DNA of 49,133 nucleotides from the NCBI GenBank assembly GCA_018715745.1, contig DVLA01000055.1, positions 1 to 49,133 on the forward strand. Reading direction: 5' to 3'. Position 1 is the stretch's first letter. Every line of letters starts with the position of its first letter. This document shows positions 1-49,133 of this stretch, piece by piece. Source of the stretch: Candidatus Coprenecus stercoripullorum. GTDB taxonomy: Bacteria > Bacteroidota > Bacteroidia > Bacteroidales > UBA932. The notes under the pieces were generated by a model that did not search any database, was not told the DNA's origin, and was given only the letters and a program-made list of their open reading frames with translations. The translations under genes were made by a program, and so were the position numbers.

Positions 1-1146
1 ATGCTTACGTTCGGCCATATAGGCGAATTGTCGAGGTATTACAAGTTCTATACCGACGAGATAGGTCTGGGAGACCAGACAGGAAGGGACTTCTATAATA
101 ACGCCTTTTATATAAACCCTACTTCATCGGCAGACTCCATAAGGATGTTTACCGTTGAAAACAAGTTGTTTTTCAAGTTGCAGCCATGGGCGAGGGATGC
201 GGTTGTGTCCCGCATAGAGGGAGGTGTGGGCCATCAGTGGCAGAATATCTACAGTTTCAACCCTGACATGTTCCTGAGCGGGAACAGCAATGTACACTAT
301 AACAATATGTACGTTTATGCCGGCGCCGGAGGGAAGTATAAAAAATATTTCGACTGGAACGCTGCGGCAAGATACGACTTCCTAGGGTACTACCAGAATG
401 ACTTTATGGTGGATGCCGATGTAGGGGTGTCATTTTATCCTTTCAAGGACAAGACCGAACCCCTGCGTTTCGAGGCAAGGTTCTATACGGCCCTGAAGGA
501 GCCGGACTATTTCTCGCAAAGGTATTATTCCAACCATTATGTATGGGACAACAGTTTCGGCAAGACTTCGACGACAAAGGTGGAAGCCGGCGTGCATATT
601 CCCAAGTGGGATTTCGACGTGTCTTTCGGGTATGCACTGGTAAACAATTATCTGTATCATGATACGCTTGGAATTGCCAGCCAGTGCGGGGATCTTATAA
701 GCGTAATGAGCCTGTATCTGAGAAAGAATTTCAAACTGTGGCTTTTCCATCTTGACAACGAGGTGCTGTTCCAGCTTTCTTCCAATCAGGCCGTGCTGCC
801 TCTCCCCATGTTGTCAGCCCACCTGAGGTGGTATATCGAATTTACGGCGGTCAAGAATGCCCTTACGATTCAGATAGGTGCGGATGCGAGATATAATACG
901 AGATATTATGCCCAGGCCTACAACCCGGCGTTAGGGGTATTCCAGTTGCAGGAACAGGAGCTGATAGGCAACAGCCCGTACATCGATGTTTTTGTAAATC
1001 TACAGTGGAAGAGGGCGAGCATATTCCTGAAATGCGTTAATGTGGCAGAGGGCTGGCCTGAAAAGGGGGCTTTCTCGGCATATCATTATATTATGCCGAA
1101 GCGGGCTTTCAAGATAGGCATACACTGGCCATTCTATATTCATTAG
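1..1146 (+). CDS. Putative porin / outer-membrane beta-barrel protein, probably 5'-truncated by the window edge
   Basis: ORF open from base 1; alternating aromatic/polar beta-strand pattern; terminal aromatic-rich strand (FKIGIHWPFYIH); no signal peptide at the apparent start, which suggests truncation. Confidence 0.7.
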   Translation: MLTFGHIGELSRYYKFYTDEIGLGDQTGRDFYNNAFYINPTSSADSIRMFTVENKLFFKLQPWARDAVVSRIEGGVGHQWQNIYSFNPDMFLSGNSNVHYNNMYVYAGAGGKYKKYFDWNAAARYDFLGYYQNDFMVDADVGVSFYPFKDKTEPLRFEARFYTALKEPDYFSQRYYSNHYVWDNSFGKTSTTKVEAGVHIPKWDFDVSFGYALVNNYLYHDTLGIASQCGDLISVMSLYLRKNFKLWLFHLDNEVLFQLSSNQAVLPLPMLSAHLRWYIEFTAVKNALTIQIGADARYNTRYYAQAYNPALGVFQLQEQELIGNSPYIDVFVNLQWKRASIFLKCVNVAEGWPEKGAFSAYHYIMPKRAFKIGIHWPFYIH

Positions 1147-1850
1147 ACTGTAGGGCCGAAGAAGCGGTGAGGTACGGTAAATACCATTTTTTCCTTTTTG
1201 ACCGGATGGACGAACTCTACCCTGTATGCATGCAGGGAAATGCTTTTGTCGGGATTGGGCCTTTTCGCCCCGTATTTCAGGTCTCCCTTTATCGGGCATC
1301 CTATGGAGGCAAGCTGGCATCTGATCTGATGGTGCCTTCCCGTGAGCAGTTCGACTTCTACTATAAAATAGTTTCTGGTATTTTCAACAAGCCTGTAACG
1401 CAGTATGGCTTCCTTTGTCCCGGGCTCCGGCCGTTGAAATGAGAACGATTTGTTGATTTTTTCGTTGCGTTTGATGTAGCTCCGTATCTCTCCTTCTGGA
1501 GGATCGGGCGCTTTGCTTGTCAGTGCAAGGTATGTTTTGTGTATCAGTCCGTTCTTGAAACCGTTACTGATTCTTTCAAGGGCCTTGGAAGTTTTGGCGA
1601 AGATTACGATTCCGCTGACGGGGCGGTCAATACGGTGCGGAATGCCTATATATACATTCCCCGGCTTGTTGTCCCGTTGTGCGATAAATGCTTTAAGCTT
1701 TTCCGTGAGGGGCTCGTCGCCGGTCTTGTCTCCCTGCACTATTTCCCCCGGCATCTTGTCGAATATCAGTATGTGGTTGTCTTCATACAGGATACGTGAT
1801 GATATGCTGCCGTATTCCTTGTCGCTGAGGTTTCTGAACAGACCGCTCAT
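1143..1850 (-). CDS. RluA-family RNA pseudouridine synthase
   Basis: HRIDRPVSG catalytic-Asp motif, KTYLALT, GRHHQIRCQLASIGCPIKGDLKYG. Confidence 0.92.
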   Translation of the reverse strand: MSGLFRNLSDKEYGSISSRILYEDNHILIFDKMPGEIVQGDKTGDEPLTEKLKAFIAQRDNKPGNVYIGIPHRIDRPVSGIVIFAKTSKALERISNGFKNGLIHKTYLALTSKAPDPPEGEIRSYIKRNEKINKSFSFQRPEPGTKEAILRYRLVENTRNYFIVEVELLTGRHHQIRCQLASIGCPIKGDLKYGAKRPNPDKSISLHAYRVEFVHPVKKEKMVFTVPHRFFGPTV

Positions 1851-1865
1851 GATGGCTGCCTATGC

Positions 1866-2681
1866 CTAATATTGTTCGTTTTCGGACGGGAAATCTTCGG
1901 ATTTCACGTCATTTACATATTGCCGGAAAGCGTTCAGGCATGTCTCGTGCAGGTTGGCATAGCGGCGCAGGAAACGGGGGGAGAATTCCGTTGTCAGGCC
2001 GAGCATGTCATGCATGACAAGCACCTGGCCGTCCACGTATCTGCCTGCCCCGATTCCTATTACGGGAATCTGCAGCGTTTCGGCCACTTTCCTGCCGAGG
2101 GCAGCCGGGATTTTTTCAAGGACGATAGAGAAGCAGCCGGCATTTTCGAGTGCCACGGCATCTTCCAACAGCCTGCTTGCCTCTCCGGCTTCTTTTGCCC
2201 TTACTGCGTAAGTCCCGAACTTATGTATGGATTGCGGTGTCAGCCCGAGATGCCCCATGACCGGAATGCCGGCCGAGAGGATTCTTTCTACCGATTCCAG
2301 AATCTCCATTCCGCCTTCCAGCTTCACTGCATCCGCCTCTGATTCCTTCATTATACGTATGGCATTGCTTACGGCCGTCTTGGAATTGCCCTGATATGTC
2401 CCGAAAGGCATGTCTACAACGACCAGCGGGTTCTTGACAGCTCTCATTACGCTTTGGGCGTGGTATATCATCTGGTCTATGGTAATAGGCAGGGTCGTTT
2501 CGTGCCCGGCCATGACATTGGCAGCCGAATCCCCTACGAGAATGACGTCTATGCCTGCTTCATCTATTATTTTGGCGGAAGTGTAGTCGTATGCGGTGAG
2601 CATTGCTATCTTTTCCCCGCTCTGCTTCATTTCCATGAGCCTGTGAGTCGTCATGACCCTTGTGTTTCCCTCGGTTGACAT
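1866..2681 (-). CDS. panB: 3-methyl-2-oxobutanoate hydroxymethyltransferase
   Basis: [44 protein letters not shown] and VIGIGAG; the ORF track extends to 2780 but [15 protein letters not shown] at 2681 is the likelier start. Confidence 0.95.
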
Positions 2682-2721
2682 ATTACTGCTGTGTTTGACG
2701 CTGCAAAGGAAAACAATAATC

Positions 2722-2760
2722 GGAATATATCCAATATATCCAATATATGACAGCTTGTCA
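2722..2760. repeat. Three 9-nt direct repeats (AATATATCC, AATATATCC, AATATATGA, 2724-2750) followed by inverted repeat TGACA-GCT-TGTCA (2748-2760)
   Basis: Read directly in the panB/dnaK divergent intergenic region. Confidence 0.7.
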
Positions 2761-2833
2761 GTCGTATGGATTTGGCACAATCTTCGTTGGCTCTTACCCC
2801 GAAAACTGAAAATAAAATAAAAATTATAGAATT

Positions 2834-4750
2834 ATGGGAAAGATTATTGGTATAGACCTCGGTACGACCAACTCCTGCGTAGCGGTGATGGAAGGCAACG
2901 AGCCGACGGTGATAATAAACAGCGAAGGTAAAAGGACTACTCCTTCCGTAGTGGCCTTTACCGATAACGGCGAAAGGAAGATCGGTGATCCTGCAAAGAG
3001 GCAGGCTATCACGAATCCGTACAAGACCATTTTCTCTATCAAGAGATTTATGGGCGAACCTTACGAGAGGGTACAGAAAGAAATAGAGAGAGTGCCTTAC
3101 AAGGTAGTCAAAGGCGATAACGGAACGGCCCGTGTGGATATAGACGGCAGGCTTTACTCGCCTCAGGAGATTTCCGCAATGATTCTCCAGAAGATGAAAA
3201 AGACGGCGGAGGATTATTTAGGACAGGAGGTGACGGAGGCTGTCATAACAGTACCTGCATATTTCAGCGATTCGCAGAGGCAGGCGACCAAGGAGGCCGG
3301 CGAGATTGCGGGCCTTAAGGTAAAGCGTATCATCAACGAACCTACCGCAGCGGCTTTGGCCTACGGTATGGATAAGAAGAAAAACGACATGAAAGTGGCT
3401 GTCTACGACCTTGGTGGCGGTACTTTCGATATTTCCATCCTCGAACTGGGTGACGGAGTGTTTGAAGTGAAGTCCACGAACGGTGATACGCACCTTGGCG
3501 GTGATGACTTCGACCACAGGATTATAGACTGGATGGCTCAGGAATTCATGAATGACAATCCGGGTGTGGATCTGAGGAAGGACCCGATGGCCTTGCAGAG
3601 ACTGAAAGAAGCCGCCGAGAAAGCTAAGATAGAACTTTCGAGCCAGACCACAACTGAAATAAACCTGCCTTATATCATGCCTGTAGACGGCGTTCCTAAA
3701 CACCTTGTAAGGAATTTGTCGAGGGCGAAATTCGAGCAGCTTTGTGACGATTTGATTCAGAGAACTATAGAGCCGTGCAGAAAGGCTGTTTCCGATGCCG
3801 GGCTCAAGGTGTCGGATATTGATGAAGTCCTGCTCGTGGGCGGTTCGACACGTATTCCCGCCATACAGCAGATAGTGGAGAAGTTCTTCGGCAAGACTCC
3901 CAACAAGGGCGTGAACCCGGACGAGGTAGTGGCGGTCGGTGCTGCTATCCAGGGCGGTGTGCTTGCCGGTGACGTGAAGGATGTGCTTCTGCTCGATGTT
4001 ACTCCGCTTTCCCTTGGTATAGAGACGCTCGGCGGAGTGATGACGAAGCTTATCGATGCCAACACGACAATACCTACCCGCAAATCTGAGGTGTTCTCTA
4101 CCGCAAGTGACAACCAGCCTTCAGTAGAGATACATGTCCTGCAGGGTGAAAGGTCGATGGCCAGGGACAACAAGACAATCGGGCGTTTCCATCTTGACGG
4201 CATAGCTCCGGCGCCGCGTGGCATCCCTCAGATAGAGGTTACGTTCGATATAGATGCGAACGGTATACTGAATGTATCCGCCAAGGACAAGGCTACCGGA
4301 AAGGAACAGAAAATACGTATAGAGGCTTCTTCCGGGCTGAGCGAGGATGAAATCAAGAGGATGAGGGATGAAGCCAAGGCAAATGAGGCTGCGGACAAGG
4401 CCGAGAGGGAGAAGATAGACAAGATAAATGCAGCTGACGCCATGATTTTCCAGTCCGAGAAGAACCTGAAGGAATACGGCGACAAGATCCCTTCCGACAA
4501 GAGGGGCGCTATCGAGAATGCCCTCGGACAGTTGAAGGAGGCTCATAAGTCACAGAACATTTCCGATATTGACCGCGCAACGGAGGCTCTCAACAATGCA
4601 TGGCATGCAGCATCGGAAGATATGGCCAAGGCGGCTCAGGCCGGCCAGTCTGCCAATGCCGGTGCGGGCAGCCAGGGCCAGGGCGGCCAGACTTCAGGGA
4701 AATCCGGGGACGATGAAGTGAAGGACGTGGATTTCGAAGAAGTCAAGTAA
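2834..4750 (+). CDS. dnaK: Molecular chaperone DnaK (Hsp70)
   Basis: [25 protein letters not shown]-terminus, [24 protein letters not shown]-terminal GGQ-rich tail ending DVDFEEVK. Confidence 0.99.
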
Positions 4751-4781
4751 ACAGTCCGGTCTGATTGAATCAAGCTATAGG

Positions 4782-4821
4782 GATGAGGCATGGTCCAAGT
4801 GATTGTGCCTCGTCTTTTTTT
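4782..4821 (+). terminator. Rho-independent terminator downstream of dnaK
   Basis: GATGAGGCA ... TGCCTCGTC stem (one G-U) followed by seven T. Confidence 0.8.
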
Positions 4822-4882
4822 ATGATACTGCAGTCCGGAGTCTGGTACCGGATGTTTTGTCGGTTACGGGGTGTGCGACGTT

Positions 4883-5569
4883 TTATTTCCGGCGGGCGGC
4901 CAAGGCAAGAAGTACGCCTAATGCCACTCCGAGCAGTGCTGCACACAGTACGCGGCCGGACGGAGGCAGCAGGAATGTGACGGTATGTGCCGGAAACCAG
5001 AATAATGGAATGGTTTTCCTGAATACGAATCCCCACTGTGCTTTCCAGTTTATGCGGGCAAGCAGATTCCCCATTCTCCACGGCCTGAACAGGGCAAGTA
5101 CGGAACCGTTATAGTCAGCTATCTGCAGATCGCTGATTTTGTGGAGGGTCATGAATACCGGGGCGAATATGGAGTTCATGGCTACCGATACGCAGAAAGC
5201 TACAAATACTTTCTCCCAGCACAGTTTTCCGGCAAGTACTGCTGTTGCGTTTTCAAGTCCCATATATTCCAGGAAAGCGGGGGTGCCGGCCGAAAAGATA
5301 ATCATTGCCATATTTATGCCCATGCCGAGTACGCCCCATACTATCATCTTTGGCAATATTCCGAATCCGGGATAATAATAACGGCCGTTGGCAATGCGTG
5401 CCCCGAGCATTTCGCCGGCAGTCGAGAGTATGGCGAACTTTATGAAACCGGCTATCATTCCGTGTGACTGGTTGAATGCTTTGTATGCCCCGTACAGGGA
5501 TTCTGACAGCATGAACGGCAGGAATACGGCGATGGCTGTGCAGAGAAATACTAAATCCGCTTTTTTCAT
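4883..5569 (-). CDS. Conserved polytopic integral membrane protein of unknown function
   Basis: Several hydrophobic segments from MKKADLVFLCTAIAVFLPFMLSE; trimmed from the 5689 ORF start to the ATG at 5569. Confidence 0.75.
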   Translation of the reverse strand: MKKADLVFLCTAIAVFLPFMLSESLYGAYKAFNQSHGMIAGFIKFAILSTAGEMLGARIANGRYYYPGFGILPKMIVWGVLGMGINMAMIIFSAGTPAFLEYMGLENATAVLAGKLCWEKVFVAFCVSVAMNSIFAPVFMTLHKISDLQIADYNGSVLALFRPWRMGNLLARINWKAQWGFVFRKTIPLFWFPAHTVTFLLPPSGRVLCAALLGVALGVLLALAARRK

Positions 5570-5597
5570 GCCGCAAATATAATGTTTTCCTTTTCTG

Positions 5598-6242
5598 TTA
5601 CCGTTTTGCCGAATACAGGAAATTGTGGCCGTCGTGGCATATCTCGATGATGCCCCAGTGGACAAGCAGGGAAAGCAGGCGGACGGCATTTTTTCCAGGT
5701 ACGGCGGTGCGTCTGCATATCTGCTGAAAGGTTAGTCCGTTGCCGGATGCTATGGTGTCGAGTATCTCCCGTTCCTGTGCCGTATAGTTCAAAGTATGGG
5801 GAATATCCCTGGCAGCGCACTTCCATGCGCCGATATGTACGGCTGTAGCCAGTATGTTTTCATCTGCGATACGTACATAGGCCAGCCAGCGGCCATCGCT
5901 GTTCCGTACCATAACCGGCTTTGCAGGGGCAGGCGGTACCTGTACGACCAGGACCTGTCTGCCGTCGGCCATATATCTTTCTATTCCGACATTTACCTCC
6001 GGGCAGCAGTAGATGCTCGCTGCAGTGTCTATCATGTAGATTTCCTCTTCACTGCGCACTCCGGCTATATTCCCGTTGTCCTTTACACCTATAAGGAGAC
6101 GGCCACCGTCGGTGTTTGAAAAGGCCGAAAGGGTGCGGGCAATCTTGCGTGAGTCGGATATCTCGAATTTGAAATCCTGATGGATATGTTCCCCTTCGGC
6201 TATCAGCGAGTGTATGTATGCCGAAGCATCCTGCGCTTTCAT
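5598..6242 (-). CDS. AlbA_2 (Schlafen-type) putative DNA-binding domain protein with C-terminal winged-helix-like region
   Basis: EGEHIHQDFKFEISDSRKIARTLSAFSNTDGGRLLIGVKDNGNIAGV is AlbA_2-like; C-terminus (LTFQQICRRTAVPGKNAVRLLSLLVHWGII) looks like a wHTH. Confidence 0.85.
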   Translation of the reverse strand: MKAQDASAYIHSLIAEGEHIHQDFKFEISDSRKIARTLSAFSNTDGGRLLIGVKDNGNIAGVRSEEEIYMIDTAASIYCCPEVNVGIERYMADGRQVLVVQVPPAPAKPVMVRNSDGRWLAYVRIADENILATAVHIGAWKCAARDIPHTLNYTAQEREILDTIASGNGLTFQQICRRTAVPGKNAVRLLSLLVHWGIIEICHDGHNFLYSAKR

Positions 6243-6577
6243 TGCATGGAAGCCTTGTCCCTGTCGTAGTGGGGCATTCCATCCGGTATCACGATGGAAA
6301 ATTCTACCAGTCCGGCTGTCTTTCCGTCTTCATCATACCATGGGGTCTGGTATATCAGCTTCTTTTGCCCTTTTTTCGTTATGGTGTATGCATTGGAGGA
6401 TGACTCCGAAAGAAGTCTGTCTATTATGGAGCGTGAACGCTCGTTGTGACAACCCATTATGTTTTTGCCAAGAACATTGCCGTTGGTCTCTACGGACTTG
6501 TCGTTCATGTATATTACCTTGCCTTCAGCATCGCACACCGTTATGGCGCAGTTGAGTTTTTCAGCCCAGTCTTTCAT
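6239..6577 (-). CDS. Stand-alone PAS domain protein
   Basis: AITVCDAEGKVIYMNDKSVETNG...LGKNIMGCH...KKGQKKLIYQTPWYDEDGKTAGLVEFSIVIP PAS-like pattern; ATGA overlap with the downstream AlbA_2 gene. Confidence 0.82.
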   Translation of the reverse strand: MKDWAEKLNCAITVCDAEGKVIYMNDKSVETNGNVLGKNIMGCHNERSRSIIDRLLSESSSNAYTITKKGQKKLIYQTPWYDEDGKTAGLVEFSIVIPDGMPHYDRDKASMQ

Positions 6578-6578
6578 T

Positions 6579-8852
6579 TTACCGTCCTCCGGCCGGAAGG
6601 TGCTCCTTCCAGAATTTAAACATTGATTGATACAGGTGGCGGGATGTATTTTCCCTTTCCGATATACTGTGAGTCCTCATGGGATAGGAGAGCATGTGGA
6701 ACATCTTGTTCTGTTTTATCAGTTCGTTTACAAGCATTTCGCAACTCTGGTAATGCACATTGTCGTCACCTGTCCCGTGTATGAGCAGCAGCTCGCCCTC
6801 GAGGCCCCCGGCAAAATTGACAGGTGATCCGTCATGGTATCCTTCCGGATTTGTCGACGGCAGCCCCATGTACCTCTCCTGATAGATTGTGTCGTAAAGA
6901 TACTGGGAATATACTCCGGCTACGGCTATTCCTACGCTGTATATGTCCGGGTATTTGAACATAAGGTGCGCAGTTGAGGAACCGCCGCCGCTCCAGCCCC
7001 ATATTCCTATCCGTGACCGGTCTACGTATGGATACATGGAAATGATCTTCTTTACGGCTTCGGCATGGTCGGCGGGCGGGATGATGCCGACTTTGCCGTA
7101 GACGCATTTTCTCCATTCGCGCCCGCGGGGCAGGTTGGCGCCACGGACGTCCACGCTCATTACTATATACCCCTGTTGGGACAGGAACCTGCTCCACATG
7201 TCATTGTTGCCTCCCCACCTGTTCTGGACTGTTGTACTCCACGGTTCTCCGTATATGTAGAATATGACCGGGTACTTTTTCCCCGGATCAAACCCGGCAG
7301 GCTTTATCATCCATGCATCGAGCACTGCGTCCGGGGTCTCTACCTTGAAGAACTCCTTGGGGCTGACATCGAGGCCGGACAGCCTGGATTTGAGCCCGGC
7401 ATTGTCTTCAAGAGTGCGTATGGCCTTGTGATCGGGAAGCGATACTATTTCATATGTGAAAGGGGTCTCGCTGTCGCTGTATATATGTATTGCGTAACGT
7501 GCATTGTCCGATATGATATAGTCATGGTGGCCGTCCATTCCCCCGGGGGTGATCCTTTCCGCTTCACCTTTCCCGTCTATCCTGCTTCGGTACAGGTATC
7601 TGTCAATTGCCGAGCCGGGAGATGCGATGTAATATACGAATCCTCCTTTCCTGCCGGTCTTCAGGACTTTTTCTATATCGAAGTTTCCTTTTGTTATAGG
7701 CTGCTGTACGGAACCGTCTTTGGATATTCTGTAAAGGTGCCGCCATCCGTCCCTTTCCGTAGTCCAGGTAAAGGAGCCGCCGTCCTCTGCCCATACAGTG
7801 TTGTCGTGAATGTCCAGAAATGCTTCATCCGTTTCCGTCATAATATTGGCCGCTTCCAGCGTCTCACAGTCTATGAGATAGACTTTGTTGGTGTTCTGCA
7901 GGCGGTTGAGTTGCTGGAGCATTACCGTATTGCTCCCCGGGAGGAAGTCCATTCTGGCTATATAGTTGTTCCTCGGGTCGCCGGGAATGTCGAACCATTT
8001 TGTTTCGGGGTTCTTTTCCCCTATTTTCACTACGCCTGCCCGGACAGCGGAATTTGCCGTGCCTGCTTTAGGGTACGGCAGCGGTATTACGGTCGAATAC
8101 ACTGAATCTATATTGTCGATCATGTAGAACACCCCTGTACCTTCGGTGTCGGACTGCCAGTATGCTATCATTGTACCGTCGGGACTCCATCTGAAACCGT
8201 CGGCGATATGCAGCTCCTCTTCATAGACCCAGTCGAAGTTCCCGTTTATGACGGTTTCATCCCCGTCGAAGGTCAGCCGGCTCCTTTCACCCGTCAGGAC
8301 ATTTTCGCAGTAGATGTTATTCCTGTAGACGTATGCCACATTGGCTCCGTCCGGCGAGAATTTTGCGAACATCAGTTCCGAGGAGTCCAGACCCTGTCCT
8401 ACCTGCCGCAGTGAAGAGGTGGATGTATCGTAGATCCAGTAGTCTCCCTTGGAGTTCAGGCGCCATACCTTTTTGGAATTTGTATAAATAAGGAGCAGCT
8501 TCCCGTCATCTGACCACGCGTAGTCTTCTATGTTTATCGGCATCGTCCTCCCTTCGGGGACCAGCAGGGCGGAAGATATTACCGTTTTTGTCCTGCCTGT
8601 GCGTATGTCATTCGAGACAACATCATTTGCTCCGGTCTCAGGATTCCGCACCAGAGTGTAATAGGCTTTGTCCTCATTGTCCCATTTTAAGGCTGTAATG
8701 CCTTTGGCTGCATATTTGTTTTCGGAAAAAATGTCTTCGAGGGTAATCTTCCCTGAGTCGTCGGCAATGCACTGCCCCTTATCGCCTCCTGCTGCCGGAA
8801 GCGCATGCAGGAGAAATGCGGCGGCTATTATCGGAATGAAAGAAGTTCTCAT
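6579..8852 (-). CDS. S9 family peptidase, dipeptidyl peptidase IV-like
   Basis: Signal peptide; beta-propeller region; IGIWGWSGGGSSTAHLMFKYP nucleophile motif, HGTGDDNVHYQSC, catalytic His in MRTHSIS. Confidence 0.93.
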   Translation of the reverse strand: MRTSFIPIIAAAFLLHALPAAGGDKGQCIADDSGKITLEDIFSENKYAAKGITALKWDNEDKAYYTLVRNPETGANDVVSNDIRTGRTKTVISSALLVPEGRTMPINIEDYAWSDDGKLLLIYTNSKKVWRLNSKGDYWIYDTSTSSLRQVGQGLDSSELMFAKFSPDGANVAYVYRNNIYCENVLTGERSRLTFDGDETVINGNFDWVYEEELHIADGFRWSPDGTMIAYWQSDTEGTGVFYMIDNIDSVYSTVIPLPYPKAGTANSAVRAGVVKIGEKNPETKWFDIPGDPRNNYIARMDFLPGSNTVMLQQLNRLQNTNKVYLIDCETLEAANIMTETDEAFLDIHDNTVWAEDGGSFTWTTERDGWRHLYRISKDGSVQQPITKGNFDIEKVLKTGRKGGFVYYIASPGSAIDRYLYRSRIDGKGEAERITPGGMDGHHDYIISDNARYAIHIYSDSETPFTYEIVSLPDHKAIRTLEDNAGLKSRLSGLDVSPKEFFKVETPDAVLDAWMIKPAGFDPGKKYPVIFYIYGEPWSTTVQNRWGGNNDMWSRFLSQQGYIVMSVDVRGANLPRGREWRKCVYGKVGIIPPADHAEAVKKIISMYPYVDRSRIGIWGWSGGGSSTAHLMFKYPDIYSVGIAVAGVYSQYLYDTIYQERYMGLPSTNPEGYHDGSPVNFAGGLEGELLLIHGTGDDNVHYQSCEMLVNELIKQNKMFHMLSYPMRTHSISERENTSRHLYQSMFKFWKEHLPAGGR

Positions 8853-8976
8853 TATCGGTATTTTATTATCCGGTCACAAAAATAATTATATTTTACGTCT
8901 GAAATGCGCAGGATGAATTAAAAACTTGTGCGCCTCGGCAATTGCAAACAAGCTTGCATTGCTCTCGGCTTCTCGC

Positions 8977-8996
8977 TATATTTGTGCGTATATTTG
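8977..8996 (+). promoter_or_regulatory. Two tandem Bacteroidota-type -7 boxes TATATTTG (8977-8984 and 8989-8996), with TTG at 8954-8956 as partial -33 match for the first
   Basis: Match to TAnnTTTG read directly upstream of the ATG at 9002. Confidence 0.6.
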
Positions 8997-9001
8997 CAGA
9001 A

Positions 9002-9793
9002 ATGATAAGGGCTTTGTTTTTTGATATTGACGGTACGCTGGTGAGTTTCAATACCCACAGGATACCGGAATCTGCCGTGGAAGCCCTTTCGGCAGCAAAA
9101 GGGAAAGGGCTGTCCATATTCATATCGACAGGAAGGCCCTGGCCCATGGTAAACAATGTAAACAATCTGGCTGATGCAGGCCGGTATATAGACGGTTACA
9201 TTACGGTCAACGGGGCCTATTGTTTTATCGGTGACAGGACTGTCTCCATAACCCCTATTCCCGAAGGGGACGTAGCCTTATCGGTTGACAAGTCGGATTT
9301 TTACCGTTATCCCATACTGATTGTCGGGAAGGACAGGGTCGCAATGCGCAATGGAAATGAGTTTGCCAGCCGGATAATGAGTGACATACTTAATGTTGGA
9401 CCGGAATTGTGGTCTGCACCTGTAGAAGAGGTCCTTTCCGATGATGTACTGCAACTTACTCCATTTGTTCCCGAAGTCGGGGAGGCAGGGTTTATGGAAG
9501 GCCTTTCAGGAAGCCATGCTGCGCGTTGGCACGAGGCATTCATAGATGTGACGGCCAACGGGGCGGACAAGGGGAGTGCCATGGAGACCATGTGCATGGC
9601 AACCGGCATATTGCCGTCGCAGGCTATGGCTTTCGGTGACGGCGGAAACGATATTGCGATTATCAGGAAGGCAGGGATAGGCGTGGCTATGGGAAATGCG
9701 TCCGTCTATGTAAAGGACGCCGCTGATTATGTCACCCGGGATGTGGACAGTGACGGCCTGTATTATGCGTTGGAACATTGGAATGTAATATGA
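9002..9793 (+). CDS. HAD superfamily hydrolase, Cof-type phosphatase
   Basis: MIRALFFDIDGTLVSFNTHRIPESAVEAL, STGRPWPMV, MAFGDGGNDIAIIRKAGIGVAMGNA; start trimmed from 8942. Confidence 0.93.
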   Translation: MIRALFFDIDGTLVSFNTHRIPESAVEALSAAKGKGLSIFISTGRPWPMVNNVNNLADAGRYIDGYITVNGAYCFIGDRTVSITPIPEGDVALSVDKSDFYRYPILIVGKDRVAMRNGNEFASRIMSDILNVGPELWSAPVEEVLSDDVLQLTPFVPEVGEAGFMEGLSGSHAARWHEAFIDVTANGADKGSAMETMCMATGILPSQAMAFGDGGNDIAIIRKAGIGVAMGNASVYVKDAADYVTRDVDSDGLYYALEHWNVI

Positions 9794-10071
9794 AAATGAC
9801 AGTTAAGATATGCGTGGGAAGCTCCTGTCATCTTAAAGGCTCGCCTGATGTAATAGAGGTCATGCAGGAGATAATAAAAAAGTATGGGGTCGGGGACCGG
9901 ATAGAACTGCAGGCTACGTTCTGTCTGGGCTTTTGTGCTGAAGGCGTATCCATGCAGGTTGATCCTGGAGAACCCTCGGAAGACGGAGTATACTGCCTGC
10001 ACGGCGTAAACAAGTTCAATGCGGAAGAGAAGTTTTTATCTGAAATATTCCCTAAGCTGACTGACGTATGA
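9790..10071 (+). CDS. Thioredoxin-like [2Fe-2S] ferredoxin / NuoE-like small protein
   Basis: KICVGSSCHLKG ... ATFCLGFCAEGVSMQVD four-Cys pattern; 4-bp overlaps with both neighbours. Confidence 0.88.
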   Translation: MKMTVKICVGSSCHLKGSPDVIEVMQEIIKKYGVGDRIELQATFCLGFCAEGVSMQVDPGEPSEDGVYCLHGVNKFNAEEKFLSEIFPKLTDV

Positions 10072-11783
10072 AAGAGTATCTTGATTTTAAGAAAGCCCGG
10101 TGCAAGGACTGCTACAAGTGCCTGCGGGACTGTCCTGTCAAGGCCATAGAGGTTAAGGACCATCAGGCAAGGATAATAAAGGAGAGATGTATTCTTTGCG
10201 GACGCTGTACCGTAGTATGCCCGCAGAATGCCAAGATTGTGCATAGTGAGAAGGATGTTGTCGAAGATCTGCTGCTTTCAGGGGCTGAAGTGGTGGCAAG
10301 CGTGGCCCCTTCTTTTGTATCCTCTTTCCATATAGGCAGTTTCGCCGCAATGGAGAAAGTCCTTTACAAAATCGGATTTTCCTTTGCGGAGGAGACGTCG
10401 GTAGGGGCCAATGTGGTTACGAAAGAGTACGCGAGGCTGATGAGTACAGGCAAGTATTCAAATTTTATTACATCCGCCTGTCCGGCCCTCTGCCGCCTGA
10501 TTCAGGAGTATCATCCCGATGCCTTGAAGTATCTGGCCCAGGTGGATTCGCCCATGGTGGCCCATGCCAAGATTATCAAGGCCGAGCATCCTCAGGCGAA
10601 AATAGTGTTTATCGGCCCGTGCATAGCCAAGAAAAGGGAGGCGTATGAGAGCGGGCTTGTAGACGGGGTGCTTACTTTCGAGGATCTCAGGGCCCTTATG
10701 GTTGAAAGGGGGCTTGTTTTCGACGAGGCGGATTCGTGGGGCGGTACCCCGAGCTGCAGGACCGGTTATGCAAACAAATCAAAGGCTTATCCTATACGCA
10801 GGGGTATAATCCATTCGTTTGAAAGACGTCCTGCCGGATACGAATATTTTGCCGTGGACGGGCCTGAAAGGTGTGTTACGGTGTTGGAGAATATCGACAA
10901 GGTGCAGGGCGTGTTTTTCGAGATGAACATGTGCGAGAATGCTTGCGTGGGCGGGCCGTGCAGCATGGTAGACGAGGGTGGAGCGGTAAAGGCCGCTTTC
11001 GACGTGCGCACTTATGTACGCAAGGAATGCGAGTCCATGCCGCCTGAAAGGGATGACCTGCAATTGCCGGATGTGAATATCGCAAAAGCCTATCCGAAAA
11101 TAGGCGGGACCGGCAGTATGCCTACGGAAGAGCAGATCATCGAGATTCTGAGGAAGACAGGGAAGACGAGGCCGGAGGATGAACTGGATTGCGGGGCGTG
11201 CGGATACCGTTCGTGCAGGGAAAAGGCCTGGGCCGTATTCAACGGTTATGCGGGAATAGAGATATGCCTGCCGTTCATGAGGGAAAGGGCGGAGTCCATG
11301 TCCTATGAGATTATCCATAACTCACCAGAAGGAATCGTGGTCATAGACAGGGATATGAATATCGTAGACATTAATGCCAAGGCCAAAGAGCTTCTCGGCA
11401 TTACGGCTGTCAGCCTGAAGGGTATGCCTGCGGTGGACTTTTTCAACCCGTCGGAGTTCCTGATAGCTTATTCGGAGGGCAAACCTTTGGTTCACAAGCG
11501 TATATATGTTATGGAGACAAAGAAGCATATCGATTTGTCCATAAGCATATTGAAAAATAACGACATTCTCTTCGGCATAATGAAGGATGTGACTGATCAG
11601 GTTTGTTATAACGAAAGACTGTCGAAGATGAAGATGGAAACCCTGGTGACGACGGATGAGATGATAAAGAAACAAATGCGGGTTGCACAGGAGATAGCAT
11701 CCCTGCTCGGAGAGACTACGGCGGAGACCAAGGTGGCTTTGCTTAAACTTAAGAAAACGCTTCAACAGGAAGAAGATAAATGA
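10068..11783 (+). CDS. Putative sensory [FeFe]-hydrogenase (HydS-like, group C): 2x[4Fe-4S] ferredoxin domain, H-cluster domain, Cys-rich Fe-S domain, PAS domain, C-terminal helix
   Basis: CKDCYKCLRDCPVKAI and CILCGRCTVVCP; H-cluster motifs TSACPAL, GPCIAKKREAYE, EMNMCENACVGGPCS; CGACGYRSCREKA; PAS-like SYEIIHNSPEGIVVIDRDMNIVDINAKAKELLG. Confidence 0.9.
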   Translation: MKEYLDFKKARCKDCYKCLRDCPVKAIEVKDHQARIIKERCILCGRCTVVCPQNAKIVHSEKDVVEDLLLSGAEVVASVAPSFVSSFHIGSFAAMEKVLYKIGFSFAEETSVGANVVTKEYARLMSTGKYSNFITSACPALCRLIQEYHPDALKYLAQVDSPMVAHAKIIKAEHPQAKIVFIGPCIAKKREAYESGLVDGVLTFEDLRALMVERGLVFDEADSWGGTPSCRTGYANKSKAYPIRRGIIHSFERRPAGYEYFAVDGPERCVTVLENIDKVQGVFFEMNMCENACVGGPCSMVDEGGAVKAAFDVRTYVRKECESMPPERDDLQLPDVNIAKAYPKIGGTGSMPTEEQIIEILRKTGKTRPEDELDCGACGYRSCREKAWAVFNGYAGIEICLPFMRERAESMSYEIIHNSPEGIVVIDRDMNIVDINAKAKELLGITAVSLKGMPAVDFFNPSEFLIAYSEGKPLVHKRIYVMETKKHIDLSISILKNNDILFGIMKDVTDQVCYNERLSKMKMETLVTTDEMIKKQMRVAQEIASLLGETTAETKVALLKLKKTLQQEEDK

Positions 11784-12946
11784 TGACCGACCCATTTGTA
11801 GAGTACGGATATGTCTCTTTGAACAAGTACGGAGAAGAGCTTTGCGGCGACAAGGTTGAATGTACTTCCAGCCACGGGCATATTACCGTGGTTCTCGCGG
11901 ACGGGCTGGGCAGCGGTGTGAAGGCTAACATATTGTCTACCTTGTCTTCCAAGATATTGTGTACAATGGTTGACAATGATATGCCGATTGAAGAGTGTGT
12001 GGAGACCATGATACAGACCCTTCCGGTATGCAAGGTGCGGGGGGTGGCGTATTCGACATTCTCTGTCATACATGTGGACATGGAAGGCAGGGGCAATCTT
12101 TTCGAATTCGACAACCCGCAGGCAATATATTATCATGACGGGCATTGCCGGGATTTCGAGAGGACACCTATGGATGTGCTGGGCAAGAAGGTGTACCATA
12201 CGAAGCTCGCCCTTGAGGAAAATGATGCCGTGCTGATAATGTCCGACGGTACGATACATGCCGGTATCGGTATGGTACTGAATTTCGGGTGGGACAGGAA
12301 AGAGATAATGGAGCATCTCGACAGGAACATCAAGCCTGGGATGTCCGCCCGTTGTATAGCATGGTTGCTGGCATCGGCATGCAATGACCTGTATATGGAC
12401 AAGCCCGGGGACGATACTACCGTTGCCGCATTGAGGTTGCGCAGGGCCTGCCGCGTCCATCTGATGGTCGGCCCTCCGGTAGACAAGGAAAAGGATGACT
12501 ACTATGTCTCCCGTTTCATGGAAGGGAACTGCAAGAAGATAGTATGCGGCGGAACGACATCGCAGGTTGTATCACGCTATCTCAAGACTTCCGTGAGGAC
12601 CAGTCTCGACTTTCCGGACAAGGATGTGCCCCCCATAGGGTATATAGACGGTATAGACCTTACGACGGAAGGTGTAATAACGTTAAGGAAGCTGTTGGAC
12701 CTGTGCGATAAATATGTTTCATCCAATGACCTTTCCCCCAAGACGTTCAACAAGAAAGACGGGGCGTCCCTGCTGGCGGAGATGCTGCTTGAGGAAGCCA
12801 CGCACGTTACCTTTTTCGTCGGACAGGGCATGAACAAGGCCCATCAGGGGCTGCCTATCGACATTACCATGAAGCTGAAACTTGTGGAAAGACTTGCAGC
12901 GAACCTGGAAGCGGCGGGGAAAGTGGTGGAGATACACTATATGTGA
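11780..12946 (+). CDS. SpoIIE/PP2C-type serine/threonine phosphatase with C-terminal extension
   Basis: LADGLGSG, MSDGTIHAG, PGDDTTVAALRL metal-binding Asp motifs; about 165 further residues after the phosphatase domain. Confidence 0.88.
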   Translation: MMTDPFVEYGYVSLNKYGEELCGDKVECTSSHGHITVVLADGLGSGVKANILSTLSSKILCTMVDNDMPIEECVETMIQTLPVCKVRGVAYSTFSVIHVDMEGRGNLFEFDNPQAIYYHDGHCRDFERTPMDVLGKKVYHTKLALEENDAVLIMSDGTIHAGIGMVLNFGWDRKEIMEHLDRNIKPGMSARCIAWLLASACNDLYMDKPGDDTTVAALRLRRACRVHLMVGPPVDKEKDDYYVSRFMEGNCKKIVCGGTTSQVVSRYLKTSVRTSLDFPDKDVPPIGYIDGIDLTTEGVITLRKLLDLCDKYVSSNDLSPKTFNKKDGASLLAEMLLEEATHVTFFVGQGMNKAHQGLPIDITMKLKLVERLAANLEAAGKVVEIHYM

Positions 12947-13648
12947 TTATTCCCGTCCCGTTGTTGGGAATGTGACTGATTCCAGGACCTGTATGTTCTC
13001 GATATTCCCCTTTTTATCGTAGACGGTCTGTTTTACGCAGCCTATGCCTTTGGCGTACCAAGTCTTTACGGTATTTGTCCTGGTGCCGATTATCCTGGTC
13101 TCCTGTTTCTCTTCGATGAGCCAGCAGTCGAAAGTGCCTGCCGGTACGGATATGCTGTCATGGTCCGTGATTTTCCTGTCGATGGTGCGGATGGTCGATC
13201 CCATCCGTCCGACCTTTACTTCAATGATTCCGTCGGGAATATCCGTCCCCACCGAAAGTTCAGGAGGGATGGAACTTGCATCACCCTTTGAAATAAGATC
13301 CTGTACCCTCATGACTTTCGCCGCATCGTGCATGCGTGAAACAGTTGTCTCCCCGCCTACTGTCACTTCCATTTCTATGCCGTTCCCGTCGAACATTGCG
13401 CTTCCGTCAGCATTGAAGAAAGTCTGGTCGAAAACTACGCGGCCCTTTTCAAGGGTCCCTTCTGCCTCGGCTACTTTGATTACATAATAGCTTTGAATCA
13501 TGTTGTCCGCATCATAGTTTGCATAACGCAACTCCATCCCCGGAGTTATGGGGCAGAACCCGGATCTGTCATAGCCGGCTGCTGTCAGGCTGCATGCGAA
13601 AAGCATGGCAACCATTATGGAAATGATGCGATCAGTCGTTGTTGTCAT
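12947..13648 (-). CDS. Secreted protein, TapB/DUF3108-like family
   Basis: Signal peptide MTTTTDRIISIMVAMLFACSLTAAG; GMELRYANYDADN, ISVPAGTFDCWLIEE, TWYAKGIGCVKQTVYDKKG pattern. Confidence 0.65.
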   Translation of the reverse strand: MTTTTDRIISIMVAMLFACSLTAAGYDRSGFCPITPGMELRYANYDADNMIQSYYVIKVAEAEGTLEKGRVVFDQTFFNADGSAMFDGNGIEMEVTVGGETTVSRMHDAAKVMRVQDLISKGDASSIPPELSVGTDIPDGIIEVKVGRMGSTIRTIDRKITDHDSISVPAGTFDCWLIEEKQETRIIGTRTNTVKTWYAKGIGCVKQTVYDKKGNIENIQVLESVTFPTTGRE

Positions 13649-14912
13649 TGTTCTTGTTTCTGGTTACCAGTACCTTGTCTATGCGTGCCCCGTCCATGTC
13701 CACCACTTCAAAGGTGAAGCCGTTCCATGTTGCCTTTTCTCCCGAGTGCGGGACATGTTCGAGCAGTTCGAGTATCAGCCCTCCTACCGTGTTGTAGTCG
13801 TTGTCCGCAGACAGTTCCTCCAGGTCGAAGTGGGCCAGGAAATCGTAGAACGAACATTGTCCGTCTACAAGCCAGCCGTCCCCGGCCTTTCTTTCGATGA
13901 TATCCGGCTCGTCTTCGTCAATTGAACCGATGAGCCCTTCAAGTATGTCCTTGTATGTGACGATACCCTGGCACACCCCGAATTCATCGCAGACCAGCCC
14001 GTAGGATACATGCTGTTCCTTCATCTGCTCAAGGACATTGTAGATGTCGGTATATTCATGGAAATATTGTACCGGGCGGATGATCTTGTCTATATCGAAG
14101 CCGTCCTTTTCCAGCTTCCCGAAAAGGTCTTTAAGGTAGACGACTCCCACTATATTGTCGAGGCTGCCTTCCCCTACGGGATAGACTTCGAATAGATTCT
14201 CCTGGACAGTGGTATTTATTTCCTCCTTGGTCATGTTCCTGTCTATCCATACAATCTCGTTGCGGCTGGTCATTATGGATTCTATGTCCCTGTCTCCAAG
14301 ATAGAATACCCGTTCTACTATATCCTGCTCCACTTCCTGTACCTCCCCGTCTTCCTTGCCTTCCGCAATCATGGACTTTATTTCCTCTTCTGTCACTTTC
14401 GATTCCTTTTCGGAAATTCTCAGGATTTTCGAAATCCCGTTTGTGGTCTTTTCAAGAATCCATACGAAAGGGCTTGCAATCCACGACAGTACCAGCATGG
14501 GGCCGGACATGGCCTTGGTGATCCTCTCCGGAGCGCTCATGCCGATCCTTTTTGGTATAAGCTCTCCGAGGATGATGGACAGGAATGTTACGATAACGAC
14601 GATAATTGTCTCCGCCACGGCTTCTGCCGAAGATGCTCCGACGCCTGCGCCGATGAGGACCGCAGCCAGATCGTCCGCAATCTTCTCTCCCGAAAAGAGA
14701 CCGGTCAGAATACCTATCAGTGTTATCCCTATCTGTACGGTAGAAAGAAACCTGCTTGGCTTGTCTATGAGGTTCAGTGCTGTTTTGGCTGACTTGCTTC
14801 CTCGTTTTACGTCAGCGCTGATACTTGATTTCTTGGCGCGTACCAATGCCATCTCGCTCATGGAGAACAGTCCGTTGAGGAAGATAAGCAGTAGAATTAT
14901 TACAATTTCCAT
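13632..14912 (-). CDS. Hemolysin/CNNM (CorC-type) family protein with CBS and transporter-associated domains
   Basis: N-terminal DUF21-like helices (FLNGLFSMSEMALVRAKKSSI), ELIPKRIGMSAPERI, CBS-type region, transporter-associated C-terminal region. Confidence 0.92.
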   Translation of the reverse strand: MEIVIILLLIFLNGLFSMSEMALVRAKKSSISADVKRGSKSAKTALNLIDKPSRFLSTVQIGITLIGILTGLFSGEKIADDLAAVLIGAGVGASSAEAVAETIIVVIVTFLSIILGELIPKRIGMSAPERITKAMSGPMLVLSWIASPFVWILEKTTNGISKILRISEKESKVTEEEIKSMIAEGKEDGEVQEVEQDIVERVFYLGDRDIESIMTSRNEIVWIDRNMTKEEINTTVQENLFEVYPVGEGSLDNIVGVVYLKDLFGKLEKDGFDIDKIIRPVQYFHEYTDIYNVLEQMKEQHVSYGLVCDEFGVCQGIVTYKDILEGLIGSIDEDEPDIIERKAGDGWLVDGQCSFYDFLAHFDLEELSADNDYNTVGGLILELLEHVPHSGEKATWNGFTFEVVDMDGARIDKVLVTRNKNNDNND

Positions 14913-14928
14913 ATATGTTCAGTCGGCA

Positions 14929-14936
14929 CAAAAATA
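14929..14936 (-). promoter_or_regulatory. Candidate -7 box (TATTTTTG on minus strand) for the CNNM gene
   Basis: CAAAAATA on plus strand just upstream of the 14912 start; no matching -33 box seen. Confidence 0.35.
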
Positions 14937-14949
14937 GATAAATTTTGCG

Positions 14950-15522
14950 TCATTCGCCATTTTTGATCATTTTGTCAAAACAATGGCGGCAAAGGGGCTC
15001 GTAAATGTCTTTTTCCCCGAGTTCTACGAGTCTGTCGCTTTTTGTGAGCCTGTGGGAACGCAGGGCCGGGTCACCGCAGCGGACACATATTGCATGGACT
15101 TTGTCTACATGCTCTGCCACAGCCATAAGGGCAGGCATCGGACCGAAAGGCTTTCCGAGGTAGTCCATGTCAAGCCCTGCTGCTATTACGCGGATACCCT
15201 GGGATGCAAGGATGTTGCATACGTCCACGATTCCTTCGTCAAAAAACTGGGCTTCGTCTATACCGACTACATCGACCTCTGACGCAAGCAGAAGGATGCT
15301 TGCGGAAGATTCGACAGGGGTAGAGCGGATCGAGTTGGAGTCGTGGGATACGACCTCTTCTTCCGAATATCTGGTATCGACTGCCGGCTTGAATATCTCC
15401 ACCCTTAGATGGGCGATCTCCGCCCTGCGCAGCCTTCTTATAAGTTCTTCCGTTTTTCCGGAAAACATGGAGCCGCAAATGACCTCGATCTGTCCCGGTT
15501 TTTTTGCGTTTTCTAAAAACAT
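14950..15522 (-). CDS. tdk: Thymidine kinase
   Basis: [42 protein letters not shown], CxxC zinc-ribbon residues. Confidence 0.97.
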
Positions 15523-15527
15523 TTCCC

Positions 15528-15558
15528 TATTTTTGTCATTGATCAGTTTACAAAGTTA
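15528..15558. promoter_or_regulatory. Facing -7 boxes of divergent promoters: TATTTTTG (+, 15528-15535) and TAACTTTG (-, 15551-15558)
   Basis: Both match TAnnTTTG and sit in the tdk/15573 divergent gap; -33 boxes not convincing. Confidence 0.5.
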
Positions 15559-15572
15559 TATAAAAAAGGACA

Positions 15573-16145
15573 ATGCAGAGTAAGGGTTCAGATATCGGAA
15601 AGGCATTTGAAAATGTTGCCGGGGCTCTGACAGCGGAGCTCCGTTCACTCAGGATGGAGGTAGATGCCTTGCGGGAAGAGCTTTCGCTCTTGCGCAGACA
15701 GATACGGCAGACTCCGGCTGCCGTGGCGGAAACCGCCGCGACAGACAGGCCTTCGGCCTCTCCTGCAGGGGACGTCCCGGACACTGCGGCCTTTTCTTCA
15801 GGAAGCCGCACCGGAGCCGGGAATACTGGTCCGGAAAGGCCTGCCGTTTTCACCCGGGGATTCTACGGAGGCGGGCATGCGGCTGCCCAGGCATGGCGGA
15901 CAGACATACCGGGGGCAAGGGTGGAAGATGTCCGAGAGGCCTTCTCCCTGAATGATACGGCCTATTTTGTAAGGGAACTGTTCGGGTCCGACAGAGAGCA
16001 GTTCGATCTGACTGTGGAGCGGATTAACGATACTCTTTCATTCGAGGACGTTGTATCCGATATGAGGGCGGCTTTTCCCGAGTGGGATGAAAGTTCTGAT
16101 GAGGTATACAGGTTCTATATGGCCGTAAGGCGGAAGTACAGGTAG
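15573..16145 (+). CDS. Hypothetical protein: N-terminal coiled coil, Ala/Pro/Ser-rich linker, conserved-looking C-terminal domain
   Basis: LRSLRMEVDALREELSLLRRQIRQ heptads; NDTAYFVRELFGSDREQFDLTVERIN C-terminal domain. Confidence 0.8.
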   Translation: MQSKGSDIGKAFENVAGALTAELRSLRMEVDALREELSLLRRQIRQTPAAVAETAATDRPSASPAGDVPDTAAFSSGSRTGAGNTGPERPAVFTRGFYGGGHAAAQAWRTDIPGARVEDVREAFSLNDTAYFVRELFGSDREQFDLTVERINDTLSFEDVVSDMRAAFPEWDESSDEVYRFYMAVRRKYR

Positions 16146-16149
16146 GATT

Positions 16150-16854
16150 ATGGGGAAATTATATCTTGTGCCTACACCTGTGGGCAATCTTATGGACATG
16201 ACTTTCAGGGCTGTGGAGGTCCTGAAGTCCGTGCAGGTGATTCTGGCTGAAGATACCAGGACTACATCCGTGCTGTTGAAGAGGTATGGAATAGTTACCC
16301 GGATGGAGTCCTTCCACAAGTTCAACGAACATGCAAAGGTCGCCCCCGTGAGTGACAGAATCGCCGGGGGTATTGATATGGCGCTTGTTACGGACGCAGG
16401 GACTCCTGCAATATCGGATCCTGGCTTTCTGCTTGTCAGAGCCTGCATAGAGAAGGGAGTATGTGTCGAGACCCTGCCTGGGGCCACTGCATTTGTGCCG
16501 GCCCTTGTAGATTCGGGCCTTCCTGCCGACCGTTTCGTTTTCGAGGGTTTCCTGCCTGTGAAAAAGGGCAGGCGTACAAGGCTGGCCGTCCTGGCCGAAG
16601 AAAGCAGGACAATGGTGTTTTATGAGTCCCCTTACAGGCTTGCCGGGACACTGGCCGATCTGGCGGAAGTCATGGGGGACGGGCGCAGGTGCTCCGTCAC
16701 CCGCGAGATAAGCAAACTGCATGAAGAGACCCGGCGCGGCACCTTGTCGCTTATGGCCGGATGGTTCAGGGAAAATCCTCCCAAAGGGGAGATTGTATTA
16801 ATAGTAGAGGGGAAAGACTATGAGGGGAAAGGAAAGAAACCGGAAGATTCATGA
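16150..16854 (+). CDS. rsmI: 16S rRNA (cytidine(1402)-2'-O)-methyltransferase
   Basis: GKLYLVPTPVGNLMDMTFRAVEVLKSVQVILAEDTRTT, DAGTPAISDPGF, TLPGATAFVPALVDSGLP. Confidence 0.97.
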   Translation: MGKLYLVPTPVGNLMDMTFRAVEVLKSVQVILAEDTRTTSVLLKRYGIVTRMESFHKFNEHAKVAPVSDRIAGGIDMALVTDAGTPAISDPGFLLVRACIEKGVCVETLPGATAFVPALVDSGLPADRFVFEGFLPVKKGRRTRLAVLAEESRTMVFYESPYRLAGTLADLAEVMGDGRRCSVTREISKLHEETRRGTLSLMAGWFRENPPKGEIVLIVEGKDYEGKGKKPEDS

Positions 16855-17605
16855 AGCCTTGTCCAAAGGCGTGGTGGCATTGGTGTTCCTGATGCTTGCC
16901 GTACAATTCGCGTTTTTCATTGTCAGGGCCGCAGACTCGTGTACGAGGCAGGTGGCGGCTGTCTCTTCTTCTGCAGATTCGGCAGTGACTGTCCCTGCGG
17001 CAGGCATTCCGTCTGCAAGGGATTCCGTTATGCGGCAGCAATTGCCTGAAGCCATTCCTGATGTCGGAAGAAAACCGGCGCCGGCCGTCATTCCTGGCAC
17101 TGGCAGTGACCTTGGGGACAATATCCATATCTCCTGCAGGCGGCAGGAGCCGGAAGCCGTGGAATATGTCTATGACGGCTGGAAATGGGACAATGTGGAA
17201 TTGAATTCGGCAGACAGCGCCGCGCTTGTCGGCCTGCCAGGAATCGGTCCGTATTACGCCCGGAAGATACTGCAGTACAGGGAAAGGCTGTGGGGCTCTT
17301 TTGCGTCTGTTTACCAATTGTTGGAAATAAGGGGAATAGATACGTCTCTGATGGCGCTAATCAAGGACATGATATATATCGAGCCGTCATCTGTCAGGTA
17401 CATCGACCTGTCGTCCCTGAGCGTTGACTCAATGTCAGCGCATCCCTATATAGGCCCGTATGCGGCCAAAGGGATAGACAGATACAGGAGAATGAAGGGC
17501 GGGGGAAGGATAGATGTGGATGAACTGGTATCTAACGGGATTGTCCGCGAATCCTCCGCAAGGAGGCTTAAACTGTATATCAGGGAATATGAAAATATTT
17601 TATAA
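16820..17605 (+). CDS. Membrane-anchored helix-hairpin-helix (ComEA-like) protein
   Basis: Cationic N-terminus plus one TM segment; ELNSADSAALVGLPGIGPYYARKILQYRERLGS-like HhH and a second HhH-like copy SAHPYIGPYAAKGIDRYRR. Confidence 0.82.
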   Translation: MRGKERNRKIHEALSKGVVALVFLMLAVQFAFFIVRAADSCTRQVAAVSSSADSAVTVPAAGIPSARDSVMRQQLPEAIPDVGRKPAPAVIPGTGSDLGDNIHISCRRQEPEAVEYVYDGWKWDNVELNSADSAALVGLPGIGPYYARKILQYRERLWGSFASVYQLLEIRGIDTSLMALIKDMIYIEPSSVRYIDLSSLSVDSMSAHPYIGPYAAKGIDRYRRMKGGGRIDVDELVSNGIVRESSARRLKLYIREYENIL

Positions 17606-17621
17606 AAACTGGATAGATTCC

Positions 17622-17629
17622 TATATTTG
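17622..17629 (+). promoter_or_regulatory. Candidate -7 box TATATTTG upstream of the ABC transporter operon
   Basis: Match to TAnnTTTG about 38 bp upstream of the ATG at 17668. Confidence 0.5.
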
Positions 17630-17667
17630 CGGGCAGTAAACCTGAATTAACTCAATTTAAACGATAG

Positions 17668-18585
17668 ATGAATACGATTTCGTGCAGGAATATCGTCAAG
17701 AAGTTCGGAGACTATACGGCTCTGAACAATGTTTCGGTAGATGTTCCGAAAGGTACGGTTTTTGGCCTGCTCGGTCCGAACGGGGCCGGCAAGACTACGC
17801 TGATACGCATAATAAACCAGATTACCATTCCGGATTCCGGAGAAGTGTTTTTCGATGAACTCCCGCTGAGGCCCGACGATGTCTACAGGATAGGCTATCT
17901 TCCTGAAGAAAGGGGGCTGTATAAGAAGATGAAGGTAGGGGACCAGGCCATGTATCTTGCGAGGCTCAAGGGCCTGGGTTCGGCCGAGGCAATGAAGGAA
18001 CTCAAGAAGTGGTTTGTGAAATTCGGCATACAGGCCTGGTGGGACAAGAAGGTGGAGGAACTTTCAAAAGGCATGGCCCAGAAGATACAGTTCATCACTA
18101 CGGTGCTCCACAGACCGGAACTCCTTATCCTTGACGAGCCGTTTTCGGGGTTTGACCCGATAAACGTACAGTTGATCAGGAATGAGATACTTTCCATGAA
18201 GTCGGAAGGGGCGACCATCATACTGTCGACGCACAATATGGAGTCTGTCGAGGAAATGTGCGACAACATAGCGCTGATAAACAAATCCAACCTTGTTGTC
18301 ACCGGCGGGGTGGAGCAGATACGCAAGGAACACGGTAAAAACCAGGTGGAACTGATATACAGGGCGGATTCGCCGGCGGATTTCCGTACGGAGTGCTTTA
18401 CGGTATCTTCCGACGGTGAATTTAAAGGCAACAGGAAGGCCGTATTCGATGTGGCCGACGGTACGCCTTCAGCCAAAGTTCTGGAGGATATTCTGGCCTC
18501 CGGAACCGACGTGGTGTCATTCAGGGAACTGATACCGAGCATGAACGATATATTTATCAAATTAGTAAAAGGGGAGGGCAAATAA
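17668..18585 (+). CDS. ABC transporter ATP-binding protein (NatA-like)
   Basis: Walker A GLLGPNGAGKTTL, signature-like LSKGMAQKIQF, Walker B LLILDEPFSGFDP. Confidence 0.96.
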   Translation: MNTISCRNIVKKFGDYTALNNVSVDVPKGTVFGLLGPNGAGKTTLIRIINQITIPDSGEVFFDELPLRPDDVYRIGYLPEERGLYKKMKVGDQAMYLARLKGLGSAEAMKELKKWFVKFGIQAWWDKKVEELSKGMAQKIQFITTVLHRPELLILDEPFSGFDPINVQLIRNEILSMKSEGATIILSTHNMESVEEMCDNIALINKSNLVVTGGVEQIRKEHGKNQVELIYRADSPADFRTECFTVSSDGEFKGNRKAVFDVADGTPSAKVLEDILASGTDVVSFRELIPSMNDIFIKLVKGEGK

Positions 18586-19935
18586 ATGGATTTTAGGAAA
18601 GTGAGGCTCGTAATGGGACGTGAATACTCCATTCGGGTTAAAAAGAAATCATTTATACTTACTACGATTATAACGCCGATACTCTTTGCGGCCCTTATGA
18701 TTGTCCCGACTCTCGTAATGATGATGGATACGAACAGCGAACAGAGGAAAGTGATGGTTGTAGACGCTTCTTCGATAGTGTATCCTACGCTTACGGACAA
18801 GGAGACGGTGCAGTATGTGCCGGGGGGCGGAGGCGATCCGGAATATCTGAAGACGAGGCTCGACTCTCTCGGTGTATTCGCCCTGCTCTACATATCTCCT
18901 CTCGATTCGGCCAACAATGTGAGTGCTACCGTATATTCGGTCAAACAGCTCAATGCCGACCTCTCGGACATAATATCGTCCGATATTGATCAGGCAATGG
19001 AGGAATACAAGCTGGGCCTGTACGACATAAAGGATTTTGACAAGATACTTGAGGATGTGCAGACCAGTGTCCCGATGCAGACATTTACCATAGGAAAGGA
19101 CGGCAGTGTCAAGGAAACCGTGCTCGGCATCAATATGGCACTCTCCTTCGTCATGGGCTTCATTATTTACATGTTTGTTGTCATGTTCGGGCAGATGGTC
19201 ATGACCAGCGTCATAAACGAAAAATCGAACAGGATAGTGGAGGTGATAATATCTTCCGTCAAGCCCTTTGAGCTCATGATAGGTAAAATCGTCGGTGTGG
19301 CCTGTGTGGCACTTACCCAGTTTTTTGTATGGGTTGTCCTTACCATTGTCCTTGTGTTCGGATTCCAGGCTGTGGCTGGGCCGGAACTCTTCGGCGACCC
19401 CCAGGCTGCCGGACAGATGATGGATATGGCGGGCATGGGCTCGGCCGGGGTAGGGGAAATCGTATCGGACCAGGGACAGATTCACAGTGTGCTGTCGGCG
19501 CTTTCGGAGATAGATTTCCTGTATGTGATAGGATGCTTTATCGTGTATTTCATACTCGGTTACCTGTTGTATGCCTCGCTCTTTGCAGCCATAGGCTCCG
19601 CCGTGGACAATGAAGCGGATACCCAGCAGCTGATGATACCGGTTACGATACCGCTGCTTATAGGTATGTTCATAATGCTGTCAGCCTTCAATAACCCTGA
19701 CAGCCAGCTGGCTTTCTGGGGCTCCGTCATACCGTTCACTTCTCCCATGGTGATGATGGCCAGAATACCTTTCGAGGGAGGGGTGCCGCTCTGGGAGCTG
19801 CTCCTGTCGATAGGTCTCCTGCTGGTGACGTTTCTGATAACAGTCTATGTTTCAGGTAAAATATATCGGGTTGGAATACTTATGTATGGGAAGAAATATT
19901 CCTGGAAGGATATCTACAAGTGGATGAAGTACTGA
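18586..19935 (+). CDS. ABC transporter permease (NatB/ABC-2 type)
   Basis: N-terminal TM, extracytoplasmic domain, INEKSNRIVEVIISSVKPFELMIGKIVGV, multiple C-terminal TMs; directly follows the ATPase. Confidence 0.93.
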   Translation: MDFRKVRLVMGREYSIRVKKKSFILTTIITPILFAALMIVPTLVMMMDTNSEQRKVMVVDASSIVYPTLTDKETVQYVPGGGGDPEYLKTRLDSLGVFALLYISPLDSANNVSATVYSVKQLNADLSDIISSDIDQAMEEYKLGLYDIKDFDKILEDVQTSVPMQTFTIGKDGSVKETVLGINMALSFVMGFIIYMFVVMFGQMVMTSVINEKSNRIVEVIISSVKPFELMIGKIVGVACVALTQFFVWVVLTIVLVFGFQAVAGPELFGDPQAAGQMMDMAGMGSAGVGEIVSDQGQIHSVLSALSEIDFLYVIGCFIVYFILGYLLYASLFAAIGSAVDNEADTQQLMIPVTIPLLIGMFIMLSAFNNPDSQLAFWGSVIPFTSPMVMMARIPFEGGVPLWELLLSIGLLLVTFLITVYVSGKIYRVGILMYGKKYSWKDIYKWMKY

Positions 19936-19936
19936 T

Positions 19937-20707
19937 ATGCGGCCGGCTGCATTCATCATAAGGTCATGTTTGCTTGCCACCTTGTCCTTAACCCTGTGTC
20001 CCCTGCTTCAGGCCAGGGATTTCAGGTATGGATGGACCAGGGTAAGGATGGATTCGGCTTACGATTCGGACAAGGTATATGCAGTGGACAGCATAGTGGC
20101 TACCCATCAGGCCATGATGGAGCCCCTTATGGAGGTGATAGCCCATGCGGATGCGGAAATCAGGGTGTATTATCCTGAGAGCCCTTTGTCGGATTTTGCG
20201 GCCGACATGCTGATTTATGCGGCTGGGGATTATCTTGCGGACAAGGACAAGGTAGTGTCCCTGACGAATTTCGGAGGTATCCGGAATGATCTTCCGGCTG
20301 GGGCGATAAGGGTATATGATGTCGTATCGGTATTTCCGTTTGAAAACAGGATTGTCATAATTGATGTGTATGGCAGGGATTTGTGGGAAATGATAGAGGA
20401 GTTCGCGGACAATGAAAAGTTCGAGGTGCTTGGGGGGGTGCGTCTCCTTGCCGAGGGGGACGATCTGATTTGGTGTACGGTTGACGGCGAGCCTCTCGAT
20501 CCGGATGCCGTTTATAAGTTGGTGACAGTGGATTTCCTATATGACGGAGGCGACGGCATAGAGATTGGCCGGAATGCCCTTGCAGTGGAAAAGACCGGGA
20601 TACTAATGAGGGATGCGGCAGTAGAGTATATGCGCTATCTTGATTCGCAGGGCATTGTACTGACAGACCGTACCGACGGAAGGATAATGATAGAAAATGA
20701 TGATTAG
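19937..20707 (+). CDS. 5'-nucleotidase C-terminal domain protein, secreted
   Basis: Signal peptide; ADMLIYAAGDYLADKDKVVSLTNFGGIRNDLPAGAIRVYDVVSVFPFENRIV; YDGGDGI. Confidence 0.9.
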   Translation: MRPAAFIIRSCLLATLSLTLCPLLQARDFRYGWTRVRMDSAYDSDKVYAVDSIVATHQAMMEPLMEVIAHADAEIRVYYPESPLSDFAADMLIYAAGDYLADKDKVVSLTNFGGIRNDLPAGAIRVYDVVSVFPFENRIVIIDVYGRDLWEMIEEFADNEKFEVLGGVRLLAEGDDLIWCTVDGEPLDPDAVYKLVTVDFLYDGGDGIEIGRNALAVEKTGILMRDAAVEYMRYLDSQGIVLTDRTDGRIMIENDD

Positions 20708-21545
20708 TCCCAGATATATTTCCCTCCTGACGGCCCTGTGCATATCCGTCTGCTTTGCAAGTGCCCAGGACCTTGTTATATTGCATACGAATGACACCCA
20801 TTCGCAGATAGAGGAAATAAGGGCCGGAAAAGGGGCCGGGCTTGGCGGGGTACACCGCAGGGCCGCGTATTTCGATTCGGTCAGGAGCTCCTGTCCCAAC
20901 GTACTGCTGCTTGATGCGGGAGACTATAATCAGGGCACTCCGTATTTCAATGTTTTTCATGGAGATCTGGAGATAGAGCTGATGAATGCGCTCGGGTACG
21001 AGGTCGTAGGCCTCGGGAACCATGAGTTTGACAATGGTCAGGAGGAACTGGCGCGAAGACTGTCCATGGCCCGTTTCCGTACGGTATGTGCCAATTATGA
21101 TTTTACCGGAACACCTCTGGACGGGCTTATAGAGCCTTATGTGATTATCGACAAGGGAGGATGGAAGATAGGGATATTCGGACTTACGCTCGATCTCAGG
21201 AAAATCGTCGCCAAGGATAATCTCCGCGGGCTGGTGTACCGTGATGCTGCGTCAGTGGCCCTCGACATATCGGAAAAACTCAAGACGGAAGAAAGATGCG
21301 ACCTGGTAATTGCCCTCACCCATCTCGGATATGATGTGCAGGATGATGATGACAATCCCGTTTCCGATGTTTTTCTGGCAAGCATATCGGAATATATCGA
21401 TATAATCATCGGCGGGCACAGCCATACTTTCCTTTCCAAGGCAATGGAGTTTCCCAATGCCCGTGGAAAGGATGTCCCTGTGGTGCAGACCGGAGAAAAG
21501 GGGGAATGGGTAGGAAGGTTCGATATATTTTTTGACGGAAACTGA
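20697..21545 (+). CDS. 5'-nucleotidase-type metallophosphatase domain protein, secreted
   Basis: Signal peptide; LVILHTNDTHSQIEE, DAGDYNQGTPYF, GLGNHEFDNG, IIIGGHSHTFLSK. Confidence 0.93.
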   Translation: MMISPRYISLLTALCISVCFASAQDLVILHTNDTHSQIEEIRAGKGAGLGGVHRRAAYFDSVRSSCPNVLLLDAGDYNQGTPYFNVFHGDLEIELMNALGYEVVGLGNHEFDNGQEELARRLSMARFRTVCANYDFTGTPLDGLIEPYVIIDKGGWKIGIFGLTLDLRKIVAKDNLRGLVYRDAASVALDISEKLKTEERCDLVIALTHLGYDVQDDDDNPVSDVFLASISEYIDIIIGGHSHTFLSKAMEFPNARGKDVPVVQTGEKGEWVGRFDIFFDGN

Positions 21546-21570
21546 TTAATTAACATAAAAAATTTCAGCC

Positions 21571-22176
21571 ATGAGTTTCAGTGAAGATTGCAATAGGATA
21601 TTTGCCAGACAGGTAGAGTCATACCATGAAAAGGATGATGTGGATGCCCCCCTGGATACACCGTATCAGGAGGGAACGCTTGAGAACCTGCTGTACAGAA
21701 AGAACTGGATAGATACGGTCCAGTGGCATCTTGAGGATATAATAAGGGAACCGTCTATCGAGCCTGCCGAGGCTTTGGCCGTGAAGCGGCGTATAGACAA
21801 GTCCAATCAGGACAGGACAGACCTTGTCGAGAAGATCGATGAATGGTTTTATGCCAGGTTCAGCAAAGTTCCCGTGCAGGGGAAAGTTTCCCTTAATACC
21901 GAGACTCCTGCCTGGGCCATAGACCGTTTGTCCATACTGGCGCTGAAGATTTACCATATGGATATAGAAAGCCGCAGGCTTACCGCTACGGAAGAGCACA
22001 GGGCCAGGTGCAAGGCAAAACTTGATATTCTGCTCGAACAGAAAGGGGATCTCTCTGGAGCTATAGATGAACTTATCTCCGACCTGGAAAGCGGCAGGAA
22101 GCGCATGAAGCTCTACCGCCAGATGAAGATGTACAACGACCCTTCACTTAATCCGGTATTATACGGAAAAGACTGA
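21571..22176 (+). CDS. DUF4254 domain-containing protein
   Basis: TLENLLYRKNWIDTVQWHLEDIIREPSI ... AVKRRIDKSNQDRTDLVEKID pattern. Confidence 0.82.
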   Translation: MSFSEDCNRIFARQVESYHEKDDVDAPLDTPYQEGTLENLLYRKNWIDTVQWHLEDIIREPSIEPAEALAVKRRIDKSNQDRTDLVEKIDEWFYARFSKVPVQGKVSLNTETPAWAIDRLSILALKIYHMDIESRRLTATEEHRARCKAKLDILLEQKGDLSGAIDELISDLESGRKRMKLYRQMKMYNDPSLNPVLYGKD

Positions 22177-22196
22177 CAGGATTGTTATCTCCTGTC
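22175..22196. terminator. Bidirectional hairpin at the convergent junction of DUF4254 and acyl-CoA ligase
   Basis: GACAGGA (22175-22181) / TCCTGTC (22190-22196), 8-nt loop, spanning both stop codons; no long U-tract. Confidence 0.5.
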
Positions 22197-23858
22197 TTTG
22201 TCCTTGTCTTCGTAAAGGTACCGTTTTATCTTTTTTGTCGCAGTCTTTTCGAATCCGTCTTTCTGCTCGTCAATACCGTTTATTTTGGAGAAACGGCTGA
22301 CTTTCTGATTGACGTATTCCATTATTTCCTGCTTCAGGTTCAGCAGCTTTTCGTGCGCACTCTTGATAGAGCCGTCTTTCGGTTCGAGGAATGCTTTCAG
22401 TTTGTCGGCATTGAAGTGAATCAGGGCTATCAGTTTCCCTTTTCTTTGGGTTACAACTGATTCCTCGACCATGTCGTGGCTGTTTATTACGCTTTCTATC
22501 TCCTCCGGGTATATGTTTTCCCCGTTGGGGCCTATTATTGTGGAGTTCGTGCGCCCTTTTATGTAAAGCCATCCGTCCTTGTCAAACCTGCCGAGGTCTT
22601 TCGTCCTGAACCACCCGTCATCGGTGAATGCTGCCGCTGTAGCTTCGGGGTTCCTGTAATATCCCATCATTACGTTGTCGCCTTTGACAAGTATTTCCCC
22701 TATGCCCGTTTCCGGATTTTTATCGGCCAGTCGTACCTTAACGCCATGTACTATGGGCCCTGTGGACCCAAGTCGCACCATTTCGGGAATAGCGCCGGCA
22801 ATAAGGGGGGAGGTCTCTGTCAGGCCGTAGCCTATTGCATACGGAAACCTGGCTTCGATGAGGAATTTTTCTACGGCAGGGTCAAGCCTGGCGCCGCCTA
22901 TGCCGAAGAACCTTATTCTCCCTCCGAATTTTTCGACAAGCTGTTTCCCGGCCATGCGGTTCATGAGCTTCCTGAAAGGCGGGATGCTGTACAGGATTGA
23001 GGCCGTCCTGTTCTTTTTCAGTTTGGGAAGGACAGAAACCTTGTACAGTTTTTCTATAATCAACGGAACGGAAAGTATCGTAGTCGGTTTTACCGCACTT
23101 AACGCTTTCGCCAGGATTGTGGGGGTAGGGGCCTTGTCGATGTAATATACGCTCCCGCCGGCGTGCATGGGCAGCAGCAGGCTGAGGCTGCATTCCAGAG
23201 TGTGGGAAAGAGGCAGGAGTGACAGCCATACGTCCGTTTCAAAACTTGGCCTCAGCTTCTGGGCTGAAAACAGGTTGGCGCAAAGGTTCCTGTGGCTCAG
23301 CATGACACCTTTGGAAGAACCGGTAGTACCCGATGTATATATTATTGAGGCGAGGCTTTCCGGGCTTGCCTCTTCCGGCCTGCGTCCCGGTGCGGCTTCG
23401 GCCGCAGTCTCTCCCTTGACTATGGAGAAATCATCCAGCAATATTATGGTCTGGAGTCTGTCGAATGCTTTCTGGTGTACCTTGCCAAGCAGTTTTGCAG
23501 ATACGAACAGGGCCTTGCATTCCGAGTGCTTGAGTATATGTTTAATGTCGCTTTCCGAAAAGTCGGGCAGCATGGGGACCGAGATTCTTCCGAATGCGCT
23601 TGTGGCGAAGTATGCTACGGCCCAGTTCGGCATGTTCTGCGAGAGGATCCCTACCTTGTCGTCCGCACCTATGCCGTAACGGGAGAGCATTGCAGAAACT
23701 TCAACTGTCCTGGCATGGAACTCCCCGTAGGTATAGCCGCCTCCGTTGATAAAGTAAAGGAAGCCGTTGTTCCCGTATTTTCTGCATGCATATTCGAACA
23801 AATCTCCAAGAGAACCGTGCAGAATATTGTTTCCCGTATCTTCTTTAGTCGAGGTCAT
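22185..23858 (-). CDS. Long-chain-fatty-acid--CoA ligase, AMP-binding family
   Basis: SIIYTSGTTGSSKGVMLSHRN, YGLTETSPLI, GWFRTKDLGRFDKDGWLYIKGR. Confidence 0.95.
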   Translation of the reverse strand: MTSTKEDTGNNILHGSLGDLFEYACRKYGNNGFLYFINGGGYTYGEFHARTVEVSAMLSRYGIGADDKVGILSQNMPNWAVAYFATSAFGRISVPMLPDFSESDIKHILKHSECKALFVSAKLLGKVHQKAFDRLQTIILLDDFSIVKGETAAEAAPGRRPEEASPESLASIIYTSGTTGSSKGVMLSHRNLCANLFSAQKLRPSFETDVWLSLLPLSHTLECSLSLLLPMHAGGSVYYIDKAPTPTILAKALSAVKPTTILSVPLIIEKLYKVSVLPKLKKNRTASILYSIPPFRKLMNRMAGKQLVEKFGGRIRFFGIGGARLDPAVEKFLIEARFPYAIGYGLTETSPLIAGAIPEMVRLGSTGPIVHGVKVRLADKNPETGIGEILVKGDNVMMGYYRNPEATAAAFTDDGWFRTKDLGRFDKDGWLYIKGRTNSTIIGPNGENIYPEEIESVINSHDMVEESVVTQRKGKLIALIHFNADKLKAFLEPKDGSIKSAHEKLLNLKQEIMEYVNQKVSRFSKINGIDEQKDGFEKTATKKIKRYLYEDKDKDRR

Positions 23859-24414
23859 CTCCTGTAGTGAATTTTTCCGGATATTTTCCGACTACGCCTT
23901 TGTCCCTATACCATTGCCTTATGCGTTTCATGTCATACATTACATCATCGGTTATTTCAAAACGCTCTCCTGCACTGACTGTCTTCGTCCCCCAGTCGAA
24001 ATAGCCGAGATAGACCGGAACGCCTGTAGCCTTGGCTATCTTGTGAAAACCTGTCTTCCACTTCTTTACCGGCTTCCTTGTTCCTTCAGGCGCAATGGCC
24101 AGATGGAAAGTCTCATGCTGTTCGAAATACTCTATCATCTGTTTTATGAGGGAGGCACCGGCATTGCGCCCGTGTTCTACCGGAATGCCGCCCAGGCGAA
24201 GCAGTACGGGCTTTAGGGGCCATTTGAAGAAATCCTTCTTTATCATGACTTTTGCATGTCCCCCTACGGATGCATAAAACAGGTATGAGATGACAAAATC
24301 CCAGACGGATGTATGCGGGGCTCCGAGCAGTATGCATTTGGGCTCCCGGACGGCAGGGCCTATCCCTTTCCATCCTATGAGATTCAGCAGGAATTTGGCG
24401 GTTTTCGGTTTCAT
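23845..24414 (-). CDS. 1-acyl-sn-glycerol-3-phosphate acyltransferase-like protein
   Basis: ILLGAPHTSVWDFV (HxxxxD), GGIPVEH, IAPEGTRK. Confidence 0.92.
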   Translation of the reverse strand: MKPKTAKFLLNLIGWKGIGPAVREPKCILLGAPHTSVWDFVISYLFYASVGGHAKVMIKKDFFKWPLKPVLLRLGGIPVEHGRNAGASLIKQMIEYFEQHETFHLAIAPEGTRKPVKKWKTGFHKIAKATGVPVYLGYFDWGTKTVSAGERFEITDDVMYDMKRIRQWYRDKGVVGKYPEKFTTGDDLD

Positions 24415-24415
24415 G

Positions 24416-26293
24416 TCAGACGATTTCCAGTATAAGTTCCGTTCTCAGGTTGCTGCGGATGAATGTCTGCCTTTCGTAAGTGTTTTTCCCCATATAGAAC
24501 TGCAGCAGGCTGTCTATGTCGTCATCGGGGGCGAGCCGCACCGGATCGAGACGGATATTCTCTCCGATAAAGTCTTTGAACTCTTCGGGAGAAATCTCTC
24601 CGAGTCCCTTGAAGCGGGTTATCTCGTGGCTGTTGCCCAGTTCCTTGATTGCGGCCTGCTTTTCTTCTTCGTTGTAGCAGTATATGTTTTTGTTCTTGTT
24701 CCTGACCCTGAAAAGCGGGGTCTGCATGATGTAGACGTGCCCGCTGCGTATCAGCTCCGGGTAGTATTTGAGGAAGAAGCTGACCATCAACAGCCTTATG
24801 TGCATGCCGTCCACATCCGCATCCGTGGCGATTATGATTTTGTTGTATCGCAGGTTATCCATATCCTCCTCCACGTCAAGGGCCGCCTTCAGGAGAATCA
24901 GTTCCTCATTTTCCCGGACGTCCTTTTCCGTTTTCTGGACGCAGTTGAGCGGTTTGCCCCTGAGGCTGAAAACTGCCTGGGTGTTTACATCCCTGATTTT
25001 GGTTATGGCCCCGCTTGCAGAGTCCCCCTCGGTAATGAACAGGGAGGAGAATTCCGAAAGCGGGTTCCTGCTGTCATTGTAGTGTATCCTGCAGTCTTTG
25101 AGCTTGCGGTTGCAGAGGGAGGCTTTCTTTATTTTCTCCCTCGTGTTTTTCTGGATGCCGGATATAGCCTTCCGTTCTTTTTCCGACTCCTGTATTTTCC
25201 TGAGCATGACGGAGGCCGCTTCCGTATTCTTGTGCAGGTAGTTGTCCAGTTCCTCCCCCACGAAGTCGCAGATAAAGTTCCTGATGGAGGGACCTTCCTT
25301 GGTCATGTCCTTGGAATTCAGCTTTGTCTTTGTCTGATTGCCGAAAATGGGCTCGTCAATCTTTATGCTTATGGCACCGACGGCGGACTGCCTTATGTCG
25401 GCGGGCTCGAAGTCTTTCTTGAAGTAGTCCTTGACGGTCTTTACTACTGCCTCACGGAATGCGGAAAGGTGCGTACCGCCCTGGGTCGTATTCTGTCCGT
25501 TTACAAACGAGGCTATGTTTTCTCCGTTCCTGCTCCCGTGCGTAAGGACAAATTCGATGTCCTCTCCGGATATGTGGATTGGCGGGTACAGAGGTTCTTC
25601 GCCTATGTTCTCGTTGACCAGGTCGAGCAGTCCGTTCCTGGACTTGTATTCAGTACCGTTCAGGCGCAGGGTAAGGCCGACATTGAGATAGGAGTAGTTC
25701 TTTACCATCGTCTCGATGAATTCCATGTTGTAACGGTAATTGTGGAATATCTCTTCATCGGCGGTAAATGATACCAGAGTGCCGTCCTTCTCGTCCGTTT
25801 CCCCTTCTTCTTCCGTTATAAGCAGCCCTTTTCCGAACAGGGCTTTCTTGAATCTGCCGTTGCGGCATGATTTGATGAGGAACACGGATGATGTCGCGTT
25901 TACCGCCTTCAGGCCTACACCGTTCAGGCCGACGCTCTTCTTGAATGTATTGGCATCGAACTTGGCGCCCATCATGAGATTGCTCGCCACTGCCGTCAGC
26001 GAGCCGAGCGGTATGCCGCGGCCGTAGTCGCGGATACTTACCTCTCGTCCGTCTATACTGATGTCGATAAGTTTCCCGTATCCCGAGGAGAACTCATCGA
26101 CCGAGTTGTCAATGACTTCTTTGATCAGTACATATATACCGTCCTCCGGGGACGAGCCGTCTCCTGTATTTCCTATGTACATGCCGGGCCTCTCGCGGAT
26201 ATGCCTGTTCCACTCGAGTTGCTGAATAGATGATTCGTCATAGTTGCCCGGCATGTCTTTGCCGATTACCTTTTTCTCCTCCATAAACCTCAA
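24416..26293 (-). CDS. parE: DNA topoisomerase IV subunit B (GyrB/ParE family)
   Basis: RPGMYIGNTGDG, IDNSVDEFSSG, GRGIPLG, GLNGVGLKAVNA, ITEGDSASG, ATDADVDGMHIRLL; internal start at 26284 also possible. Confidence 0.93.
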   Translation of the reverse strand: MRFMEEKKVIGKDMPGNYDESSIQQLEWNRHIRERPGMYIGNTGDGSSPEDGIYVLIKEVIDNSVDEFSSGYGKLIDISIDGREVSIRDYGRGIPLGSLTAVASNLMMGAKFDANTFKKSVGLNGVGLKAVNATSSVFLIKSCRNGRFKKALFGKGLLITEEEGETDEKDGTLVSFTADEEIFHNYRYNMEFIETMVKNYSYLNVGLTLRLNGTEYKSRNGLLDLVNENIGEEPLYPPIHISGEDIEFVLTHGSRNGENIASFVNGQNTTQGGTHLSAFREAVVKTVKDYFKKDFEPADIRQSAVGAISIKIDEPIFGNQTKTKLNSKDMTKEGPSIRNFICDFVGEELDNYLHKNTEAASVMLRKIQESEKERKAISGIQKNTREKIKKASLCNRKLKDCRIHYNDSRNPLSEFSSLFITEGDSASGAITKIRDVNTQAVFSLRGKPLNCVQKTEKDVRENEELILLKAALDVEEDMDNLRYNKIIIATDADVDGMHIRLLMVSFFLKYYPELIRSGHVYIMQTPLFRVRNKNKNIYCYNEEEKQAAIKELGNSHEITRFKGLGEISPEEFKDFIGENIRLDPVRLAPDDDIDSLLQFYMGKNTYERQTFIRSNLRTELILEIV

Positions 26294-26302
26294 TCAAGGC
26301 TA

Positions 26303-26310
26303 CAAAATTA
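26303..26310 (-). promoter_or_regulatory. Candidate -7 box (TAATTTTG on minus strand) for parE
   Basis: CAAAATTA on plus strand upstream of parE. Confidence 0.4.
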
Positions 26311-26343
26311 TAAGTAATTTTTAAAAAATGTGAAAATATATGC

Positions 26344-26351
26344 TACATTTG
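26344..26351 (+). promoter_or_regulatory. Candidate -7 box TACATTTG for the DUF4493/PCMD operon
   Basis: Match to TAnnTTTG about 48 bp upstream of the ATG at 26399. Confidence 0.5.
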
Positions 26352-26398
26352 CTGGATATTGTGTACTGAATTTTTAACCTTATGATGCTATTGTCAAA

Positions 26399-27631
26399 AT
26401 GAAGAAACTCTTAATCCCAATTATCTGCGCGGCTGTTCTCGTGGCGTACGGGTGTACGCAGGAGCGGCTCGGGTACGGCGGAGGGCAGGGCGCGTTGACG
26501 CTTACGCTGTCTAACGAGGGAACCTTTGCGGATCTGCCTAATATTTCCGCAACCTCGCTTGGAGGGCAGGATACGTGTGGCATGTTTACGGGAGATTACT
26601 CCGTGTCTATTCTGGACCAGGCTACGGGAGAGGTGGTCATGTCGTGGGAACGCTACGCCGACATGCCTTCGTCGGTGGCGCTGGATCCTGCCTCGTACAT
26701 AATAGTGGCCGAATCGGCAGGAGGGGAAGAACCCTCGTGGAAAGGGCCGCACTACAGGGGAGAACGTAACATTACCGTCGAGACCGGCAGGGTGTGTGAG
26801 GTCGATATAGTGTGCATCCCTGACAATATGAAGATTACAGCTTTGTGTACGGACTATTTCCTTGATGTCATGGATGATTATTCCGTCACGGTGACCAATT
26901 CCTGCGGGGGGCTTATTTACGGGCGTCAGGATATAGCCTCAATACGTTCCGGATATTTCGGGACGGCAGGTATGGAAGTCTGGCTGAAAGGACTGACAAA
27001 GGAAGGCAGGAGCGTTTCGCTTTCATTCAAGGTGGACAATGTCGCTTCAGGCGACCATCATGTATTTACGTTGAACTATAACGAAGACCATGCCGGCGAT
27101 TATACGGGAATAGCCGTCCATTATTTCCTTAACGGCACGGCATGCGGGACATTTATGGAAAAGGCCGGTACGGGCCAGGAGCCTGAAGATCCCGAACCCG
27201 ATGATCCGGAGCCGGATGATCCCGAGCCGGAAGAGCCTCTTCTGATTGTTTCTCCGGGGATTGACACTCCGGCCGTATTCGGGCATGGTACCGTTCCCGA
27301 ATCTTTCGACCTTAAGGTATATGCCAGGGAAGGGATAGCCTCGCTGCTGGTGGACGTGCAGTCCTCCACACTTGTAGATTTGATAAATTCCCTGAATATG
27401 GGCCTGTCGCCGGTATTCGACCTTGCTGACATGGATAATACCGAGACAATGTTCTGGGGAGGCCTTTTCGGACTGACTTCCGCAGATGTACTGGATGCTA
27501 CATCCGTGACCCTGTCCGTCGCGGATTTTATAGCGCTTATGCCTGTGGATACGCATAAACTCGTGGTTTCCGTAACGGATAATACCGGCTCGACGGTTAC
27601 CGAAACTGTAACAATTATCATAACAGACTGA
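26399..27631 (+). CDS. DUF4493-type lipoprotein with acidic Pro-rich spacer and C-terminal Ig-like/DUF4493-associated region
   Basis: Lipobox-like VAYGC; ALTLTLSNEG; ALDPASYIIVAESAGGEEPSWKGPHYRGERNITVETGRVCEVDIVC. Confidence 0.8.
   Translation: MKKLLIPIICAAVLVAYGCTQERLGYGGGQGALTLTLSNEGTFADLPNISATSLGGQDTCGMFTGDYSVSILDQATGEVVMSWERYADMPSSVALDPASYIIVAESAGGEEPSWKGPHYRGERNITVETGRVCEVDIVCIPDNMKITALCTDYFLDVMDDYSVTVTNSCGGLIYGRQDIASIRSGYFGTAGMEVWLKGLTKEGRSVSLSFKVDNVASGDHHVFTLNYNEDHAGDYTGIAVHYFLNGTACGTFMEKAGTGQEPEDPEPDDPEPDDPEPEEPLLIVSPGIDTPAVFGHGTVPESFDLKVYAREGIASLLVDVQSSTLVDLINSLNMGLSPVFDLADMDNTETMFWGGLFGLTSADVLDATSVTLSVADFIALMPVDTHKLVVSVTDNTGSTVTETVTIIITD
27179..27238 (+). repeat. 15-nt tandem coding repeat, 4 copies (EPEDP-EPDDP-EPDDP-EPEEP)
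   Basis: Read directly from DNA and translation. Confidence 0.85.
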
Positions 27632-28410
27632 TGAGACATTCCGTACTGACAAGACTGCTTCTCGTGCCGGTTTTCATGCTTTGTTCCGTGCAGCTTTTAT
27701 CCGCACAGAAATTCGACAGGGGAATGGGGTTGAGAGAGGCTTCCGTATTCATGCCCAAGGGACATATAATGTTCGGTGGGACGGTGAGTTATCAGGATTA
27801 TAAGTTTTACGATTACAAGTTCCTGATACTCGATAACATGAAGCTTAATGCATATTCGCTCAAGGCTACTCCGTACGTGTATTATACGTTTGCCAAGAAT
27901 ATGGCGGTCGGCGTAAGGTTCTCCTATGAGAGATTCCTTGCGAAGGTGGACCGGGTGGACATATCCCTGTCGGATGATCTGACTTTCGGCATAGATGATT
28001 ATTACAATCTGCAGCATACGTATTTCGGCTCCGTTTCCTACCGCTATTATATCCCGCTCGGGAAAAGCAGGGTGTTCGGGCTTTTCAGCGACATATCCCT
28101 GAATTTCGGGGCAGGGCAGGGGAAGGTCATATCCGGCAGCGGTCAGAACATGACCGGGACTTATCAGAGTATCCTCGATATCGGGATAGATGTTATTCCC
28201 GGCCTTGTAGTCTTTATAACCAACGAGATGTCCGTAGAGGCCTCTGTCGGTATCCTCGGCCTTGAATGGAAAAGGATTTCCCAGACGACAAATCAGGTCT
28301 ACGAGGGGAGCTATGAGACAAGTTCCGCCAATTTCAAATTGAATTTACTATCTATCAGCATAGGCGTCAATTTTGTGATGCCATTGATAAAGGACAAGAA
28401 GAAAAGTTAG
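27631..28410 (+). CDS. Outer-membrane beta-barrel protein
   Basis: Signal peptide ending LLSAQK; amphipathic beta-strand pattern; TGATG stop/start overlap with the upstream gene. Confidence 0.8.
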   Translation: MRHSVLTRLLLVPVFMLCSVQLLSAQKFDRGMGLREASVFMPKGHIMFGGTVSYQDYKFYDYKFLILDNMKLNAYSLKATPYVYYTFAKNMAVGVRFSYERFLAKVDRVDISLSDDLTFGIDDYYNLQHTYFGSVSYRYYIPLGKSRVFGLFSDISLNFGAGQGKVISGSGQNMTGTYQSILDIGIDVIPGLVVFITNEMSVEASVGILGLEWKRISQTTNQVYEGSYETSSANFKLNLLSISIGVNFVMPLIKDKKKS

Positions 28411-28412
28411 TT

Positions 28413-30020
28413 ATGAGATTCCCGCTGGATTTTATGAAACATCTTCTCGGGGCCGGGGCTGCCTTTCTGCTGGCTTTGCCTTCCGGTTGCATAAAGAACG
28501 ATATACCATATCCCTATAAACCCGGGGAGATACTTGCAATCGAGGTAGAGGGACAGTCGGGACAGGCCGCTATCGATTTGCAGGCAAGGACAGTTTCGCT
28601 TCAGGTTGTGGATACGGCAGATTTGCATAATCTTAAAGTATTGGAATTCAGGGTGACTGACAGCACTTCTGTGGAGCCGGGAATAGATTCCGTCATTGAC
28701 CTTTCCCAGCCCCGTAAGTATGTTCTGACAACTTATCCGGACCAGGCTTATGAGTGGACAGTGTCTGCAACACAGAACATCGAGCGTTATATCATAGCCG
28801 AGAACCAGGTAGGTGATGCAGTGTTTAATGTGGAAGAACGCCAGGCTATTTTGTACGTTTCTGTAGACCAGCCGCTCGACGCTATAAATATTATCGATGT
28901 GCAGTTGGGGCCTTCCAATTCGTCAATCACCCCTGACCCGAGGCAGGAACACGATTATTCGACCCTGAAGGAATTCGAAGTCGCTTACAGGGATGTCAGG
29001 GAAATATGGACAATAAGCGCCGTGCAGCGGGAAATAGAGGTGGAAACGGGCAACCCCGACGCCTGGGCTTCCTTTGCTTACCTTACAGGGATGTATTCGG
29101 CCCAGACGGGCGAGCCTTCATTTCTTTACAGGGAGGCATCCTCTTCCGAATGGACGGAGGTCCCTTCATCTGAAGTCGTAATTGAAGGCCATTCGTTCGA
29201 GGCCCGTGTTACCGGGCTGAAACCGGGGTCTTCCTATGTATACAAGGCTGTCGCCGGGGATTTGGAAGGGGATGAGGTGACCTTTGTGACAGAGGATGCC
29301 GTACAGATGATAAACATGGATTTCGATGACTGGATAAAGGAAGGCAAGAGCTGGTTTCCCAATGCCGACCTGGGAAGCGGCTACTGGTGGGATTCGGGAA
29401 ACAGGGGCGCTAATGCCATAGGCGAAAACAATCCTACTTCCCCTGAAGAGGATTTCGTTGCGGTCTCCGGAGAAGGGAAGAGGGCTGCAAGGATGGAGAC
29501 GGTAGTCGTTGCCGGCTTCATGGCCGGAGGGAATATTTTCTCGGGCGAATTCCTGCGTGTGGCCATTCCCGGTGCGGAAGTCGCTTTCGGTAGACCTTTT
29601 ACTTCCCGCCCGTTGCAGCTTAAAGGCTATTACAGCTATGCTCCGGTCACCATCAACAAGGCACGTTCCGGAATGGAACACATGCTCGGCAGGCCGGACA
29701 GATGCCATATCTTCGTGTATGTTACGGATTGGGACGCCCCTTACGTGGTGGATACCAACAAGGAAATCTATCTTGACGTCAACGATCCGCACGTAATAGG
29801 CTACGGCAGTCTTGTTGACAGTGTGGGCACCGGCGGTGCCTATCGCGAATTTACCGTGGACATAAAGTACAGAAACAAGAGAAAGCCCACATACTGTGCC
29901 GTTGTAGCCGTGGCGAGCCAGTATGCGGACTTGTTTACCGGTGGAGTAGGCAGTCTGATGTACGCCGATGAGTTCAGTTTCGTATACGACGGTGATGTCG
30001 TATGGGAAGAAGGGCTTTAA
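28413..30020 (+). CDS. PCMD (putative carbohydrate metabolism domain) lipoprotein with FN3-like middle domain
   Basis: Lipobox LPSGC followed by IKNDIPYPYKPGEI; FN3-like EVVIEGHSFEARVTGLKPGSSYVYKAVA; C-terminal NMDFDDWIKEGKSWFPN...YWWDSGNRGANAI PCMD-like region. Confidence 0.82.
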   Translation: MRFPLDFMKHLLGAGAAFLLALPSGCIKNDIPYPYKPGEILAIEVEGQSGQAAIDLQARTVSLQVVDTADLHNLKVLEFRVTDSTSVEPGIDSVIDLSQPRKYVLTTYPDQAYEWTVSATQNIERYIIAENQVGDAVFNVEERQAILYVSVDQPLDAINIIDVQLGPSNSSITPDPRQEHDYSTLKEFEVAYRDVREIWTISAVQREIEVETGNPDAWASFAYLTGMYSAQTGEPSFLYREASSSEWTEVPSSEVVIEGHSFEARVTGLKPGSSYVYKAVAGDLEGDEVTFVTEDAVQMINMDFDDWIKEGKSWFPNADLGSGYWWDSGNRGANAIGENNPTSPEEDFVAVSGEGKRAARMETVVVAGFMAGGNIFSGEFLRVAIPGAEVAFGRPFTSRPLQLKGYYSYAPVTINKARSGMEHMLGRPDRCHIFVYVTDWDAPYVVDTNKEIYLDVNDPHVIGYGSLVDSVGTGGAYREFTVDIKYRNKRKPTYCAVVAVASQYADLFTGGVGSLMYADEFSFVYDGDVVWEEGL

Positions 30021-30027
30021 AACGGTA

Positions 30028-30492
30028 TCACTGCATGCTCCTGCACAGGTTGACCATTTCTATGGCGGCTGTCATTGCATCGAACCCTTTGTTCCCGGAC
30101 TTGGTCCCCGCTCTTTCTATTGCCTGCTCTATGGAGTCTGTAGTGAGTATCCCGTAAATTACAGGAATATTCGATTCAAGCCCTACATGGGCTACTCCTT
30201 TTGCCGATTCGTTTGCAACCATGTCGAAATGCGGGGTGGCACCCCTGATTACGGCCCCAAGGCAGACTATGGCGTCGTATTTTCCCGAAAGAGCCATCGT
30301 TTTGGCTGCGAACGGAATCTCAAACGCTCCCGGTACCCAGGCTACTTCTATATTGCCGCTTTCCCCTCCGTGCCTTACGAAAGAGTCTTCCGCCCCCCCG
30401 AGAAGCCTTGAGGTGATAAATTCATTGAATCTTGCAGCTACTATTCCTATTTTCTGTCCTTTGGCTGAAAGGTTGCCTTCAATTGTTCTCAT
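30028..30492 (-). CDS. ribH: 6,7-dimethyl-8-ribityllumazine synthase
   Basis: [53 protein letters not shown] at 30492 preferred over the TTG at 30501. Confidence 0.96.
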
Positions 30493-31747
30493 CTTTTCCA
30501 ATATTTTTATCGTTTTTGTTTTCTATGTTGCTTATGTCCTTTACATGGAGGAGATGCCCCATTTTCTTGTATTTGGTGAACAGGTATTTTTCGTTTTTCT
30601 CGTTGCTGGCCACTTCTATGGGTTCGCGTCTCACAATCTCTATCCCGTATCCGTCTAACCCGGTGATTTTGGAAGGGTTGTTGGTCATGAGAATCAGCTT
30701 CTTGACCCCAAGGTGCGCGAGTATGGAAGCGCCTGTGCCGTATTCCCTGAGGTCGGCCCCGAAACCGAGTGCAAGATTTGCCTCTACCGTATCCATTCCC
30801 ATATCCTGCAGGTGGTAGGCCTTTATTTTATTTATAAGCCCTATACCGCGTCCTTCCTGTTTCATGTAAAGCAGGACACCGCGTCCGGCTTTCTCGATCC
30901 GCCTCATGGCTTCAGCCAGCTGGTCCCCGCAGTCGCATCGCAGGGAACCGAAGGCATCCCCTGTGAGGCATTCGGAGTGGACCCTGCACAATACCGGCTC
31001 GTCGGTAGTGATGTCCCCTTTTACAAGTGCGATATGGTAGTCCCCGTTGATTTTGTTTATGTAACCAATGGCTTTAAATGAGCCGTATTTTGTGGGGAGG
31101 TCTGCTTCGGCGACCCTTTCCACGAGGACCTCATGTTTCCTGCGGTAGCGTATAAGGTCGGCAATTGTGACTATTTTAAGATTGTGGCTGACAGCAAACC
31201 CTATGAGTTCGGATGTCCGCATCATTGTTCCGTCATCCCTCATGATCTCGCAGCAGAGGCCGCATTCTTCAAGCCCTGCGATTCTCAGCAGGTCAACCGT
31301 AGCCTCGGTATGTCCCGAGCGCACCATTACCCCTCCTTTCCTGGCCTCGAGGGGAAACATGTGCCCGGGCCTGCGGAAATCTTCCGGCTTTGCTTCGGGA
31401 TCTACGCATTTAAGGGCGGTAACAGACCGTTCTACGGCGGAAATACCCGTACTTGTGGAAATATGGTCTATCGACACCGTAAAGGCGGTGGAATGGTTGT
31501 CCGTATTTTCGGAAACCATCTGGCGCAGGTCGAGCCTTGTGGTCATTTCCCTGCTCATGGGCATGCATATCAGTCCTTTACCGTAGGTGGCCATGAAGTT
31601 GACATTTTCTGTAGTCGCATATCTTGCAGCACATATAAGGTCCCCTTCATTCTCCCTGTCCGGATCGTCTATTACAATGACGATTCTGCCCTGGGCCAGA
31701 TCGGAAGCCGCTTCTTCTATCGTATTGAACCTAAAATCCGTTTTCAT
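30479..31747 (-). CDS. ribBA: Bifunctional 3,4-dihydroxy-2-butanone-4-phosphate synthase / GTP cyclohydrolase II
   Basis: [47 protein letters not shown]. Confidence 0.97.
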
Positions 31748-32375
31748 ATAGAAATTCCATTGTTATTTTCCTGTCATTGTTATTATTGTTGTATGATAAC
31801 AGCCGCTCCACGTACAGGGCAATCGGATCCACCTCGACATTCACCTTATTCCCCGTCCTTAGTGCTTTAAGGGTAGTGGCTTCTACTGTGTGGGGTATAA
31901 GGGAAACCTTGAATGAGCTGCGTCCTGCCCATGTTACAGTAAGGCTCGCCCCGTCTATGGCGACAGAACCTTTGGCCGCTATATATTTAAGCGTATCGTC
32001 GGGTACGCTTATCTCAACTGTCCTGGCTATGCCTTCCGGGACGATGGAGACTACCTTGCCGCAGGCATCCACATGGCCTGAGACAATATGTCCCCCGAAG
32101 CGTCCGTCCGCTCTCATTGCCCTTTCGAGATTTACCTCTGAACCGGGCCCAAGTTCCCCGAGGGAACTTCTTCTGAGTGTCTCCGGCATAATCTGGGCAT
32201 TGAACCCCGAACCGTCAAGGGAAGTGACTGTAAGGCATACGCCGTTTACGGCAATACTGTCCCCGGCGGAAGTGCCCTGAAGCACTTTGCAGGCCCGGAT
32301 GCCTATGTCGTATCCTCCCGCCCCTCCGGTTATGGAACGGACAACCCCTGTTTCTTCAATTATTCCCGTAAACAT
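31731..32375 (-). CDS. ribE: Riboflavin synthase
   Basis: [33 protein letters not shown], duplicated half IDGASLTV. Confidence 0.96.
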
Positions 32376-33480
32376 TTTCGTATTGTTTTGAATAGGCGTG
32401 GATAAGAATATCCTGGCCGGAAGGCCTTACGCTTTCCACAGCCAGCCTTATGGCCTGGGATACCAAGCGGCAGCCGTCTCCACCTACCGGAGTCACGGCG
32501 CCGCTCCCGCCGATTATTACCGGTGCTACAAATGTATAGAACTCATCGGCAATTCCGGATTTTACCACGCTCCAGTTCAGCATTGGCCCTGCCTCTACCA
32601 GGACGGAACCTATACCCATCTCCCCGAGCCGTGCGCATAAATGCCCCAAATCGACCTGACGGTTTGTTGCAGGGCATTCGATCGTCTCTATCCCTGCCTT
32701 CTGCAGGGCCTCAATCCTTTTGTGCGGCGCTGCCGGGGTATGGGCGATGATTGTCCTGAATTTTCCGGCCGTTTTTATTATATTGCTGTCGTGGCTTATC
32801 GATGCCTCAGAATCGGCGATTATCCTTACTGGGGACTGCATCCCGTCTATTCTGCAATTCAGCATCGGATCATCGGCCCGTACGGTGCCTATGCCTGTCA
32901 GCAGTCCTGCATGGGCAGAGCGGAGCAGGTGGACGTAATGCCTGGATTCTTCGGATGAAATCCATCTGGAATCACCGGTTTTTGTCGCAATTTTCCCGTC
33001 AACCGACATGGCCGTTTTTATCGTTACCCACGGTATGCCGGTCGTTATGTGCTTTATGAACATCCTGTTGAGAATCATGGCTTCCTTTTCGAGAAGTCCG
33101 GTCTCTGCATGTATGCCGTGTTCAAGCAGCAGAGAGATGCCTTTCCCTGCAACGAGCGGGTTGGGGTCCTTCATCCCTATGACAACTCTTTTGATTCCGG
33201 ATTCCGTTATTGCATCCGTGCATGGGGGTTGTTTCCCATAATGGCAGCATGGCTCGAGGGTCACATACATTGTAGCCCCGCACGGGCTTTCACTGCAGGA
33301 AGAAAGAGCCTCCCTTTCCGCGTGCAGCCCGCCATAGTACCTGTGGTATCCCTCGGCGATGATTTTTCCGCCCTTGACTATCACTGCACCGACCATCGGG
33401 TTGGGACTGACTTTGCCGCGTCCCTTTTCAGCAAGGTCGAGGGCTCTTTGCATGAACCCTATATCTTCCCGATCCCACAT
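32356..33480 (-). CDS. ribD: Bifunctional diaminohydroxyphosphoribosylaminopyrimidine deaminase / 5-amino-6-(5-phosphoribosylamino)uracil reductase
   Basis: VSPNPMVGAVIVK, HAEREAL, TLEPCCHYGKQPPCT; the ORF extends to 33684 but MWDREDIGFMQRAL at 33480 is the likely start. Confidence 0.95.
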   Translation of the reverse strand: MWDREDIGFMQRALDLAEKGRGKVSPNPMVGAVIVKGGKIIAEGYHRYYGGLHAEREALSSCSESPCGATMYVTLEPCCHYGKQPPCTDAITESGIKRVVIGMKDPNPLVAGKGISLLLEHGIHAETGLLEKEAMILNRMFIKHITTGIPWVTIKTAMSVDGKIATKTGDSRWISSEESRHYVHLLRSAHAGLLTGIGTVRADDPMLNCRIDGMQSPVRIIADSEASISHDSNIIKTAGKFRTIIAHTPAAPHKRIEALQKAGIETIECPATNRQVDLGHLCARLGEMGIGSVLVEAGPMLNWSVVKSGIADEFYTFVAPVIIGGSGAVTPVGGDGCRLVSQAIRLAVESVRPSGQDILIHAYSKQYENVYGNN

Positions 33481-34304
33481 AGTGTCTTTCTCATTTCGGC
33501 TGCCATCTCCTTTGCCTTTACGGCCGCAGCTTCCGCGAAATCCTTTCCTGACGAGGCGTAGATTATGCCCCTTGAAGAGTTTACTATCAGCCCGCATTTG
33601 CTGTTCATCCCGTAACGGGCTACCTCTGCGAGACTGCCTCCTTGTGCGCCAACGCCCGGGACCAGCAGGAAATGTTCCGGACAACAGGAACGGACCGAGG
33701 CTATCTCCTCCGCTCTTGTCGCCCCGACCACGAACATAAGCCTGTCTTTCGATGATCCGTATTCATTTTCGGCAAACCGTATGGTTTTCTTTATTACCGT
33801 TTGATACAGCGGTTCCCCGCAGACTGACAGTGTTTCGAACTCTTCGGCAGAGGGGTTGGATGTTAGGGCAAGTACTATGCTCCAGCGGCCCTCATACCTG
33901 AGGAACGGCCTTATGGCATCGCTTCCCATATATGGGGACAGGGTTACTGCCCCGAAGTCCATGACTTCGAAGAAAGCCTTTGCATAGCGGTCGGCGGTAT
34001 TGCCTATGTCGCCCCGTTTGGCGTCTGCAATCACGAGCATTTCCGGATATTCAGCCCCCAGGTACGCTACGGTCTTTTCCAGTTGTTCCAGTCCGTGTGT
34101 CCCTTCCGCCTCGTAAAAGGCTATGTTGGGCTTATAGGCGACGGCGTACGGGGCAGTCGCGTCTATTATGGCTTTATTGAATTCAAAGACAGGCTCCTTC
34201 CCGCTTCTCAAATGTGCGGGTATCTTTTCAGTGTCTGTATCGAGCCCTACGCACAGGTAGGAGCCCTTCTCCATTATATGCCTGTAGAGTCCGTTGTAAT
34301 CCAT
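33459..34304 (-). CDS. pyrF: Orotidine 5'-phosphate decarboxylase (long subtype)
   Basis: LCVGLDTDTEKIP, VIADAKRGDIGNTADRYAKAFF, LLVPGVGAQGG. Confidence 0.95.
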   Translation of the reverse strand: MDYNGLYRHIMEKGSYLCVGLDTDTEKIPAHLRSGKEPVFEFNKAIIDATAPYAVAYKPNIAFYEAEGTHGLEQLEKTVAYLGAEYPEMLVIADAKRGDIGNTADRYAKAFFEVMDFGAVTLSPYMGSDAIRPFLRYEGRWSIVLALTSNPSAEEFETLSVCGEPLYQTVIKKTIRFAENEYGSSKDRLMFVVGATRAEEIASVRSCCPEHFLLVPGVGAQGGSLAEVARYGMNSKCGLIVNSSRGIIYASSGKDFAEAAAVKAKEMAAEMRKTLCGIGKI

Positions 34305-34305
34305 T

Positions 34306-35652
34306 TCAGAAATACTTATAGAACAGAGCTATTGATTCCATGCCTTTCTCGAACTGCGACAACAGGTAACTCTCGTTGGGAGAGTGTATTGTATCCCTTT
34401 CGAGGCCGAAACCGATAAGCAGGGGGTCGGCCTTCAGGATCTGTTGCATTTCAGCGAGGACAGGTATTGAACCTCCGCCCCGGTTAGGTACAGGCTCGAT
34501 GCCGTAAACTTCGTGTATGGCCCTTGATGCGGCTTTGTATGCCGGGGATGAGATTGGAATCAGGAATCCGTTCCCGCCGTGGTGCGCGGTGACCTTTACC
34601 CTTACTCCCTTAGGGACATTGGCCATGATGTGGGCCTCGAAGAGCTTTGCAATCTTTTTCCAGTCCTGGTTGGGTACAGTCCGCATGGAAATCTTGGCAT
34701 GTGCCTTTGAAGGCAGTACCGTCTTTGCCCCTTCTCCCGTGAAGCCTCCCCATATCCCGTTTACATCCAGGCATGGACGTATTCCGGTGCGTTCAGGCGT
34801 GGAGTATCCCCTTTCACCGTCGACATCGTCTATGTCGAGGAACTTCCTGTATTCTTCGGCATCGAACGGGGCTTTTGCCAGCATGGCCCTGTCTTCAGCC
34901 GACAACTCCACAACATCGTCGTAGAAGCCCTTTACGGTTATGCGCCCGTCCTTGTCAATGAGGTTGTCAATAATCTTGCACAGTGCATTCAGCGGGTTTA
35001 CGACAGCTCCCCCGTAATGCCCGGAATGCAGGTCCTTGTTGGGCCCTGTAACTTCTATCTCCATGTATGTGAGCCCGCGCATCCCGCAGTTTATTGACGG
35101 TGTATCTTCCCCTATCATGGTGGTGTCGGATACGAGAATAATGTCGCAGGCAAGCATGTCCTTGTGCTCCCGGGCCCATTTGGCCAGGCTCGGGGAACCT
35201 ATTTCCTCTTCGCCCTCGAGGATGAATTTTATGTTGTGCCTTTGCATGCCCTTGGCGGTGAGATATTCAAACGCCTTTATGTGCATGAAGGACTGTCCTT
35301 TATCGTCATTTGCACCTCTTGCGTATATCGCCCCGTCCCTGATTTGCGGATCGAACGGACCTGATTTCCACAAGTCTACAGGATCTACCGGCTGGACATC
35401 ATAGTGTCCGTAGACCAGGATTGTCTTAAGGGACGGATCAATGATCTTTTCCCCGTACACGACAGGATGCCCTTCCGTCTCCATGACATCGGCCCTGTCT
35501 GCCCCCGCTTTCCTGAGCAGCCCGGATATCTCTTCGGCGCATCTGTACATGTCGGCCTTGTGTTCCGGTTCCGAACTTATGGACGGTATCCTAAGCAAAT
35601 TGAAAAGTTCGTCGATAAATCTGTCCTTGTTTTCCGCGTAATACTGTTTCAT
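34306..35652 (-). CDS. M20 family dipeptidase/peptidase
   Basis: ILVYGHYDVQPVDP, GANDDKGQSFMHIKA, EGEEEIGSPSL, GGSIPVLAEMQ. Confidence 0.94.
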   Translation of the reverse strand: MKQYYAENKDRFIDELFNLLRIPSISSEPEHKADMYRCAEEISGLLRKAGADRADVMETEGHPVVYGEKIIDPSLKTILVYGHYDVQPVDPVDLWKSGPFDPQIRDGAIYARGANDDKGQSFMHIKAFEYLTAKGMQRHNIKFILEGEEEIGSPSLAKWAREHKDMLACDIILVSDTTMIGEDTPSINCGMRGLTYMEIEVTGPNKDLHSGHYGGAVVNPLNALCKIIDNLIDKDGRITVKGFYDDVVELSAEDRAMLAKAPFDAEEYRKFLDIDDVDGERGYSTPERTGIRPCLDVNGIWGGFTGEGAKTVLPSKAHAKISMRTVPNQDWKKIAKLFEAHIMANVPKGVRVKVTAHHGGNGFLIPISSPAYKAASRAIHEVYGIEPVPNRGGGSIPVLAEMQQILKADPLLIGFGLERDTIHSPNESYLLSQFEKGMESIALFYKYF

Positions 35653-35663
35653 AGCGATATCGG

Positions 35664-36338
35664 TTATTGTTTATTGTCTTTTTGTGCAAGTTCCGCGATG
35701 ATGGTCTCGGCCCCTTTGACTATGTCTCCCGGTTTTACGTTGACTTTTGTACCGATGGGCAGGAATACGTCCGCTCTCGAGCCGAACTTTATAAAACCTA
35801 TCTGTTCTCCGGCGCTGAAATCCTTGTCGAATTCGGCGTAGCATACTACCCTGCGTGCAAAAAGGCCGGCTATCTGCCTGCACAGTACTTCTGTCCCGTC
35901 CTCATTCCTGAAAACTATGGTTGTCCTTTCGTTTTTCGTAGAAGACTTGGGATGCCATGCCGCAAGGTAATTGCCCCTGTGGTATCTGAAGAAAGCCACT
36001 TTTCCGGAGATGGGCGCCCAGTTGATATGGACATTGAAGAAGCTCATGAATACGGATATCTGAAGCATTCTCGAATGGAAGTATTCATTTTCCTCCACTT
36101 CTTTCACGATTACTATCTTGCCGTCTGCGGGCGCCGATACTTTGTGTCCGTCTCCTGCCGGCACCCTTACGGGATCCCGGAAAAACGCAATGAAGAATAC
36201 CGCAAATCCGACGGGAATAAAGGTGATGGCGCATGTCCATATCTTCACGCCGTTGAAATAGAACAGCGAACCTCCGATGATCAGAGCAAAGACGAAAGAC
36301 ATAACAATCATCATTGTCCCTTCTTTGTGTATTCGCAT
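35664..36338 (-). CDS. psd: Phosphatidylserine decarboxylase family proenzyme
   Basis: FFRDPVRVPAGDGHKVSAPADGKI, FMSFFNVHINWAPISGKV, IKFGSRADVFLP pyruvoyl-Ser site. Confidence 0.93.
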   Translation of the reverse strand: MRIHKEGTMMIVMSFVFALIIGGSLFYFNGVKIWTCAITFIPVGFAVFFIAFFRDPVRVPAGDGHKVSAPADGKIVIVKEVEENEYFHSRMLQISVFMSFFNVHINWAPISGKVAFFRYHRGNYLAAWHPKSSTKNERTTIVFRNEDGTEVLCRQIAGLFARRVVCYAEFDKDFSAGEQIGFIKFGSRADVFLPIGTKVNVKPGDIVKGAETIIAELAQKDNKQ

Positions 36339-36349
36339 AGTCTGAGTGT

Positions 36350-37156
36350 TTAAATTCCTACAAGTAAAATATATGCAGCCGAAACTGGAAATGCTATCAG
36401 CGCTCCGTCAAACCTGTCGAGCAGGCCTCCGTGCCCCGGCATTATCTTTCCGGCGTCCTTAACTTCAAAATTACGTTTAAATTGTGATTCCGCCAAATCT
36501 CCGAAAGTGGATGCGATGTTGATAATCAGTGCAAGAACCAGTGACCCGCAAACAAAGTACCCGGCGATAAGGGCGAATACGAGCCCGCCGATGTAGCCTT
36601 CCCACGATTTTTTCGGTGAAATCGACGGGAAAAGCCTGTGGCCGTTTTTCTGGCCGAAAGCCATTCCGCACAGATATGCCCCTACATCGGAGCTCCATAT
36701 TATTATCATTATGGAAAGCAGGATGCCTGCATCGAAAGTCCCGTTGTCGAATATTATGAAATTGGTTATTGAGAACGGGAGCGCTATGTACAGAATCGGA
36801 ATGAAAAGGTATATGAACGAACCGTAAGAGGCCTTGTCCTTTTCATACAGCAGGCATACCGGGAGCAGGCAGCATGCAGCGGGCAGCAGAACGAACCACT
36901 CTCCCCCGACGATGCCCCCGCAGTAAAGGAATGTCAGAATGAAGCCTCCGGTACATATCACCGTGGTGACCGCACGTCCCGCCTTATGTTTTTTCCCGAT
37001 GCTGACATTCAGGTACTCCGTGGTCATCACGGCTACAATAAATGAGAATATGAGGCAGAATGCCGTTTTTCCCGTCAGCAGGGCTGTCAGCAGGATGCAC
37101 AGGAAGACGATACCGCTGGCTGTCCTTACAAGCAGGTTTCTGAAAGCCGGACTCAT
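36350..37156 (-). CDS. cdsA: Phosphatidate cytidylyltransferase
   Basis: WSSDVGAYLCGMAFGQKNGHRLFPSISPKKSWEGYIGG ... FGDLAESQFKRNFEVKDAGKIMPGHGGLLDRFD. Confidence 0.96.
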   Translation of the reverse strand: MSPAFRNLLVRTASGIVFLCILLTALLTGKTAFCLIFSFIVAVMTTEYLNVSIGKKHKAGRAVTTVICTGGFILTFLYCGGIVGGEWFVLLPAACCLLPVCLLYEKDKASYGSFIYLFIPILYIALPFSITNFIIFDNGTFDAGILLSIMIIIWSSDVGAYLCGMAFGQKNGHRLFPSISPKKSWEGYIGGLVFALIAGYFVCGSLVLALIINIASTFGDLAESQFKRNFEVKDAGKIMPGHGGLLDRFDGALIAFPVSAAYILLVGI

Positions 37157-39147
37157 GCTGTAAGTTCCTTTTCCGGCCCGGATTCAGTTATGGCGGCATC
37201 AGCCTTGTCCGTGGACTTGCGTTTCCCGAAAATGGCCTCGAGATCTTCGGAAAAGATGACCTCTTTTTCAAGCAGCAGGCCGGCCAGTTTTGTAAAGCCT
37301 TCCATATTGGCGCGCAGAACGTCCAAAGCCGTCCGGTGGGCCTGGTCTATGAATTCTTTCGCTTCCTTGTCTATGAGCTCCGATGTCTTCTCGCTGTATG
37401 GTTTGCCGAGATTATATCCGGAATTACCCGTCGAGTCGTAGAAAGAGATGTTGCCGACCTTTTCACTCATCCCGAAATATGTGACCATGGCGTATGCCTG
37501 TTTTGTCACTTTCTCCAGGTCGTTCATGGCACCCGTAGATATTTCCCCGTTTATTATTTCCTCTGCGGCCCGTCCTCCGAGAGTGGCCGCCATTTCGTCC
37601 ATCATCTGTCCGGTAGTCGTTATCTGCCTTTCTTCAGGAAGGTACCATGCGGCGCCAAGGGCATTGCCGCGCGGGATTATGGTGACTTTCAACAGAGGAT
37701 TGGCGTGCGGGAGCATCCAGCTTACTGTGGCATGGCCGGCTTCATGGAATGCAATCGTGCGTTTCTCTTCAGGGGAAATAATCTTGCTTTTCCTTTCCAG
37801 GCCGCCGACTATGCGGTCTATGGCGTCCAGAAAGTCCTGCCTGTCTATGGCGTCCTTGTTTTTCCTTGCAGCTATCAGAGCGGCTTCATTGCAGACATTG
37901 GCAATGTCGGCGCCGGAAAATCCGGGAGTCTGTTTCGCCAGGAATCCGGCATCGAATCCCTCTGTCAGTTTCAGCCCTCTCAGATGGACGTTGAATATCT
38001 CGAGCCTTTCTTTCAGCTCAGGCAAATCCACGTGTATCTGCCTGTCGAAGCGCCCGGCCCTCATGAGTGCCTTGTCGAGTATGTCGGCCCTGTTGGTTGC
38101 AGCCAGGATAATTACGCCGGAGTTTGTCCCGAACCCGTCCATTTCGGTGAGAAGCTGGTTAAGCGTATTCTCCCTTTCATCATTGGATGAAAATCCGACA
38201 TTCTTGCTTCTTGCCCTTCCGACAGCGTCTATTTCATCGATAAAGACGATGCACGGGGCTTTCTCCTTTGCCTGCCTGAAAAGGTCCCTCACTCTTGAAG
38301 CGCCGACCCCGACGAACATTTCTACAAAATCGGAACCTGATATTGAAAAGAACGGAACATTGGCTTCACCTGCTACTGCTTTGGCCAATAGCGTTTTGCC
38401 TGTGCCCGGAGGGCCTACCAGCAGGGCGCCTTTGGGAATTTTCCCTCCCAAGGCAGTGTATTTTTTCGGATTTTTCAGGAAATCCACTATCTCCATCACT
38501 TCTACCTTCGCCTCTTCAAGGCCTGCCACATCTTTGAATGTTACTTTTACATTGTTGCCCTTGTCGAACAGTTTCGCCTGGGACTTGCCGACGGAGAATA
38601 TTCCTCCTCCGGGCCCGTTGCCCATACCTTTCTGCATGGGCCTGAACATGATGAACCAAAGAAGCCCGAACAGCAGAAGCGGAAATATCACCCAGTCGAA
38701 TATCCTGCCGAAATAATCGTTCTGTTCCGTGATGGATATGTCGAACCTTTCTTCAGGCGGCAGTTCCTCCCTTGACTGGGCAAAACTCTCTTCGGCATTG
38801 AAATTCCTTGAGACAAGGAATGAGAAATGCGGGCCCATGTCCGGTGTCCTCCCTCCGAAATACCTGTTTACGTATTTATAGAGCGAGTCCCTTTTTATGG
38901 TGACTTCCGCCTTGTTGAGATTGGATATGAAATTTATTTTTTCAACGTCTCCCTGCGGAATCATTTCCTCCTTTACGGTAATCCATTCAGTCTTCGCCTC
39001 ATTTACTGAAGACGAGGAACGGATGAACCAAATTATGGACATGATGAATCCAGCGTAGAGCAGTATCATCAGTCCCATTCTCGGCCTTCTGTCCTTTTTG
39101 AAGTTGTCGCCGGGCCCGTTACCCGGAATCTGGCTGTTATCGTTCAT
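37153..39147 (-). CDS. ftsH: ATP-dependent zinc metalloprotease FtsH
   Basis: [51 protein letters not shown] zinc site. Confidence 0.98.
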
Positions 39148-39154
39148 ATTTGTC

Positions 39155-39499
39155 CTATTCGTCCTTATATTCTTTCTTTATGGCATCGGCCCACAGGTCC
39201 TCGAGCCTGTAGAAGTTGCGGTATTCGGTAAGGAAGACATGCACTACGATATTGATGTAGTCCAGTATTATCCAGAAACCGTTTTCCCTGCCCTGCATTC
39301 TGGCTGTCCTTATGCCGCATTCCTCCCTCATCCTGTCTTCAATGTTGTCGGCAATGGCACATACCTGTGTGGAGGAGTCGGCGTTGCATATAACGAAATG
39401 GTCGGTTATTGCTGTCCCGATCTTTCTCAAATCAAGCGAACATACCCCTTTTGCCTTCTTGTCGAGCATGGCCGAGACAATAGTGTCGATTTCTTTCAT
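39155..39499 (-). CDS. rsfS: Ribosome silencing factor
   Basis: AKGVCSLDLRKIGTAITDHFVICNADSSTQVCAIADNIED ... WIILDYINIVVHVFLTEYRNFYRLEDLWADA. Confidence 0.96.
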   Translation of the reverse strand: MKEIDTIVSAMLDKKAKGVCSLDLRKIGTAITDHFVICNADSSTQVCAIADNIEDRMREECGIRTARMQGRENGFWIILDYINIVVHVFLTEYRNFYRLEDLWADAIKKEYKDE

Positions 39500-39526
39500 C
39501 TTCCCTGTTTATCTGTATCGATTTCT

Positions 39527-39547
39527 TAAATTTGCGTTGCAAATATA
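39527..39547. promoter_or_regulatory. Facing -7 boxes TAAATTTG (+, 39527-39534) and TATATTTG (-, 39540-39547) within palindrome ATTTGC-GTT-GCAAAT
   Basis: Read directly in the rsfS/birA divergent gap; -33 boxes weak. Confidence 0.55.
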
Positions 39548-39564
39548 TGTATAAAAATTATGCC

Positions 39565-40326
39565 ATGAATATCTACAGGATGAAGATGACGGATTCTACG
39601 AACCTTGAGGCTTCACGTCACAAGGATGCTGAGGATATGAGCGTGTGGACCGCTCTCTTCCAGACAGAAGGGAGAGGCCAGAGGGGTAATGTCTGGGAAA
39701 GCGCTTTCGGGGAGAACCTGACATTTTCCATACTTTTCAAGCCGTCTTTTTTTATACCTGCGTCCGGACAGTTTGTCATCTCCCAGATTTCGTCCGTCGG
39801 CGTCGCTTCCTACCTTGAGACTTCGGGCCTCTCTCCGAAGATAAAGTGGCCAAATGATATCTATATAGAAGACAGGAAGATCTGCGGGATGCTTATTGAG
39901 AATACGGTTTCGGGAGACAGGCTGGCTGCCGGCATATCCGGAATAGGGCTCAACCTGAACCAGCGTTCTTTTTCTCCGGAGCTTCCCAACCCTACATCCC
40001 TTCTCATCGAGAAGGAGAGGGCAGGCGGGAGGCCGTGCCCTCTGTATGATCCGGATTCCGAACTGGAAAGGCTGCTGGAACATATATTCGGATATTACAG
40101 GCTTGCGGCCGGGCAGGAGGGCAGGGAGCGCATTAAAAAGGAGTATCTGGCCAGACTGTACCGTATGGGGAAGGAGTGCCTGTTTGATGAAACCTTGCCC
40201 GGGAGGCCTGTACGCCGCTTTTCAGGCAGAATAGCCGGGGTAGATGAAAATACCGCCCGCCTTGTTGTAGAGACTGCGGACGGTATGAGAATGTATGCCT
40301 TTAAGGAGATAAGGTATGTAATCTGA
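39565..40326 (+). CDS. birA: Biotin--[acetyl-CoA-carboxylase] ligase
   Basis: MTDSTNLEASRH, QTEGRGQRGNVWES, KWPNDIYIEDRKICGMLIENTV, GIGLNLNQ; ORF track start at 39532 trimmed to 39565. Confidence 0.93.
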   Translation: MNIYRMKMTDSTNLEASRHKDAEDMSVWTALFQTEGRGQRGNVWESAFGENLTFSILFKPSFFIPASGQFVISQISSVGVASYLETSGLSPKIKWPNDIYIEDRKICGMLIENTVSGDRLAAGISGIGLNLNQRSFSPELPNPTSLLIEKERAGGRPCPLYDPDSELERLLEHIFGYYRLAAGQEGRERIKKEYLARLYRMGKECLFDETLPGRPVRRFSGRIAGVDENTARLVVETADGMRMYAFKEIRYVI

Positions 40327-40328
40327 CT

Positions 40329-40988
40329 TTAGCGCAGGCTCTTCAGCCTGTCTATCATTGCTTTCGGATCGGGTGAGGACATGACTGCACTGCCGGCGAC
40401 AAGTGCATCCGCCCCTGCCGCGACCAGCGCTTTTGCATTCTCTGCGGTTACTCCGCCGTCCACTTCTATTAAAGCCCTTGAACCCGTACGTTCAAGCAGG
40501 GCTTTCGTCTCCGCGACTTTCCGGACAGTGTTTTCTATGAAATGCTGCCCTCCGAATCCAGGATTGACAGACATTATAAGCACCATGTCTGCATATTGGG
40601 CTATGTATTCTATGGCGGATACAGGAGTGTGCGGGTTGAGGGCCACGCCGGCTTTCATGCCGTGCGCATGGATGTTCTGCAATGTCCTGTTAAGATGGGT
40701 GCAGGCCTCGTAATGGACACATGCGTATTCAGCCCCGCACTCCTCCAGTACCGGGATATACCTGTCTGGATCGACAATCATCAGATGTACGTCGAGGGGC
40801 TTGGTGGCAACTCTTGCGATGTCCTTTATGACCTGGAACCCGAATGAGATGTTGGGGACGAAAACCCCGTCCATTACGTCAAGGTGTATCCAGTCTGCCT
40901 TAGAGTCTTCCAGCATTCCGACGGTTTCTCCGAGATGAAGGAAGTCGGATGACAATATGGAAGGGGAGAGTATTGTTGTGCTGTCCAT
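40329..40988 (-). CDS. rpe: Ribulose-phosphate 3-epimerase
   Basis: LSPSILSSDFLHLGE, WIHLDVMDGVFVPNISFG, VDGGVTAENA. Confidence 0.96.
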   Translation of the reverse strand: MDSTTILSPSILSSDFLHLGETVGMLEDSKADWIHLDVMDGVFVPNISFGFQVIKDIARVATKPLDVHLMIVDPDRYIPVLEECGAEYACVHYEACTHLNRTLQNIHAHGMKAGVALNPHTPVSAIEYIAQYADMVLIMSVNPGFGGQHFIENTVRKVAETKALLERTGSRALIEVDGGVTAENAKALVAAGADALVAGSAVMSSPDPKAMIDRLKSLR

Positions 40989-42427
40989 TATCTGCAACTC
41001 CTTATTACGTCTTCCAGCAGCAGGGTGAATTTGTCAAGGCTTGCCAGTTCGAGCCTTTCTCCGGGAGCATGGACTCCGCGCAGCGTCGGGCCGAACGATA
41101 TCATGTCCAGGTCGGGATATTTGTCGAGGAACAGGCCGCATTCGAGCCCGGCATGTATGGCTCTGACAACGGGGTCCTTTCCGAACAGCCGCCTGTAGGA
41201 CTCCCTGCATGTCTCGAGAATACGGGATTTCATGCTCGGCCTCCAGCCCGGATATTCAGATTCGTGAGTGACCTTTGCCCCGGCGGATACGAATGCAGCC
41301 TCTACCATTTCAGAGGCAAATTTCCTGGCCGAGTTTATGGAGCTTCTCTGGCTTGTGCCGATTCGTATTGTGTTGTTTTCTGCCATCTTGACGGAAGCAA
41401 GGTTCGTGGATGTCTCTACAAGGCCTTTCACTTCCGCGCTCATTGCAAGAACACCGTGCGGAACGGAATTAAGGGCGCATATCAGCCTGAATGCCGTATC
41501 CCTGTCTATGGCGCATGCCGGCTTGTCGGTGACTTCTGAAATGCTGGCGGATATTCCCGGGTCGGTAAGACCGTATTCGGCTTTTACTTCCTCTGCCGTG
41601 GCGGTGTGTGATTCCATTATGCCGTTCCTGTCTTCTCTTTTTACGGCTATTACCGCAAACGCTTCCCTTGCTATGGCATTCCTTTTGTTTCCACCGTCTA
41701 TGCAGCATAGTCCGATATCGAAACTGTTCCATATCCTGTAAAGGGATCTGGCTATGGAGCGTATGGCATTTGAACGCCCTTTGTCTATATCGTCTCCGCT
41801 GTGTCCTCCGATGCCTCCGGCAAAGCCGATTTTCAGGAAGACCCGGTCTTTGTCCGCAGGTTCCGGCATATAGTGGAATCTGGCTGTTGTATCCACTCCT
41901 CCGGCGCAGCCGATGAACAGCTCCCCTTCGTCTTCAGAGTCGAGGTTCAGCAGAATTTTCCCTGTAAGAAAATCTTTCTCCAGTGCGAAAGCACCGTCAA
42001 GCCCTGTCTCTTCCGAGGTCGTGAACAGGCATTCCATTTTTCCGTGTTCCAGGTCCCTGTCTTCCAAAGCGGCGAGTTGGGCGGCAATGCCTATGCCGCA
42101 GTCGGCCCCGAGAGTCGTGTCTTTGGCAATCAACCATCCGTCTTCTATGACGGCCTTGATAGGGTCCTTTGAGAAATCATGCTCGACGCCGCTGTTTTTC
42201 TCGCAGACCATGTCGGAGTGGCTTTGAAGGATTATGGTGGGAGAGCCTTCCCTTCCCGGAGAAGCTGGCTTGGTAATCAATACGTTGCCGGCTTTGTCCG
42301 TTTTGCAGTCGAGATTGTGCCTTTCAGCGAACTGTTGGAGATACGCGATAATATGTTCCTCGTGCCCGGACTCTCTCGGAATTTTCATTATTTCCCGGAA
42401 ATGGGCGAGAACCTGTTCTGATGTCAT
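40988..42427 (-). CDS. pepD: Aminoacyl-histidine dipeptidase (M20 family, PepD)
   Basis: FREIMKIPRESGHEEHIIAYL, LQSHSDMVCEKN, TLGADCGIGIA, TTSEETGLDGAF. Confidence 0.94.
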   Translation of the reverse strand: MTSEQVLAHFREIMKIPRESGHEEHIIAYLQQFAERHNLDCKTDKAGNVLITKPASPGREGSPTIILQSHSDMVCEKNSGVEHDFSKDPIKAVIEDGWLIAKDTTLGADCGIGIAAQLAALEDRDLEHGKMECLFTTSEETGLDGAFALEKDFLTGKILLNLDSEDEGELFIGCAGGVDTTARFHYMPEPADKDRVFLKIGFAGGIGGHSGDDIDKGRSNAIRSIARSLYRIWNSFDIGLCCIDGGNKRNAIAREAFAVIAVKREDRNGIMESHTATAEEVKAEYGLTDPGISASISEVTDKPACAIDRDTAFRLICALNSVPHGVLAMSAEVKGLVETSTNLASVKMAENNTIRIGTSQRSSINSARKFASEMVEAAFVSAGAKVTHESEYPGWRPSMKSRILETCRESYRRLFGKDPVVRAIHAGLECGLFLDKYPDLDMISFGPTLRGVHAPGERLELASLDKFTLLLEDVIRSCR

Positions 42428-42438
42428 GGTTATGGTAT

Positions 42439-43869
42439 TTAATGAAGGTTGGATTTAAGCTTCTTCTCGATGTCCAGGATATATTGCCGGAATGTCCTGT
42501 CGGTATCCATCAGGTCGCAGACGGTATTGCAGGCGTACAGGACTGTCGCATGGTTCCGTCCCCCTATCTCGTTCCCTATGGTAGCGAGGGATGTGTTCGT
42601 CATGTTGCGGGAAAGGTACATGGCAATCTGCCTTGCCTGGACGATTTCTCTCTTTCTGGAGTTGGACAGCAGCCTTTCGCTGGAAATTCCGAAATAGTCG
42701 CATACGGTATTCTTTATCCTCTCAATCGACATGTCGTTCTTCGGTACGCTTACAATCTTGTCTATGAGCTGTTGGGCCAGCGATAAGGTTATGCTTTTCT
42801 TTGTAAGGGTGGCATTGGCAATAAGGGATATCAGCGTCCCCTCGAGTTCCCGGACATTGCTGGTGACTTTTGATGCAATGTATTCGAGAATGTCATCGGA
42901 AAGATTTATGCCCTCCCTGAAACTCTTTGATCTGAGAATGGCGAGCCTCGTGTCGAAATCGGGCGGCATGAGTTCCGTGGTCAGCCCCCATTTGAAACGT
43001 GACAGCAGCCTGTCTTCAAGCCCCTTCATGTTTACGGCAGATCTGTCCGAGGTCAGTATGAGTTGCTTGCCGAGCTGGTGCAGGTAGTTGAATATCTGGA
43101 AAAATGCTGTCTGTGTACCAGGTTTGTCGGCAAATTCGTGTACGTCATCTACGATAAGCACGTCCATTGACTGGTAGAAGTGGAGAAAGTCGTTCAGGGC
43201 GTTCCTGGCCATTACCGAATCCACGTAATGCGTCTGGAATCTGTTGGCTGTCACATAATGTACGACCTTCTCGGGGTACAGTTTCTTGATTTCTATGCCT
43301 ATGGCCTGTGCCAGATGCGTTTTCCCCAATCCGGACCCTCCATAAAGGAACAGCGGATTGAAAGCCGTAGTCCCGGGCTTTTTCGCTATCTCCATCCCGG
43401 CAGTCTTGCCGAGCCTGTTGCAGTCCCCCTCTATAAAGTTCTCGAAAGTATAGTTGTTGTTGAGGTTCGATTCCACATGGACGCCCTTTTTTACTCCGGG
43501 AATCACATAGGGGTCCGTAATGTTCAGGATTTTTTCGTTCGGGATAGCTATGTCGGGATTCTTTATCTCTTTCTGCTGGGTGCCGGCCGGGTAGGATATG
43601 ACGGTGTCTTTTACCATAGGTACCTCATATACGAGTTTCGCATCCGGGCCGATGACTCTTTTCATTGAGGAGCTGAGCACGTCGATGAGATGTTCCTCGA
43701 TATATTCGGGGAAGAAGTCCGACGGTACGCGGATAGTGAGCACGGAGCCGTCCAGCTTTATAGGCTTTATGGGACCGAACCACGTCCTGAAAGTGGTCGG
43801 GGGTACTATGTCTCTGATTATCAGTAGACAGTTATCCCATGCTTCTATATGCGTCATGCTTCTATCCAA
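42439..43869 (-). CDS. dnaA: Chromosomal replication initiator protein DnaA
   Basis: NPLFLYGGSGLGKTHLAQAIG, VLIVDDVHEFADKPGTQ, C-terminal DnaA-box-binding region GGRNHATVLYACNTV. Confidence 0.98.
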   Translation of the reverse strand: MDRSMTHIEAWDNCLLIIRDIVPPTTFRTWFGPIKPIKLDGSVLTIRVPSDFFPEYIEEHLIDVLSSSMKRVIGPDAKLVYEVPMVKDTVISYPAGTQQKEIKNPDIAIPNEKILNITDPYVIPGVKKGVHVESNLNNNYTFENFIEGDCNRLGKTAGMEIAKKPGTTAFNPLFLYGGSGLGKTHLAQAIGIEIKKLYPEKVVHYVTANRFQTHYVDSVMARNALNDFLHFYQSMDVLIVDDVHEFADKPGTQTAFFQIFNYLHQLGKQLILTSDRSAVNMKGLEDRLLSRFKWGLTTELMPPDFDTRLAILRSKSFREGINLSDDILEYIASKVTSNVRELEGTLISLIANATLTKKSITLSLAQQLIDKIVSVPKNDMSIERIKNTVCDYFGISSERLLSNSRKREIVQARQIAMYLSRNMTNTSLATIGNEIGGRNHATVLYACNTVCDLMDTDRTFRQYILDIEKKLKSNLH

Positions 43870-43926
43870 TTATTGCTGCTGTTAAGTTCAGGAATATTTT
43901 GTTAAAATCCTGTGACAAAATTGAGC

Positions 43927-43965
43927 AAAAATCCCCTATTTAGAAAATAAAAAATGGGGATTTTT
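43927..43965. terminator. Perfect 10-bp inverted repeat AAAAATCCCC ... GGGGATTTTT, T-tract on both strands, between the MCE gene and dnaA
   Basis: Arms 43927-43936 and 43956-43965 read directly. Confidence 0.55.
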
Positions 43966-44025
43966 TTGTAGAAAAAATAAACCTGTTGATAGTCAGTCTG
44001 AAAATTTTTACCCGAAATTTTTTTT

Positions 44026-44937
44026 TTAAAAAACGGAGATTTTTATGTATTTTTTAGGGTCTCTTTCTATTCTCTTGACGAGCGTGTCGAGGTCTGTTGC
44101 AAGGCTGTTGACAGCATTGTGCAGGGAATCGGTCGTGAGAAGTTTTCCTATGCTCGAAGACGGGTCTGATGCCTTTTCGAGCAGGTCCCTGAGGTTCAGC
44201 ACGGCGTTTTTCAGATCCGCCTCCTTGAGACTGACGGTTATTGCCTCCGCATTTTTAACGGTCCTGTCCAGGCTTTCGGCCGTATTCGCGAAATTCCCGG
44301 CTATATCATTTATACTGTGTATTATGGAGTCGATTCTCGGTCCCTGGCTTTCTATACCGGCTGTTATGTCGGAAATGTTTGCCGCGCTTTTGCGCAGGTC
44401 GGCGGATATCATGGAAATGTCTTCGCGCAGCCCGCCGTCCAATATTGAGTTTATGGAAACTACGGCCTTGTCGAAGTTGCCTATGAGCGAATGGAGGCTG
44501 TTTTCCAAAGGTACGATTCCGGAAACGATTGCAGACAGGGGGTCCGCCTCTATGCGGCTCCCGAGAGTGTCGCCGTCTGAGGCCATTTTATCCGAATTCC
44601 CCATAATTACCCTTATGGACCGGCTCCCGAGTATGTCGGAGCTGTATATTTCCAGATAACTGTCTTTCGGAATGTCGTACTCGTCGGATATGGATACTCT
44701 TGCTGTATAAAGTCCGTCGGACTTGCCGTACTTGAGGGAAGTTACGCTTCCGGCCCTGTATCCCTTGACAAAAACAGGTGTGGATTCGGCTATCCCTTCG
44801 ATATCCGCATATTTGGCGTAGAATGTATGGCTTTTCCCGAATATGTCGTTCCCTTTCAGGAAGTCGATAGTCAGGAATGTGGCCGCAAGGACAACTATGG
44901 CAAATATGCCTATTTTGATTTCTTTCCTTATTTTCAT
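44026..44937 (-). CDS. MlaD/MCE domain protein
   Basis: N-terminal TM; TFYAKYADIEGIAESTPVFVKGYRAGSVTSLKY; YLEIYSSDILGSRSIRVIMG. Confidence 0.9.
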   Translation of the reverse strand: MKIRKEIKIGIFAIVVLAATFLTIDFLKGNDIFGKSHTFYAKYADIEGIAESTPVFVKGYRAGSVTSLKYGKSDGLYTARVSISDEYDIPKDSYLEIYSSDILGSRSIRVIMGNSDKMASDGDTLGSRIEADPLSAIVSGIVPLENSLHSLIGNFDKAVVSINSILDGGLREDISMISADLRKSAANISDITAGIESQGPRIDSIIHSINDIAGNFANTAESLDRTVKNAEAITVSLKEADLKNAVLNLRDLLEKASDPSSSIGKLLTTDSLHNAVNSLATDLDTLVKRIERDPKKYIKISVF

Positions 44938-45980
44938 TGCGGTAGAGTGATGATGAATGCTCCCGGGAAACTTTTTTCTATGGTCTTGAGCGCTTCGGCC
45001 GCTTCATCCCTTGTCCCGTATTGTCCGATATAGTATTTATAGGTCTTTCCGGATTTGATGTATTTGCAGCTCCATCCCTTGAACTCCCTGGAGTTTTTCT
45101 TCAGCAGCCTTTTCCCGGACATTATCTGTATCCCGTAGTTGCCGGCATGTTTCTCCCCAATGTCGGATGTGACTGTCTCCGGAATATCTATGTGTTTGTC
45201 ATATAGCTGTTTGTAGCTTTTGAAGGCCCGGAAGAGCGATGAGGCCATTTTTTTCTGGCTCTGCCTGTCCGTAAGAACGGCCCTGTCCGACGAGTTGGAC
45301 AGGAATCCCAGTTCTACGAGTACTGCCGGCATGGTGCATTGCCAAAGTACGAGGAACGGGCCTTCCTTTACGCCGCGGTTCCTTGTAATGGGCCCTTTCC
45401 CCATATTTTCCTGTATGAGGGAAGCAAGGCTGAGGCTCTGTTCTACATGGGCGTTCTGCAGAAGGGAGAATATTATATAGGATTCCGGATTGTTGGGGTC
45501 AAAGCCTGCGTATTTCGACGAGTAGTCTTCCTCCAGGAGGATGACGCTGTTTTCCAGCTGGCACACTTCGAAGTTCGAATCGGTTTTGTCGCTGCTCATC
45601 ACGAATGTTTCGGAGCCCCTTGCGGAATTGTCCTTTGCAGCATTTACGTGGATTGATATGAACAGGTCGGCATTGTTCTTGTTGGCCAGGTCCGCCCTGT
45701 CGTACAGGGATACGAACGAGTCGTCCTTTCTGGTATAGAGCACCTTTACCGAAGGGTAGGCTTCCTCTATCATTTTGCCGAGCATCAGGGCGACGGACAG
45801 TGTTATGTCCTTTTCAAGAATCCTGCCGTAAAGCGTGCCGGGCTGCTTTCCCCCGTGCCCTGCGTCGATGACCACTGTCCTGACGCTTACAAGGGATTTG
45901 TCTTCAGCCGATAACGGCCTGATGCCGATAATGGCGAGTGCCGTTGCGGCGATTAGGGCTGTTTTGACAAAAAAGTTCAT
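44934..45980 (-). CDS. N-acetylmuramoyl-L-alanine amidase with SPOR-like C-terminus
   Basis: TVVIDAGHGGKQPG, LFISIHVNAAKDNSARGSETFVM, PAVLVELGFLSN; ORF track start at 45992 is a TTG, the ATG at 45980 is preferred. Confidence 0.94.
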   Translation of the reverse strand: MNFFVKTALIAATALAIIGIRPLSAEDKSLVSVRTVVIDAGHGGKQPGTLYGRILEKDITLSVALMLGKMIEEAYPSVKVLYTRKDDSFVSLYDRADLANKNNADLFISIHVNAAKDNSARGSETFVMSSDKTDSNFEVCQLENSVILLEEDYSSKYAGFDPNNPESYIIFSLLQNAHVEQSLSLASLIQENMGKGPITRNRGVKEGPFLVLWQCTMPAVLVELGFLSNSSDRAVLTDRQSQKKMASSLFRAFKSYKQLYDKHIDIPETVTSDIGEKHAGNYGIQIMSGKRLLKKNSREFKGWSCKYIKSGKTYKYYIGQYGTRDEAAEALKTIEKSFPGAFIITLPQ

Positions 45981-45989
45981 TACCGGGTG

Positions 45990-46035
45990 CAAAATTAATA
46001 AATGTTTGGTAAGAGTTCAAAAAAGACTATATTTG
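45990..46035. promoter_or_regulatory. Interleaved divergent promoters: minus (-33 TTTG at 46018-46021, -7 TAATTTTG at 45990-45997) and plus (-33 TTTG at 46005-46008, -7 TATATTTG at 46028-46035)
   Basis: Consensus matches TTTG / TAnnTTTG with spacers of 20 and 19 nt. Confidence 0.65.
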
Positions 46036-46108
46036 TGCCCGAATTGTCAAACACGGATGTATTAATCTATTTAGGCTATTGCAGGCCTATATATCAACAG
46101 CCGAATTG

Positions 46109-49045
46109 ATGCAGTTTCCGAAATTCCTGATAAAGCTTTCAGTTATAGCCTTGGCATTGTACCTGTCCTTTTCATGCGGGTATAGTGTCACGGGAGGGAG
46201 GCGTGCTCAGGCAGACGGGCCGGTTGACTCGCTTTTCGCCCTGTTCGCCGCCCCTGATACGCTTTCAGGGGCCGATGAAGGGCTGTTGCCTGCAGATGAC
46301 GCGGTAGCGGACTCCCTGCCGGCCGCTTCTCCCCGGAGCGATACTCTTGTTGCCGGAAAGGATACTGTGGAACGTCCTGCCGGAGGTTTTGTCAGGGACA
46401 GCCTAAGGGCGCCGGTAGCGGATTCCGTTTCCCTGCTTCCGGTGACTGACAGTATCCCTTCCCTTGACACTCTTTTTCTCTCCGACTCTACAAGGCAGGG
46501 CATGCTGGACATGCCTGCTTTCTCGACGGCGCGGGATTCGGTAATAGAGGATTTCACTGACGGGAAGAAAATGATATATTATTATGGCGATGTGAGCGTA
46601 ACATACGGCAATATGGAGCTTACGGCCGAATATATGGAGTATGATGTCGACCGGCAGACGGTTTATGCGGCCGGTGTTGCCGATACCGCAGGTGTAGTGA
46701 CTGGCAAGCCGGTAATGAAAGAGGGGAACAAGACCTATTCCATGGACAATGTGCTTTATAATTTCGATACGCAGAGGGCGAGAATCAGGAATGCCGTTTC
46801 GGAAGAGGAGGACGGGATACTGCAGGGGCGCAATATGAACATGCTTCCCGACAAGTCCATAAATATTAACGGAGGGCGATATACGGTCTGTGATCTGGAG
46901 CATCCGCACTATTACCTGAGAATGACGAGGGCTAAAGTGGAGACACAGCCGAAGCAGAAAACCGTGTTCGGGCCGGCCTATCTCGTGCTGGAGGATGTCC
47001 CCCTGCCTTTGGTCCTGCCTTTCGGGTTTGTACCGAGAAGGCCTGCAAGGGCCAGCGGAATACTTTTCCCGACATTCGGCGAGGAAGCGGCGAGAGGGCT
47101 TTTCTTCAAGGACGGAGGGTTCTATTTCGTCCTCGGTGACTATTTCGATGTAGCCCTTACCGGAAGCATATATACCAAGGGCTCGTGGAGCGTGTCCATG
47201 AATACGAGGTACAAGCTGAGGTACAAGTTCAACGGTTCTTTCAGCCTTACCTATTCCAACGACCAGACGGGAGACAAGGGAAGCCCGGACTTTTTCCAGA
47301 CCAAGAACTTCGAATTCAAATGGTCGCATGCCCAGGATTCCAAGGCAAGGCCGGGTACGTCCTTCAGGGCTTCGGTCAATTTTTCAAGCCCTTCCAACAA
47401 TAGGTATAATTACGAAGGTATAAATGACGCCCTTCAGAACCAGGTGTCATCGTCCATTTCCTATTCCAGGACATGGAGCGCCCTGAGCCTGTCGATAAAC
47501 GCCCTGCACAGCCAGAACTCGCGGGACAGTTCGTATGCCATTACCTTGCCTAATATTACCTTGAACGTAAACAAGTTCTACCCGTTCAAACGTAAAAACA
47601 GGGTGGGAAAGGAAAGATGGTACGAGCAGTTCGGGCTAAGCTATAATACCACGCTGCAGAACAAGATAAATTTCAAGGCAAGTGAAATAAACGACCCGGA
47701 CTTCTGGAACAAGATGCAGACGGGCATGACGCACCGTTTTACGATAGACCTTCCTACCTTTACCCTGTTCAAGTACATAAACTTCTCGCCCGGGGTGTCA
47801 TACGGCATGAACTGGTATTTCCAGTCAAGCAGCCGTTACTATAATCCCGAGACCGACAAGGTGGAGACTGTAAAGACGGACCTGTTCGGCGATTTTGGCG
47901 CGTCGCATACTTTTTCGGCCAATATGTCCGTAAGTACGAGGCTTTACGGCCTGTTCAATTTCAGGCACGGCAAGCTCAAGGCCGTCAGGCACATGATAAC
48001 CCCTTCGCTCTCGGTATCGTATTCTCCCGAGATGGGGACCCTTGTAAACGGGTACAGGACATACACCTATACGGACATACACGGTATCAGCCATACCGAG
48101 GAATACAACAAGTGGTCGGGCGGAATCAACAACCCCCCTGCAAAGGGTAAGTCCGCCACCCTGTCTTTTTCAATAGGCAACAACCTGGAAGCAAAGGTAG
48201 AGGACCGAAAGGATACGACCGGTACCGGCGTCAAGAAGATAAAGCTGATAGACCAGCTGAACCTGTCGGGAGGCTATAACTTCCTTGCGGATTCCATGAA
48301 GCTTTCCAATTTCAATATAAGCGCCAATACCAATGTGCTTGAAAAGGTGGCCATCAGCGGAAATATGGTACTCGATCCCTATGCGGTCAATTACAGGGGA
48401 CAGAGGATAAATGAATTCAACGTGATGCATACCGGACGTCTGGTACGTCTGACGAGTGCCAGCATATCCGCAAGCTTCAGTATATCCGGGGACGGGAAAG
48501 GAAAGGGGAATGACGGTTCGTCCTCGTCCGGCAGCAGTAATGCCGGTGCTGGCGGTTCCGGGAACACGGGAAACAGGGGGCGCGGAAGCAATGTCAACAT
48601 GGGTGCGGAACCGACGCCTTATACAAGGGTCTATTACCATCCTGTAACTGGGGAGTATATTCCAGGAGGCTGGGTCTATTATCTGAACCCCGAAGTGCCG
48701 TGGGCCATAACCTTTTCTTATTCGTATAACTATAGCAAATCATACCAGTACAGCAATGACCAGCTGATAGTCAAGAACAACCATACCCAGACGCTCGGGG
48801 TGACGGCACAGGTGAGGCTTACCAAAGACCTCAATATAAATGTTACGACCGGGTTCGACCTTACCAAACTGAAACTTACCACTACGCAGTTGAGCGCCAC
48901 ATACGATTTGCACTGTTTCCAGATTTCGTTTTCATGGGTGCCTATGGGAAGGTGGACCCAATGGAATTTCAGGATAAACGCCAAGGCGGCGGCTTTGGCG
49001 GACCTGCTTTCCTACAGGAAAGGAGCATCCGAGTGGGATAATTGA
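46109..49045 (+). CDS. LptD/OstA-like LPS-assembly outer-membrane protein
   Basis: OstA-like GKKMIYYYGDVSVTYGNMELTAEYMEYDVDRQTVYAAGV, then a large beta-barrel; MQFPKFLIKLSVIAL start at 46109. Confidence 0.88.
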   Translation: MQFPKFLIKLSVIALALYLSFSCGYSVTGGRRAQADGPVDSLFALFAAPDTLSGADEGLLPADDAVADSLPAASPRSDTLVAGKDTVERPAGGFVRDSLRAPVADSVSLLPVTDSIPSLDTLFLSDSTRQGMLDMPAFSTARDSVIEDFTDGKKMIYYYGDVSVTYGNMELTAEYMEYDVDRQTVYAAGVADTAGVVTGKPVMKEGNKTYSMDNVLYNFDTQRARIRNAVSEEEDGILQGRNMNMLPDKSININGGRYTVCDLEHPHYYLRMTRAKVETQPKQKTVFGPAYLVLEDVPLPLVLPFGFVPRRPARASGILFPTFGEEAARGLFFKDGGFYFVLGDYFDVALTGSIYTKGSWSVSMNTRYKLRYKFNGSFSLTYSNDQTGDKGSPDFFQTKNFEFKWSHAQDSKARPGTSFRASVNFSSPSNNRYNYEGINDALQNQVSSSISYSRTWSALSLSINALHSQNSRDSSYAITLPNITLNVNKFYPFKRKNRVGKERWYEQFGLSYNTTLQNKINFKASEINDPDFWNKMQTGMTHRFTIDLPTFTLFKYINFSPGVSYGMNWYFQSSSRYYNPETDKVETVKTDLFGDFGASHTFSANMSVSTRLYGLFNFRHGKLKAVRHMITPSLSVSYSPEMGTLVNGYRTYTYTDIHGISHTEEYNKWSGGINNPPAKGKSATLSFSIGNNLEAKVEDRKDTTGTGVKKIKLIDQLNLSGGYNFLADSMKLSNFNISANTNVLEKVAISGNMVLDPYAVNYRGQRINEFNVMHTGRLVRLTSASISASFSISGDGKGKGNDGSSSSGSSNAGAGGSGNTGNRGRGSNVNMGAEPTPYTRVYYHPVTGEYIPGGWVYYLNPEVPWAITFSYSYNYSKSYQYSNDQLIVKNNHTQTLGVTAQVRLTKDLNINVTTGFDLTKLKLTTTQLSATYDLHCFQISFSWVPMGRWTQWNFRINAKAAALADLLSYRKGASEWDN

Positions 49046-49133
49046 AAGCCGGCATAAGATGCAAGGCCGGGAGCACTGGCGGGCCTGTCCGGACAATGCC
49101 GGGACGCAACGTGATTGTAAACGAAGTTTAAAA

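Follow-up and report, generated by a model that had tools for sequence, protein, structure and literature searches.

A phosphatase-linked group C3 [FeFe]-hydrogenase module with a putative sensory role in Candidatus Coprenecus stercoripullorum

Our analysis indicates that positions 9790-12946 of the 49,133-nucleotide stretch of Candidatus Coprenecus stercoripullorum DNA examined here (the window) encode a group C3 sensory-type [FeFe]-hydrogenase of the HfsB/HydS kind (HydS), a NuoE-like partner protein and a PP2C phosphatase. We consider it probable, at about 0.62, that this module gates the phosphatase in response to H2. HydS-phosphatase modules of this kind are already known and are common in Clostridia; the arrangement belongs to a named class, HydDB group C3, and is found in the hfsABCD operon. 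Among fermenters of the gut and rumen, group C3 hydrogenases occur widely. The genus examined here carries the module on its own, with no hydrogenase, rex or adhE gene beside it, so that the signalling function can be viewed apart from the genes that normally surround it.

HydS and its phosphatase

Judged by its domains, motifs and position in the tree, HydS (10068-11783; all features given here lie on the plus strand) is a HydDB group C3 (phosphatase-linked) [FeFe]-hydrogenase whose sensory role is putative. The protein is built of two [4Fe-4S] clusters, the H-domain, a Cx2Cx4Cx16C [4Fe-4S] motif, a PAS domain and a C-terminal helix, in that order, and the combination of the Cx2Cx4Cx16C motif with a PAS domain is the group C layout (PMC8163306). 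All four cysteines that ligate the H-cluster are invariant in 52 homologues, namely Cys138 (10479-10481), Cys185 in G183-P184-C185 (10620-10622), and Cys289 and Cys293 (10932-10946 for both). Ala137, Gly183 and Asn287 occupy the positions of C299, M353 and M497 of CpI, which are altered in sensory enzymes (A/G/S in TmHydS) and whose mutation in group A lowers turnover (PMC10055695); residue 137 is Ala in 24 of the 52 homologues and Cys in another 24. The C-terminal cluster motif (residues 375-400, 11190-11267, PF04060) has C375, C378, C383 and C400 invariant in the same 52 sequences, and the PAS domain (residues 408-508, 11289-11591) was recognised both by PF00989 and by the order of strands and helices in the predicted model.

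Against the curated group A model TIGR02512, HydS scored 62.2 bits (cut-off 405.95), and against the group B model TIGR04105 it scored 174.5 bits (cut-off 450), which rules out both identities. Group D was rejected on the presence of the PAS domain and of Gly183, whereas group D proteins have no PAS domain and carry Ser/Thr at the M353 position. In a tree of 90 sequences, labelled by gene context, curated models and motifs rather than by named group C references, the HydS types split from group A (100/100), group B (99/92) and the group D-like rows (99/97). Together with the group C layout and substitutions, this separation bears out the group C identity proposed initially. TmHydS, the group C protein of Thermotoga maritima, likewise has two [4Fe-4S] clusters, Ala/Gly at the C299/M353 positions and a PAS domain, but Ser rather than Asn at the M497 position, a likeness drawn from its published description. 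The group D protein TamHydS and the C39 HydS of the window genome share with our HydS a C-terminal FeS domain and a proposed sensory role; in contrast, they lack PAS, occur with a histidine-kinase-like ATPase near HydABC and form a separate clade. Nothing essential distinguishes the window case from HydDB group C3, "phosphatase-linked (putative)", in which a group C sensory-type HydS also lies beside a Ser/Thr phosphatase gene (PMC5037454), except that it concerns a Bacteroidales genus without an adjoining catalytic hydrogenase.

The putative signalling helix at the C-terminus (residues 509-570, 11592-11777) is predicted as a single helix. No part of HydS is more conserved than its residues 531-560 (11658-11747), where the mean column identity is 0.75, versus 0.54 in the H-domain, and both Q541 and G548 are invariant. 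All 115 full-length phosphatase-type HydS proteins carry the helix motif, and none of three kinase-fused ones does. This conserved helix offers a concrete docking hypothesis for the phosphatase.

The SpoIIE/PP2C-type Ser/Thr phosphatase (11780-12946; PF07228, 49.5 bits) begins directly at its catalytic domain and has no sensor or linker of its own. Its metal-site aspartates D41, D211 and D212 are invariant and D156 is nearly so. Coiled-coil linkers gate RsbU-type phosphatases, and the PAS domain and helical linker that act on PP2C in RsbU/RsbP proteins may be likened to HydS-PP2C (PMC12143880), although in the window sensor and helix lie on one protein and the phosphatase, with an additional C-terminal domain, on another. 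This additional alpha/beta domain (residues 222-388, 12443-12946; predicted, mean pLDDT 90.5) is conserved, unannotated and not recognised before, and it had no match in Pfam. Comparison with methylglyoxal synthase gave a weak signal, with an hhalign probability of 43% (control 0.9%), and Foldseek returned a methylglyoxal-synthase-like match with a probability up to 0.96, but with TM < 0.5 and E > 0.008. The fold search returned nothing below E 0.001, and a PDB sequence search with the domain profile gave two weak, unhelpful matches.

Conservation, known operons and genomic setting

The order NuoE-like gene, HydS, PP2C is conserved far beyond chance. In a set of 99 related loci, HydS has the NuoE-like gene directly upstream in 94 of the 96 cases that could be tested and PP2C directly downstream in 94 of 95, in agreement with the HydS-phosphatase linkage claimed initially. 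The NuoE-like subunit, previously regarded as less obviously explained, is thus a constant partner of HydS; it is a short NuoE/HydC-like thioredoxin-fold [2Fe-2S] protein (9790-10071, PF01257), whose cysteines C8, C13, C45 and C49 are invariant in 14 homologues. Although the usual adjoining catalytic hydrogenase is missing in the genus, purifying selection acts strongly on the module there, with dN/dS of ~0.04 for all three genes versus 0.11 for the neighbouring DPP4 gene.

Synteny of all four co-directional genes had been proposed as a check, and it did not include the first, which encodes a Cof-type HAD-IIB phosphatase (9002-9793; PF08282, 153.7 bits; TIGR00099, 143.9 bits, above the cut-off of 137). 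A counterpart occurs at none of the 99 loci, and in genus mates the slot is filled by an aminopeptidase P-like gene (11 loci). The HAD gene is therefore probably a passenger, a lineage-specific neighbour. That all four genes act together seems highly improbable despite the ATGA overlap and common direction in the window genome, and a functional membership of the HAD enzyme is largely refuted by synteny.

A PAS-bearing HydS (HfsB) followed by a serine phosphatase (HfsC) is known from hfsABCD of Thermoanaerobacterium and from hydS-hydA2 of Ruminococcus albus (PMC5707799, PMC11837493, PMC6776011). In hfsABCD a further gene, HfsA, precedes HfsB; in the window the NuoE-like gene, a possible counterpart, precedes HydS. 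In contrast to these operons, the window has no hfsD/hydA2 hydrogenase and no rex or adhE alongside, and carries the HAD gene upstream. Deletion of hfsA or hfsB increased ethanol yield and adhE transcripts, whereas deletion of hfsC, hfsD or the whole operon led to no such rise (PMC5707799). The HydS cluster of R. albus is strongly down-regulated when the bacterium grows together with an organism that consumes H2 (PMC6776011). We count these two observations in favor of the sensory reading. Against it, hfsD expressed alone in a delta-hfsABCD strain gave the ethanol phenotype (PMC11837493), which thus has no strict requirement for the phosphatase.

No catalytic [FeFe]-hydrogenase gene follows PP2C in the window or in genus mates, so the output of the module would have to act in trans. 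Elsewhere the window genome holds hydE, hydF and hydG, with all three products above equivalog cut-offs, as well as HydABC, a group B hydrogenase and a group D-like HydS; the group B homologue of the genus is only ~40% identical and sited elsewhere. Maturation would thus occur in trans, as had been proposed, and the suggested search of the genome found both hydEFG and catalytic hydrogenases outside the window. The initial annotation would have been abandoned on a group A placement, a genome without hydEFG or a linkage lost in relatives; with group C identity, a kept linkage and hydEFG in the genome, none of the three holds. No Rex match was found in this genome, which is 86% complete; across the 99 loci, Rex genes occur near the module at 26 and AdhE genes at 28. 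In the tree HydS nests among Clostridia sequences, which makes lateral transfer likely. In the genus, the group C and group D-like HydS co-occur perfectly (16 genomes with both, 3 with neither), and a tally by hand in the family, kinship ignored, gave 37 genomes with both, 9 with only C and 45 with only D. Because these counts ignore relatedness, we draw no functional claim from them.

Proposed H2-responsive gating and alternative explanations

In the mechanism that we favor, the H-cluster of HydS would be tuned for sensing rather than turnover and would equilibrate with H2 and with electrons supplied via the N-terminal clusters, probably with the small [2Fe-2S] protein as its redox partner. 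A conformational change might then reach the C-terminal [4Fe-4S]/PAS region and the long C-terminal helix, which would dock on and gate the separately encoded PP2C; RsbU/RsbP relatives carry sensor and linker in cis, whereas the PP2C of the module lacks both. At low H2, HydS would hold the phosphatase off; at high H2, the phosphatase would be released, and its release could alter how electrons are divided between H2 and reduced products. An electron relay through the C-terminal cluster is doubtful, since this cluster is not reduced by H2 in the group D TamHydS (PMC13104023). In the literature we found no experiment with H2-dependent phosphatase activity and no report of in vivo H2 sensing by a group C3 hydrogenase, and the phosphatase has no known substrate.

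The sensed variable might instead be the general redox poise, with reduced ferredoxin or NADH read via the [2Fe-2S] protein and HydS acting as a relay to PAS and PP2C. The dedicated NuoE-like electron carrier beside HydS and the frequent Rex and AdhE neighbours fit such a role, but the complete H-cluster site is strictly conserved, which is more than a pure redox relay would require, and Rex was not detected in the window genome; we regard this reading as possible but rather unlikely. Another reading, which also seems unlikely, is that HydS acts as a slow catalytic hydrogenase or as a redox enzyme together with the small [2Fe-2S] protein; H2 would then not be sensed, and PP2C would regulate something else. 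In its favor, the H-cluster cysteines are intact, Cys is retained at the proton-transfer position in half of the family, a NuoE-like partner is typical of electron carriers and HfsABC has been suggested as a possibly functional hydrogenase without HfsD (PMC13277313). Against it, the residues at positions 137, 183 and 287 are at sites whose mutation lowers group A turnover (PMC10055695). Catalysis would also leave the PAS domain and the invariant helix unexplained, and in related clades a histidine kinase is fused in cis to HydS, where the output is clearly signalling.

As to the target of the phosphatase, a conventional partner-switch role on an RsbV-like STAS protein is very unlikely. The enzyme does belong to the SpoIIE family, and an RsbW/RsbV-like pair lies at C31 in the window genome, but a second SpoIIE phosphatase, of response-regulator type, at C55 is the likelier RsbV partner. 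Moreover, a free-standing STAS protein is missing from 7 of 16 module-bearing genomes of the genus, some of them 95-97% complete; of these, G529 has no STAS protein and G450 a single one of 577 aa. It is therefore unlikely that the universal PP2C substrate is an RsbV-type STAS protein. The gating by HydS that we favor might also be one of two inputs: while the HydS helix gates in trans, the C-terminal domain of the phosphatase, if a divergent methylglyoxal-synthase-like fold, could bind a phosphorylated metabolite, and the module, uncoupled from a neighbouring hydrogenase in this genus, could control distant hydrogenases via a non-RsbV phosphoprotein. We consider this extension quite unlikely.

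Layout of the locus and expression signals

The four-gene ATGA chain described initially is present in the sequence, with four plus-strand reading frames free of internal stops (9002-9793, 9790-10071, 10068-11783 and 11780-12946) and ATGA overlaps at 9790, 10068 and 11780. In gene order, the Pfam domains are HAD Hydrolase_3; 2Fe-2S_thioredx; Fer4, Fe_hyd_lg_C, FeS and PAS; and SpoIIE. The run lies between a divergent DPP4 gene and a convergent DUF3108 gene. Relatives do not keep the exact 4-bp overlaps; in them the HydS-PP2C spacing is mostly -17 to +30 (-8, -4 and -1 being common) and the NuoE-HydS spacing varies widely. Given this variable length, we take the overlaps as a sign of co-expression and not as a special feature. 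Scans for sigma-70-type promoters (9 promoter-like sites versus 5.8 expected) and for terminators (2 terminator-like sites versus 3.4 expected) were uninformative, the upstream region gave no convincing match to a Rex operator (the best had 5/14 mismatches), and a PADLOC run returned nothing relevant. By pattern match, two TATATTTG boxes at 8977-8996 are a candidate promoter of the operon; they resemble TAnnTTTG, the Bacteroidales -7 promoter consensus.

The gene run and its hydrogenase

The four plus-strand ORFs of the initial annotation, encoding a HAD protein (9002-9793), a NuoE-like [2Fe-2S] protein (9790-10071), the putative sensory [FeFe]-hydrogenase HydS (10068-11783) and a PP2C/SpoIIE phosphatase (11780-12946), were confirmed in the sequence with their three ATGA junctions. 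They lie on contig C41 of a 1.69 Mb, 86% complete genome whose close relatives are named as Bacteroidales; of those with a Candidatus name, Candidatus Coprenecus pullistercoris is nearest. Their Pfam domains are, in gene order, Cof-type HAD, 2Fe-2S thioredoxin-like, Fer4/Fe_hyd_lg_C/FeS/PAS and SpoIIE. Flanking the run are genes for DPP4 (divergent) and DUF3108 (convergent), and two TAnnTTTG boxes are found upstream of the HAD gene. On the minus strand (5598-6577), a gene for a PAS/sCache-like protein of 112 aa shares 4 bp with a Schlafen AlbA_2 and helix-turn-helix gene; the PAS gene also adjoins DPP4 in most genus mates examined.

The proposed group C (HydS) identity was borne out. The protein falls below the curated cut-offs of the group A and group B models, carries the Cx2Cx4Cx16C motif and PAS domain of the group C layout (PMC8163306) and, in a 90-sequence tree labelled from gene context, curated models and motifs (the named TmHydS and HfsB sequences not being among its rows), the HydS rows are strongly supported as separate from those of group A, of group B and of the group D-like type. 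All four H-cluster cysteines are invariant across 52 homologues. Ala, Gly and Asn occupy the positions of C299, M353 and M497 of CpI, the three that are altered in sensory enzymes (PMC10055695). The proton-transfer position, residue 137 (10476-10478), is split among phosphatase-linked HydS between Ala (24/52) and Cys (24/52), a Cys share far above the 17% quoted for sensory enzymes (PMC10055695). HydDB already has a class C3, 'phosphatase-linked (putative)' (PMC5037454), and the module of NuoE-like, HydS and PP2C genes is a further member of this known group, ordinary in kind and useful in detail; what it adds is a genomic setting in which the module stands alone, together with two conserved elements that are still unexplored.

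Gene order, genomic setting and origin

Synteny was compared over 99 related loci, a few sharing one genome, with fractions counting the loci that have enough sequence. The linkage of HydS to PP2C held, the phosphatase gene lying directly 3' at 94/95 testable loci, and the NuoE-like gene lies directly 5' at 94/96; the HAD gene, by contrast, was at 0/99, so that the four-gene order stood only for the other three. In genus mates its slot holds a Xaa-Pro-peptidase-like gene (named by eye from sequence, without a model). After the module comes a group B-type hydrogenase at 63 of the 99 loci and HydABC at 4, and Rex (26) and AdhE (28) genes are frequent neighbours. The order HydS, phosphatase, hydrogenase is that of the Thermoanaerobacterium operon hfsABCD (PMC11837493), and the R. 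albus cluster groups the same genes and includes adhE (PMC6776011). Many Clostridia loci (L105, L111, L125, L127, L134 and others) have two NuoE-like genes in tandem and a gene of ~249 aa between AdhE and NuoE-like; in L105, L125, L127 and L134 a long fermentation cluster recurs, Rex-AdhE-(249 aa)-NuoE-HydS-PP2C-HydA, which suggests that redox state through Rex and H2 through HydS control the same outputs.

A second Bacteroidota lineage, 31-33% identical, keeps the same gene order, and in other lineages of the phylum HydS lies beside HydABC, where it is either paired with PP2C or carries a fused histidine kinase in cis, next to response regulators. Bacteroidota also have a C1-like version, at loci L057-L059: a HydS-HisKA/HATPase fusion (domains checked in L058) with, downstream of HydABC, a response regulator and a hybrid kinase. 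Two HydS-PP2C pairs lie near each other in one Bacteroidales genome (L060, 4687-11856), and at a contig edge the HydS frame of L013 (G148:C132:4-1701) was reported with one in-frame TAG.

HydS is present in 16/19 genus genomes, the window genome counted. No hydrogenase gene follows PP2C in the genus mates examined, and close homologues of the operonic hydrogenase are absent from every genome of the genus; at another locus each has a group B-type enzyme that shares about 40% identity with that hydrogenase. Purifying selection on the three module genes is strong (median dN/dS about 0.04; adjacent DPP4 0.11, peptidase-like gene 0.06; few unsaturated pairs). Given this selection and the missing downstream hydrogenase, the module appears functional without an adjoining one.

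Maturation in trans, as previously suggested, agrees with HydE and HydF on contig C95 and HydG on C50, all exceeding equivalog cut-offs, and a genome search for catalytic hydrogenases found HydA with HydB and HydC on C39 and a group B enzyme on C86 (519 bits, cut-off 450). C39 also encodes a PAS-less, group D-like HydS with ATPase and DRTGG proteins (L008, G000:C39, 9859-18146: DRTGG - ATPase - group D-like HydS - ... - HydB - HydA - HydC), which occurs in 16/16 genus genomes with the module and 0/3 without it.

Bacteroidales members of this HydS type form one clade (100/96) nested in an otherwise Clostridia set, and a constraint uniting PP2C-linked Bacteroidota HydS was rejected (AU p = 1.8e-6, groups named after seeing the tree). 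The simplest reading is that Bacteroidales acquired the type from Clostridia by lateral transfer. The sequences compared are mostly from metagenome bins, but loci of the window's genus have conserved Bacteroidales flanks.

Proposed signalling through HydS and the phosphatase

At the C-terminal end of the predicted HydS structure (mean pLDDT 91), residues 509-570 form a single helix, which is modelled less confidently (pLDDT about 71-81). Within it, residues 531-560 are the protein's most conserved stretch (0.75 vs 0.54 for the H-domain). A relaxed helix motif was found in 115/115 full-length phosphatase-type HydS, 0/3 kinase-fused and 0/4 group D-like proteins; the initial stricter pattern matched 103/115, the remaining 12 carrying the motif by eye. 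One extra HydS, assigned to the kinase-fused class by best match, has the motif, but it is truncated at its locus edge and has a NuoE-like gene upstream.

RsbU and RsbP have linkers of their own (PMC12143880), whereas the window PP2C, with its metal-site aspartates present, lacks its own sensor and linker; the HydS helix may therefore act on it in trans, as those linkers do. That the C-terminal cluster of a group D enzyme is left unreduced by H2 (PMC13104023) favours a conformational signal rather than an electron relay. As for the direction of control, it may be read from hfs genetics: loss of hfsA or hfsB raised ethanol and adhE expression, and loss of hfsC, hfsD or all had no such effect (PMC5707799). 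Later work, in which hfsD alone was sufficient, weakens this argument (PMC11837493).

The window genome has one RsbW/RsbV-like pair, and its contig C55 encodes another SpoIIE phosphatase, this one of the response-regulator type. RsbV is unlikely to be a universal PP2C substrate, because 7/16 of the genus genomes with the module are without a free-standing STAS protein, some absences being uncertain in incomplete genomes.

The conserved residues 222-388 of PP2C (12 columns invariant across 56 sequences) are confidently predicted (pLDDT 90.5) and carry no annotation. Foldseek gave a best E of 0.0087, with methylglyoxal synthases at probability <=0.96 and TM below 0.5. Profile comparison with these enzymes gave 43% probability over the CGGTT/CTGTT stretch (control 0.9%), a likeness that we take as a lead only.
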